A stretch of DNA of 42,894 bases from Clostridiales bacterium (GTDB lineage: Bacteria > Bacillota > Clostridia > Christensenellales > CAG-314): positions 1 through 42,894 of the forward strand of contig JAFLVL010000005.1 in assembly GCA_022508325.1 (NCBI GenBank), read 5' to 3'. A program made the translations under genes and the position numbers. This document shows positions 1 through 42,894 of this stretch, piece by piece. Under the pieces are notes generated by a model. It worked only from the letters and a program-made list of their open reading frames with translations, had not been told where the DNA came from and ran no database searches. Each line of letters opens with the position of its first letter. The stretch's first letter is position 1.

Positions 1-68
1 GTCGTTTTGCCCTCGCCACTGTGACCGATAAGAGCAACGTTTCTGATGTCTTTGCTCAATACTGCCAT
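1..68 (-). CDS. EF-G-like translational GTPase, N-terminal fragment
   Basis: Only the first 22 codons are in the window; the gene runs off the left edge. The start reads MAVLSKDIRNVALIGH and continues into a P-loop of the form GHSGEGKT, which binds the GTP phosphates. Canonical EF-G has GHIDAGKT; the GHSGEGKT form is typical of EF-G-like paralogues, so I do not call it fusA. An AGGAG ribosome site lies 11 nt before the ATG. Everything beyond the P-loop is unseen, so substrate and exact subfamily are open. Confidence 0.75.
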   Translation of the reverse strand, partial: MAVLSKDIRNVALIGHSGEGKT

Positions 69-145
69 ATAAGTTAGTACTCCTAAAAAATTTTTTCAAG
101 ATTTGCCATTTGCCAAAACTTCGCATTTTACAAATCACTTTTTTA

Positions 146-174
146 ATTATATACTAACCGACAACATTTTTCAA
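146..174 (-). promoter_or_regulatory. Sigma-70 type promoter of the EF-G-like gene
   Basis: On the minus strand TTGAAA (169-174) is followed after 17 nt by a perfect TATAAT (146-151), giving a leader of about 70 nt before the start at 68. Confidence 0.6.
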
Positions 175-189
175 GAGTGTAGGCGCAAT

Positions 190-879
190 TTATTCGAGAA
201 AAAATGCGTATTTTTCGCCAAAAGGCTCGCCGTCTGCGTTCACTACAGCGCAACTGCCCTCGTCTTTGGGCAATTTTTTGTACTTTTTGCGTATTCTCCG
301 CGCCACGCCCTCCAGACTGTCGAAAATCTGCACGTTGGGGAATACGCGAGAAAAACAGTGCTTGTACATGTTCATACTGCTGTTGGCAAGCGCAATGCAA
401 TCAAACTGACCGTAGAGGCTCTCAACGCTATCCGAGATATATTTGACAATTTCGCGCTCGTCGCCTGCCTCTGCAAGAATGGGGAAGTCGCGCATTTCGC
501 GGGCGATGACGTTGGGAAGATTCTGGGCGCGCGTAACAAACCTATCTCCCACCACGAGGACGTTGGACGCTGTGTAGGTCGATGCGTGCATTACAGGAGC
601 GTCGCAACCGAACAGCTCCACAGGGCAGGAGCTTGACAGCGGCTTGAAACAGCGCGAGGACAGCGCCACCGACGACAAAACCACCGCGTCACAGCCCATT
701 TCCGAGAGTTTTGCAACAGCCGCGCTACCGATGGAGAGCAATTCGCCGCCGTGGCAGTTGCCCAAAGGGAACTTTTGGTCGTAAATCATGCAAATAAAGT
801 TGCATGGCGCAGACTGCCTGAGCTTATTTAGTGTTGGATACGCCCCTATTCCGTCGTCTACGATACCTATCGTCAGCAT
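190..879 (-). CDS. Glutamate-racemase-like protein lacking both catalytic cysteines
   Basis: The protein (229 aa) follows the Asp/Glu racemase (MurI) layout: an opening IGIVDDGIGAYPTL where MurI has DSGxGG, a YDQKFPLGN stretch at the YGDTxxxPYG position, and a second-lobe motif near the C-terminus. MurI interconverts L- and D-glutamate for peptidoglycan with two cysteines, in CNT and GCTHYP. Here those positions read LSSVALSS and LANSSMN, so neither cysteine is present. Racemase activity therefore looks lost (inference); a binding or regulatory role is possible. The ATG at 879 is preferred over the one at 885 because GGGAGG abuts the latter but sits 6 nt before the former. The gene stands alone. 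Confidence 0.65.
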   Translation of the reverse strand: MLTIGIVDDGIGAYPTLNKLRQSAPCNFICMIYDQKFPLGNCHGGELLSIGSAAVAKLSEMGCDAVVLSSVALSSRCFKPLSSSCPVELFGCDAPVMHASTYTASNVLVVGDRFVTRAQNLPNVIAREMRDFPILAEAGDEREIVKYISDSVESLYGQFDCIALANSSMNMYKHCFSRVFPNVQIFDSLEGVARRIRKKYKKLPKDEGSCAVVNADGEPFGEKYAFFLE

Positions 880-1010
880 TTTCATCCTCCCGTTTGCATT
901 TTTGGCAAATGCTTGTCAATACAACCTATTGTACGAGCTATACCCCTTCAAAATGTTACATTTTGGCGCTTTTTCGCGGAAAAACTTTAAAACAATGTGG
1001 CTAAAAACTG

Positions 1011-1039
1011 TTGCGTTAATAGACGAAATGTGTTAGAAT
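1011..1039 (+). promoter_or_regulatory. rpsT promoter, extended -10
   Basis: TTGCGT (1011-1016), a 17-nt spacer and TAGAAT (1034-1039), with TG one base before the -10. It lies about 48 nt before the rpsT start. Confidence 0.7.
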
Positions 1040-1086
1040 GTATAAGCAAAAATTATTAGTGGTACTATGTACGCAAGGAGATACTA

Positions 1087-1734
1087 ATGCCTAATATCAA
1101 ATCTGCAGAAAAAAGAGTTTCTGTATCAGCAACCAAAAAACTTCAAAATCAGATGGTCCGTTCGCAAATGCATACGGCTGTTAAAAAATTCAACGCGGCT
1201 ATTTCTAACGGCGACGTAGAGCTTGCAAAGCAACTCCTGCCTATCGCCAGCTCCAAGATTGACAACGCCGCTGTTAAAAACGTTATTCACAAGAACGCTG
1301 CTAACCGCAAAAAGGCGCAACTTGCGAAGGCTTTGTCACAACTTGAAAGAGGTATCGTAGTTGTCAAGGTTGACGCTAAGACCTTGAAGCAAGCAGAACA
1401 AAAGGCTGCAGCTCAACGTAAGGCAGAAGAAGCTGAGGCAATCAAGGCTCAAAGAAACGAAGCTAAGAAGGCTAAGGAAGCTGCTAAGGCTCCCGCCAGC
1501 AAGAAAGCCCCCGCCAAAAAGTCCGCTGCTGCTCCCAAGGCTCCCGAGGAAGCTCCCAAGAAGCGCACGACCAAGAAGGCTGCCGAAGGCGAAGAAGCTC
1601 CCGCTAAAAAGCCTGCTGCGAAAAAGACCGCTCCCAAGGCTGAAGGTGAAGAAGCTGCTCCCAAAAAGCGCACAACCAAAAAAGCGGCTGAACCCGCTCC
1701 CGCAGAAAAAGTTGTCGAGGACGAAATTAAGTAA
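1087..1734 (+). CDS. rpsT: Ribosomal protein S20 with long Ala/Lys/Pro tail
   Basis: Residues 1-90 are ordinary S20 (MPNIKSAEKRVSVSATKK..., then HTAVKKF and the IHKNAANRKKAQLAKAL block), an early-assembling 16S rRNA binder of the small subunit. Most S20 proteins end near residue 90. This one continues for about 125 residues of low-complexity sequence rich in Ala, Lys, Pro and Glu, with repeats of PKKRTTKKAA and EGEEAPAKK, resembling histone H1 or Hc1 tails. The ATG follows AAGGAG with good spacing. It is monocistronic, with its own extended -10 promoter and a strong terminator. The tail's function is unknown; nucleic-acid binding is the obvious guess. Confidence 0.93.
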   Translation: MPNIKSAEKRVSVSATKKLQNQMVRSQMHTAVKKFNAAISNGDVELAKQLLPIASSKIDNAAVKNVIHKNAANRKKAQLAKALSQLERGIVVVKVDAKTLKQAEQKAAAQRKAEEAEAIKAQRNEAKKAKEAAKAPASKKAPAKKSAAAPKAPEEAPKKRTTKKAAEGEEAPAKKPAAKKTAPKAEGEEAAPKKRTTKKAAEPAPAEKVVEDEIK

Positions 1735-1776
1735 GTCCGCACCGCTATTGCTAACATTATTTAAATACATATCAAA

Positions 1777-1813
1777 AATCCGACTTGGTGAATTCCAAGT
1801 CGGATTCTTCTTT
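1777..1813 (+). terminator. rpsT intrinsic terminator
   Basis: A perfect 12-bp stem (AATCCGACTTGG with its complement, loop TGAATT) ends at 1806 and is followed by CTTCTTT. Confidence 0.85.
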
Positions 1814-1837
1814 GCCATACGCATTAGTTCGTATACA

Positions 1838-2545
1838 TTACATTATAATTTTTGGCAAATCGTTTGATTGAGTTTTATTTTTCTTGTCAAGGGGTGATGA
1901 CACACCGCTGTCGAAACCGCCACTCAAAAAATCCAATCCTTCCAGAGCGTTGCCGTCGCTGACAACTATAATCAGAATTATAATAGCGCATACCGCCACG
2001 CTGTACGACGAGGCAAGGAAGCTGTTGTATAACTCCTCGCGGCTGTCGCATTTGAAGCTGAGGCTGATAATAAAACCGAGCTGAAGTATGCCGTAGTAGC
2101 CGAGTGTGGAGACCCAAGTCGTTTTCGTAAGCACCACCAACAGAACGTAACCCACTATTGAAAGCAACGTAAATGCCAATAAATACCAACCGTAACGTCG
2201 GTTGAGCGCGGGAATTAAGAGAGGCAGTAAAAATACGACGAAGTAGACCGATGCGAGCAACGACACAGCAAGCATGAGCCACAGGGAATTGTTGAAGCCG
2301 CGATTAATGTACCAACTGCGCAGATAGAACCCCATTGCCACCGAGTTGAGCGCAACGATAATGAGCTTCACAAAATTGTAGCGTCGGGTGAGCAACACCA
2401 TAACGAAGCCCAAAAACAGCACGCCGCTTGCTATGCCGAACATTCCCCAAAAGCCAAGCGGTATATATTGCGCAAAATACGCCACCACCGACGTCGCAAA
2501 CAAAAACAGTATAGATACCAATAGTGTTGTTAGACAGCGTTTCAA
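1838..2545 (-). CDS. Seven-helix membrane protein, function unknown
   Basis: I do not recognise the family. Starting at a TTG, the protein has 235 residues with about seven hydrophobic helices and a polar, Lys/Asp-rich C-terminal tail of about 25 residues. The TTG at 2545 is preferred over upstream ATGs because AGAGG sits 8 nt before it and a TTGCCT-17-TACAAT promoter would start transcription near 2569, so earlier ATGs would be outside or at the very end of the mRNA. An ATG at 2626 lies inside the tRNA terminator hairpin. No signal or catalytic motif is visible. Confidence 0.6.
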   Translation of the reverse strand: MKRCLTTLLVSILFLFATSVVAYFAQYIPLGFWGMFGIASGVLFLGFVMVLLTRRYNFVKLIIVALNSVAMGFYLRSWYINRGFNNSLWLMLAVSLLASVYFVVFLLPLLIPALNRRYGWYLLAFTLLSIVGYVLLVVLTKTTWVSTLGYYGILQLGFIISLSFKCDSREELYNSFLASSYSVAVCAIIILIIVVSDGNALEGLDFLSGGFDSGVSSPLDKKNKTQSNDLPKIIM

Positions 2546-2574
2546 AATGTTTACCTCTATGTATTTCATTATAT

Positions 2575-2603
2575 ATTGTACAACCATTATTCCAATTAGG
2601 CAA
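2575..2603 (-). promoter_or_regulatory. Promoter of the seven-helix membrane protein
   Basis: TTGCCT (2598-2603), 17-nt spacer, TACAAT (2575-2580) on the minus strand. The predicted start of transcription near 2569 decides the translation start at the TTG of 2545. Confidence 0.6.
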
Positions 2604-2614
2604 CAATACGCCAA

Positions 2615-2643
2615 GAAAAAAGGCACTTCTTGCGAAATGCCTT
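2615..2643 (-). terminator. tRNA-Thr terminator
   Basis: Directly after the encoded CCA, AAGGCA pairs with TGCCTT across a 12-nt loop and runs into a T tract on the minus strand. Confidence 0.75.
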
Positions 2644-2719
2644 TGGTGCTGGCGAAGGGAATCGAACCCCCGACCTATTGATTACGAATCAATTGCTCTA
2701 CCGACTGAGCCACGCCAGC
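2644..2719 (-). tRNA. tRNA-Thr (anticodon CGT)
   Basis: Clover-leaf on the minus strand: acceptor GCTGGCG pairs with CGCCAGC, discriminator A, and the CCA end is encoded (2644-2646). The anticodon stem ATTGA/TCAAT closes the loop TTCGTAA, anticodon CGT, which reads ACG threonine codons. The T arm has the usual GGTTCGATTCC-type sequence. A terminator hairpin follows at once. Confidence 0.96.
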
Positions 2720-2824
2720 ATGTTAACTTTGATATTTAACTTGCTTACAAAGTATATCAAAGTTTTATTTAAAAGTCAAAGAATATCGTAATTTTTTCAA
2801 AACAATTTTTTATTTGCCGATACG

Positions 2825-3321
2825 CTATTTTTTGATTGTTTGCACTACGTTGATTAGGTGGTCAGCAATACGCTCCACGCCTGTGGATAGCGATAGGTAT
2901 TGCGCGCCGACTTCCGGTGTACATACGCCATCGCGCAGACGCTGAATGTGGTTCTTTGCCATCTCCGCCGTCAAGTCGTCTACCCTGTATTCTATTGCGT
3001 TGGCTTCGGCAAGCGCCTTGCGGTCGTACCGATATTGGCTCCGAACATAATCGTTGCCGCCTGCGCAAGCGTCATTATGCCTGCGTTTACGAAACCTATC
3101 ACCATTACAGACACCGCGCCGGAACTTTGTATCGCTGCGGTTGCAACCGTGCCTATGCCTACGCCGAGTAGCTTGCTGTTGGAGGTCTTGGCAAACAAAG
3201 CTTTGAGCCGTTTGCTGCCCAAAGACTCCAAGTTGGAACTCATCATCGAGCATGCAATCAGGAATACACCCAAACCTGAGATAAGCGTTAGTATCGAAGT
3301 TGTAACGGTAATTGCATCCAT
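2825..3321 (-). pseudogene. Na+/phosphate symporter (NptA/PhoU-domain) pseudogene with internal deletion
   Basis: The first about 100 codons (from 3321) encode the start of a Na/Pi cotransporter: SGLGVFLIACSMMSSNL, a QSSGAVSVMVIGFVNAG repeat and FGANIGTT. Near 3035 the sequence jumps into another frame and continues as the C-terminal end of the PhoU-like domain (EANAIEYRVDDLTAEMAK ... ERIADHLINVVQTIKK). Intact family members are about 550 residues, so roughly 400 residues are missing and the two parts are out of frame. The remnant is recognisable and codon usage still looks normal, which suggests a recent deletion (inference). Confidence 0.8.
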
Positions 3322-3358
3322 AAAAAAATTATATCAAAGCCCATTCTGCCGCGTCAAC

Positions 3359-3391
3359 AAAAAAGGACTGTTCGAGTTGGGAGAACAGTCC
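3359..3391 (-). terminator. Macrodomain gene terminator
   Basis: GGACTGTTC and GAACAGTCC form a 9-bp stem with a 9-nt loop; on the minus strand a TTTTTT run follows, downstream of the macrodomain stop codon. Confidence 0.7.
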
Positions 3392-3425
3392 GCAAAAATT
3401 CTATTTTTGGCAAATTTAAAGGCTA

Positions 3426-3938
3426 CTATTTATTATTGGTGAGCTGACCTAAGAGGCGGCTTGCTTGCATGTAGGTATCGGAGTTGACAAACACCAAAGA
3501 AATCTCGATGTCCTCTTCTTCGTATTGTAGCAACGCCTTCAAGGCAATGGTTAGTGCCTCTTTCCTGGAAAATCCGTATGCGCCGATCGCAAGCAAGGGA
3601 AAGGCAATGGAATCCACATGATGTTGAATAGCCAATTCGACGGAGTTGACGTAACAGTTCGTCAGCAAATTCCTCTCGCCAATGACACCGCCGCGCCAGA
3701 TGGGAACAACGGTATGAATGACGTAATCTGCCGACAAGTCGTATCCGTCCGTTATCTTTGCTTCACCCGCGCGGCAAAGACCGAGCTTTTTGCAAGCTTC
3801 GGCAAGCTCCGGACCTGCAGCTGCGTGTATGGGACCGTCGAATTTCATAACGCTGGATGATAGGTAGCTATTTGCCGTGCTGACAATCGCATCAGCGCCG
3901 AGTTTTGTTAAATCACCTTTCAATAATCTGACTTTCAT
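3426..3938 (-). CDS. Macrodomain (ADP-ribose-binding) protein
   Basis: A 170-residue single-domain macro protein. GDLTKLGADAIVSTANSYL matches the family opening (GDIT...DAIVNAAN), and DGPIHAAAGPEL, GEAKITDGYDL, VIHTVVP and the late FPLLAIGAYGFSRKEAL follow in the usual order. Such domains bind ADP-ribose or hydrolyse ADP-ribosyl links. Two features are unusual: the first Asn of the VNAAN motif is Ser, and the glycine-rich loop (normally GGGGVDGAIH) reads SSSVMKFDGPIH, so catalytic activity is doubtful. No ribosome site precedes the ATG; the -10 box lies only 6 nt upstream, so the mRNA is probably leaderless. Confidence 0.85.
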   Translation of the reverse strand: MKVRLLKGDLTKLGADAIVSTANSYLSSSVMKFDGPIHAAAGPELAEACKKLGLCRAGEAKITDGYDLSADYVIHTVVPIWRGGVIGERNLLTNCYVNSVELAIQHHVDSIAFPLLAIGAYGFSRKEALTIALKALLQYEEEDIEISLVFVNSDTYMQASRLLGQLTNNK

Positions 3939-3944
3939 ACTGTT

Positions 3945-3973
3945 AGTATATCACATAAATTTTGATTTGTGAA
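3945..3973 (-). promoter_or_regulatory. Promoter giving a probably leaderless macrodomain mRNA
   Basis: TTCACA (3968-3973), 17 nt, TGaTATACT (-10 at 3945-3950) on the minus strand. Only 6 nt separate the -10 from the ATG at 3938. Confidence 0.6.
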
Positions 3974-3999
3974 TAAAATTTACGCAACTTTTACCAACT

Positions 4000-4025
4000 T
4001 TTCTCACCCCATATTAATTTTTTCG
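4000..4025 (-). repeat. Single copy of the ACCCCAT/A-run repeat at a gene end
   Basis: Minus strand: an A run, TTAAT, the core ATGGGGT (4006-4012), then GAGAAAAGTTG. The TAA stop of the ABC permease lies within the 5' half of the unit, as if the unit had been fused to the end of the gene. Confidence 0.5.
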
Positions 4026-4931
4026 CGTTCTTTTTCTGTGTTTGAGCACCACTATCAAAATATACGCTATGAGTAAAACGGCGCAAGTGCCAAGAAGTAT
4101 CACGTACATTGCCCAAAGGGGAATTTCCGTACCGCCTACGTACAAGTTGCCGTCAAAGCCGTCCAAGAGTGCCTTTTGTCCCGCTTCGGGCAAGCCGAGC
4201 TCACCGAGTTTGTCAACGTAGCCACCCATAAAGTGTTTACGCAAAATACCGACGCTATATGTGCAAGGAAGCGAGCAAAGAACGTTACGCATACCCTCGG
4301 CAAATTGCGACAGTGGCATATACGCGCCGCAAAGAAAACCGTACATACTAGACACCAGCGTGGAAATCGCCGACAGTCCGCCCTGTGACGAAATAAAGCT
4401 CTCTACCACGCCTGCAAGCAACGCGCCAAACAGTACGCAACACACGACGTCAACCAAAATAAGAAATACGTTGCCGACAGGAATGTGCCAACCGACAATT
4501 GCCAGGTAAACGAAACCGACAGCTAACACTACCACCATGACGAGAAGAGTCACGAGAAAATTTGCAATGAAGTAACTGATAGTCACCGTCGTGCCTTTGA
4601 CAGGGGACACGGATAGGTCGTTGATTGCGCCGTCAATTTTATCGGAAATCATAACCGCATTTGAACAGATTGCCACCGTCACCGAGCACACCGCCATGAT
4701 AGAGGACAGCAACCACGATCCTGCCAACCCTTCTATCACTTCTTCTCCTGCTGTAAAGCCAAAACCTTCGAAAATGGTTTTAAACGAAGATATATACACA
4801 CTGCGCAGAAAGGTCACGAACAGTACGAGCAGAATCATTGGAGTGATTAGCGACACGAAAAACAGAAATTTGTCTTTGAAATAACACTTGATATTGCGCG
4901 TCACCAGCGCGAAAAGTTTTCTTATCTCCAT
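4014..4931 (-). CDS. ABC-2 type exporter permease (TetR-controlled system)
   Basis: A 305-residue ABC-2 permease: cytoplasmic start MEIRKLFALVTRNIKCYFKD, a first helix (FLFFVSLITPMILLVLFVTF), an extracytoplasmic loop, then five more helices with the conserved SPVKGTTVTISYFIANFLV region, ending in a basic tail. It forms the membrane channel for the ATPase encoded immediately upstream, one nucleotide separating the two genes. The pair resembles multidrug or antibiotic exporters of the DrrAB type; the substrate cannot be told from sequence. It is last in the TetR-ATPase-permease operon. Confidence 0.9.
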   Translation of the reverse strand: MEIRKLFALVTRNIKCYFKDKFLFFVSLITPMILLVLFVTFLRSVYISSFKTIFEGFGFTAGEEVIEGLAGSWLLSSIMAVCSVTVAICSNAVMISDKIDGAINDLSVSPVKGTTVTISYFIANFLVTLLVMVVVLAVGFVYLAIVGWHIPVGNVFLILVDVVCCVLFGALLAGVVESFISSQGGLSAISTLVSSMYGFLCGAYMPLSQFAEGMRNVLCSLPCTYSVGILRKHFMGGYVDKLGELGLPEAGQKALLDGFDGNLYVGGTEIPLWAMYVILLGTCAVLLIAYILIVVLKHRKRTRKN

Positions 4932-4932
4932 T

Positions 4933-5841
4933 CTACACCTCTTTAATGCTCTTACCCGTAACTCTCAAAAACACCACGTCCATGTTGCCCTTCAACACTT
5001 CAAAATCGCAAAACAATTCCTCATTGCCCTTCAACAGTTCTACAACCTTAGCGGTATTTTCTATCTCTACCTCGACGAAATCTCGCTCACGCTTGACTGC
5101 GTAGCCGAGCTTGACAAAGGTCTTTTCCACCTTGTCTAAACGGTCGTAAAAGCGAATATAGTCGGAGGCGTACTGCGTTTTCAAATCGTGAGGCGTACCC
5201 TCTGCCACTTTTTTACCGTTGTCGAGAATCACGACGTAATCGGCGACGGCTGCCTCCTCCATGTAGTGCGTGGTTAAAAAGACAGTCAACCCATGCTCCT
5301 TTCGTAATTGCTCGATGACGTTCCACACAGTCTGGCGCGTCTGCGGGTCAAGACCTGTCGTCGGTTCGTCGAGAATGAGCAGCTCGGGATTGTGAATTAG
5401 CGCGCGGGCAATGTCTACGCGACGCTTCTGTCCGCCCGATAGTTTCACAAGGGGTCTTTTGAGAATATCTTTTAACCCAAGTAATGCGTCCAACTCGTCG
5501 AGACGTCTGTCAAAATCCTGTCCGAAAATACCGTATAAGCTTGCGCGGCTCTTCAAGTTGTCGTAAGCGTTCAGACGTTTGTCAAGTACCGAGCCTTGAA
5601 AAACAATGCCAATCTTGGACTTAATGACATCGGGATTGCGGTCAATGTCCTCGCCGCAGACGTACACCTCGCCGCTGTCTTTATTCAAAATACCGCTTAT
5701 AATATTTATTGTCGTGGATTTGCCTGCACCGTTGACGCCCAAGAATGCGAACAGCTCGCCCTTCTCGACGCGGAAGGACACGTCGTCCACCGCTTTCACG
5801 TCCTTGAAGCTTTTGCGCAGATTTTTGATTTCAATTACCAT
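4933..5841 (-). CDS. ABC exporter ATPase, DrrA-like
   Basis: A 302-residue ATPase with all motor motifs: Walker A GVNGAGKSTTI, Q-loop IVFQGSVLD, signature LSGGQKRRVDIARAL, Walker B LLILDEPTTGLD and H-loop LTTHYMEEA. The C-terminal about 80 residues form the small DrrA-type domain. It powers the ABC-2 permease encoded one base downstream. It lies 11 nt after the TetR gene, so all three should be co-transcribed from the TetR promoter and induced together when the repressor's ligand is present (inference). Confidence 0.93.
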   Translation of the reverse strand: MVIEIKNLRKSFKDVKAVDDVSFRVEKGELFAFLGVNGAGKSTTINIISGILNKDSGEVYVCGEDIDRNPDVIKSKIGIVFQGSVLDKRLNAYDNLKSRASLYGIFGQDFDRRLDELDALLGLKDILKRPLVKLSGGQKRRVDIARALIHNPELLILDEPTTGLDPQTRQTVWNVIEQLRKEHGLTVFLTTHYMEEAAVADYVVILDNGKKVAEGTPHDLKTQYASDYIRFYDRLDKVEKTFVKLGYAVKRERDFVEVEIENTAKVVELLKGNEELFCDFEVLKGNMDVVFLRVTGKSIKEV

Positions 5842-5852
5842 AAATGCCCCTC

Positions 5853-6410
5853 TTATTTATTTTCTAACCTTGATTTTATTGCAAGGAACTCTTCTGTCAG
5901 CAGAGCACTCACCGTATCCCAATCCCACTTGAGAAAGCCTGTTGCGTACATTGTGGCAATTCCGTGTACGTATATCCACATGTGCGTATGTAAAACCGTT
6001 GTTTTGTCTCCGCTCACACCGCTGTGTACTGCTCTGGTTGACTCGCGTTGAAACTCCGTCGCCATCTCGTCAACTGTCTCGCCAGCGCGGTCGCGCATAA
6101 ACAGATACTTGAAGAACTGCGGTTGCTCCTTAGCAAATCGAATATACGCCATACCCGCAGCCTTGTATTCCGTCCATTTGCCGCTTGCAATTTCGTCGTT
6201 GATACAGCGATTGTAGCTGGCTTCAATTTCCTTATACACTGCGCGTTTCAAGTCCTCCGCATTGACAAAGGACAGATAAATCGGTTGGGTTGAACAGGCG
6301 CAACGCTTGGCAAGCTCTCGCATGTTGAGCGCGTCCATACCGCTTTCCGCAACAATCTGACATGCCGCTTGCACTATTCGCTCTTTTTCTATGATTTTTT
6401 TTGCCGACAT
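5853..6410 (-). CDS. TetR-family repressor of the downstream ABC exporter
   Basis: A 185-residue regulator. Residues 8-55 form the TetR helix-turn-helix (IVQAACQIVAESGMDALNMRELAKRCACSTQPIYLSF). The C-terminal part, with AAGMAYIRFAKEQPQFFKYLF, resembles the WHG-type ligand domain. It heads an operon with an ABC ATPase and permease. Two ATAAC-N4-GTTAT inverted repeats sit just downstream of its consensus promoter, so autorepression and ligand-released induction of the exporter are likely (inference). AAGGAGGGG precedes the ATG. Confidence 0.9.
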   Translation of the reverse strand: MSAKKIIEKERIVQAACQIVAESGMDALNMRELAKRCACSTQPIYLSFVNAEDLKRAVYKEIEASYNRCINDEIASGKWTEYKAAGMAYIRFAKEQPQFFKYLFMRDRAGETVDEMATEFQRESTRAVHSGVSGDKTTVLHTHMWIYVHGIATMYATGFLKWDWDTVSALLTEEFLAIKSRLENK

Positions 6411-6428
6411 AGCCCCTCCTTATTAAAA

Positions 6429-6458
6429 ATAACAGATGTTATTGATAACACCCGTTAT
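6429..6458. promoter_or_regulatory. Twin TetR operator sites
   Basis: Two inverted repeats of the form ATAAC-N4-GTTAT, at 6429-6442 (spacer AGAT) and 6445-6458 (spacer ACCC), starting exactly 16 bp apart. The second touches the -10 box and covers the expected transcription start. Confidence 0.7.
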
Positions 6459-6485
6459 TATATACACCGCAACGATAGCTGTCAA
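6457..6485 (-). promoter_or_regulatory. Consensus promoter of the TetR-ABC operon
   Basis: Perfect TTGACA (6480-6485), 17-nt spacer and perfect TATAAT (6457-6462) on the minus strand, with operators placed immediately downstream. Confidence 0.85.
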
Positions 6486-6508
6486 GCAGTTTAACGATAG
6501 TTGTCAAG
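6471..6508. repeat. Tandem 22-bp duplication covering the -35 region
   Basis: AACGATAGCTGTCAAG (6471-6486) recurs as AACGATAGTTGTCAAG (6493-6508), 15 of 16 bases identical. It duplicates the TTGACA box of the TetR promoter 22 bp upstream. Confidence 0.6.
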
Positions 6509-6534
6509 AAATTTTTCGAACGCGATTGTCCGTA

Positions 6535-7329
6535 TTATGAGCCGGTTGATTCATATCGGCGTTCGAGGAAAGTCCATATAGCGATAGACAAGGCGAACAA
6601 GGCGCAGGACGCCGCCACTATCACCCCTGCAATTAGGTAGGGCGAGTAGGTTTCGAACAAGAATATCTCCACCGGGTAGGAAATAATCAGCGCAAAGGGA
6701 AATACAAACGTCAATAATCCGCGAATTACCGCAGGGTAAATTTTGATCGGGTAGCGCGTGTAAGATATGAAGTTGTACGCGACCTGCAAAAGCTGTCCGC
6801 TACGCTTAAACTTGAATGCAAGCGAAGCAAATATTATCTTGAAGGAGGTAATCATAAGCGCACCAAAAAGCGTAGCTATTATCAGCACGAACACCGCGCC
6901 GAACGTCCAGGTTACGCTCACCATACTGCCGCACACAGACAGCATGACTATGCCCACTATCAGCTCGCCAAGCCCCTCTAGCTGGAAGGTTTCGGCAATT
7001 ACTTGAAAGAGCACAGGCACAGGCTTGGTAAACATTCGATCCAAATCGCCGTTGCGCACCTTGAAATACGCAACCGTCCAAAGGTCGTCGGTAAAGATGT
7101 GGTCAAGCGCAACCGGCAACATGGAAAAGCCGTACAAAAATCCCATCTCCGCCATCGTCCAACCGTTCAAGGACGGAATGCTTTCCATAATCATCCATAT
7201 CGAAAGGATGGACGCCACATTGGTCAGAAAGAAGTTGAAAATCGAGATAAACGTGTCGCGCTTGTACTCTAACCTAGTGATAATCGAGCGCTTGATGCAG
7301 GTAAAATAAAGTTTAATGTAACGTGCCAT
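6535..7329 (-). CDS. ABC-2 exporter permease, second subunit (viologen-exporter type)
   Basis: A 264-residue permease with about six helices (first helix VASILSIWMIMESIPSL region). It belongs to the ABC-2 group in which two different permeases of about 260-280 residues are encoded next to an ATPase of about 325 residues, the viologen-exporter type known from cyanobacteria. YPIKIYPAVIRGLLTFVFPFALIISYPVE is the most conserved-looking part. It follows its partner by one nucleotide; GGAGG lies at the end of the upstream gene, so translation is probably coupled. The substrate is unknown. Confidence 0.87.
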   Translation of the reverse strand: MARYIKLYFTCIKRSIITRLEYKRDTFISIFNFFLTNVASILSIWMIMESIPSLNGWTMAEMGFLYGFSMLPVALDHIFTDDLWTVAYFKVRNGDLDRMFTKPVPVLFQVIAETFQLEGLGELIVGIVMLSVCGSMVSVTWTFGAVFVLIIATLFGALMITSFKIIFASLAFKFKRSGQLLQVAYNFISYTRYPIKIYPAVIRGLLTFVFPFALIISYPVEIFLFETYSPYLIAGVIVAASCALFALSIAIWTFLERRYESTGS

Positions 7330-7330
7330 A

Positions 7331-8164
7331 TTAACCTCCCTGCACCGTAACCTTTCGGCTTGCTCCGCGGGATATTAGCCAAGCAATGCCCTCAAGCGCG
7401 ACGAGCCACACCAGCGACAGTCCGATACGCTCGAGCGCCCACAGCCAATCATTCTGCATCATTAGTATCAGAACAGGGTTTTGACTCATACCCGCAAAGG
7501 GCGAATAATTGAGCGCCTCCTTAAATCCGTCGGGGAAAAAGGACAGCGGAATTAGCGTACCGCTTAGAAACGTTGTAATTGTAGTTTTAATTTGGTCCAT
7601 ACCCCATGCCGCAGTTGTATAGAAGCACAGCACACCGCAGATGTATTCGAGACAGTCAAACAACAAGGCTGCCAGCAGCTGCGCAATCAAAAACAGCAAA
7701 AGATGTAACAAAAACGTCCACACCGAACTAATAACAATGTAACCAAGCGCGCCGAACACGACGTACAGCAATACAAACATAGGCAAGCCTAACAAAACTA
7801 TCTTGATAAACATTGAGCCGAGCGTGGTAAATATGAAACGGACTCGGTAGGATATTGGCTTGACGAATGACATAGCTATAGTGCCTTTTTGAATGTCTTG
7901 CACGACTTCGTACATGGTGTTGCCCGCGTACGTCACGAAGTTGAACACGTTGATGAACGCCATGTAAACTATCATTTCCTTTAACGTGAATCCATTTATG
8001 ACGGCGTCGACCCCTGCTTCCGCATTTCTGTACACGCCAATCCACAAAAAGAACACACACAGCACCTGTAACGCGCTTACAATCAGCCAACCGAAAATAT
8101 TAAATTTGTAGGCAAGCGTTTCCATTGCGCCTGCTTTGAAAAACGGTCTGTATCTTCTGAACAT
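7331..8164 (-). CDS. ABC-2 exporter permease, first subunit (viologen-exporter type)
   Basis: A 277-residue permease with about six hydrophobic helices. It starts MFRRYRPFFKAGAMETLAYKFNIFGWL, typical of this permease group, and has a conserved YSPFAGMSQNPVLILM stretch near the end. It lies between the ATPase gene (83 nt upstream) and the second permease (one base downstream). It should form a heterodimeric channel with that permease. No clear ribosome site precedes the ATG. Confidence 0.87.
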   Translation of the reverse strand: MFRRYRPFFKAGAMETLAYKFNIFGWLIVSALQVLCVFFLWIGVYRNAEAGVDAVINGFTLKEMIVYMAFINVFNFVTYAGNTMYEVVQDIQKGTIAMSFVKPISYRVRFIFTTLGSMFIKIVLLGLPMFVLLYVVFGALGYIVISSVWTFLLHLLLFLIAQLLAALLFDCLEYICGVLCFYTTAAWGMDQIKTTITTFLSGTLIPLSFFPDGFKEALNYSPFAGMSQNPVLILMMQNDWLWALERIGLSLVWLVALEGIAWLISRGASRKVTVQGG

Positions 8165-8247
8165 AATTATTGTAGTGACTTATTCAAATCTAATTTCGCT
8201 GAGAACGTCTGACGCACGCAGTACCGTATCAGCCGATAAATGTGCTC

Positions 8248-9234
8248 TCAAGCCTCTTGTTCTTCGAGAATATTGCGTACCACGTCCTCAATGGTAATCT
8301 CCGACACCTTCAAGTCTGCAGTCTTCAACGTGTGGAAAACGTAATCTATCACATGCTCCATCGACAGCTCTTCGGCATTAAACTTCAACAAAAGGTTGCT
8401 CTCCTGTTGCAGGTAGGTTAGCTTGCCGCCGAAAGTGTTGAGCTCGTCAACCACGTACTCCACCTTGGGATTGACGGTCAAGGTACGCAAATCGCCGAAA
8501 CGGTGCTTAATCTCCGCGAGCGGTCCGTCGTAAATAATGACGCCCTTCTCTATCAGTACAATGCGAGAACACAGATCCTCGATGTCCTGCATATCGTGGG
8601 TTGTCAGTATTACCGTAGTGTTATATTTGGCGTTCATTGCCTTTATCGCTTCGCGTATGCGTTGTTTTACAAGCACGTCCAGACCTATCGTCGGCTCGTC
8701 AAGGAACAGTATGCTTGGATTGTGTAGCCAAGCAGCGGCAAGGTCTGCGCGCATACGCTGACCGAGAGACAGGGTGCGCACGGCTTGGTTCAAAAAGTCG
8801 CGAATTCCCAACGTATCGCACAAAAAATCCATGCGTTCCCTATAGTCTGCGTCACTTATCTGATAAATCTCTTTCAGCACCTTGAAGCTTTCAATGAGGG
8901 GTATATCCCACCATAGCTGCGTTTTCTGTCCGAAAACTACGCCGATTTTACTTGCGACTTTGCGGCGATAACGGTACGGTTCTACGCCGTCTATCAGCAC
9001 TTTTCCGCTAGACGGAGTCAAAATACCGCACATCATTTTGATTGTTGTGGATTTACCGGCACCGTTGCTGCCAATGTAACCGACGATTTCGCCGTCGGCA
9101 ATATCAAGATTTATGTCGTTGACGGCGACTATTTCTTCGTACTTGGTGGAGAACAGCGTTTTTAGCATACCGAGTACGCCCTCTTTGCGTATAGGTTTTT
9201 TGAATACTTTAGTAAGATTTTGTATTTGAATCAT
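8248..9234 (-). CDS. ABC exporter ATPase (viologen-exporter type)
   Basis: A 328-residue ATPase. Its N-terminal insert before Walker A (FKKPIRKEGVLGMLKTLF) is characteristic of this exporter group. Motor motifs are Walker A GSNGAGKSTTI, Q-loop GVVFGQKTQLWWD, signature LSLGQRMRADLAAAW, Walker B ILFLDEPTIGLD and H-loop LTTHDMQDIEDL. It heads an operon with two ABC-2 permeases. Its promoter overlaps a perfect 10-bp inverted repeat, and a small XRE regulator is transcribed divergently, so it is probably repressed by that protein (inference). Confidence 0.92.
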   Translation of the reverse strand: MIQIQNLTKVFKKPIRKEGVLGMLKTLFSTKYEEIVAVNDINLDIADGEIVGYIGSNGAGKSTTIKMMCGILTPSSGKVLIDGVEPYRYRRKVASKIGVVFGQKTQLWWDIPLIESFKVLKEIYQISDADYRERMDFLCDTLGIRDFLNQAVRTLSLGQRMRADLAAAWLHNPSILFLDEPTIGLDVLVKQRIREAIKAMNAKYNTTVILTTHDMQDIEDLCSRIVLIEKGVIIYDGPLAEIKHRFGDLRTLTVNPKVEYVVDELNTFGGKLTYLQQESNLLLKFNAEELSMEHVIDYVFHTLKTADLKVSEITIEDVVRNILEEQEA

Positions 9235-9275
9235 AACTTTTCTTATTTTTCCTATTAGAACATTTGTTTGTATTA

Positions 9276-9304
9276 ATGATATTACACAGTAAAAAACTTG
9301 TCAA
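9276..9304 (-). promoter_or_regulatory. Promoter of the two-permease ABC operon
   Basis: TTGACA (9299-9304), 17 nt, TATCAT (9276-9281) on the minus strand, about 40 nt before the ATPase start. Confidence 0.75.
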
Positions 9305-9321
9305 CTGTGTGTGACAAGTTT
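9294..9321. promoter_or_regulatory. Perfect inverted repeat over the -35 box, putative operator
   Basis: AAACTTGTCA, 8-nt spacer ACTGTGTG, TGACAAGTTT: ten perfect pairs. It covers the -35 box of the ABC operon and lies between that operon and the divergent XRE gene, the expected place for an operator shared by both. Confidence 0.6.
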
Positions 9322-9410
9322 GCTGATTTTTTTGTAATTTAGTTCAAATTTTGCTGATTTTTCATAAAAAGGCGCAAACTGCTCACATTATCTACAAAAG
9401 GAGAAACAAT

Positions 9411-9617
9411 ATGACGATAGCGCAATTAGTTGGAGATAATTTACGGGTAGCAAGAAAGGCAAAGGGGCTTACGCAACAGCAGGTAGCTACTGCGATGCAC
9501 AAGTATCAGTCGGATTACAGCGATTACGAGCGCGGGCTGATACAGCTGGATTACGATAAAATTATTTTTTTATGCAGAATGCTTGATATAACCCCTAATG
9601 ATTTGTTCGCAGTATAA
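9411..9617 (+). CDS. Small XRE-family DNA-binding regulator
   Basis: A 68-residue protein that is almost entirely one Cro/CI helix-turn-helix: NLRVARKAKGLTQQQVATAM (helices 1-3), then the YERG turn and FLCRMLDITPNDLF. Start chosen at the ATG 9 nt after AAAGGAG; an upstream ATG at 9351 has no ribosome site. It is divergent from the ABC exporter operon, with a palindromic site between them, so it probably represses that operon and perhaps itself (inference). It ends just before a structured repeat element. Confidence 0.88.
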   Translation: MTIAQLVGDNLRVARKAKGLTQQQVATAMHKYQSDYSDYERGLIQLDYDKIIFLCRMLDITPNDLFAV

Positions 9618-9621
9618 TCTA

Positions 9622-9689
9622 GGCGAGGGCGTTCGGGTGTGGCACATAGCACAGCTCTAAGTCCACACACGAATACCCGAGCATTTTTT
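9622..9689 (+). repeat. Structured GA/GA hairpin element, copy A
   Basis: An 18-20 bp imperfect hairpin: left arm 9622-9642, right arm 9663-9682, a symmetric GA/GA internal loop near the base, and a 20-nt apical loop beginning CACATAGC and ending CTCTAAGT. A T6 run follows (9684-9689), so this copy can also act as terminator for the XRE gene. It lies between convergent genes and shares arms and loop with the copies at 25.3 and 32.8 kb. Confidence 0.75.
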
Positions 9690-10143
9690 AGTGGCGAACA
9701 GATAGTTCTTTTAGGGTACGTTGAAGGTCGCGGTCGGCGTCCTTTTTTAGCAAAGTTTCTTTTTTGTCATAGTCGCGCTTACCCTTGACGAGAGCAACTT
9801 CCACCTTCACCAAACTGTCTTTGAAATACAGCTTCAGGGGAACAATCGAATAGCCTTTTTCTTTGACTTTGCCCAACATTCGCATAATTTCCCGTTTATT
9901 GGCAAGCAGACGGCGGTCTCTGCGCGACTCTACGTTTGAGTAGCTACCCTTGTCGTAATTCTTGATATGACAACCGATAAGAATTAGGTTGCCATCTTCA
10001 ATTCGGCAATAGGAATCGTTCAGATTGACTTCGCCGCGTCGTAGAGACTTGACCTCACAGCCGACGAGATTTATTCCGCATTCCAGACTTTCAACAACAT
10101 TGTAGTCGTGGAATGCTTTTTTATTTGTTGAGATAATTTTCAT
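9688..10143 (-). CDS. smpB: SsrA-binding protein SmpB
   Basis: A 151-residue SmpB, the tmRNA partner that rescues stalled ribosomes. It shows the family pattern: NKKAFHDYNVVESLECGINLVGCEVKSLRRGEVNLNDSY, then GCHIKNYDKGSYSNVESRRDRRLLANKREI and the basic end KGKRDYDKKETLLKKDADRDLQR, which folds on the ribosome. Its ATG overlaps the stop codon of the upstream membrane gene by 4 nt. Gene order secG-rnr-smpB is classic for Firmicutes, although here a small membrane gene is inserted. Confidence 0.97.
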   Translation of the reverse strand: MKIISTNKKAFHDYNVVESLECGINLVGCEVKSLRRGEVNLNDSYCRIEDGNLILIGCHIKNYDKGSYSNVESRRDRRLLANKREIMRMLGKVKEKGYSIVPLKLYFKDSLVKVEVALVKGKRDYDKKETLLKKDADRDLQRTLKELSVRH

Positions 10144-10508
10144 TTCTTTTTTCTTAACCCATTGTCACTTTTTTGAGATTTGCCACCTTTTTGCGCTTTT
10201 GCTGCGGCGACGCGCTTGTTGCGTTTGTGAACTTTTATGTCGCCGACCGTCTCGATGGCGACGAAAATGACGTACACCCAAAAGAGCGCAATCCAAATTA
10301 TCGATGCAAAGGGAGGCCATGCGCTGTCTTGCAAAATTATGTCCGTGATGATATAACCGACGACACCTACCGCCAGCACCACCAAGCCCGCAATGTTCAA
10401 TGCACGCCTGTTGCGCTTGCGAATGCTGTTGATTATATCAAAAAAGAGAAATATTACGCCTAAGCCTGCGAATATACCGCCGATCCAAGGCAAAATTTGT
10501 TCCCACAT
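10140..10508 (-). CDS. Small three-helix membrane protein between rnr and smpB
   Basis: Not recognised. A 122-residue protein with three hydrophobic helices (ILPWIGGIFAGLGVIFLFF; LNIAGLVVLAVGVVGYIIT; SIIWIALFWVYVIFVAI) and a basic cytoplasmic tail rich in Lys, Ala and Gln. The stop overlaps the smpB start by 4 nt, so translation is coupled. Its last codons (near 10145-10175) weakly resemble the dispersed ACCCCAT/A-run repeat, with AACCCAT as core. Position suggests a link to the rnr/smpB operon, but no function can be assigned. Confidence 0.7.
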   Translation of the reverse strand: MWEQILPWIGGIFAGLGVIFLFFDIINSIRKRNRRALNIAGLVVLAVGVVGYIITDIILQDSAWPPFASIIWIALFWVYVIFVAIETVGDIKVHKRNKRVAAAKAQKGGKSQKSDNGLRKKK

Positions 10509-10581
10509 TTGTAAAACCGCCTTTTATGCCATTATATAGCGTATATATTATACTTTAATTGTAAACTTTTCGTAAACTTAT

Positions 10582-12681
10582 TTATTCTCTTTTTAGGTCG
10601 AAGTCGATTTTGCACGCCTGTTTGTTGACAGACGCGACGGTGACGGTCACTGCGTCGCCAAGTGAGTATTTTACGCCCTCGCCGTAAAGGCAGAACTGCT
10701 CTCTGTTGTAGCTCAAGTGTTGCCCCAGCTTTTCGATTGAGATAAATCCCTCTACCGTATTGGGCAATTCAGCGTAAATACCGCGTTCGGTAACGCCGGA
10801 AATGAGCGCATCGAAACTCTGACCTATGAGATTTGCCGCATACGCGCACTTCTTGACGTCGTCGGCTTTGCGCTCGGCTTCGTCGGCAATTTTTTCGCGA
10901 ATTGAGGACTGTTTTGCCCCATCATACGCCATATCTTCATAAGCGCGAAGGGCTTTTTCCGTCATTTTGCCATTAATCGCCGTTTTCAATATACGGTGAA
11001 CGATTAAATCGGGATAGCGGCGTATAGGCGAGGTAAAGTGACAGTAGCAACGGCTTGCCAGTCCGAAATGCCCTATATTTACGTCGCTATACTTCGCCTT
11101 TTGCATTGTGCGTAGCATTACGTCGTTGACTAGGTTGAAATACGGCGTCTTTTCTGCCTGCAAAAGCGCGTCCTGCAATACGGAATTGTGGATTTCCTGC
11201 GAGTGTTTGACCTTGATACCTATGCCTTCAAGCAGCTTCAACAATAGCGCGAGTTTTTCCTCGTCGGGCTTTGCGTGAACGCGATAAACAAACGGGTAAC
11301 TACAATTTTCTGCGTATTCAGCTACACATTCGTTTGCCACAATCATAAATTCCTCTATCAATTGGTGAGAAAAGCTGTTGTCTGCAAGTACCACGTCAAT
11401 GACGTTGCCTCGGTCGTCGTGAACAAAGGTGACTTCTTTGGACGCGAACTCAATATTGCCACGCTTGTTGCGCTTGTTTTGCAAAATTTCCGCCAATTCC
11501 TTCATCGCAAGCAGGTCAACGGCAATATCGGCGTAACGAGCCTGCGTTTCGGCGTCACCGTCAAATATTGCCTGCACTGCCGTGTAGGTCAAACGGTGGC
11601 AACTGTGTATCACTGAAGGGAATACATCGTAGTCCAATACTTTACCTTGGGCGTTTACCGTCATTTCGCAAGTCAGTGTCAACCTGTCGACCCCCTCGTA
11701 TAGCGAGCAAATACCGTTGGAAAGCTCGCGCGGCAGCATTGGAAAGACCATCTCGGGAAAGTACACGCTAGTCCCGCGGTTGAATGCTTCCTTGTCGATT
11801 GCGCTACCGACATTGACGTAGTGAGATACGTCGGCAATGTGTACGCCGAGCTTAAAAGTGCCGTCGAAATTTCTTTCAATTGAAACAGCGTCGTCAAGGT
11901 CCTTAGCGTCCTCACCGTCGATTGTGAATATCTTACAAGCTCGCAAATCGCGTCTGCCAATTAATTCGCTTTCAGCAACGGTATGCGGCATCTTCTCGGC
12001 TTGTGATTTGCAATCAGGCGGAAAATCTTGCGTCAGGCGATAGGTTCTGGCAACCGCAGCCATATCGACGTTTTTCTCTCCGGGAAAACCGAGAACTTCT
12101 ACTATCTCTCCCTCGGGATTTTGCCTGTTATCTTGCGGAAAAAAGGTGATTTGCGCCACCACTTTTTGTCCGTTTTTCGCCCCCATGTCACGTTTTGGCA
12201 AAATATAAACGTCTTTTACAAACTTCTTGTCATCGGGAATTACGAAACGAGCGTTATTGCTTTTGTCGTAAGTGCCGACGATTTGTGTCATGCCGCGAGA
12301 GATGATTTTGACCACTTCCGCCTCGTCGCTTGCACCCGATACGCGCCGATAAAGCACGACGTCCTTGTGGAACGCGCCGTGAGTTTTTGACGCGGGCACG
12401 AACAAGTCTTCTCCGTCCTCGCGAATGAGAAATCCGAACCCGCGAGGGTTGCCTTGAAATTCCGCGCGGCCGTATTCACCGACTTTGACCAGACGGTATC
12501 TACGGTTGCGGGCGTCGAACACCATTTCGCAATCCTCTTCAAGTTGGTGTAGAATGTCGGCTACGGTTTTCCTCTCGGCAGTTGAATGCGTGTGAAGAAT
12601 ACCGTACAGCTGTTTGGCTGTAAAGTATTCGGCATCGATGTTTTTGATTATTTCCAGTATCTTATCTTTTAGTGTTTCCAT
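10582..12681 (-). CDS. rnr: Ribonuclease R
   Basis: About 699 residues. In order: N-terminal winged helix (ILEIIKNIDAEYFTAKQLYGIL), cold-shock OB folds (GRAEFQGNPRGFGFL; RFVIPDDKKFVKDVYI), the RNB exonuclease core with metal-binding aspartates in TIDGEDAKDLDDAVSI, then a C-terminal S1 domain (GQSFDALISGVTERGIYAEL) ending at FDLKRE without the Lys-rich tail seen in many homologues. It degrades structured RNA 3' to 5' and acts with tmRNA-SmpB. The ATG at 12681 is chosen; a TTG at 12708 lies in the T tract of the secG terminator. No good ribosome site is visible. Confidence 0.95.
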   Translation of the reverse strand: METLKDKILEIIKNIDAEYFTAKQLYGILHTHSTAERKTVADILHQLEEDCEMVFDARNRRYRLVKVGEYGRAEFQGNPRGFGFLIREDGEDLFVPASKTHGAFHKDVVLYRRVSGASDEAEVVKIISRGMTQIVGTYDKSNNARFVIPDDKKFVKDVYILPKRDMGAKNGQKVVAQITFFPQDNRQNPEGEIVEVLGFPGEKNVDMAAVARTYRLTQDFPPDCKSQAEKMPHTVAESELIGRRDLRACKIFTIDGEDAKDLDDAVSIERNFDGTFKLGVHIADVSHYVNVGSAIDKEAFNRGTSVYFPEMVFPMLPRELSNGICSLYEGVDRLTLTCEMTVNAQGKVLDYDVFPSVIHSCHRLTYTAVQAIFDGDAETQARYADIAVDLLAMKELAEILQNKRNKRGNIEFASKEVTFVHDDRGNVIDVVLADNSFSHQLIEEFMIVANECVAEYAENCSYPFVYRVHAKPDEEKLALLLKLLEGIGIKVKHSQEIHNSVLQDALLQAEKTPYFNLVNDVMLRTMQKAKYSDVNIGHFGLASRCYCHFTSPIRRYPDLIVHRILKTAINGKMTEKALRAYEDMAYDGAKQSSIREKIADEAERKADDVKKCAYAANLIGQSFDALISGVTERGIYAELPNTVEGFISIEKLGQHLSYNREQFCLYGEGVKYSLGDAVTVTVASVNKQACKIDFDLKRE

Positions 12682-12705
12682 AATTATATTATCTGTAATT
12701 TGACA

Positions 12706-12733
12706 CAAAAAAGAGGCGATTTATTCAATCGCC
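12706..12733 (-). terminator. secG terminator
   Basis: GGCGATT and AATCGCC pair across a 5-nt loop and are followed by TCTTTTTTG on the minus strand, between secG and rnr. rnr therefore needs read-through or its own start. Confidence 0.8.
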
Positions 12734-12752
12734 CCCAATTTGAATTCCTTTC

Positions 12753-13061
12753 TTACTTAATGAATGTTTGCAAAATAAGCAATACGATAAAGCAAAGCGC
12801 AAGCACTCCGGCAGCTATGTACGTCCACAACTTCAAACGCGCTTCCTTGCGAGAGCCTGCGTTCTTGCCATAGTATGTTTCCGATTCGTCAGACTTGTTG
12901 GATGAACCTGTGATAGCTTCTACGCCGTCGGTATTTCCCGACTGCTTCATAACTACGAAAATGACAAATCCTATGCAAATCAAAGCAATTGTTGCAAGGG
13001 CAATTCTGATACCAAACACTACGCTTGATATTTCAACAAAGAATGAAAGTAAATTTAGCAT
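12753..13061 (-). CDS. secG: Preprotein translocase subunit SecG
   Basis: A 102-residue protein with two helices (ALATIALICIGFVIFVVM; WTYIAAGVLALCFIVLLILQTF) separated by a polar loop that starts KQSGNTDGVEAITGSSN, the SecG topology with its Gly/Ser-rich turn. The loop is longer than usual and charged. SecG assists SecYE in protein export. AGACCTCCGTCC on the plus strand gives a GGAGG ribosome site. It has its own promoter and terminator, ahead of rnr. Confidence 0.9.
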   Translation of the reverse strand: MLNLLSFFVEISSVVFGIRIALATIALICIGFVIFVVMKQSGNTDGVEAITGSSNKSDESETYYGKNAGSRKEARLKLWTYIAAGVLALCFIVLLILQTFIK

Positions 13062-13126
13062 TTGTTAGACCTCCGTCCAAATGTCATTGGGGCAAAATAT
13101 ACCCTTTTGACTAATTACGCTTATGT

Positions 13127-13155
13127 AGTATATCACACCGACAGCCAATTTGCAA
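13127..13155 (-). promoter_or_regulatory. secG promoter, extended -10
   Basis: TTGCAA (13150-13155), 17 nt, TGaTATACT with -10 at 13127-13132 on the minus strand. Confidence 0.7.
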
Positions 13156-13186
13156 GTTTTTTGCATTAAAATTTGCAAAACCGTGG

Positions 13187-14737
13187 CTATTTTTTCTCCA
13201 AAATAAGGACTTTTCCTGTCATTTCGGCTGGGATAGCAAGACCCATCGTGTGTAGCATTGTGGGGGCTATGTCGCAAAGTGCGCCTTCGTTAAGCGTCAC
13301 GCTGTCACGTAGCTGTTCGTCTACCAGAATAAAGGGCACTTTGTTGGTGGTATGCGCGGTGAAGGGCGATCCGTCAACGTCAAGCATCTTCTCGGCGTTG
13401 CCGTGGTCAGCAGTTACGAACACTCTGCCGCCGTTCGCCAGCACACACTCCACAACTCTGCGAACGCAATCGTCCACCGTCGATACCGCGCGTTCGGTTG
13501 CGGGAATCACGCCCGTGTGACCAACCATATCGCAGTTGGCGTAATTAAGTATCATTACGTCATATTTGTCCTTCTCAATCTCGGCGATTGCGCGATTGCA
13601 CACTTCTTCTGCGCTCATCTCGGGTTGCAAATCGTAGGTAGCAACCTTGGGTGAAGGAACGAGAATTCTGCTCTCGTCGTCGTTGGGCGCCTCAACGCCG
13701 CCGTTGAAGAAGAAAGTAACGTGCGCGTACTTCTCTGTTTCGGCAATGCGCAGTTGAGTTTTGCCACACTTTGCAAGGTATTCGCCAAGAGTGTTGACGT
13801 AGGTTTCGGGGCGGTATGCAATGTCAATACCTGTGAATTTCTCGTCGTATTGAGTCATGCAAACCCAATGCACGCGACGGTTTCTGCCGCGCATTTCAAA
13901 GCCGTCAAATCCTGATTGAGTAAAGGCACGCGTCATCTCGCGGGCTCTGTCCGGACGGAAATTGAAGAAAATCACCGCGTCGCCGTTCTCAATAGTGGCT
14001 ACCGGCTGACCGTTTTCTACAATTACGGTCGGCAACACGAATTCGTCGGTTACGCCCTTGTTGTAGCTGTCACGAAGAGCCTCCACAGGGTCGGATGCAA
14101 TATTGTCGCACTTGCCTAACAGCATATCGTAGGCTTGCTCCACTCTGTCCCAACGGTTGTCGCGGTCCATTGCGTAGTATCTGCCGCAGACTGTGGCTAT
14201 CTTGCCGAAATTAAGTTCGGAGATTTTTGCTTGCAGCTCCTCGACAAAGCCTGCGCCACTTGTTGGAGATACGTCGCGTCCGTCCATATAACAATGAACA
14301 TAAACGTTATCTAACCCCTCACGCTTTGCTAATTCAATAAGCGCGAATAGATGCGTTATATGTGAGTGCACGCCGCCGTTTGAGGTGAGCCCCATAAGGT
14401 GCAGTTTGCCGTGATTCTTCTTGACGTATTCGATTGCAGTAAGGAATGCGGTATTGGTGAAAAAGTCGCCGTCGGCAATAGACTTGGTTATGCGTGTGAG
14501 TTCCTGATAAATTACTCTGCCTGCACCGATATTGAGATGTCCGACCTCGCTGTTGCCCATCTGCCCTTCGGGTAGACCTACAGCCAGTCCGCTTGCGTCC
14601 AGAGTTGTCGTAGGATAATTGGTCATCAAGTATCTGACGTATGGTGAACAGTTGACTCCGATAGCATTGCCTTTAGTTTCGTTCGACAGTCCGTAACCGT
14701 CCATAATAACTAGCGCTGTTATTTGTTTATTTGACAT
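13187..14737 (-). CDS. gpmI: 2,3-bisphosphoglycerate-independent phosphoglycerate mutase
   Basis: A 516-residue enzyme converting 3- to 2-phosphoglycerate with two Mn ions and a serine nucleophile. Metal and nucleophile motifs are present: VIMDGYGLS at the start, GNSEVGHLNIGAGR with the Ser, FFNFRPDRAREM, and the late NYANCDMVGHTG and FVTADHGNAEKM. YMDGRDVSP marks the transferase domain. It is last in the pgk-tpiA-gpmI glycolytic operon; a 71-nt gap separates it from tpiA and contains a single ACCCCAT repeat copy. Confidence 0.97.
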   Translation of the reverse strand: MSNKQITALVIMDGYGLSNETKGNAIGVNCSPYVRYLMTNYPTTTLDASGLAVGLPEGQMGNSEVGHLNIGAGRVIYQELTRITKSIADGDFFTNTAFLTAIEYVKKNHGKLHLMGLTSNGGVHSHITHLFALIELAKREGLDNVYVHCYMDGRDVSPTSGAGFVEELQAKISELNFGKIATVCGRYYAMDRDNRWDRVEQAYDMLLGKCDNIASDPVEALRDSYNKGVTDEFVLPTVIVENGQPVATIENGDAVIFFNFRPDRAREMTRAFTQSGFDGFEMRGRNRRVHWVCMTQYDEKFTGIDIAYRPETYVNTLGEYLAKCGKTQLRIAETEKYAHVTFFFNGGVEAPNDDESRILVPSPKVATYDLQPEMSAEEVCNRAIAEIEKDKYDVMILNYANCDMVGHTGVIPATERAVSTVDDCVRRVVECVLANGGRVFVTADHGNAEKMLDVDGSPFTAHTTNKVPFILVDEQLRDSVTLNEGALCDIAPTMLHTMGLAIPAEMTGKVLILEKK

Positions 14738-14769
14738 ATTTTACCTCATAATTTCGCCTGAAAATGAGA

Positions 14770-14796
14770 ATTTTCTAACCCCATATCGCGAATTTA
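14770..14796 (-). repeat. Single ACCCCAT/A-run repeat between tpiA and gpmI
   Basis: Minus strand GCGATATGGGGTTAGAAAA; core ATGGGGT at 14778-14784. It lies in the operon gap, not in a gene. Confidence 0.45.
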
Positions 14797-14808
14797 GCTG
14801 AAATTTGA

Positions 14809-15561
14809 TTATTTATGAGCATTGACGATAGCGGCAAATTTGCCAGCTACCAAGCTCGCGCCGCCAATAAGTCCGCCGTCAATTTCACTCATTGCGAGCA
14901 GTCCTTTGGCATTGCCGTCATTCATGCTGCCGCCGTATTGAATATACAATGCGTCCGCAACTTTCTTGCCGTACTTCTCAGCAAATACACTGCGAACAAA
15001 TCCTATCGCGTCGTTTGCCTGTTCGTCGGTTGCAGTCACGCCTGTACCTATTGCCCATACGGGTTCGTAAGCAACTATAACGTTTTGCAATTCTTCAGCC
15101 GTTACGTCTTTGAAACCTTCTACGACCTGACGACGCAGAACGTTCTCCATATTGCCGCTGTTGCGTTCAGATAACGTTTCGCCTATGCAGACTATTGGTT
15201 TGAGACCTGCTGCAAGTGCTGCCTTGGTGCGCAAAAGCACAGTTTCATCAGTCTCGCCAAAGTAAGTGCGGCGTTCGCTGTGACCGATTACCACGTATTC
15301 AACACCAATTTCCTTGAGCATTGAAGGCGCAATTTCTCCTGTGTATGCTCCGCTCTCTTTCCAATGGCAGTTTTGCGCGCCGACGTGAATATTTGTGCCT
15401 TTGGTAAGCTTGACAGCCTCGTTCAAATCGGTGAACGGTACGCAAATGATGACGGTGTTTCTCGTGTCTTTAACCAATGGAATAAGCTCGGTAATCAACT
15501 GCTCCGCCTCCACGCGGTTTTTGTTCATTTTCCAGTTGCCTGCAATGATTTTATTTTTCAT
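14809..15561 (-). CDS. tpiA: Triose-phosphate isomerase
   Basis: A 250-residue TIM barrel of normal length. IAGNWKMNKN provides the catalytic Lys, VIGHSERR the His, and AYEPVWAIGTG the Glu with the mobile loop; YGGSMNDGNAKGLL and GGLIGGASL close the phosphate site. It interconverts dihydroxyacetone phosphate and glyceraldehyde 3-phosphate. It lies 80 nt after pgk and ahead of gpmI in one operon. Confidence 0.98.
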   Translation of the reverse strand: MKNKIIAGNWKMNKNRVEAEQLITELIPLVKDTRNTVIICVPFTDLNEAVKLTKGTNIHVGAQNCHWKESGAYTGEIAPSMLKEIGVEYVVIGHSERRTYFGETDETVLLRTKAALAAGLKPIVCIGETLSERNSGNMENVLRRQVVEGFKDVTAEELQNVIVAYEPVWAIGTGVTATDEQANDAIGFVRSVFAEKYGKKVADALYIQYGGSMNDGNAKGLLAMSEIDGGLIGGASLVAGKFAAIVNAHK

Positions 15562-15641
15562 AATTTTCGTCCTTATAAATTTTGTCTATTCTATTAAAGT
15601 TCAAACGGCGTACGATTGTACACCGTTTGCGATTTTTACTA

Positions 15642-16955
15642 TTATTTTTCATTGAGGCAAGCAATACCGGGAAGAACTTTGCCTTCGAACAGTTCCAAAC
15701 TTGCTCCGCCGCCTGTGCTTACGTGGCTCATCTTGTCAGCGTAGCCAAGTTGCGCTACTGCTGCCGCGCTGTCGCCGCCGCCGATGATAGTTGTCGCTTT
15801 GCTAGCCGCCATTGCCTTAGCTACCGCATTTGTGCCGGCTGCAAGTGTGGGATTCTCAAATATGCCCATAGGTCCGTTCCAAATGACCGTCTTTGCATTT
15901 TTGATAACGTCAGCAAACATCTTAGCTGTCTTAGGTCCGATGTCTGCGCCTTCGCGTTCAGCAGGAATTTTGTCAATGTCCACTACCTTAGTCTCAACAG
16001 GTGCGTCGATAGGGTTGGGGAATTCGGCAATGGTCACGCAGTCGATAGGCAAGCATATTGTCTTGCCTTGCGCCTTTGCCTTCTCAAGCATTTCGCGGCA
16101 GTAATCAAGCTTTTCAGCGTCAAGCAGAGATTTGCCGATTTCGTAGCCTTGCGCCTTCAAGAAAGTGTAAGCCATGCCGCCGCCGATAATCAACGTGTCG
16201 CATTTCTCCAATAGGTTGTTGATAACGTTGAGTTTGTCGCTGACCTTTGCGCCGCCCAGAATTGCAACGAAGGGGTGAACAGGATGATCGAGCGCGTCCG
16301 CCATAACAGACAGTTCCTTCTCAATTAGGAAACCGCAAACAGCGTCTTTAACAAAGCCGTATTCTACGATTGCCGCTGTGCTTGCGTGCGAACGGTGAGC
16401 GGTACCAAACGCGTCGTTGACGTAAATGTCGGCAAATGCCGCAAGTTTTCTGCAAAATTCTTCGTCGCGGGCTTCCTCACCTGCGTCAAAACGAGTGTTT
16501 TCAAGAAGAACGACCTCGCCTTCCTTCAATGCCGCGACCTTCGCCTGCGCATCGCTACCTACGATATCTGTTGCAAACGTTACCTTGCCGTCCAACAGCT
16601 CGTTGAGTCTGTCGGCTACCGGTTTCAGGCTGAATTTCTTCGCGTCGCCCTTCAAAGCCTTTGCTACAAGTTCGGCTTTAGCAGCTTCGCGTTCGCTTTC
16701 GGGCAAAGCTTCGAGTTGAGCCTTTTCCTTCTTGTTAAGCTTGAAGTTGGGCGTGAAAATGTTGTGCGGCTTGCCAAGGTGAGAACAGAGAATAACTTTT
16801 GCTCCGTGCTCCATCAGGTATTTGATGGTGGGCAACGCGCCGTTGATACGGTTCTCGTCGGTGATTACGCCGTCTTTCATCGGTACGTTGAAATCTACGC
16901 GTACCAAACATTTCTTGCCTTTTACGTTTACATCTTTGATGCTCTTTTTATTCAT
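15642..16955 (-). CDS. pgk: Phosphoglycerate kinase with an N-domain insertion
   Basis: A 437-residue PGK, about 40 longer than usual. Substrate-binding elements are present: [38 protein letters not shown], and the nucleotide site GGGDSAAAV with the closing [14 protein letters not shown]. The extra length lies after [17 protein letters not shown], where the charged helix-like stretch [20 protein letters not shown] replaces the short loop before [17 protein letters not shown] makes ATP from 1,3-bisphosphoglycerate. First gene of pgk-tpiA-gpmI; AAGGAG precedes the ATG. Confidence 0.97.
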
Positions 16956-16984
16956 CTTAAAAGCGCTCCTTGAGAAATTTTGCG

Positions 16985-17009
16985 GGTTGCCACCGTCAAC
17001 GGCGCAACC
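16985..17009 (-). promoter_or_regulatory. pgk 5'-leader hairpin
   Basis: GGTTGC pairs with GCAACC, with CCG/CGG pairing inside, in the leader between the pgk promoter and its ribosome site. No T run follows. Role unknown. Confidence 0.4.
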
Positions 17010-17021
17010 TTGTGCAATATA

Positions 17022-17050
17022 ATTATAAATTTTTATGTCAAATGTGTCAA
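17022..17050 (-). promoter_or_regulatory. Consensus promoter of the glycolytic operon
   Basis: Perfect TTGACA (17045-17050), 17 nt and perfect TATAAT (17022-17027) on the minus strand, as expected for a highly expressed operon. Confidence 0.85.
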
Positions 17051-17091
17051 GTGTATAGTTAATATAGTTATATTGTTAAAATTTGTGGTTA

Positions 17092-18144
17092 TCATAAAAA
17101 CCATTTATCGTTGACGGCAATCGTCGGGTCGTTGGGAGCGATTGACTTGGCTATCTCATGGCAACGCGCGGCTTGCGCCCTATCTCCCAACTGCCAGTAG
17201 CACACCGAGAGCTGTAAATTGGGCAAAAACTTGGCGTAGTACTCGTTGACAAATCCGCTCTGATTATGGCACGCAAGAGCAAGGGTATACCAATGCGAAG
17301 CGTGTAGATAATTGCGTTCGGCGTAGTAGGTGTTTCCCAAAAGACAGCACACCTCACTGCTTGGTGGCATGACGGCAAGACTTCGCGTCAAATAAATGCG
17401 AGCTAGCGCCACGTTGGTTACGTTCATAGCCATGCGTGAGAGCAGCTTGTAGCACTCCACCCTGTCGGCACTGTAAGCTCGCGCATTAGACGCGAACTTT
17501 CTAAGTATCGTCAAAGCCTCGTCTGTTAAGCCACACTCCACAAGCGTCTTTCCGTAGTAAAATTTGTCGCGCAGGCTGAAGCGTCTGCCATTTTTTATGG
17601 CGTTGAGATAAATTGATAGGTTGCGTTGTTCGTGCGAGGCAGACGGACGGTGGCACACCTTGGCGTCTAAATATGCAACAGTTCCGAAAGGAATTATTGC
17701 CTCGTGAATGAAGCCTTTGAAGCGACAATTTTTAGTGCGTTTTACAATTCTTTCACGCCAGAACCAAAATGGAATTTGCGTGTCCATTTCGTATTTCATA
17801 TAGTAAAAATCTGCGTTTTCTTGCGCATTTTTCCACCCCATGTCAACTTTTTTCCACCCCATTATTAATTTTTGCGTTTCGAGAGGTACGATATCGTCGG
17901 CGTCAAGCCACATGATGTAGTCGCAAGTCGCTTTGCTGATTGCGTAGTTTCGAGCTTTGGAAAAATCGTCGCACCAAAGGAAATTGTAGACCCTGGTCGT
18001 GAAATTTTTGGCTACGGCTACGGTGCCGTCGGTCGAGCCTGTGTCAACTATTATCACTTCGTCGGCGAACGTCAACTGAGGCAACAGGCGGGCAAGATTA
18101 TCTTCTTCGTTTTTTACAATCAATGTAACAGATAGCGTTTTCAT
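17092..18144 (-). CDS. Family 2 glycosyltransferase with TPR-like C-terminus
   Basis: A 350-residue GT-A enzyme: LSVTLIVKNEEDNL start, IIVDTGSTDGT nucleotide loop (about 31-41), CDDFSKARNYAI, and the metal-binding DADD (81-84). FKGFIHEAI is typical of the GT2 subgroup with tetratricopeptide-like helices behind the catalytic domain; the C-terminal 170 residues look like such helices. The acceptor is unknown. Residues 95-105 read MGWKKVDMGWK, encoded by two tandem copies of the dispersed 21-bp repeat, inserted in a loop after the DADD helix. No ribosome site is seen; the start is provisional. Confidence 0.85.
   Translation of the reverse strand: MKTLSVTLIVKNEEDNLARLLPQLTFADEVIIVDTGSTDGTVAVAKNFTTRVYNFLWCDDFSKARNYAISKATCDYIMWLDADDIVPLETQKLIMGWKKVDMGWKNAQENADFYYMKYEMDTQIPFWFWRERIVKRTKNCRFKGFIHEAIIPFGTVAYLDAKVCHRPSASHEQRNLSIYLNAIKNGRRFSLRDKFYYGKTLVECGLTDEALTILRKFASNARAYSADRVECYKLLSRMAMNVTNVALARIYLTRSLAVMPPSSEVCCLLGNTYYAERNYLHASHWYTLALACHNQSGFVNEYYAKFLPNLQLSVCYWQLGDRAQAARCHEIAKSIAPNDPTIAVNDKWFL
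17827..17873 (-). repeat. Tandem 21-bp repeat pair inside the glycosyltransferase gene
   Basis: Two ACCCCAT cores at 17835-17841 and 17856-17862, exactly 21 bp apart, each followed (minus strand) by GGAAAAA. The layout matches the pair inside ispDF base for base at most positions, but is read in a different frame. Confidence 0.75.
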
Positions 18145-18269
18145 ACGTACAGAATATGCGAAAATTCAATCTTCTGCCAGTCATTCAATCGTTTTTTGTA
18201 GACTTGAATTTTTAATAACAACATTTTTAAAGTTTACATACATTGATAGAGAAACCTAAGGAGAAAGTT

Positions 18270-18770
18270 TTGAAACCGCTGATTTGCGATCTGCCCTACC
18301 CTTCAACCGACACACTTACAAAGGACGTGAGGAGCGGACAAATTATATCTTTTGCATACGCAACACTTCACGGCGAGCTGACGGCAACTTTGCAGTACGT
18401 CTACCACCATTTTTACTTTGGTGAAATGGACGAAAATGATGCAGAAATACTGATGGCAATTGCCAAAGCCGAGATGATGCACATCGACATTTTGGGGAAA
18501 GCGATGTTGAAGCTCGGAGTAAGTCCCAAATACGTACAAATGCCAAATACAAGCAATTTCTACAATACTTGCAGTGTGTCGCAGTCCACTACGCCGCAAA
18601 AAATGCTTATGGACGACATTCAGGGTGAATTAAATGCTATTGCGGACTATCAAAAAATGCTGTTTATACTGAAAAACGAGCTGGTTGAGGCAATTATTCA
18701 ACGAATTATCCTCGACGAGCAGCTACACCTTGAAAAATTGAAGGAAATGTTAAAAAAATACGCAAAATAA
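18270..18770 (+). CDS. Ferritin-like di-iron four-helix protein
   Basis: A 166-residue all-helical protein with ligands of a rubrerythrin/bacterioferritin-type di-iron centre: E36 (LHGELTATLQ), E68xxH71 (AKAEMMH), E120 (QGELNAIADY) and E150xxH153 (LDEQLH). This E, ExxH, E, ExxH pattern is what the superfamily uses. No rubredoxin domain is attached. It may handle peroxide or iron; the reaction is not certain. The TTG at 18270 is chosen because AAGGAG stands 6 nt before it, while the upstream TTG at 18243 has none. Monocistronic, convergent with ispDF. Confidence 0.85.
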   Translation: MKPLICDLPYPSTDTLTKDVRSGQIISFAYATLHGELTATLQYVYHHFYFGEMDENDAEILMAIAKAEMMHIDILGKAMLKLGVSPKYVQMPNTSNFYNTCSVSQSTTPQKMLMDDIQGELNAIADYQKMLFILKNELVEAIIQRIILDEQLHLEKLKEMLKKYAK

Positions 18771-18776
18771 AGAAAG

Positions 18777-18798
18777 AGGCTTGTTGCAAAACAAGCCT
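18777..18798 (+). terminator. Terminator after the ferritin-like gene
   Basis: GGCTTGTT and AACAAGCC form an 8-bp stem with loop GCAA, followed by TTGTTG, a weak U tract. Confidence 0.6.
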
Positions 18799-18938
18799 TG
18801 TTGCTAAAAACAAACTAAATTAGAATTGGTTTGAAGTGGTCAGAAGCGAGCAAGACGAGGCGCGAGCATTTTCATGGGGAGTGTTCTAATGCGTACACGA
18901 CCCGAAGAAAAGCGGAGCCTGACAATGTATTGCGACGC

Positions 18939-20018
18939 TTATGAACGCTTCAAAAGAGCCTCGGCGGAGACAGCGATGCCGTCGCCGTTACCTAGCGCTC
19001 CTAAGTGTTCGGTCGTAGTTGCAGAGATATTTACACAAAAAACGCTGATTTTAAGTATTTTTGAAAGCTTTTCTGCCATTTTTTCAATATATGGCGAGAT
19101 TTTGGGTTCTTGACATATCACGACTGCGGAAACGTTGACTATTTCGTAGCCACTTTCTGCTGCCATTTCGACACAGCGAGCGAGTAACTTCGTACTATCT
19201 ATTCCTTTATAGCGAGGGTCTGTATCGGGAAACTGATGACCGATGTCGCGACTACCTGACGCGGACAAAACAGCGTCGCAAACTGCATGACACAGCGCGT
19301 CAGCGTCGGAATGTCCCTTGAGCTTTTTGTTAAACGGAATTGAAACGCCACCGAGAATAACGCAATCGCCGCTAGCGAACGGATGAACGTCAAAGCCAAC
19401 GCCAATCTTATATTCGGGTAAATCCTCGGCGTAGGTTACTTTCGTATTGGAACGCAATCCGTCAACAAAATTCACTTCGCCGTAAGTTTCCAAATATAAC
19501 GTACTTTCATCGGGGTAGTCTGCCGTCGCGCTCTCTACTGCGTGACGTAGCTTTGCCAAATCAAAAACTTGGGGAGTTTGCACTGTAAAAAGTGCATTTC
19601 TGTCACATTTTTCGACCCCATGTCGATTTTTTTCTACCCCATATTCATTTTTTTGATAAATTGTATCCGTTACTGGCAAACTTGGGACGGCGCTACCGTG
19701 CCGTTCAGCTTCAAGAAAAAGACGCTCAACAAACGGTTTTGTTATGAACGGTCTCGCGCCGTCATGAATCGCAACTACGCCCTGAGCGTCATTAGCTAAT
19801 AAACGCAATCCGTTCTTTACAGATTGGAAACGCGTGTCTCCTCCCTCTGCAAAAACCGTTCCCTCAACACGCTGCCCCACTACGATTACGACGTCGGCGA
19901 CGTCTTTGAAAACGTCAACGGAATGTGTGAGGACGCTTTTGCCAAACAGCTGTGCGTTTAGCTTGTCTTTTCCAAATCGAGAGGCACTGCCGCCCGCAAC
20001 TATTATCGCGTATCTCAT
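18939..20018 (-). CDS. ispDF: Bifunctional IspD/IspF isoprenoid enzyme
   Basis: A 359-residue fusion. Residues 1-200 are IspD, which makes CDP-methylerythritol from CTP (AIIVAGGSASRFGKDK nucleotide loop, HDGARPF, PVTDTI, TVQTPQVF). Residues 204-359 are IspF, the cyclodiphosphate synthase (GVGFDVHPF zinc ligands, GHSDADALCHAVCDA, IGHQFPDTDP, ATTTEHLGALGNGDGI). Both belong to the MEP pathway. Residues 126-137 (YGVEKNRHGVEK) come from two copies of the dispersed 21-bp repeat and lengthen the loop between PVTDTI and TPQ. The start overlaps rqcP by 4 nt. Confidence 0.95.
   Translation of the reverse strand: MRYAIIVAGGSASRFGKDKLNAQLFGKSVLTHSVDVFKDVADVVIVVGQRVEGTVFAEGGDTRFQSVKNGLRLLANDAQGVVAIHDGARPFITKPFVERLFLEAERHGSAVPSLPVTDTIYQKNEYGVEKNRHGVEKCDRNALFTVQTPQVFDLAKLRHAVESATADYPDESTLYLETYGEVNFVDGLRSNTKVTYAEDLPEYKIGVGFDVHPFASGDCVILGGVSIPFNKKLKGHSDADALCHAVCDAVLSASGSRDIGHQFPDTDPRYKGIDSTKLLARCVEMAAESGYEIVNVSAVVICQEPKISPYIEKMAEKLSKILKISVFCVNISATTTEHLGALGNGDGIAVSAEALLKRS
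19607..19655 (-). repeat. Tandem 21-bp repeat pair inside ispDF
   Basis: ACCCCAT cores at 19615-19621 and 19636-19642, 21 bp apart, embedded in A/T runs. Same architecture as the pair in the glycosyltransferase gene, read in a different frame (YGVEKNR/HGVEK rather than MGWKKVD/MGWK). Confidence 0.75.
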
Positions 20019-20263
20019 AGGTCGGCAATAATCTCGTACATTTCATTTGCCTCGTCTTTTTTAACTGACTCTTTGAGCATTTTTACTCTGAACGTCAGTG
20101 AAGCCGTCGCAAAATGTACGCAAACGAGGTCGCCAACTTTTAGCTGGCAACCGGGCTTAGCAGGACGACCGTTTACGTCAACCTTGCCCGCAGAGCAAGC
20201 GTCCTGCGCAACGGTGCGCCGCTTGAGTATTCGCGATACTTTTAGAAACTTATCTAATCTCAT
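20015..20263 (-). CDS. rqcP: S4-domain RNA-binding protein, RqcP/HslR type
   Basis: An 82-residue protein that is one S4 domain: MRLDKFLKVSRILKRRTVAQDACSAGKV, then VNGRPAKPGCQLKVGDLV. RqcP works with RqcH in adding alanine tails to nascent chains on stalled large subunits in Firmicutes; the size and sequence fit, though heat-shock HslR proteins share the fold. It lies one base after recR and overlaps ispDF by 4 nt, so it is translated in the dnaX operon. Confidence 0.85.
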   Translation of the reverse strand: MRLDKFLKVSRILKRRTVAQDACSAGKVDVNGRPAKPGCQLKVGDLVCVHFATASLTFRVKMLKESVKKDEANEMYEIIADL

Positions 20264-20264
20264 A

Positions 20265-20855
20265 TCAAATTTCTTTTCTATTAGAAAAAGCTCTTGAAAG
20301 AGTTACCTCGTCGGCATATTGCAATTCGCTGCCGATGGATATGCCTTGCGCAAGGCGAGTGACCTTGATGCCGTATTGCTTGACGAAACGAGCAATGTAG
20401 GTGGCGGTTGCTTCACCCTCGGCAGAGGTGTCGGTAGCAAGAATGACTTCGCTGACATCTCCGATCAAGCGTTGAAAAAGCTCGGACAAGCGTATGTCCT
20501 CTCTGCCAATCCCCTTCAAAGGGTTCAAGACGCCCCCCAAAACGTGATACACGCCGTGGTATTCGCCTAAGCGTTCCACTGCGAGCACGTCCTTGGCCTC
20601 CTGCACTACGCAGATTGTCGAGCGGTCGCGCGTCTGACAAATATGGCAAGGGTCTTTGTCGGTGTAGTTGCCGCAAACCGAGCATACTGTCACTTTTTCT
20701 TTGGCGTCCACCACAGCTTGAGCAAATGCGCGCGCTTCCTCGTCGGTCATTGATAGCACCGTCAAAGCGTAGCGTTGCGCAGTTTTAGAGCCAACTCCCG
20801 GTAGCTTGGTGAATTGGCGTATTAACTTTTCGATTGGTTCAATGTAGTTGGGCAT
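20265..20855 (-). CDS. recR: Recombination mediator RecR
   Basis: A 196-residue RecR of normal length: helix-hairpin-helix start (FTKLPGVGSKTAQRYAL), four-cysteine zinc motif (CSVCGNYTDKDPCHIC), Toprim domain (ICVVQEAKDVLAVER, ATDTSAEGEATATYI) and a C-terminal Walker-like GISIGSELQYADEVTL. With RecF and RecO it loads RecA at gaps. Part of the dnaX-ybaB-recR cluster; 21 nt after ybaB. Confidence 0.97.
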   Translation of the reverse strand: MPNYIEPIEKLIRQFTKLPGVGSKTAQRYALTVLSMTDEEARAFAQAVVDAKEKVTVCSVCGNYTDKDPCHICQTRDRSTICVVQEAKDVLAVERLGEYHGVYHVLGGVLNPLKGIGREDIRLSELFQRLIGDVSEVILATDTSAEGEATATYIARFVKQYGIKVTRLAQGISIGSELQYADEVTLSRAFSNRKEI

Positions 20856-20876
20856 AATTGTGTCCTGTGTGGTCGG

Positions 20877-21242
20877 TTATAATAAACCTTTCATTGCAGC
20901 AAAGGGAGCCATAAGTCTGTCTTCCTCCGCCTGCGCCTTGGCGTAAGCGTCGTTGATTGCCGCAAGAACTAGGTCTTCGAGCATTTCCACGTCGTCGGGG
21001 TCGCAAGCCTCGGGCTTTATACGAATGGAAAGAACGCTCTTTTTGCCGTTCACGGTGACCTCAATCAGTCCGCCCGATGCCGCGCCCACTATTTCCATTT
21101 CTTCAAGCTGTTGTTGCGCCTCTTGAAGTTTCTGTTGCATTTGTTGCGCCTGTTTCATGAGGCTTTGCATATTGCCTCCTCCGAAACCGCCACCGCCGCC
21201 GTAGCCGCCGCCAGATCCGTTGTATCCGTATTTGTTTCCCAT
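20877..21242 (-). CDS. ybaB: YbaB/EbfC nucleoid-associated protein
   Basis: A 121-residue member of the YbaB/EbfC family, which binds DNA as a dimer. The core ([20 protein letters not shown], then [21 protein letters not shown] and [19 protein letters not shown]) is typical. The first about 25 residues are an added Gly/Tyr-rich low-complexity segment ([19 protein letters not shown]), unusual for the family. It sits 12 nt after dnaX and ahead of recR, the usual order. Confidence 0.95.
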
Positions 21243-21254
21243 ATCTAATCTCCT

Positions 21255-22745
21255 TTATTTATCAAATTTGACATCTGAGCCGAGGTTGTTGAGTTGTCTG
21301 TCAAGTTCGCCGTCGGACACGGTCTTGTCCAGTTTTACGATAAGATTTCCGTCTATAAATTCTGCTACTTCCGCTTGAAGACGCTTCTTGTACTTATTCT
21401 CAATAAGCCAGTAGGCGCCCTCGGAGCATTTGATGACGAAATTTCCCAAGCCGTCAAGCTCTACCTTTACGTCTCTCCACACACCGCTAAGCAGTGGGTC
21501 GCCCTTTGCGTCTATCGACATTGTGACGCCGCGCCAAATTGACTTCGCGTCGGTTTTGTCTACGACGTACACCGATTTGTTCTCCGCGGAGATGTTCTGC
21601 GGTTGCAATTCAAGCCGTTTGAGCCTGCGTTCCAAGCCGTCGTAATCGACGTCGCCGCTAGATGACGCTATCTTCAACGCCGTCGCTTCAAAAAGCATCA
21701 AAGGCGAAAGCGCGTATTTCAATCCGCTCTCAAGTTCAACGAGCTTTTGTATCGCGTAAATAAGTTTATTAGCCGAAACGGTTTCTGCCAGCTCGCGCAA
21801 GCCTTCAAATAAATCCTGTGGGAGCATCAGAATTGCGTTGGCGTTGTCGCACACCTTGACCGTTAATAGGTCGCGCATATATAGAGACAGGTCTTTATTC
21901 AGTCGGGCTACGTCCTTGCCTTCGGACACAAGTTTATTTGTCTCTGTCAAAATTGCCGCTGTATCGTTGGAGAGAACGGCGCGGGCAAGACTGGCGATGC
22001 TATTCTTAGAGGAAACACCAAGCACTTCTACTACGTCGTTGTAGCTCAACACGTCGCTTGATACGGACAGGCACCTGTCGGCAATAGAGACGGTATCACG
22101 CACACTGCCTTCGCCTGCCTGAGCGATTGCAGCAACCGCCGCCTTGTCGTACTTCTTGCCTTCTTTGTCGTAGATGCCGCAAACAAGCTCGGCGAGCGTT
22201 TGCGTCGGCACCAGCCGAAAATCGAAACGCATACAGCGCGAGAGAATAGTCGCGGGAATCTTGTGAACCTCTGTAGTGCACAGAATGAATAGGGCGTGAG
22301 CGGGCGGTTCTTCAAGCGTCTTGAGGAGCGCGTTGAACGCGCCTGTAGACAGCATGTGAACCTCGTCGATAATGTAGACCTTATAGCGTCCGTTGACAGG
22401 AGGATACTGCACCTTCTCGCGAATGTCGCGAGCGTAATCGACGCCGTTGTTGCTGGCCGCGTCCATCTCGATTATGTCAAGATTTTGTGAACCGACACTT
22501 TCACAAACATTGCACTTGCCGCAAGGATTGCCGTTATGCTCCTTAGCGTAAGGGCAATTAACTGCACGCGCGAAAATCTTGGCAGTACTGGTTTTGCCTG
22601 TTCCGCGAGTGCCTGTGAAGAGGTACGCGTGAGAAATCTTGTCTTGCAAAATCTGATTGCGTAGCGTTATGATTATGTGGTCCTGACCTATCACTTCGTC
22701 AAAGGTTGCGGGACGGTATTTTCTGTACAATGCGACGTATTTCAT
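21255..22745 (-). CDS. dnaX: DNA polymerase III subunit gamma/tau
   Basis: A 496-residue clamp-loader ATPase. MKYVALYRKYRPATFDEVIGQ is the canonical start; an upstream in-frame start at 22814 would add 23 unrelated residues, and AAAGGAG lies just before the ATG at 22745. Motifs: Walker A GTRGTGKTSTAKI, zinc cysteines around CGKCNVC, Walker B IIDEVHML, SRC-type LSRCMRF. Domain III and a short tau-like tail follow. It drives loading of the beta clamp. First gene of dnaX-ybaB-recR-rqcP-ispDF, after a structured 260-nt leader. Confidence 0.97.
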   Translation of the reverse strand: MKYVALYRKYRPATFDEVIGQDHIIITLRNQILQDKISHAYLFTGTRGTGKTSTAKIFARAVNCPYAKEHNGNPCGKCNVCESVGSQNLDIIEMDAASNNGVDYARDIREKVQYPPVNGRYKVYIIDEVHMLSTGAFNALLKTLEEPPAHALFILCTTEVHKIPATILSRCMRFDFRLVPTQTLAELVCGIYDKEGKKYDKAAVAAIAQAGEGSVRDTVSIADRCLSVSSDVLSYNDVVEVLGVSSKNSIASLARAVLSNDTAAILTETNKLVSEGKDVARLNKDLSLYMRDLLTVKVCDNANAILMLPQDLFEGLRELAETVSANKLIYAIQKLVELESGLKYALSPLMLFEATALKIASSSGDVDYDGLERRLKRLELQPQNISAENKSVYVVDKTDAKSIWRGVTMSIDAKGDPLLSGVWRDVKVELDGLGNFVIKCSEGAYWLIENKYKKRLQAEVAEFIDGNLIVKLDKTVSDGELDRQLNNLGSDVKFDK

Positions 22746-22975
22746 TGGTTTTCTCCTTTCCAACCACACGCGAGACGGGACTTGTACGCAGCCGCTGACG
22801 CTTTGTGCTAGCAAGTTTTCGTCCGTCTCGGTCGGACTTTAATGTTGCCCCTGCTCGGGGCGAATTGTTAAATTTTTCGCTGAGGAGTAGCATACCCCTA
22901 GCATCCCCGCAAGGTCGCAAAGATTCGGTATACGCCCGAATTTTGCGGAGTTGAGTTTAACATTAATGCAAAGAA
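22746..22975 (-). ncRNA. Unassigned multi-hairpin leader or small RNA before dnaX
   Basis: On the minus strand several hairpins follow each other: CCGCAA with TTGCGG enclosing ATTCGG/CCGAAT (22908-22948), GCGAA with TTCGC, CCCC with GGGG around GAGCA (22847-22862), GTCCG with CGGAC, and CGAGACGG with CCGTCTCG joined by ACTTG/CAAGT near the dnaX ribosome site. SRP RNA often lies here, but its CCGGAAGG...AGCAG core is absent. It could be a regulatory leader or an unrecognised RNA. Confidence 0.4.
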
Positions 22976-22981
22976 AATATT

Positions 22982-23008
22982 ATTTTTCGCACCCCATGTC
23001 ACGTTTTT
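22982..23008 (-). repeat. Single ACCCCAT/A-run repeat at the sigma-factor stop codon
   Basis: Minus strand: the sigma stop TAA is followed at once by AAACGTGACATGGGGTGCGAAAAAT; core at 22991-22997. Confidence 0.5.
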
Positions 23009-23543
23009 AAATAAATTCGGTGAGTTTTTTGCGGGCGCGCTGGAGTGCGCCGTCAACTGCCTTGTAGCTTCTGCCCGTTCGCGTCATTATGTCGTCGTAG
23101 GTGTAGCCTTCGCTAAACAGCGTGACCACTACTCTCTCCAAAGGCGACAGCTTTTCGGCGAGCACTCGCGCGACCTTCTCGGCGTATTCCTTTTGCAAAA
23201 GCCTATCCAGCGGATTGGAACCGTCTGACCAGTCTTTGGTTACGTCCAGATTGACGTAGTTGTACAGCGGCTTTTGCTTGGCTGCGCTATCACGCTTGAC
23301 TGCGTCCAAAATTTGCCTCAATACGCACAGACCGACAAAAGACGGAAAGGAGCCCTTGGTCTCGTCGTAGCTATTGATAGCGTGTATCAGCCCCAACATT
23401 CCTTCCTGCAACAAATCGTCTTTGTCGCCGCCAACCAAATAAAACCTATTTGCAAGCGAACGCACAAGTCCTTTGTAATCTGCTACAAGCTGTTCGATAG
23501 CGATTGGATCGCCGTTCTTTGCCTCTTGTATAATTTTATCCAA
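23007..23543 (-). CDS. Sigma-70 family factor, SigH-like
   Basis: A 178-residue sigma factor with region 2 (ADYKGLVRSLANRFYL, DKDDLLQEGMLGLIHAI, FPSFVGLCVLRQIL) and region 4 (LSPLERVVVTLFSEGYTYDDIM, then SYKAVDGALQRARKKL). Length and the position after mrnC-rlmB match SigH (sigma-30) of Firmicutes, which serves stationary-phase and competence functions; the assignment rests on synteny as well as sequence. It begins 3 nt after rlmB. Just past its stop is an ACCCCAT repeat copy. Confidence 0.87.
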   Translation of the reverse strand: MDKIIQEAKNGDPIAIEQLVADYKGLVRSLANRFYLVGGDKDDLLQEGMLGLIHAINSYDETKGSFPSFVGLCVLRQILDAVKRDSAAKQKPLYNYVNLDVTKDWSDGSNPLDRLLQKEYAEKVARVLAEKLSPLERVVVTLFSEGYTYDDIMTRTGRSYKAVDGALQRARKKLTEFI

Positions 23544-23546
23544 AAT

Positions 23547-24248
23547 TCAGCCTCTCTGTCGTACTACCTCGTACAAAGCTATTCCGCACGCAACCGACGC
23601 GTTCAAGGAATTGACCTTGCCTTTGAGCTTCAGCGATACCACGCCGTCGCAACATTTCTTAGTGTAAGCCGATATGCCGTCCCCTTCGCTACCTACCACT
23701 ATGGCTACTGCGCCTGTTAGATTGGCGGTAGCTATTTCCTGTCCGTCCATATCCAGCGCGTACACCCAAACGCCATTGTCTTGTAGCTGCTTTATCGCGT
23801 TGTTGACATTCACTACGCGGGCAATCTTGACGTGAGACACAGCCCCTGCAGAACACCGCGTAACCGTATCTGTAACCGCTACTTGACGGTTGCGCCCAAT
23901 AATTATGCCGTCAACTCCTGCACATTCTGCGGCGCGAATGATACTGCCGAAATTGTGCGGGTCGTTGATTCCGTCAAGCACCACTATAAATGGCGTATCC
24001 GAGCTTGCCAGAATTTCTTCAAGCTCGCAATAGTCAAAGTCGGTCACGTCGGCAATGTAACCCTGATGTCTGCCTTCTATGCTGGCTTTGTCGAGCACTG
24101 CCCTGTCAACATAGGAGATTTTGACCCCCTTTTGCCGCGCGAGAGCAACTATGGTATTCGCCGTTCCCTTCTCACACATAAGCGTGTTTACGGTGACGGT
24201 GTCTGATTTCAATGCTTCGAGAACGCTGTTTCTTCCTTCTATTTTCAT
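23547..24248 (-). CDS. rlmB: 23S rRNA 2'-O-methyltransferase RlmB (SpoU family)
   Basis: A 233-residue SPOUT methyltransferase. N-terminal substrate-binding part GRNSVLEALKSD, then motif 1 VLDGINDPHNFGSIIRAAEC, motif 2 VAIVVGSEGDGIS and motif 3 LKGKVNSLNASVACGIALYE, which together form the knotted AdoMet site. RlmB methylates G2251-equivalent ribose in 23S rRNA. Its start overlaps the mrnC stop by 4 nt. Gene order mrnC-rlmB-sigma is conserved in Firmicutes. Confidence 0.95.
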   Translation of the reverse strand: MKIEGRNSVLEALKSDTVTVNTLMCEKGTANTIVALARQKGVKISYVDRAVLDKASIEGRHQGYIADVTDFDYCELEEILASSDTPFIVVLDGINDPHNFGSIIRAAECAGVDGIIIGRNRQVAVTDTVTRCSAGAVSHVKIARVVNVNNAIKQLQDNGVWVYALDMDGQEIATANLTGAVAIVVGSEGDGISAYTKKCCDGVVSLKLKGKVNSLNASVACGIALYEVVRQRG

Positions 24249-24631
24249 TTGTCGTTCAATAACTCCACTATTCGCTCGTGCTGTCCTGTGAGATACAAGT
24301 ATCCCAGTACCGCCTCTAACCCTGTTGCTTTGCGGTAATCGGCTATGGTCTGATTCTTCGCCTTGTGGTGCGCTTTGGCGTTGCGGCCACGCAGATAGAC
24401 AGATTTTTCCGTTTCGGTTAGGCGAACTTCCAAATTTTCAATAAGAATTGCCTGCGACGCTGCTTTGACTTCGGCTGAAGCGAGCGTATGCAAGGCATCA
24501 GGCTTGAATTGAACGCCGGTTAGTAGTCGTTCGCGAACGAACAGACTATGCACGGCGTCGCCGACGTAGGCAAGCGACAATGCGGACATGAGCAAGGCGT
24601 CTTTTTCGCTAATGGGGGTGAAAAAATTCAT
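24245..24631 (-). CDS. mrnC: Mini-ribonuclease III
   Basis: A 128-residue RNase III catalytic domain without a dsRNA-binding domain. LAYVGDAVHSLFVRERL carries the acidic metal-binding motif; GRNAKAHHKAKNQTIADYRKATGLEAVLGYLYL carries the conserved helix with the second Glu. Mini-III matures 23S rRNA in Firmicutes. The ATG at 24631 follows the upstream GNAT stop by one base; an ATG at 24661 would overlap that gene by 29 nt. It overlaps rlmB by 4 nt. Confidence 0.93.
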   Translation of the reverse strand: MNFFTPISEKDALLMSALSLAYVGDAVHSLFVRERLLTGVQFKPDALHTLASAEVKAASQAILIENLEVRLTETEKSVYLRGRNAKAHHKAKNQTIADYRKATGLEAVLGYLYLTGQHERIVELLNDK

Positions 24632-24632
24632 A

Positions 24633-25205
24633 TTAGTCTTCTGTATAGAATTTTTTGCCATACACTATGGCATTGGCGAGGTAGTCAATATCCTCATAGC
24701 CGTTCTTTTCACAAAATGCGCGCGCAATCTTGGAATTTTTGCCACAGATAATGTAAGCACCCTCAACAAACGTGTCGGTAAGCTTTTGTTCGAGAGTCTT
24801 TAGCAATTCCGTACCCAACCCCTGACGGCGGTATTCCTCCAAAATGTTGATATGTAGATGCGCCGTGTAGCCTTGACGCACGTAGCGCTCTGCAACTTTA
24901 CTCTCTGCAACAAAATGGAAATAGTCGCCACTGGAAACCTTGCGAACGAGGGGCAGATAGTTCTCCTGCATTTGCTCGGCGTAGTCGTCCAAGTCTACCG
25001 CGCACAGCACGTAACCAATGGGCAAATCATTGTCGTCAACCGCCACGAAACAGTAGTCGGGCTGATTGTCTAAATAGTAATCGCAATACATTGCGCACCA
25101 AAAAGCGCGGTTGGAGGGGGATATTTCCTCGCTGTATTTCGAAGTCAGCATACAAATGTCCTGTACGTAGCGAAAATCCTTCTTTTCGTAGGGTCTGATT
25201 TTCAT
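24633..25205 (-). CDS. GNAT-family acetyltransferase
   Basis: A 190-residue N-acetyltransferase. The acetyl-CoA-binding motif A is LHINILEEYRRQGLGTELLKTLEQKL (RxxGxG loop RRQGLG), followed by GAYIICGKNSKIARAFCEKNGY (motif B). The N-terminal part (RPYEKKDFRYVQDICMLTSKY) is the usual start. The acceptor is unknown. It heads the operon with mrnC, rlmB and the sigma factor, from a TTGACA promoter with AAGGAG before the ATG. Confidence 0.88.
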   Translation of the reverse strand: MKIRPYEKKDFRYVQDICMLTSKYSEEISPSNRAFWCAMYCDYYLDNQPDYCFVAVDDNDLPIGYVLCAVDLDDYAEQMQENYLPLVRKVSSGDYFHFVAESKVAERYVRQGYTAHLHINILEEYRRQGLGTELLKTLEQKLTDTFVEGAYIICGKNSKIARAFCEKNGYEDIDYLANAIVYGKKFYTED

Positions 25206-25245
25206 ATTTTTATCTCCTTACGGACATAATATTCCAGTTTATAAG

Positions 25246-25274
25246 ATGGTAGCACAGATATAGCTTTTTGTCAA
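25246..25274 (-). promoter_or_regulatory. Promoter of the GNAT-mrnC-rlmB-sigma operon
   Basis: Perfect TTGACA (25269-25274), 17 nt, TACCAT (25246-25251) on the minus strand. Confidence 0.65.
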
Positions 25275-25324
25275 GAGAAGCCTTTTCCTTTACAATTCAT
25301 AATCTTAGAGGAAATTTTATACAG

Positions 25325-25443
25325 CGGCGAGGGTGTTCGGCAATACTATCACCAACTTTTTATAGCCATCTTTTTATGTAGAAGAGGGTTTTCGTGTGTG
25401 GCGCCTAGCGTAGCTCGAAGTCCACACACGAACACCCGAGCCG
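25325..25443 (+). repeat. Structured GA/GA hairpin element, copy B (composite)
   Basis: The 322-nt gap 25206-25527 holds this element, a promoter and a terminator. Outer pairing: CGGC (25325-25328) with GCCG (25440-25443), GA opposite GA, then GGGTGTTCG (25331-25339) with CGAACACCC (25429-25437), nine perfect pairs. A second left arm, GAGGGTTTTCGTGTGTGG (25384-25401), competes for the same right arm and closes a 20-nt loop CGCCTAGC...CTCGAAGT nearly identical to copy A. The 45 nt between the two left arms look unrelated. Confidence 0.7.
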
Positions 25444-25459
25444 TACCCCGAGCCACTAC

Positions 25460-25494
25460 AAAAAAAAAGAGACAACTGTTCAAGTTATCTCTTT
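25460..25494 (-). terminator. NYN gene terminator
   Basis: AAGAGATAACT and AGTTGTCTCTT pair on the minus strand with a 5-nt loop and run into T8. Confidence 0.8.
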
Positions 25495-25527
25495 GGGGTA
25501 AAAATATTTTGCCGAAATTGGCTATTA

Positions 25528-26385
25528 TTAGTCAACTGTGTCGAGCAACTTCTTGATTTCTTCAAGCAATTCGTCGGAATCTCCGCCTTCGTTGTTGCGA
25601 CGAAGCTCCTCTATGCGACGAACGAGATCGCTGTCGTTTTGAGCGTATTGAGTGCGCGGTTTCGCGGGCTCTTTAACAGGAGCGGGTTCTTCTGCGGGGG
25701 CAGGAGTGGGTTCTGCCTTTGGAGCGGGAGCAGACTCTTCCTTGACAGGTTCTTCCTCGACGGGCTTTGTTTGCTCTTCGCTTGCAAGCGCTTTCAGACG
25801 CTCGATTTCTCTCAACAGTTCTTCCGTGCGATCCACTTCGCTATTTGCAGCTGCCGCGGGCTTCTTCGGTTCTTCAATGGGAGCGGGAACAGGCGTTACC
25901 TTTGCCTTGGGGGCAGGTTTTGCAGCAGGCTTCTTCGGCGCTTTAGCCTGGGAACCGGTGCCAAGGTCTAACACTTCGTCAATAAACGAGTTGCTTGCCT
26001 CGTCTCCGTTTGCCAGAGCGATAATCTTGATGTCGTCCTTATGTAAATAGGTGTACAGATGAACCAAATCTGTGGGTTGCGCGACTATGCAAACTATTTT
26101 GATAGAAGGCGCTCTACGCACTGCGTCCACCACGTCGACAAAAATGCGGCTGTCGAAATCCTTTCGACCGCGACGCTTTACGCGCATTGGTCCCATCATT
26201 TCGTAGCCTTTTTCATTGGCGTCAGCATAAATCTCCTTATGCTTTCTCTGACCTGCGCCGTAGACTCTTCCGTAGAAGATTCTGCCCATGCCGCTCAATT
26301 TATTGATAATATCAGCGTAATGCTCGCTCGTCAGACCGCAGTTGTCAACGTCAATAAAAAATGCAATGTTTTTTTCTTCAAGCAT
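25528..26385 (-). CDS. NYN-domain (PIN-like) protein with Pro/Ala/Glu linker
   Basis: A 285-residue protein. Residues 1-145 are a NYN domain, a PIN-like nuclease fold: IAFFIDVDNCGLT carries the first Asp, RRGRKDFDSRIFVDVVDAV the middle acids. The usual late SGDSDFxPL reads VAQPTDLVHLY, so one of the two acidic residues there is missing and activity is uncertain. Residues 150-245 are low complexity (KPA, PAPAEEPAP repeats) and a short helical C-terminus follows (DSDLVRRIEELRRN...LLEEIKKLLDTVD). AGGAGG precedes the ATG. The target is unknown. Confidence 0.85.
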   Translation of the reverse strand: MLEEKNIAFFIDVDNCGLTSEHYADIINKLSGMGRIFYGRVYGAGQRKHKEIYADANEKGYEMMGPMRVKRRGRKDFDSRIFVDVVDAVRRAPSIKIVCIVAQPTDLVHLYTYLHKDDIKIIALANGDEASNSFIDEVLDLGTGSQAKAPKKPAAKPAPKAKVTPVPAPIEEPKKPAAAANSEVDRTEELLREIERLKALASEEQTKPVEEEPVKEESAPAPKAEPTPAPAEEPAPVKEPAKPRTQYAQNDSDLVRRIEELRRNNEGGDSDELLEEIKKLLDTVD

Positions 26386-26425
26386 AATAAGTCCTCCTAA
26401 TCGCTTATTGCTATTTTACATTATA

Positions 26426-27253
26426 TTAGGCATTTTGTCTATACTTTCGCTGAAAATAAAACAAATATTGTTGACAAAGACCCGCGTCCTCGCCAAACAA
26501 ATTGCAGAAAAACCGCGAAATCTCAATGTCCCTGTGCCCCTGTTCGAAATATTCGTGATAGACCTTCTTAAGCCAGGTATCCACCGGAAATACGTCGCCG
26601 CGCCTGAGTCCGAACAGCAAAATGCAGTCGGCAACCTTGGGTCCTATGCCCATAAATTTGAGCAATTCCCGCCTTGCGCACTCGCTGTCAAGGCTTATCA
26701 AGCAATTCAAGTCGTAATCTAACAGCATTTTCGCCGTTTCGCTTAGATATTTGTCGCGATAGCCTGCGCCAATGCCTGTGTAGAACTCCACGCTAGCGTC
26801 TGCCATTGCCTGAACGGTCGGAAATGCCTTACCAAAGGGGGTATCACAGCCTATGGCGTTGCACAGCCTGTCAATTATCAGCTGAATGCGCTTGATATTG
26901 TTGTTTGCCGATATGATAAAGCTGAAAATCATCTCCGTCAAGTCCTGATTCAGAATTCTTATACCCTTGCCGAAGCCTGCCGCCTCCTTCATTAGCGGCG
27001 AAATGGCAGAAATTCGGTTAACCTTCTGTTCGTAGTCGGTGTCTAGGTCAAAGAAATGCCAAAAATACTCCCTGTCGGTAGTTCTGACCTGCACCACGCC
27101 GTCGACCGTGGTCAATTCGGCGTACTTATCGCAAGAAAACACGGCGTAAGTGTCGGCATTTATCTGCTTGTATCGAAAAATTTGTCCACATTCCAGCGTG
27201 TCGCGCACGTTGAAATAGGTCGCGTCGTAAGTAAAAGCGATTGGCAATTCCAT
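26426..27253 (-). CDS. ogg: 8-oxoguanine DNA glycosylase, OGG1 type
   Basis: A 275-residue HhH-GPD glycosylase with the OGG1-type N-terminal domain (VRDTLECGQIFRYKQI). The hairpin and catalytic region reads LLKFMGIGPKVADCILLFGL, where K is the Schiff-base lysine, followed by FPVDTWLKKVY with the catalytic Asp. SFIISANNNIKRIQLIIDRL is the conserved helix before it. It excises 8-oxoguanine opposite cytosine. The ATG at 27253 has an AGGA site; an earlier in-frame start at 27295 lies in a terminator. It follows rpmA. Confidence 0.93.
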   Translation of the reverse strand: MELPIAFTYDATYFNVRDTLECGQIFRYKQINADTYAVFSCDKYAELTTVDGVVQVRTTDREYFWHFFDLDTDYEQKVNRISAISPLMKEAAGFGKGIRILNQDLTEMIFSFIISANNNIKRIQLIIDRLCNAIGCDTPFGKAFPTVQAMADASVEFYTGIGAGYRDKYLSETAKMLLDYDLNCLISLDSECARRELLKFMGIGPKVADCILLFGLRRGDVFPVDTWLKKVYHEYFEQGHRDIEISRFFCNLFGEDAGLCQQYLFYFQRKYRQNA

Positions 27254-27283
27254 AATATTAGTCCTGTGTAAAAACTTTTGTGT

Positions 27284-27322
27284 AAAAAAAGCCAAGATTA
27301 GCCACGAAAACTAACCTCGGCT
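27284..27322 (-). terminator. Terminator of the rplU-prp-rpmA operon
   Basis: A 12-bp stem (AGCCGAGGTTAG with CTAATCTTGGCT, two G-U pairs) and a T7 run on the minus strand, between rpmA and ogg. Confidence 0.85.
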
Positions 27323-27344
27323 TGTGCATATATTGCTAATTTAA

Positions 27345-27629
27345 CTATTTCGCAACGGGATAGACGGAAACTTGTCTACGCGTCTTGTCCTTGCGCTCGA
27401 ACTTCACGATGCCGTCAATCAACGCAAAGAGGGTGTCGTCCTTGCCGATACCTACGTTGTGACCGGGGTGGAAGTGTGTGCCGCGTTGTCTGACAAGAAT
27501 ATTTCCGGCTTGCGCAAATTGACCGTCAGCGCGCTTTGCGCCGAGGCGTTTGCTCTCGCTGTCACGACCGTTCTTGGTGCTGCCCATACCTTTCTTGTGG
27601 GCGAACAACTGTAACTTTATGAACATCAT
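27345..27629 (-). CDS. rpmA: Ribosomal protein L27 with cleavable N-terminal extension
   Basis: A 94-residue L27. The start (M)MFIKLQLF precedes [21 protein letters not shown], the normal mature N-terminus. In Firmicutes such extensions are removed after the conserved Phe by the protease Prp, and the prp gene lies immediately upstream. Cleavage exposes the tail that reaches the peptidyl-transferase centre. The rest ([22 protein letters not shown]) is standard. GGAGG precedes two adjacent ATGs; either could be used. Last of rplU-prp-rpmA. Confidence 0.97.
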
Positions 27630-27630
27630 C

Positions 27631-27960
27631 TCAAATTACCTCCAAATTGATGTAGTCGGAATACTCTGTGTAGAAGTCTTGAAGTCCCGCAAGCAGAGTG
27701 TTTAATATCACGTCTGCGTCGTGGCGCTCCATTTCCGTAAGATTCTCGGGCAGAGTAAACCTAAGTGAACCTTCTTCTTCGTTTACGGTATATTTAACGT
27801 TGATTTGAGCAACCTGCAACAAGCCCAAAAGCGACGACTGTATTAGCGTAGATATTCCCGCGCATACGATGTCTTCGCCCGACTCGCCGTAGCCTGTGTG
27901 CCCGCTCGCTTTTACCGAAACGATATGGTTGTTTTTGCGTGTGATTGTTACGTCTGTCAT
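27631..27960 (-). CDS. prp: Ribosomal-processing cysteine protease Prp
   Basis: A 109-residue Prp. The catalytic His lies in [15 protein letters not shown] and the Cys in [18 protein letters not shown], the two family signatures. Prp removes the N-terminal extension of L27, whose gene is directly downstream and carries the matching LQLF/AHKKG site. It lies between rplU (stop shares one base) and rpmA, the invariant order in Firmicutes. Confidence 0.96.
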
Positions 27961-28262
27961 TAGCCGATTGAAGTAACCTTCAACTTTGTGTAAGGTTGTC
28001 TGTGACCTTGACGTTTGCGAATGTTCTTCTTCGCTTTGTAGGTGAAGATATTAATCTTCTTGCCCTTACCGTGCTCTACAACCGTTGCCTGAACCTTTAC
28101 GTTAGCGGCGTCTTTGCCTACAAGAACCTTGTCACCGTCTGCTGCCAACACAACCTCAAGCTCTACTGTGGAATTAACCTCGGCGTCAAGAAGCTCCGTT
28201 TCGAAAATCAGACCTTCGCTAACCTTGTATTGCTTTCCACCGGTCTTTACGATAGCATACAT
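27960..28262 (-). CDS. rplU: Ribosomal protein L21
   Basis: A 100-residue L21 of normal length: MYAIVKTGGKQYKVSEG start, and the conserved C-terminal KGKKINIFTYKAKKNIRKRQGHRQPYTKLKV, which binds 23S rRNA. GGGAGG precedes the ATG. It heads rplU-prp-rpmA behind a short structured leader that may allow autoregulation. Confidence 0.98.
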   Translation of the reverse strand: MYAIVKTGGKQYKVSEGLIFETELLDAEVNSTVELEVVLAADGDKVLVGKDAANVKVQATVVEHGKGKKINIFTYKAKKNIRKRQGHRQPYTKLKVTSIG

Positions 28263-28300
28263 AGTCTTTTTACCTCCCGTATCAGAGTCTCGCTAAACAA

Positions 28301-28336
28301 GGGTGACCGCGGTTGCGGCGCTTGACAAAATAACCC
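28301..28336 (-). promoter_or_regulatory. Putative L21 leader (autoregulatory hairpin)
   Basis: On the minus strand GGGT...ACCC encloses a CCGC/GCGG hairpin with loop AACC in the rplU leader. L21 leaders of Firmicutes lie in this place; I cannot test the match to that family here. Confidence 0.45.
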
Positions 28337-28356
28337 TTTTTAAGCGGCTAAGGTAT

Positions 28357-28385
28357 ATATTATATTATTTAGTTGAAAATGTCAA
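28357..28385 (-). promoter_or_regulatory. rplU promoter
   Basis: Perfect TTGACA (28380-28385) followed by overlapping -10 choices: TAATAT with 17-nt spacing (28357-28362) or TATAAT with 15 (28359-28364). Confidence 0.7.
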
Positions 28386-28443
28386 CCAAATACAGCGATA
28401 TTTTTGCTTGTGCAAAAGTGTGAGCATCGTTCGATAATTATCT

Positions 28444-28905
28444 CTAAAAAAGATTTATTATTTGCCCCTTATATCTTTTCGCATACTTAATTGCCGTTTC
28501 TGCAACGCTTTCTACTCTCGGTGTTTGTAAGTTGCTATTGTCAAAGTACGTCACCAAAACATCACACAGTCCTATCATTATTCTGCTACGCACATACGGA
28601 GCCAATATACTGTTCTCGCAAATTGATTTGAGTAAAAATATCTTATCGTAACATTTTTCAATCTCTTGTAATCCGTCTCGATTATCTTCATACCCTGTTT
28701 GAGCATAAACTCGCTTTATATTGGGATATCGCATTTATAATTGCGAAACAATTTGCCAACAAGAGAAATCGAACAGTCCCTCATTGGTGAATAAGAAAAG
28801 ATATTCTTCCTCGTTAGAAACAAGTTTGCATAATACTTCCCATAATTTTATTGCCGATAATGCCGTTCGCTTATATTCCTCCGAACCAATAAATGCAATT
28901 ACCAT
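28444..28905 (-). pseudogene. SLOG/DUF1273-like gene interrupted by one stop codon
   Basis: From ATG 28905, 56 codons read MVIAFIGSEEYKRTALSAIK...FTNEGLFDFSCWQIVSQL, then TAA, then directly in the same frame ATG with MRYPNIKRVYAQTGYEDNRDG and 96 codons to 28444. The two parts join into one about 153-residue protein resembling SLOG/DUF1273-type Rossmann proteins (a FIGxxxx start, GxFD, LKxxYPxIK pattern), with TAA where a Lys codon AAA is expected. One base change explains the break. The second part has its own ATG, so a truncated product or re-initiation is possible. Family assignment is moderate. Confidence 0.6.
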
Positions 28906-28948
28906 AATTCACCCATCGTCGTGTATATAAATAGATTTCTTCTGCATA

Positions 28949-28977
28949 ATTTTATACGAGAATTTCTCGTATGTCAA
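28949..28977 (-). promoter_or_regulatory. Promoter with palindromic operator as its spacer
   Basis: TTGACA (28972-28977), 17 nt, TAAAAT (28949-28954) on the minus strand, driving the SLOG-like gene. The 17-nt spacer is TACGAGAAATTCTCGTA, the core of a perfect 19-bp palindrome (28954-28972). Confidence 0.75.
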
Positions 28978-28983
28978 GATAAA

Positions 28984-29002
28984 ATACGAGAAAGGCTCGT
29001 AT
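28984..29002. promoter_or_regulatory. Second operator before the XRE gene
   Basis: ATACGAG-AAAGG-CTCGTAT, a 19-bp inverted repeat with the same half-sites as the palindrome centred 30 bp upstream. It ends 9 nt before the XRE start codon, just after a TAAAAT box, fitting autorepression. Confidence 0.7.
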
Positions 29003-29011
29003 CATCAATAT

Positions 29012-29236
29012 ATGAAAAATACAAAAATAGCAGAACGAATAAAAGAATTACGACAAGTAGCCAATCTAACACAAGCAGAGTTTGGCATGAAAATTGGGGT
29101 ATCGCAAGATACTATTTCTCTGTGGGAACAAGGCAAAAGTATACCCGCCGTTGAATATATTATTTTGATGGTAGAAACGTTCAAAGCTAACGATCCTGCC
29201 TTATCGTCAGACTACTTGTTAGGTTTGATAGATTAA
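29012..29236 (+). CDS. XRE-family repressor
   Basis: A 74-residue single helix-turn-helix protein: RIKELRQVANLTQAEFGMKIGVSQDTISLWEQGKSIP, the Cro/CI fold, then YIILMVETFKAND and the SDYLLGLID end usual for such regulators. It is divergent from the interrupted SLOG-like gene, and two near-identical ATACGAG/CTCGTAT operators lie between them, one in the other gene's promoter spacer. It should repress both (inference). No strong ribosome site is visible before the ATG. Confidence 0.88.
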   Translation: MKNTKIAERIKELRQVANLTQAEFGMKIGVSQDTISLWEQGKSIPAVEYIILMVETFKANDPALSSDYLLGLID

Positions 29237-29280
29237 AACAAAAAAAACTAAGACAACAGTCTCGATATGTATAAAAATTA

Positions 29281-29322
29281 GCACCCCGTTCGCGTTTTTT
29301 GCGATATGGGGTGCGTTTTTTT
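29281..29322 (+). terminator. Terminator-like hairpin containing the ATGGGGT core
   Basis: GCACCCCGTTCGC (29281-29293) and GCGATATGGGGTGC (29301-29314) form a long imperfect stem, loop GTTTTTT, followed by T7. It separates the XRE gene from the convergent HAD gene. The right arm carries the core of the dispersed ACCCCAT repeat (29306-29312). Confidence 0.7.
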
Positions 29323-29330
29323 GCAATAAT

Positions 29331-30044
29331 TTATAAAATGTATTCTCTCAAAAGGTATTCTGCCAAATCTTCAAAGGTGCCGTTCGGATAGACGGAAATA
29401 TCCTTGCCGTCGGGGTTCAACAGACAGTCGGTGATGAGAAATACCTTCATGCCCAGTTCTCGTGCTATCATGTCCTCGTTTACGTCGTTGCCCACCATAA
29501 CACACTCTTCGCTCTTCAAATTGAGCTTTACAAGAAGCTCTTCGTAGTACTTCAAATTGGGCTTACAGTAATGGGAATTGTCGTAATGGGTGATTAGGTC
29601 AACGTCGCTCCTGTCAATCCCCGCCCAAATAAGTCTTTGCTCCTGTGCGACCTCGGGAAATAGCGGATTAGTCGCAACGACCACCGTCAAACCGCGTTTT
29701 TTCAAGTTTTTTACGATTTCTGCCGCTTTTGGGTTAAGTCCGCATGCAGCCTTTGCCGCGACGAAATCGGTTCTGTAATAATCGTCAAAATTTCCGACGT
29801 GCTCAAAGGCTTGTTCGCCGAAAATATCGGCAAAAGTACGCCAAAAAGCCTCGCTGTTGAGGCACGAGCCGTCATTTTTGACCATTGCCACCGTTCCACG
29901 CCATATACCGTCGACAAGCGCTTGCGGTTGGTAACCAAGAGGCGCAACACGCGCGGCAAGGGATTTAAAATACAGCTTTTCAAAATTTTTCACGTCCATG
30001 GGCAACAAAGTGCCGTCCATATCAAATAGAATTGCCCTAATCAT
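29331..30044 (-). CDS. HAD-family hydrolase
   Basis: A 237-residue haloacid-dehalogenase-type phosphatase. Motif I FDMDGTLLP with the nucleophilic Asp, motif II VVATNPLF, motif III Lys in KPNLKYYEELL and motif IV VGNDVNEDMIA are all present; the cap lies between motifs I and II. The substrate is unknown. The start overlaps the TetR stop by 4 nt, so the two form an operon, and the TetR protein may control it. Confidence 0.9.
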   Translation of the reverse strand: MIRAILFDMDGTLLPMDVKNFEKLYFKSLAARVAPLGYQPQALVDGIWRGTVAMVKNDGSCLNSEAFWRTFADIFGEQAFEHVGNFDDYYRTDFVAAKAACGLNPKAAEIVKNLKKRGLTVVVATNPLFPEVAQEQRLIWAGIDRSDVDLITHYDNSHYCKPNLKYYEELLVKLNLKSEECVMVGNDVNEDMIARELGMKVFLITDCLLNPDGKDISVYPNGTFEDLAEYLLREYIL

Positions 30045-30649
30045 ACGTTGTCTCCTAAGTAATTCTTCTGTTCAAATATTGCGAAACACTTGTCGCAAAA
30101 GCTTGCCATCTGTTCTGGCGTCTCTGCCATATCATTGCTCAACCAGTACACCACGGCGTTGACGATTCCGCCACTCCACAACAGACGTTGGTAGGACTCC
30201 TGCGGTTGCATGTCCTTGTGTCGAAGTATCATGGAATTGACAAGCTCGAGATACTTGCCCTGATAGCCACCGCAAAAGATTGATTTCAGAATTTCCGCCT
30301 TTTCCGCCGTGAAGTGGAACATTTCCAGATACCAGTTGTAGGTTACGGCTTGGCGAAAGGGACTGCCGATGCGCACAAACAGCTCGTTCTGAAGGTCATA
30401 GAGAATCTTAATGATAATCTCGTCCTTGCTTTCAAAGTTGCCATAGAACGCCATGCGCGAAACACCTGCTTTTTTGCACAGCTCGGTTACGGTTATGCTG
30501 TCGTATGACTTTTTCGTAATGAGCTGCAACAGCGCGCCCTGCAAGCTCTCGATAACTACCCTGTTCAGCTCCTCGCTGTGTCTGCGTAGCCCCGACAAAC
30601 GCTCGTCGTTACTGACGCTTTTTGCATTTTTGTTTGAAACGTATGCCAT
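30041..30649 (-). CDS. TetR-family regulator
   Basis: A 202-residue regulator. The helix-turn-helix lies at about residues 25-70 (ALLQLITKKSYDSITVTELCKKAGVSRMAFYGNFESKDEI). The C-terminal domain is of the type found in DhaS-like TetR proteins with a WSGGIVNAVVYWL stretch. The ATG at 30649 is preferred since GGAG lies 12 nt before it; an ATG at 30688 has no ribosome site. It has a consensus promoter, precedes a HAD gene with 4-nt overlap, and is divergent from degV. Confidence 0.88.
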   Translation of the reverse strand: MAYVSNKNAKSVSNDERLSGLRRHSEELNRVVIESLQGALLQLITKKSYDSITVTELCKKAGVSRMAFYGNFESKDEIIIKILYDLQNELFVRIGSPFRQAVTYNWYLEMFHFTAEKAEILKSIFCGGYQGKYLELVNSMILRHKDMQPQESYQRLLWSGGIVNAVVYWLSNDMAETPEQMASFCDKCFAIFEQKNYLGDNV

Positions 30650-30710
30650 CGTTTGACTTTTCTCCGTTTTAATGATAAAATTTGCCATTATGACAAGTGT
30701 AATTTACGTC

Positions 30711-30739
30711 ATTATACTACTTGTAGATATTTCTGTCAA
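30711..30739 (-). promoter_or_regulatory. Consensus promoter of the TetR-HAD operon
   Basis: Perfect TTGACA (30734-30739), 17 nt, perfect TATAAT (30711-30716) on the minus strand. ATGAC and GTCAT half-sites (30690-30712) overlap the -10 and may be an operator. Confidence 0.8.
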
Positions 30740-30752
30740 ATGGACAAAAAAT

Positions 30753-30773
30753 TTTGACGTTTTAACCGTCAAA
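30753..30773. promoter_or_regulatory. Inverted repeat between TetR and degV
   Basis: TTTGACG, 7-nt spacer, CGTCAAA: seven perfect pairs, between the two divergent promoters. Possible operator for the TetR protein. Confidence 0.5.
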
Positions 30774-30819
30774 TAGGTTAATCTGTTAGTAGTATATTTG
30801 GTTAACGACCCATGAGCAG

Positions 30820-30848
30820 TTGACGAAATACATTCTAGGTGTTAAAAT
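30820..30848 (+). promoter_or_regulatory. degV promoter
   Basis: TTGACG (30820-30825), 17 nt, TAAAAT (30843-30848), 28 nt before the degV start. Confidence 0.75.
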
Positions 30849-30876
30849 AGGACAATATAATACTTGAAGAGGAAAT

Positions 30877-31710
30877 ATGGAAGTACGTATTTTGACAGAC
30901 ACGGCATCCGACCTCTCTCCCGCAGAGGTTGAAAGCCTGAACGTAGATTTGATAGAGTTGCCCGTAACGCTTGACGGAGAGGAAATCTCCTGGAAGGAGC
31001 TGGATTTGTTCTGGCAAAAGCTGATTGCAGGTAAGCTTGCCCGCACCTCACAGCAATCTCCCGAAGTGTACAGGGCTAAATTCGAAGAGGCAAAGAAAGG
31101 GGGCTACGCGCTAGTGTGTATACTTATTTCGTCGAACATGTCTGGCTCGTACGAAAGCGCGGTTGCCATAAAGGAAGAAGTAGGCTACGACAACATTTTC
31201 GTCGTCGATTCGCTCAACGCCTCCACTACCGAGATGATAATGGTCAGAGAAGCGTGCAGACTTCGCGACGAAGGCGCGACTCCCGAGGAAATCGTTGAGC
31301 ACGTTGAGAAATTGAAGCATAGAGTGAAGATTTTCGCCTGCCTTGACACGCTGAAATACGTTGCGCGTGGTGGCAGAATATCTAAGACAGCTGCGGCTAT
31401 CGGAAATCTAATCAACTTAAAGCCTGTTATTACCTTTGTTGACGGATACGTGACGACGGCAGGAAAGGCGTTCGGCATAACGCAGGGCGCGAATAAGCTC
31501 TTGGACAAAATGCGCGAAATCCCCGCCGATCCGACCTTCGGTTACATTCCCATCTACCCCGACAACAGCAAAAACACCATGAATTTTATACAGCGCGCCA
31601 AAGCAAACGGGTTCGACGTCGATGAGAACAGACTCACTCCAATCGGCGCGACGATTGGCACACACATAGGTCCCAACGCATTCGGAATCGTGTTCGTGGC
31701 AAAAGAATAA
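30877..31710 (+). CDS. DegV-family fatty-acid-binding protein
   Basis: A 277-residue DegV protein. VRILTDTASDLSP opens the first lobe, ILISSNMSGSYESA gives the Ser/Gly residues holding the lipid carboxylate, and LKYVARGGRISKTAAAIGNLINLKPVI and TPIGATIGTHIGPNAFGIVFV complete the pattern. In Firmicutes such proteins (FakB) present fatty acids to the kinase FakA; no fakA is here. GAGG precedes the ATG. Single gene with its own promoter and terminator. Confidence 0.93.
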   Translation: MEVRILTDTASDLSPAEVESLNVDLIELPVTLDGEEISWKELDLFWQKLIAGKLARTSQQSPEVYRAKFEEAKKGGYALVCILISSNMSGSYESAVAIKEEVGYDNIFVVDSLNASTTEMIMVREACRLRDEGATPEEIVEHVEKLKHRVKIFACLDTLKYVARGGRISKTAAAIGNLINLKPVITFVDGYVTTAGKAFGITQGANKLLDKMREIPADPTFGYIPIYPDNSKNTMNFIQRAKANGFDVDENRLTPIGATIGTHIGPNAFGIVFVAKE

Positions 31711-31724
31711 TTATTGCTTACACT

Positions 31725-31752
31725 GCCCTCCGTTACATAAGGAGGGCTTTTT
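31725..31752 (+). terminator. degV terminator
   Basis: GCCCTCC and GGAGGGC pair across a 9-nt loop, followed by T5. Confidence 0.9.
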
Positions 31753-31806
31753 GTTTTTCTTGATTGTACTGTAATTCTGCCAAATGTATGAGAGCTAATC
31801 TTTTAT

Positions 31807-31920
31807 GCAGGTGAGGGTGTTCGGCTTGACGACATTTAGCCTTTGGCGAAGGTTTTCGAGCGAACGTGAAACGCTAGGCGTCAAGAGGAATACCCGAGCC
31901 TGCAAGCCGTATTATTTTTT
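31807..31920 (+). repeat. Structured GA/GA hairpin element, copy C (variant apex)
   Basis: GCAGGT (31807-31812) pairs with GCCTGC (31898-31903), GA faces GA, GGGTGTTC (31815-31822) pairs with GAATACCC (31888-31895), and above a GG/AG loop CTTGACG (31825-31831) pairs with CGTCAAG (31879-31885). The apex differs from the other copies: two small hairpins, CCTT/AAGG and AGCG/CGCT. A T6 run follows at 31915. Lies between degV and a 49-residue gene. Confidence 0.72.
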
Positions 31921-31956
31921 ACAATCTGCTTATACTATCTCTAACGGAGGTACATT

Positions 31957-32106
31957 ATGGCAAAGAGTAAACAGGTAAATCACGAGTACTACGCTAATTA
32001 CGAGACCTGTCGCAACCGCATGTTCGATATGTTCGACCCGGATTGGTTGCAAATCGAGGACGCACATCTTAGCTGGGAGGAGGCTTTTGAGGACGACGAT
32101 GAGTAA
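31957..32106 (+). CDS. Small acidic protein, 49 residues, unknown
   Basis: ATG 31957 follows GGAGG by 6 nt, an excellent ribosome site. The product starts MAKSKQVNHEYYANYETC, continues MFDMFDPDWLQIED and ends in the acidic run EEAFEDDDE. No family is recognised and there is no signal or membrane segment. The stop codon region overlaps the start of the next gene (ATGAGTAA), so the two are translationally coupled. The pair is flanked by structured elements C and D. Confidence 0.72.
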   Translation: MAKSKQVNHEYYANYETCRNRMFDMFDPDWLQIEDAHLSWEEAFEDDDE

Positions 32107-32614
32107 TACAAAAAAACAAACGAGTACGGAAACAGAAAGGAAAACCGAAGCAAAGACAGAGCCCGTCAACGAGAACAACTGCAACGTTGAAAAAACGCGC
32201 CAAGCAATGAGCGACCTATACAAAAACGTCACTATGGCGCAAAACTGCGTAAAGACGCTACTGCCCTACGTGGACGCCCAGGAAGTGACAAAGACGCTAC
32301 ACAAACAGGTGGAACAGTACGACCACTACGTCGAACAACTGGACGAGCTGTGCGAGAATCTAAATTTCGATCCTACGCCCGCGCCCAAAGCAATTATTAC
32401 AATGGCGAATATGGGCATACGCGCCAAGATGCTCACAGATAAAAGCATTACGCACATTGCAAAAATTATGTTGCAAGGCACGCTTAACGGAATAATCGAC
32501 CTTTACCGCCTGATACGCGACAACGAGGACGTGCACCCCGAGGTTGCGCTACTGCAAAAGCAAATTCTACGCTACGAAGAAGGTCGCTTCGAAAGTTTAA
32601 AGGCGTGGTTATGA
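32099..32614 (+). CDS. Unknown helical protein, 171 residues
   Basis: Not recognised. Start at the ATG overlapping the upstream 49-residue gene. Residues 1-35 are polar and low complexity (MSNTKKQTSTETERKTEAK), the rest is predicted mostly helical, with a coiled-coil-like acidic stretch (LHKQVEQYDHYVEQLDELCEN) and a conserved-looking NMGIRAKMLTDKSITHIAKI. It is soluble. Function cannot be inferred; the coupled small acidic protein may be a partner. A terminator follows. Confidence 0.72.
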   Translation: MSNTKKQTSTETERKTEAKTEPVNENNCNVEKTRQAMSDLYKNVTMAQNCVKTLLPYVDAQEVTKTLHKQVEQYDHYVEQLDELCENLNFDPTPAPKAIITMANMGIRAKMLTDKSITHIAKIMLQGTLNGIIDLYRLIRDNEDVHPEVALLQKQILRYEEGRFESLKAWL

Positions 32615-32640
32615 CTTCCGAGCAAACGAGCTACTAACGC

Positions 32641-32674
32641 AAACAGCTCCCCTTACACAGGAGAGCTGTTTTTT
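32641..32674 (+). terminator. Terminator of the 49/171-residue gene pair
   Basis: AACAGCTC and GAGCTGTT form the stem, followed by T4 within a longer T run. Confidence 0.85.
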
Positions 32675-32754
32675 GTACATAACTAAGTCTAATATTCGCG
32701 CCTGCGTAAGGCGCAACTCCCAAGTCCGACTTCATTAGAGCCACTCTCTTATGA

Positions 32755-32820
32755 CGGCGAGGGTGTTCGGCTGGGGCGCATTACAAAGCACCTAAGTCCC
32801 CCGACGAATACCTGAGCCGC
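32755..32820 (+). repeat. Structured GA/GA hairpin element, copy D
   Basis: CGGC (32755-32758) pairs with GCCG (32816-32819), GA faces GA, and GGGTGTTCG (32761-32769) pairs with CGAATACCT (32805-32813) with two G-U pairs. The apical stem GGGG/CCCC closes a loop CGCATTAC...CCTAAGT related to those of copies A and B. It lies between convergent genes, beyond the terminator of the upstream pair. Confidence 0.72.
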
Positions 32821-32821
32821 G

Positions 32822-32852
32822 AGTGGTCGGAAAAATAGACATGGGGTGAGTT
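32822..32852 (+). repeat. ACCCCAT/A-run repeat abutting element D
   Basis: GTGGTCGGAAAAATAGAC is followed by ATGGGGTGAG (core 32841-32847), ending at the stop codon of the minus-strand membrane gene. The first half recurs as CTATTTTTCCGACCAC at 41044-41059. Confidence 0.5.
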
Positions 32853-32855
32853 TTA

Positions 32856-33494
32856 CTATTTCAGCAATCTTGACGCCTTCGCGTGCTTGACCGTTGCTAC
32901 TGTGCTGACGGCGGCGCTGCCAAGTGCAACTATCGCGGGAATGATAGCGAACGACCTGATAGAACATGCGGGGTTGTTGCTGCAATAGGTGGTCAGAATT
33001 TCGCCGTTTTTCATAGCCAATCCCTCGACAAAGCAGACTATCAAAAGAATTGCCGCTATCACTGAGAGTATTGCCGACACGGCGTTCAGTACGTATATTT
33101 TCTTCACTGCCGCAAATATCTGAACGACTATGTTTAGAACCATTATCAACACAGAAAACAGCGCAAAGATAGCAAGCGTTTCGCACCACTCTCCTGCATA
33201 GTAGTAGAATGGCACAGCCAGATTGCCATAGACAGAGTCGGCGGATGAATAGGTGTCGGTTAGAGCAGCTATTGCAAACGACCAACCGCTGACCTTGACC
33301 TCAACGCCCACGCCTGCCGTCGTGTTGTAGACGTCGGCAAAGCTGACGAATAACAGAAACAGCAACAAAACGCTTATTCCCAATGCTATAAATGAGAACA
33401 GGGACAAATTTTTCGTCGCCGCCTCGTATTGTTGTTGCTTAACTCTGCGTTGATTTGCTTGATGAATTTGATTTTTCTTATTTTTATTAGCCAT
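32856..33494 (-). CDS. Four-helix membrane protein in the zinc island
   Basis: Unrecognised. A 212-residue protein: a basic Gln/Lys/Asn-rich cytoplasmic start (NKNKKNQIHQANQRRVKQQQ), then four helices (LFSFIALGISVLLLFLLFVSF; LAIFALFSVLIMVLNIVVQIF; VLNAVSAILSVIAAILLIVCF; SFAIIPAIVALGSAAVSTVA) and an extracytoplasmic loop containing CSNNPAC. It begins 11 nt after the lipoprotein gene, so it is probably the last gene of the znu-like operon. A link to metal uptake is position-based only. Confidence 0.65.
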   Translation of the reverse strand: MANKNKKNQIHQANQRRVKQQQYEAATKNLSLFSFIALGISVLLLFLLFVSFADVYNTTAGVGVEVKVSGWSFAIAALTDTYSSADSVYGNLAVPFYYYAGEWCETLAIFALFSVLIMVLNIVVQIFAAVKKIYVLNAVSAILSVIAAILLIVCFVEGLAMKNGEILTTYCSNNPACSIRSFAIIPAIVALGSAAVSTVATVKHAKASRLLK

Positions 33495-33505
33495 GATATT
33501 TCTCC

Positions 33506-34027
33506 TTAATCTGTAACGTAATAAGCAAGGTTGGAATAGTCCTCTATTAGTTCTAAGCTGTCTACAACAAACATCAAAAATTCAATTTGCTCTGTTTTGG
33601 TGGGGTCTATAGAGCCGTCAGATAAATAAGAACGTATCTCTATTTTCAATTTGTCTGCGCTCTTTACCTTGCCCGACAGATGCACCCAAGTCTTGTCGTT
33701 GGTGTTCTCACTTTGGTTGCGCGGTTGGGGCAACTCGCCGTCGTATTCCAGCACGAAGCCGATAATTGTATCGTTACCGCAGGTGCAACCGTACCCTGCA
33801 GAGCACTTGCGAACACCGCACATATACGAATTGCCGTCGACGTCCACCAATTCGTAGGTGAAACAGTCGAATTCTATGTTGGATTGCAAATACTGCTCGG
33901 GATAGTACTGAATGTTGGTCATCACGAGGAAAAAGGTGTTCTCGTTCAATACGTAATCACGCGGACCGCAAGCAGCAAAAGTTACGCATAGGACGACCGC
34001 CAATAGGACAAGAATTAGTTTTTTCAT
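33506..34027 (-). CDS. Cys-rich lipoprotein, DUF1980/YcgQ-like C-terminal region
   Basis: A 173-residue lipoprotein: KKLILVLLAVVLCVTFAAC gives signal peptide and lipobox, Cys-20 being the lipid anchor. The middle holds a cysteine cluster, CGVRKCSAGYGCTCGND, followed by IIGFVLEYDGELP and TWVHLSGKVK. That order resembles the C-terminal part of YcgQ/DUF1980 proteins, where a CCAAD motif precedes a WVxVxG strand, and those genes also accompany metal loci; the match is from memory and moderate. The start overlaps znuB by 4 nt. A zinc-binding role outside the membrane is likely (inference). Confidence 0.7.
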   Translation of the reverse strand: MKKLILVLLAVVLCVTFAACGPRDYVLNENTFFLVMTNIQYYPEQYLQSNIEFDCFTYELVDVDGNSYMCGVRKCSAGYGCTCGNDTIIGFVLEYDGELPQPRNQSENTNDKTWVHLSGKVKSADKLKIEIRSYLSDGSIDPTKTEQIEFLMFVVDSLELIEDYSNLAYYVTD

Positions 34028-34878
34028 TTTTTAACTACCCCCTTTAACGCTCCGATTGCGTAAAACACGCCGAATACCGCAATGTCTACCGCCACTATCA
34101 TAGAACCGACAGGCGCGCCCTTTTCTATTGCCATAGAGAGAAGAATTCCAAGTAGCGAACAGCCCACCGATACACATGCGGCGCAGATAGTGACGCTCTT
34201 GAAGCTCTTGAACACTCTCATTGCCGACAGCGCGGGGAAAATCACCAACGCCGAAATGAGCAGCGAACCCACTAGGTTCATTGCAAGTACTATTATTACC
34301 GCGATGACGATGGCGATAATCAGGTTGTAAATGTTAGTCTTTGTTCCCGTTGCTTTGGCAAAGCTTTCGTCAAACGTCACTGCGAAAATTTTGTTGTAAA
34401 AAACAATAAACACTACGACTACTACCACGGACAACGCTATACTGAGCCACATATCAAACTGCGTCAGCGTCAATATTGCCGTTGAACCGAATAGCGTCGC
34501 GCATACGTCGCCTGCTAGATTGCCCGAGGTGGAGAACAGGTTCAATAGCAGATAGCCTATTGCCAAAGCCCCTACGGAAATCATCGCTACTGCCGCGTCG
34601 CCCTTGATTTTCGCATTTGTACCTGTACTTAGCAAAAGAATGGCGCAAAGTATCGTTACCGGCAAGACGATATACGTTTCGTTGGTCAATCCGACAATTC
34701 CCGCAACAGCCATCGCGCCAAATGCCACATGTGACAGTCCGTCGCCGATAAATGAGAACCGTTTCAGAACGAGTGTTACGCCCAGTAGCGACGAACACAG
34801 CGAAATGAGCGTACCTACGATTAGCGCGTACCAAACAAAGCTAAATTGAAAATATTCTGCAAATTTCGCGAAGTTCAT
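34024..34878 (-). CDS. znuB: Zinc-type ABC transporter permease
   Basis: A 284-residue ABC-3 permease with about eight helices: VWYALIVGTLISLCSSLLGVTLVLKRFSFIGDGLSHVAFG is the conserved start with the His in the second loop, and NLVGSLLISALVIFPAL the late conserved helix. It forms the channel for Zn or Mn uptake with the ATPase and binding protein encoded upstream. Overlaps of 4 nt on both sides show tight coupling. Zinc is preferred over manganese from the cysteine-rich neighbours only. Confidence 0.9.
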   Translation of the reverse strand: MNFAKFAEYFQFSFVWYALIVGTLISLCSSLLGVTLVLKRFSFIGDGLSHVAFGAMAVAGIVGLTNETYIVLPVTILCAILLLSTGTNAKIKGDAAVAMISVGALAIGYLLLNLFSTSGNLAGDVCATLFGSTAILTLTQFDMWLSIALSVVVVVVFIVFYNKIFAVTFDESFAKATGTKTNIYNLIIAIVIAVIIVLAMNLVGSLLISALVIFPALSAMRVFKSFKSVTICAACVSVGCSLLGILLSMAIEKGAPVGSMIVAVDIAVFGVFYAIGALKGVVKK

Positions 34879-35582
34879 ACTTCACCTCCTGTCACGGTAA
34901 AACGCTTGACGTATTCGCTATTCAAATACTCCTCACGAGTACCGAAGAATACGTCGTGACTGACGTGAAGAACGTGGCTTGCGTATTTCAAAGCGGCGTT
35001 AATATCGTGAGAAATCATAATGATAGTAACTCCGTCCTCTCGATTGAGCTTAGCAATAAGCTCGTACATCTCGAGGGTTACTTTGGGGTCAAGTCCCGAT
35101 ACAGGCTCGTCCAAAAGCAGCAATTTTCTTGTGGCGCATAACGCGCGAGCTAGCAGAACTCGCTGTTGTTGTCCGCCCGACAGCTCGCGATAGCAACGTT
35201 TCTCAAAGCCTTTGAGCCCCATTTTTTCGATATTTTGCCGCGCGAGGTCTTTCTCTTGTTTGTTGTAAAACGGACGGAAACCGCTACCTGCAAGGCAACC
35301 CGAAATCACCACTTCCCACACAGATGCGGGAAAGTCGCGCTGGACGTCGGTCTGCTGCGGCAGATAACCTATCTCGTTGCGCTTCAAGCCGTCGCCGGTA
35401 TCTATACTGCCGCCGATAGGCTTGACAAGTCCAAGCAAGGTCTTAACTAACGTCGATTTGCCCGAGCCGTTCTCGCCGACGATACAAAGGTAGTCGCCGG
35501 CATTTACGCTAAAATTTACGTTTGACACTACGGCTTTTTGTTCGTAGCCGCAAGATAAATCTTTGCAAGTTAATTGTGCCAT
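34875..35582 (-). CDS. znuC: Zinc-type ABC transporter ATPase
   Basis: A 235-residue metal ABC ATPase: Walker A GENGSGKSTLVKT, Q-loop YLPQQTDVQRDFP, signature ELSGGQQQRVLLARAL, Walker B LLLLDEPVSGLD and H-loop IMISHDINAAL. RDFPASVWEVV is typical of the ZnuC/MntB group. It energises the permease with which it overlaps by 4 nt. It follows the binding-protein gene by 25 nt. Confidence 0.93.
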   Translation of the reverse strand: MAQLTCKDLSCGYEQKAVVSNVNFSVNAGDYLCIVGENGSGKSTLVKTLLGLVKPIGGSIDTGDGLKRNEIGYLPQQTDVQRDFPASVWEVVISGCLAGSGFRPFYNKQEKDLARQNIEKMGLKGFEKRCYRELSGGQQQRVLLARALCATRKLLLLDEPVSGLDPKVTLEMYELIAKLNREDGVTIIMISHDINAALKYASHVLHVSHDVFFGTREEYLNSEYVKRFTVTGGEV

Positions 35583-35607
35583 TATCTTCTCCTTTGTTCT
35601 ACGTCAC

Positions 35608-36570
35608 TTATGCAAGTGCCTCACGCAAAACCTCGAGGTTGCTTTGCATAATTGAAAGGTAATTGACGCCTTTGTCTCGGTCTTGTGCGCCGATAGATTG
35701 CAAAGAATTGAGCGTGAGTATTTTCTGATTTTTATTTCTCGAATTGTTTATTATAGTTTGAGGAATATCGTTCTTGCCGCTCTCCGTCTTTATTATTACC
35801 TTTGCTTGCAACTCGTCTACCTTTTGTGCGAGAAAAGTAATAGTCGCAAAGCTAGCCTCCGTCTCGGCAGAACAGCCCGAGAACGCCGCGTAGTAGTCTA
35901 AGCCGTAATCGGCAAAAAGATAACGGAAGGGGAAACGGTCGGCGACGATGAGCGTTTTATTTGCCCCATTTGACGTAGCTTCTCGATACTCTGCGTCAAG
36001 CTTGTCCAATTCGTCGCAATAAATTTCTGTATTTGCCGTGTAGTCGTCGGCGTTGCCTGCGTCGAGTTGTTTGATAGCGTCTGCAATGGCATTTACGCAA
36101 AGTTTTGCGCGTTTGAGAGACAGCCACACGTGTTCGTCAGAGGTTACTTCTTCCTCCGATTCACCCTGCATACCGTCTTTGTGTTCCTCGTCTAATACGC
36201 TATCTTTGATTACGTCCAACAATTTGATGACTACCATATCTTTGTTGGTGGCTTGCTTCAACGCGTCCTCTATCCAACCGTCCGACTCACCGCCGACGTA
36301 AACGAGCAAATCACAAGTTGCAATGTAGACCATATCTGCGGGCGAAGATTGATAGCTGTGCATATCTACGCCGCTGTTGAGCAAATTTTTGATATTCACG
36401 TCCGTAGCGTGTTCGCCTAAAATACTCATCGTCCAATCGTACTCGGGAAAAATGGTCGTGACAACCTTCAGATTGCCATTCTCCCAGTCGCTACCTTGGC
36501 ATGCCGACAAAGCTCCTACGAGCGAGCATATACAACATATAATTACAAGAATCGCCAATAATTTTTTCAT
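35608..36570 (-). CDS. znuA: Zinc-type ABC substrate-binding lipoprotein
   Basis: A 320-residue cluster A-I metal-binding protein. Signal peptide and lipobox: AILVIICCICSLVGALSAC, lipid on the Cys. Metal-site residues are the His in GVDMHSYQSSPAD and the His in DEHVWLSLKRAKL; the third site, usually His, reads IVADRFPFRYLF, with Asp/Arg instead. The last acid is in FSGCSAETEASF. The loop between the first two ligands is acidic (EEHKDGMQGESEEE) rather than His-rich. First gene of the transporter set; 105 nt after the small His/Cys membrane gene. Confidence 0.9.
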   Translation of the reverse strand: MKKLLAILVIICCICSLVGALSACQGSDWENGNLKVVTTIFPEYDWTMSILGEHATDVNIKNLLNSGVDMHSYQSSPADMVYIATCDLLVYVGGESDGWIEDALKQATNKDMVVIKLLDVIKDSVLDEEHKDGMQGESEEEVTSDEHVWLSLKRAKLCVNAIADAIKQLDAGNADDYTANTEIYCDELDKLDAEYREATSNGANKTLIVADRFPFRYLFADYGLDYYAAFSGCSAETEASFATITFLAQKVDELQAKVIIKTESGKNDIPQTIINNSRNKNQKILTLNSLQSIGAQDRDKGVNYLSIMQSNLEVLREALA

Positions 36571-36619
36571 TTAATTGCTCCAACTTCCTTTATAAATTAA
36601 AAAAATAACGTACAAACAT

Positions 36620-36658
36620 AGCAAAAAGCGCAATATGCCATACAGCATACCGCTTGCT
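36620..36658 (-). promoter_or_regulatory. Hairpin between the small membrane gene and znuA
   Basis: AGCG/CGCT and TATGC/GCATA pair around loop CATACA, with further AGCAA/TTGCT pairing at the base. No immediate T run on the minus strand, so it may be a leader structure or weak terminator. Confidence 0.4.
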
Positions 36659-36675
36659 ATTAGAATGTACAATTA

Positions 36676-36966
36676 TTAGTTGGATAATTTAACTTTTAAC
36701 AAAATAAGAGTTGAATTTAAACGCTTTTTGTTAGAAAGTAAAATAAAATTAAAACAAAATTTTAATAAACCCAAAAATGCCGTTGCTACCGTCAACAGCG
36801 TCGAGGCGTGAAGAATCTTTTGCGCGGAGTCGATAACGCTGCAAATAGTACAATTATCGCCTATGCAGTCATGCCCACTCTCGGCAACAATTACGCAACC
36901 TGCCAACAAAACGAGGCAAATAAAAATGATAACAAATATTATAGCTGAACGCTTAGTAGTATTCAT
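36676..36966 (-). CDS. Small His/Cys-rich membrane protein of the zinc island
   Basis: A 96-residue protein with a first helix SAIIFVIIFICLVLLAGCVIV, then the outward loop GHDCIGDNCTICSVI, and a second helix (LTVATAFLGLLKFCFNFILL) before a basic tail. The loop holds one His and three Cys, a plausible metal site; similar HDCxGxxCxxC small membrane proteins are known near metal transporters in Clostridia (from memory). The ATG at 36966 is preferred over GTG at 36969 because AAAGGGGG stands 6 nt before it. It heads the znu-like island. Confidence 0.75.
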   Translation of the reverse strand: MNTTKRSAIIFVIIFICLVLLAGCVIVAESGHDCIGDNCTICSVIDSAQKILHASTLLTVATAFLGLLKFCFNFILLSNKKRLNSTLILLKVKLSN

Positions 36967-36994
36967 CACTTGCCCCCTTTTGTTTATTATGTCA

Positions 36995-37023
36995 ATTATA
37001 TAACATTAAAAATAACAAGTCAA
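36995..37023 (-). promoter_or_regulatory. Promoter of the zinc island
   Basis: TTGACT (37018-37023), 17 nt, perfect TATAAT (36995-37000) on the minus strand. I saw no clear Zur-type palindrome. Confidence 0.75.
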
Positions 37024-37066
37024 GAAAATCAATGGTTGTACTGATAGCATTTGTGTGTAAAAAACG

Positions 37067-37105
37067 AAATGGGTTAAGATTTTTAAAAATTGTCTCAACC
37101 CATTT
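37067..37105 (-). terminator. GH2 gene terminator, possibly bidirectional
   Basis: AAATGGGTT and AACCCATTT form a perfect 9-bp base with a long inner A/T-rich loop; T runs stand on both sides in the respective strands. Confidence 0.7.
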
Positions 37106-37147
37106 GCATTTTTTGTTGTGAGTGACCGAGGCTCAACCACCGCGCGG

Positions 37148-39442
37148 TTACACTACTTCGAATTCAATTGTTTGGTCGTCTATTTGCAAGTAGCCTTTGC
37201 CGAGCACGCCTTTGGTCTTGACGTAAGTTCCGAATCTGCCGCCGTGCAACGCAATATTGTCCGGACCTATCAGCTCGATTGCGCCACTTGCGGCGAGCTT
37301 TACCGCGCGGGAGACGTAAGGGCAAACGTTGCCGTTCTGGTCTATGGCAACGATATTCACTGCCGCCACGTCGTACGTATTGGTTTCGTGCAGTTTCAGA
37401 CTGGACGCCTTCACGTAAAGGATATACGATGACATACTGCCGATAATTTTCGTGGCGAAGAGTTTGCCGTCCTTGAACGCTTCTATTCTCAACTCGTTGG
37501 CGGCACTGCCCCAGCTCCCTGCGTATTTGTTATAGAGCTGAAAGAGTCTGTCCAAAGTCAGTCTCTCGTTCACCATCACGCGAGCAATGGCTAGCTTTGT
37601 TCTGAGAGGCGCGGCATTAATTCCGCATTTGGCAATTATGGCAAGACAGCGTTTGAGTGTACGGGCGTTTTTCGGTTTGATTCCGTCATCGGTAGTCAAC
37701 CTTTCGCCAATCATGTCGTCAAGCAAAATCGGTGCGTTGGGTAGGTGCTTGAAGGGGGAGTCCGCGTGCGTGTAATCACGAATAAATACGCCGCCCTTGT
37801 AGACCTTAATTACGTCGGCGTTGGTCATTACGTACATGTCTCCCAATACGCCCTCGGGGTAGTCGCCGATGTCGCCGAGGAAGCAAACGTCGAGATAGGG
37901 ATTGCTGCCGAGCGAACTGAACACGCCGCTAGCCCACTTGGGGTTGCGGAACATATCCATTACGCCGTGATAGCATACTCTGTCGCCACTGCCGAAATCC
38001 TTGTGCGTGTTGTAGTCGAACATACACCATCCGAATGCGCCCGCCGTATCGCTTGCGGCAAATACTCCGTCAAGCATTCGAGCGTATCTTAGAACGTGCT
38101 CGCGTTGGTGGGGAGCGTCGTCGAAGGACTTGGTCGGGAACATGTGTCCGTTGTATTCGGTGACGAGATACGGCGCGTCTTTCTTACAGATGAGCTTGCG
38201 CTTGGTTGCGCCGTTGCGGTTGAAATCATTGAAAGTATACACGTCCTCCAAAAGGTGGGAGTGCCTGATATAGCGCACGCCACCCGTCTGGCGGGTTGAG
38301 TCAAGGCGGTGAGCAATAGCGTTGGTCTGCTCGTAGAGAGAATCGCAATCCATAGATTCGTTGATTCTGACGCCCCATAGTATGATAGATGGGTGATTGC
38401 GGTATTGCTCTATCATCTCCACGACGTTGTTTTTGGCAATTTCCTGCCAAGCGGCGTCACCTATATGCTGCCAACCGGGGATTTCGGTGAAAACAAGCAG
38501 CCCGAGCCTGTCGCACTCGTCGATGAAGTAATGCGATTGCGGATAATGCGAGGTTCTGACGGCATTGACGCACAGTTCATTCTTCAAAATGCGCGCGTCG
38601 CGGCGTTGCATACTCTCGGGCATGGCATAACCGACGTAAGGGAAGCATTGATGGCGGTTGAGACCGACGATTTTGAACTTCTCGCCGTTGAGATAAAAGC
38701 CGTCGCGTCGGAACTCTGCACTTCTGACGCCAAAGGTCGTTTCGTAGACGTCCGAGGCGACCGTCAAGCGCAATTTGTACAGCTTGGGACTGTCAACGCT
38801 CCACAGACTTAGGCTCTTGTCAATTGACAGCTGCGCATTCTGCCCCACGGTATAGACGGAAGAGAACAGCGTCTCGTCGCCGTCCAAAATTTCCGCTTTT
38901 AACGTTACGTTTTCCACAAAATTGCCCAATTTGACGTCAACAATTATGGGTTTTCTCGGAAAAGCCTGCACGAAAGCGTTAGCAACGTATGCGCCCTGTT
39001 TTTCTTCGAGATAAACGTCGCGATATATTCCGCCGTAGGTCTGGTAGTCCATGACAAAGCCAAATGGCGGCTGATTGAGAGAATCGCGGCTATCGACCTT
39101 GACGGCAATCAGATTGTCGCCGAGGGTGACGTTTGGAGTAATGTCGACGGTGAACGCCGTGTAGCCGCAGGCATGAGTAGCCACACTTACGCCGTTGACA
39201 AATACCTCTGCAAAGTGCCCCACCGCGTCAAAGGTCAAAAGATACGTTTTGCCCTTCGTATTGTCTAAATGCAAAATGCGACTGTAACCGCTGACAAACT
39301 GGTATATTGATTCGTCATAATAGTTGAATGGCGTCGTAGCAACGCTATGCGGCAGGCGAACGCTTTCACCTTTCGCGCCTTGCAATATCTGCTCCGACCA
39401 ATTTTGGAAAAATTGCCAGCCTTCGTTCAAATATGTTTTCAC
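37148..39442 (-). CDS. Glycoside hydrolase family 2 (beta-galactosidase-like)
   Basis: A 764-residue GH2 enzyme without signal peptide, so cytoplasmic. Order: jelly-roll sugar-binding domain (about 1-165), Ig-like domain, TIM barrel (about 245-500) and a C-terminal Ig-like part. GLNRHQCFP opens the barrel. The acid/base is E362 in NHPSIILWGVRINES, the nucleophile E429 in LVTEYNGHMF. It probably cleaves beta-galactosides or related glycosides. The GTG at 39442 is chosen because GGTGAGG lies 6 nt before it. It has its own promoter with a TGACA/TGTCA inverted repeat. Confidence 0.93.
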   Translation of the reverse strand: MKTYLNEGWQFFQNWSEQILQGAKGESVRLPHSVATTPFNYYDESIYQFVSGYSRILHLDNTKGKTYLLTFDAVGHFAEVFVNGVSVATHACGYTAFTVDITPNVTLGDNLIAVKVDSRDSLNQPPFGFVMDYQTYGGIYRDVYLEEKQGAYVANAFVQAFPRKPIIVDVKLGNFVENVTLKAEILDGDETLFSSVYTVGQNAQLSIDKSLSLWSVDSPKLYKLRLTVASDVYETTFGVRSAEFRRDGFYLNGEKFKIVGLNRHQCFPYVGYAMPESMQRRDARILKNELCVNAVRTSHYPQSHYFIDECDRLGLLVFTEIPGWQHIGDAAWQEIAKNNVVEMIEQYRNHPSIILWGVRINESMDCDSLYEQTNAIAHRLDSTRQTGGVRYIRHSHLLEDVYTFNDFNRNGATKRKLICKKDAPYLVTEYNGHMFPTKSFDDAPHQREHVLRYARMLDGVFAASDTAGAFGWCMFDYNTHKDFGSGDRVCYHGVMDMFRNPKWASGVFSSLGSNPYLDVCFLGDIGDYPEGVLGDMYVMTNADVIKVYKGGVFIRDYTHADSPFKHLPNAPILLDDMIGERLTTDDGIKPKNARTLKRCLAIIAKCGINAAPLRTKLAIARVMVNERLTLDRLFQLYNKYAGSWGSAANELRIEAFKDGKLFATKIIGSMSSYILYVKASSLKLHETNTYDVAAVNIVAIDQNGNVCPYVSRAVKLAASGAIELIGPDNIALHGGRFGTYVKTKGVLGKGYLQIDDQTIEFEVV

Positions 39443-39477
39443 AACGTACCTCACCTCGGTATATTTGATATAGAAAG

Positions 39478-39504
39478 TATATATTTTATGACAAATAATG
39501 TCAA
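39478..39504 (-). promoter_or_regulatory. GH2 gene promoter with inverted repeat
   Basis: TTGACA (39499-39504) with TATACT 15 nt further (39478-39483). TGACA-TTATT-TGTCA overlaps the -35 and could be an operator. Confidence 0.5.
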
Positions 39505-39505
39505 A

Positions 39506-39535
39506 TAAAAAACAGATTGACAAATGCCAATCTGT
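39506..39535 (-). terminator. Terminator of the TerB-like gene
   Basis: ACAGATTG and CAATCTGT pair perfectly with an 8-nt loop and are followed by T6 on the minus strand. Confidence 0.85.
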
Positions 39536-39557
39536 AGAATATTTGTTGTATGAATGC

Positions 39558-40127
39558 TTATTTGCGTACGCGATGCATCATATCAAGCCAAGGTCTGACG
39601 AGATATTGCTCGGTAACCGCGGAAGCAATCTTAACTTCACTCTCGTCGTGGCTGCCGTCAATGCGCGTGAATGCGCCTGCAATCAGTCCGAGGTATTTGA
39701 GCAATTCTGCCAAAATATCATAATCGGGATATGCCGCGTCTACGATTGCAAACATAGAAGCGAAGTCTTGCATGTGCTCTTGCGCCATTTTTCTGAGATT
39801 GCCGATGGTGTTCTTGATGTCGTTGAAGCTTCTGTTGTTGGCAAACCACTGCCAATTCATTCCTCTGGGAACGTTGTCGAAGAGGTTGATTACGTCGAAA
39901 GTGTCGGTGATTTTGTCGATGAATTCGCCTTCGATTGGCAAGAATTTGCCATCTGCGAGAGCAACTTCAAGCAATGTATATTGAACGATTATATCCAGCT
40001 TGAGATATCCCGCCTTGGGGTTAAAGTCCGAACGAACCTGACCAACCACGTCGTTCATTTTTGCAACAAGCTGACGAGCCTTCTGATAATTTTCCGTTGC
40101 TACGTTAAAAAGTTCTTGCGCTGCCAT
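39558..40127 (-). CDS. Helical protein of unknown function, TerB-like segment
   Basis: A 189-residue, largely helical soluble protein. The segment IIVQYTLLEVALADGKFLPIEGEFIDKITDTF resembles the LxxAxADGxxxxxExxxI helix pair of TerB-like domains, but the match is weak and the rest is not recognised. The ATG at 40127 follows AAGGAG by 9 nt; an earlier start at 40163 has no such site. It has its own promoter and terminator. Confidence 0.7.
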   Translation of the reverse strand: MAAQELFNVATENYQKARQLVAKMNDVVGQVRSDFNPKAGYLKLDIIVQYTLLEVALADGKFLPIEGEFIDKITDTFDVINLFDNVPRGMNWQWFANNRSFNDIKNTIGNLRKMAQEHMQDFASMFAIVDAAYPDYDILAELLKYLGLIAGAFTRIDGSHDESEVKIASAVTEQYLVRPWLDMMHRVRK

Positions 40128-40158
40128 AATATACAACTCCTTTTGTAGTATTACAATT

Positions 40159-40187
40159 ATCATAACAATTTAATATAGAGTTGTCAA
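40159..40187 (-). promoter_or_regulatory. Promoter of the TerB-like gene
   Basis: Perfect TTGACA (40182-40187), 17 nt, TATGAT (40159-40164) on the minus strand. Confidence 0.75.
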
Positions 40188-40240
40188 TATTAAACGTTGT
40201 ATTTTCAGTCTGAATTTTCGCCATTTTATTCCAAAATACG

Positions 40241-40265
40241 CAAAAAAGGACGCCGAAGCGTCCTT
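40241..40265 (-). terminator. Terminator of the three-helix membrane gene
   Basis: AAGGACGC and GCGTCCTT with tetraloop TTCG on the minus strand, followed by T6. Confidence 0.92.
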
Positions 40266-40271
40266 ACCTCT

Positions 40272-40898
40272 CTACTTGGTGGAAACGTATGCGTTCAACG
40301 CTTGATTTAACGCGTTGATACACGTTTCGATGCTCTTCTCGTCCACTATGCCGCTAAGCAGCTTGGCAAGACGAGCACGTTTGGCGTCAACGTTGTCCTC
40401 CGACTTGTAAATATCCACCGCATTCGCCGAAATCAGTTTCACCTCGGCAATAAAGTCCTTTAAAGTGAGGGTTTTGTCCAGCATTTGCTGACGCGCGTTG
40501 CCGAAATACAGCAACTGGGTGTAAAAAACGCCAAAAACGTCGTTCTTCATAAGGCTTGCCAGGCTCTGCCCCGAAAGCGAAGAGACGAATTTGAAGATCA
40601 CCGAAGCCATTGCGCCAATCGACACACAATTTACAAGTACGTAGAGTACCGCAGAAAAGGCGAAAGTCGACTTCTTGACCAAAAATGCGTCCAAAGTGGC
40701 AAAGCCCAACGCAAAAATGAAGGGCAACACCACTGCAAAATCAAATTTGTGTAAAATATCCACTTTGACCTTGCTGACAAAAAGCTTCTTGACAAACTGA
40801 GTAAGTAGACAGGTTGCTACCGCGTACATAACAAAGTACGCGCCGTCGCTATTTGAGATAAACCTCACAAGCGAACTGATAAAAGTTGTAAAATCCAT
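40272..40898 (-). CDS. Membrane protein of unknown function
   Basis: A 208-residue protein with three hydrophobic helices in its first 110 residues (GAYFVMYAVATCLLTQFV; FDFAVVLPFIFALGFATL; FAFSAVLYVLVNCVSIGAMASVIF) and a soluble helical C-terminal half (TLTLKDFIAEVKLIS...LLSGIVDEKSIETCINALNQ). No family is recognised. AAGGAG precedes the ATG. It is transcribed singly, from a promoter with an 18-nt spacer, to a strong terminator. The neighbouring TerB-like gene is separately transcribed. Confidence 0.7.
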   Translation of the reverse strand: MDFTTFISSLVRFISNSDGAYFVMYAVATCLLTQFVKKLFVSKVKVDILHKFDFAVVLPFIFALGFATLDAFLVKKSTFAFSAVLYVLVNCVSIGAMASVIFKFVSSLSGQSLASLMKNDVFGVFYTQLLYFGNARQQMLDKTLTLKDFIAEVKLISANAVDIYKSEDNVDAKRARLAKLLSGIVDEKSIETCINALNQALNAYVSTK

Positions 40899-40985
40899 AA
40901 AACGTATTTCTCCTTTTTATTGATTGAGAAATACAGTCCCCAAGATTTCCCGCGTAGGGCTTGCCACTGTCCCCACAAATGGCAA

Positions 40986-41030
40986 AACTCTACCGTAATA
41001 ATTGTATCACGATAGAGTTAGAGATTGCAA
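40986..41030 (-). promoter_or_regulatory. Promoter with inverted repeat across the -10
   Basis: TTGCAA (41025-41030), 18 nt, TACAAT (41001-41006) on the minus strand. AACTCTA (40986-40992) and TAGAGTT (41013-41019), with CGT/ACG inside, form an inverted repeat centred on the -10: possible operator. Confidence 0.55.
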
Positions 41031-41081
41031 ATTTATGTGTCAACTATTTTTCCGACCACACGCCCGAGGTTTCTTGTTTTA

Positions 41082-41861
41082 TTATATAGTTTCCTTATAT
41101 ATGGTATTTTTCGGGACGTTGCGGTCGCGGGCGACAGCTTTTATCGCGTCGGACTTGGTCATGCCGCCTTTTATATAATAGTCGAGGTGCTCGGTAACGG
41201 TCAGCTCACAAAGCGGATTTGTCGCCGCCCCTGCATTCACAACCAACACAAATTCGCCTTTGTCGTCCTCGATAATGTCAGACAAGTGGCAAAAAGTCGC
41301 CTTTTCGTGCGTCTTGGTCAGCTCCTTGACAAGGCAACACTCGCGGTCGCCCAGTCGCTCATGGAGATAGCTCATATTTTCCTTAATATCGTGTACTGAA
41401 ACGTAAAAGATTGCAACTCCCACCGCTCCGTCGAGTAGCTTGTCGCGCTCGCTACGCTTCTCGGGCAAAAATCCGTAGTAGGTAAAAGGCGGCTTGTAGC
41501 CCGAAATAACGAAAGCATTGACGAAAGCGCTTGCGCCGCTGACAACCGTATACGTATAGCCCTTTTCCTTCAAAGCGTTGACCAAAATGTTGCCCGGATC
41601 GTTGATTGATGGCATACCGGCGTCGGAAATGACAGCGACGTCGCGTCCCTGCTCGCAAAATGACAGCACGAAATCGAGACTCTTCTTCTCGTTAAACTTG
41701 TGATAGCTATACAGCGGCTTGGATATGCCATAATGGTTGAGCAAAATCTGCGAATGGCGCGTGTCCTCGCAAAAAATAGCGTCGACGCTTTTGAGCGTCT
41801 CCACAGCGCGAAAGGTAATCTCGCTTAAATTACCTATTGGGGTTGCAACAAAGTATACCAT
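41082..41861 (-). CDS. rsmI: 16S rRNA 2'-O-ribose C1402 methyltransferase RsmI
   Basis: A 259-residue RsmI. MVYFVATPIGNLSEITFRAVE is the canonical start; GISKPLYSYHKFNEK, ISDAGMPSINDPGNILV and VVSGASAFVNAFVISGY form the AdoMet pocket, and the end (MTKSDAIKAVARDRNVPKNTIYK) is typical. It methylates C1402 of 16S rRNA. The ATG at 41861 follows GGAG that lies inside the end of trmN6; a longer frame reaching 41972 would overlap that gene. Confidence 0.96.
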   Translation of the reverse strand: MVYFVATPIGNLSEITFRAVETLKSVDAIFCEDTRHSQILLNHYGISKPLYSYHKFNEKKSLDFVLSFCEQGRDVAVISDAGMPSINDPGNILVNALKEKGYTYTVVSGASAFVNAFVISGYKPPFTYYGFLPEKRSERDKLLDGAVGVAIFYVSVHDIKENMSYLHERLGDRECCLVKELTKTHEKATFCHLSDIIEDDKGEFVLVVNAGAATNPLCELTVTEHLDYYIKGGMTKSDAIKAVARDRNVPKNTIYKETI

Positions 41862-41862
41862 T

Positions 41863-42597
41863 TTATTTCTCCGTTCCGTACCAGGCTTTTGCCTCGGGGG
41901 TGTAGTTGCCGTGTTCGTCGGTGACGTACATGGGCGCGTGCAGCCTGCAATCGGGCTCTCCCGCCTTGACACCGCGTATCAGCACTAGATTGGGCGGCGT
42001 ATTGGGACGCGGACACACAGGAAGAATTTCCTTGACGGCGACATTGTGCCGACTGCACAATGTCACAATTTCAGCAAGTCTTTCCGACTGGTGCACGAGA
42101 TATAGACTGCCGCGATTGTTGAGTACTTGACTTGCGCTTCTTATAATGTCTTCGAGCGTCGCCTTTATTTCGTGGCGGCAAATGGCGAGGTTGATTTTTT
42201 CTTGCATTTCGCCGCTGCCCACCTTACGGTAAGGCGGATTGCACACTACTACGTCTGCGCAACTTGCGTGCAAATGAGCATTTTTCAAATCGTCACACAT
42301 CACATCAAGAACGTCCTGTAAACCGTTAAGTCGAACACTGCGTTGCATCATTTCGCAGAGTTGTGGCTGAATCTCGATGGCGACGATACGCTTGGGGCGC
42401 TTTTTCTTGGCTAAAAGTAGGCTTATTACGCCACTGCCCGCGCCAAATTCAACGCATAGCTTGCCCTGCATATTTTTGCAAAAGTTGGCAAGCAACACCG
42501 CGTCGGTTGTAAAGCGGTATTCGTCGCTCGACTGAATCAACTGCAAACCGTCGCATTGCAAGTCTTCAATTTTCTCGTTGGGTTTGAGTTCTACCAT
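41863..42597 (-). CDS. trmN6: tRNA1(Val) A37 N6-methyltransferase, TrmN6 type
   Basis: A 244-residue Rossmann methyltransferase. ERFTTDAVLLANF-like opening (SSDEYRFTTDAVLL), AdoMet motif VEFGAGSGVISLLLA, acidic loop VAIEIQPQL and the catalytic NPPY in VVVCNPPYRK, as in amino-methylating enzymes. It precedes rsmI by one base, as yabB precedes rsmI in Bacillus. No ribosome site is visible; TAGAAT ends only 6 nt before the ATG, so the mRNA is probably leaderless. Confidence 0.93.
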   Translation of the reverse strand: MVELKPNEKIEDLQCDGLQLIQSSDEYRFTTDAVLLANFCKNMQGKLCVEFGAGSGVISLLLAKKKRPKRIVAIEIQPQLCEMMQRSVRLNGLQDVLDVMCDDLKNAHLHASCADVVVCNPPYRKVGSGEMQEKINLAICRHEIKATLEDIIRSASQVLNNRGSLYLVHQSERLAEIVTLCSRHNVAVKEILPVCPRPNTPPNLVLIRGVKAGEPDCRLHAPMYVTDEHGNYTPEAKAWYGTEK

Positions 42598-42603
42598 AAG
42601 ATA

Positions 42604-42632
42604 ATTCTACAATAAAAACATCAATAAGTAAA
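42604..42632 (-). promoter_or_regulatory. Promoter giving a probably leaderless trmN6 mRNA
   Basis: TTTACT (42627-42632), 17 nt, TAGAAT (42604-42609) on the minus strand. Six nt separate the -10 from the ATG at 42597. Confidence 0.55.
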
Positions 42633-42715
42633 TAAAAAAGGCAAAACTATTGGACATATTTGAGCGAGAGGGGGGGTGCAGAGGGAAACATGCGACTTCT
42701 CCCCCTGCGGTCAAA

Positions 42716-42742
42716 ATAAAAAAAGGATGCAGTAGCATCCTT
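42716..42742 (-). terminator. Ferredoxin gene terminator
   Basis: AAGGATGC and GCATCCTT around loop TACT, followed by T7 on the minus strand. Confidence 0.92.
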
Positions 42743-42750
42743 CCTTGTTA

Positions 42751-42786
42751 GTCCGACCGCGTGCTTGTCACGCGCGTTTGGTCGGA
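42751..42786 (-). other. Hairpin in the ferredoxin 3' region
   Basis: TCCGACC pairs with GGTCGGA, and inside it GCGTG with CACGC, with a GCGTTT bulge. It lies between the ferredoxin stop and its terminator and contains the GGTCGGAAA word also seen near 32.83 kb and, inverted, at 41.05 kb. Confidence 0.45.
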
Positions 42787-42790
42787 AAGT

Positions 42791-42894
42791 TTACGCTTCC
42801 TCAATAGCGCCAACAGGGCATTGCGCTGCGCAAGCGCCACAATCTACGCAGAGATCAGCCGCAATTTCAAATTTGCCGTCGCCTTCGCTGATAG
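42791..42894 (-). CDS. 4Fe-4S ferredoxin, C-terminal fragment
   Basis: The last 33 codons of a ferredoxin whose start lies beyond the right edge. The visible part, ISEGDGKFEIAADLCVDCG followed by ACAAQCPVGAIEEA, holds one CxxCxxCxxxCP cluster motif binding a 4Fe-4S centre. The short remaining end and single visible cluster fit a small 2x[4Fe-4S] clostridial ferredoxin of about 55-60 residues, an electron carrier of the cytoplasm, but the first half is unseen. Confidence 0.9.
   Translation of the reverse strand, partial: ISEGDGKFEIAADLCVDCGACAAQCPVGAIEEA

Follow-up and report, generated by a model that had tools for sequence, protein, structure and literature searches.

Putative DNA-wrapping sites with a nearly invariant core and helically phased flanks in the genome of an uncultured clostridium

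The tandem repeats found in two genes of a clostridial contig belong to a motif dispersed over the genome, and we interpret its copies as putative sites of a DNA-wrapping protein involved in chromosome architecture or topology (probability about 0.6). The window, i.e. the whole stretch of 42,894 nucleotides analysed here, corresponds to contig C45 of a metagenome-assembled genome of 1.31 Mb (77 contigs, 77% complete), hereafter G000. Its nearest named relatives are the metagenome-assembled genomes Clostridiales bacterium HAN105, HAN102 and HAN103. The genome designated G021 is its nearest relative among the congeneric genomes compared.

Genome-wide motif and its conservation between species

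All contigs of G000 were scanned with an iterated weight matrix covering 26 positions. The consensus of this 26-base site is AAAAA-YGCGAC-ATGGGGTGAG-AAAAA, with ATGGGGT as an asymmetric, nearly invariant core. The initial annotation had raised the question of whether the repeated unit is any more frequent over the genome than expected by chance: at a score giving about 5 sites in an order-4 Markov genome, G000 contains 163 sites (about 1 per 8 kb). The sequences ACCCCATGTC and TTTTCTCACCCCAT are found 77-fold and about 4000-fold over the order-3 expectation, respectively. Although 86% of the genome is coding, 97 sites are intergenic and 66 (about 40%) are located in genes. The sites of the window are listed in Table 1.

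Table 1. Motif sites detected in the window, with positions given in window coordinates.
Location	Position	Strand	Sequence	Score	Remarks
3' end of transport gene	3998..4023	-	AAAAAATTAATATGGGGTGAGAAAAG	28.3	single site
within RNase R-like gene	12172..12197	-	CAAAACGTGACATGGGGGCGAAAAAC	24.6	
intergenic, tpiA / gpmI	14770..14795	-	AAATTCGCGATATGGGGTTAGAAAAT	32.0	single site
glycosyltransferase gene, added copy	17827..17852	-	AAAAAGTTGACATGGGGTGGAAAAAT	31.3	7 extra residues in G000 only
glycosyltransferase gene, older copy	17848..17873	-	AAAAATTAATAATGGGGTGGAAAAAA	24.0	native LMGWK codons
ispDF, added copy	19607..19632	-	AAAAAATCGACATGGGGTCGAAAAAT	32.2	
ispDF, older copy	19628..19653	-	AAAAAATGAATATGGGGTAGAAAAAA	27.7	G021 AAAAAATGAACATGGGGTAGGGAAAA (27.1) at same gene coordinate
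intergenic, dnaX / sigma-factor-like gene	22983..23008	-	AAAAACGTGACATGGGGTGCGAAAAA	32.7	single site
convergent gap	32830..32855	+	GAAAAATAGACATGGGGTGAGTTTTA	21.9	single site
left partner of tail-to-tail pair, 34 bp apart	37058..37083	+		17.8	weak site
right partner of the same pair	37089..37114	-		20.0	weak site; G021 site at lifted position

In G021, about 100 sites were detected in 780 kb. When the sites of G000 were lifted to G021 via orthologous genes, 27 of 78 were at most 100 bp from a G021 site (2.3 expected) and 44 at most 500 bp (11 expected). The G021 counterpart of the tpiA-gpmI gap also carries a site (score 32.8), with unchanged orientation and almost the same relative coordinate, and the clpP-clpX gap contains a site in G000, in G021 and, by coordinates, in G006.

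The exact pattern was counted 43 times in G000, 35 in G021, 19 in G020 and 9 in G008, at most 4 times in each of the other 21 congeners, and 0 to 3 times in the other sampled genomes of the order. The putative site system is restricted to some members of a single genus of uncultured Clostridia. Exact copies are few even in G011 and G024, two close relatives, which suggests either a patchy system or a drift of its sequence. A species-specific expansion was considered, as one 14-mer occurs 25 times in G000 and 0 to 3 times in the congeners, and was rejected: this count is misleading, the motif of G021 having mostly GGG or GGA in place of GAG.

Two other types of sequence were observed in the window. 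Separate imperfect palindromes of 55-60 bp (GAGGGTGTTCGGCTGGGGCGCATTGCGTAGCACCTAAGTCCCCAGACGAATACCCGAG) are located at 32759-32816 and 25329-25440. With a loose pattern, this family counts 24 complete copies in the genome, none of them in a gene longer than 300 nt and several at contig ends, where the assembly breaks; it resembles a REP- or MITE-type hairpin. A GC-rich intergenic stretch follows the ferritin-like gene (18815-18940; AGAAGCGAGCAAGACGAGGCGCGAGC), and a 19-mer of it occurs three times in the genome.

Tandem cores in two window genes and origin of the in-gene sites

The sequence ATGGGGTnGAAAAA is present twice, 21 bp apart, both in the glycosyltransferase gene and in ispDF. The initial annotation had described in each of these genes two ACCCCAT cores exactly 21 bp apart, read in different frames with both proteins remaining open. 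This description is accurate: a search of the window for ACCCCAT-N14-ACCCCAT yields these two matches only (17835-17862 and 19615-19642), none being found in 100 shuffled versions, and the reading of both coding strands confirms the different frames and the two open reading frames. On its coding (minus) strand, the glycosyltransferase gene contains ATGGGGTGGAAAAA-AGTTGAC-ATGGGGTGGAAAAA, and ispDF, also on the minus strand, contains ATGGGGTAGAAAAA-AATCGAC-ATGGGGTCGAAAAA.

The IspDF protein of G000 has 7 more residues than all 21 congeneric proteins aligned and the glycosyltransferase 7 more than all 16, with a variation of 1-3 residues at the gap in a few of these sequences. In IspD, the segment between PVTDTI and TPQ had been supposed to be lengthened, and the additional residues are indeed found between PVTDTI and VQTPQ; the length of this stretch varies among congeners and is shorter in a solved IspDF homologue. 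Predicted secondary structure does not exceed background in one of the two window stretches and is modest in the second. The extra 21 bp correspond to positions 17828-17848 or, equivalently, 17842-17862 in the glycosyltransferase gene, and to positions 19608-19628 or, equivalently, 19622-19642 in ispDF.

In the codon alignments, the glycosyltransferase site reads ATG GGG TGG AAA in most of the congeners shown, and the ispDF site of G021 reads CAT GGG GTA GGG AAA. The ancestral core is ATGGGGTGGAAAAA in the glycosyltransferase gene (most congeners) and CATGGGGTAGGGAAAA in ispDF (nearest relative G021). The LMGWK codons of the older glycosyltransferase copy are kept in most congeners, motif-poor species included, and a full-scoring site of G021 is located at the same ispDF coordinate as the upstream copy of G000. 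Since the core is already encoded there by the congeners or by G021, one copy per gene is, as judged from these alignments, old and the other new, G000 having gained a second, phased copy. The earlier idea that the segment is an insertion relative to orthologues holds for the 21 bp added to each gene, but not for the pair, of which only one copy is new. In the simplest account, a short tandem duplication beside the existing site would have placed the second core two turns away, and drift or selection would then have moved the upstream bases (AGTTGAC and AATCGAC) toward the consensus GCGAC.

Of the 24 in-gene sites with a good orthologue in G021, seven are conserved, 11 are absent without any gap and six are included in gapped alignments. 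Four of these six sites form the two window pairs, which alone are clean 21-bp additions. For the 11 sites absent from G021, 36% of the residues encoded under the site are identical, as opposed to 76% of those beside it, a contrast that is partly built in because sites were picked as present in one genome and absent from the other; the lack of gaps is not built in. The comparison being between G000 and G021, each of these 11 differences may represent a gain in the former or a loss in the latter. As most of the aligned in-gene sites show no length change relative to G021, the alignments indicate that in-gene sites mostly arise by substitution.

Pair geometry, helical phasing and chromosomal placement

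Close pairs of sites in G000 display preferred spacings: 21 bp (6 pairs) or 22 bp for tandem pairs, 17-18 bp for 8 of 9 head-to-head pairs and 33-35 bp for 7 of 9 tail-to-tail pairs. These fixed spacings are frequent in G000 only. The spacing of 21 bp, which represents two helical turns, is also found in intergenic pairs, and the 21-bp step observed in the window is therefore not merely a means of keeping the reading frame. All preferred spacings fit one helical frame set by the phasing of AT-rich segments.

The AT fraction of the DNA surrounding single sites has maxima near -42, -30, -18, -8, 0, +12, +22, +31 and +45, symmetrically about the core. In G000 as in G021, this periodicity of ~10.5 bp extends for about 55 bp on each side; it is clear from 16 bp and weak past about 55 bp. 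In the flanks, at a distance of 16-48 bp, the AT oscillation with a period of 10.7 bp has an amplitude of 0.131 in G000 (71 singletons) and 0.111 in G021 (77 singletons). As a control, 962 loci with the same A-tract spacing and without the motif were sampled 2000 times, and gave 0.022 on average and 0.059 at most; the amplitude at single sites is thus five to six times that of the matched control. It is equal for intergenic (0.130) and in-gene (0.134) sites. This phasing probably reflects wrapping of the DNA around a protein.

Among the intergenic sites of G000, 24 are located in convergent gaps (12.5 expected). Over G000 and G021 together, convergent gaps contain 33 sites for 17.1 expected (P=2e-4). 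Divergent gaps are depleted, with 11 sites for 16.9 expected. Because convergent gaps are enriched and divergent gaps depleted, a role as promoter element is unlikely. Sites are also unevenly distributed at a larger scale: no site was detected in many contigs of 10-42 kb, and G021 displays dense blocks interspersed with empty ones. Regional densities are correlated between the two genomes (Spearman 0.53, P=0.001). Contigs carrying translation and transcription genes, e.g. C8 and C29, are among the site-poor blocks, and some translation-gene blocks are almost site-free.

Few or no sites were observed in G000 contigs C56, C67, C76, C77, C2, C5 and others, and in the first 180 kb of G021 contig C1, some of these blocks being syntenic between the species. 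On G000 contig C20, a site or a pair is found every 1.5-4 kb over dnaJ-dnaK-grpE-hrcA and the following genes, mostly in gaps. A polar, KOPS-like role was rejected, the strand bias being weak in the dense part of G021 (about 30 vs 53). A simple domain centred on the origin or the terminus was likewise rejected: on G021 contig C1, dnaA is located at 832 kb, the skew switches near 200 kb, and dense and empty blocks alternate.

Candidate proteins, alternative readings and known systems

Several known DNA-binding proteins were considered as candidates. ParB was rejected, as canonical parS (TGTTTCACGTGAAACA) is present near parAB and is distinct from the site motif: on contig C34, two exact and two one-mismatch parS (23681-24355) are located in the dnaA-parAB region, within ~3.5 kb where no gene was called. 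Between parA and mnmE, G000 has four sites of the motif. Lrp/AsnC wrapping sites were also discarded, no Lrp/AsnC protein being found in 25 congeneric genomes by a search that matched 11 of 14 control genomes. An HU/IHF-family gene was detected with PF00216 in only 12 of the 25 congeners, most assemblies being more than 90% complete. No PF00216 match was obtained in the motif-bearing G020 and G008 (assemblies 97% and 95% complete), and HU/IHF sites were rejected since the presence of HU does not track the motif. Gyrase is present, with a GyrA box in contig C16.

Gyrase, which fits both the wrap and the convergent placement, is the leading named alternative. The sites would then be strong DNA gyrase sites (wrap of about 130 bp), evolved as preferred places of gyrase binding in regions where positive supercoils accumulate through transcription. 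Topo-Seq in E. coli revealed a symmetric gyrase motif of 130 bp with a GC phasing of 10.75 bp, as well as an enrichment in BIME-2 and in regions that follow transcribed units (PMC6379681). The phasing observed here is likewise symmetric, of similar period and about 55 bp long on each side, convergent gaps are preferred, and gyrase occurs universally, in contrast to Lrp/AsnC, which is absent, and to HU, which does not follow the motif. However, an extensive and degenerate motif has been described for gyrase, whereas the core ATGGGGT hardly varies and is asymmetric; the site motif is confined to a few species of one genus; and C8 and C29, with their translation and transcription genes, are among the site-poor blocks. 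We therefore prefer another wrapping protein, the core being too strict and too clade-limited for the degenerate gyrase motif, and we consider the gyrase reading possible but rather unlikely.

The other alternatives are still less probable. The initial annotation had compared the repeats with Rickettsia palindromic elements, and a small mobile palindromic element of this type, or a MITE, inserting in genes would account for dispersed copies far in excess of the Markov expectation, some of them in inverted pairs, and for the 21 bp gained in two genes. Against it, 18 of the 24 in-gene sites are in ungapped alignments with G021, the added copies adjoin an ancestral core, intergenic sites hold their positions between species, and the copies have neither a common body nor common ends, similarity stopping near the core except for the AT phasing, which extends over about 110 bp at single sites. 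This reading is largely refuted and we regard it as very improbable. Operators of a global transcription regulator would agree with about 150 mostly intergenic sites, and the half-sites of AraC/XylS-type regulators also occur in tandem with a 21-bp spacing; the depletion of divergent, promoter-bearing gaps, the twofold excess in convergent gaps and the location of about 40% of the sites within genes make such operators improbable. DNA uptake signals of a transformation system would agree with a dispersed and lineage-specific motif that occurs within genes, at 3' ends and sometimes as inverted pairs. At about 1 per 8 kb, the sites are nevertheless missing from long core-gene blocks, and they are phased over ~110 bp whereas uptake signals are not known to be helically phased; we give this explanation hardly any credit.

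In the preferred reading of a wrapping protein, the core YGCGAC-ATGGGGTGAG would be read directly between two A-tracts two helical turns apart, and the phased AT-rich minor grooves, about 55 bp on each side, would allow some 110 bp to curve around the protein. Around 150 such sites would occur across parts of the chromosome, with 3' ends and convergent gaps as the main locations and in-gene sites where the coding sequence is compatible with the motif. The in-frame addition of 21 bp would double a pre-existing site, and with both cores facing the same side of the helix a higher occupancy would be expected. Site-free blocks of 20-40 kb or more count against this reading and are fitted by none of the models. 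The scarcity of exact copies in G011 and G024 and the frequency of fixed pair spacings in G000 only also count against it. A more specific proposal is that a small clade of gut Clostridia possesses a new sequence-specific DNA-wrapping chromosome organiser with ~150 nucleosome-like sites, many of them in genes, and that the DNA shape it requires has altered and extended the sequences of proteins such as IspD; we advance it tentatively, with somewhat less than even odds. Known cases of sequence-defined wrapping of about 110 bp with nucleosome-like phasing are rare in bacteria, the best known being gyrase, whose motif is degenerate. If the proposal is correct, it would represent a new mode of bacterial chromosome organisation, found from sequence alone, and in the in-gene sites selection on DNA, not protein function, would set amino acids, including in-frame additions in a conserved metabolic enzyme.

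Compared with known systems, the sites resemble the gyrase sites of E. coli, the Mu SGS and BIME-2 by a symmetric helical phasing over more than 100 bp (10.75 bp in E. coli) and, apparently, by their location downstream of genes; they differ by the strict asymmetric core, the distribution in part of one genus and the quantised double sites. Rickettsia palindromic elements are mobile and palindromic, with lengths of roughly 100 bp or above. They likewise add in-frame residues to unrelated proteins, whereas here a phased addition of 21 bp stands beside an existing site and most in-gene copies are without gap. Finally, as for the NBS of Noc and the sites of SlmA and MatP, many sequence-specific sites cover parts of the chromosome without being tied to promoters; in contrast to these systems, the sites described here carry a wrap signature and are not simply centred on the origin or the terminus.
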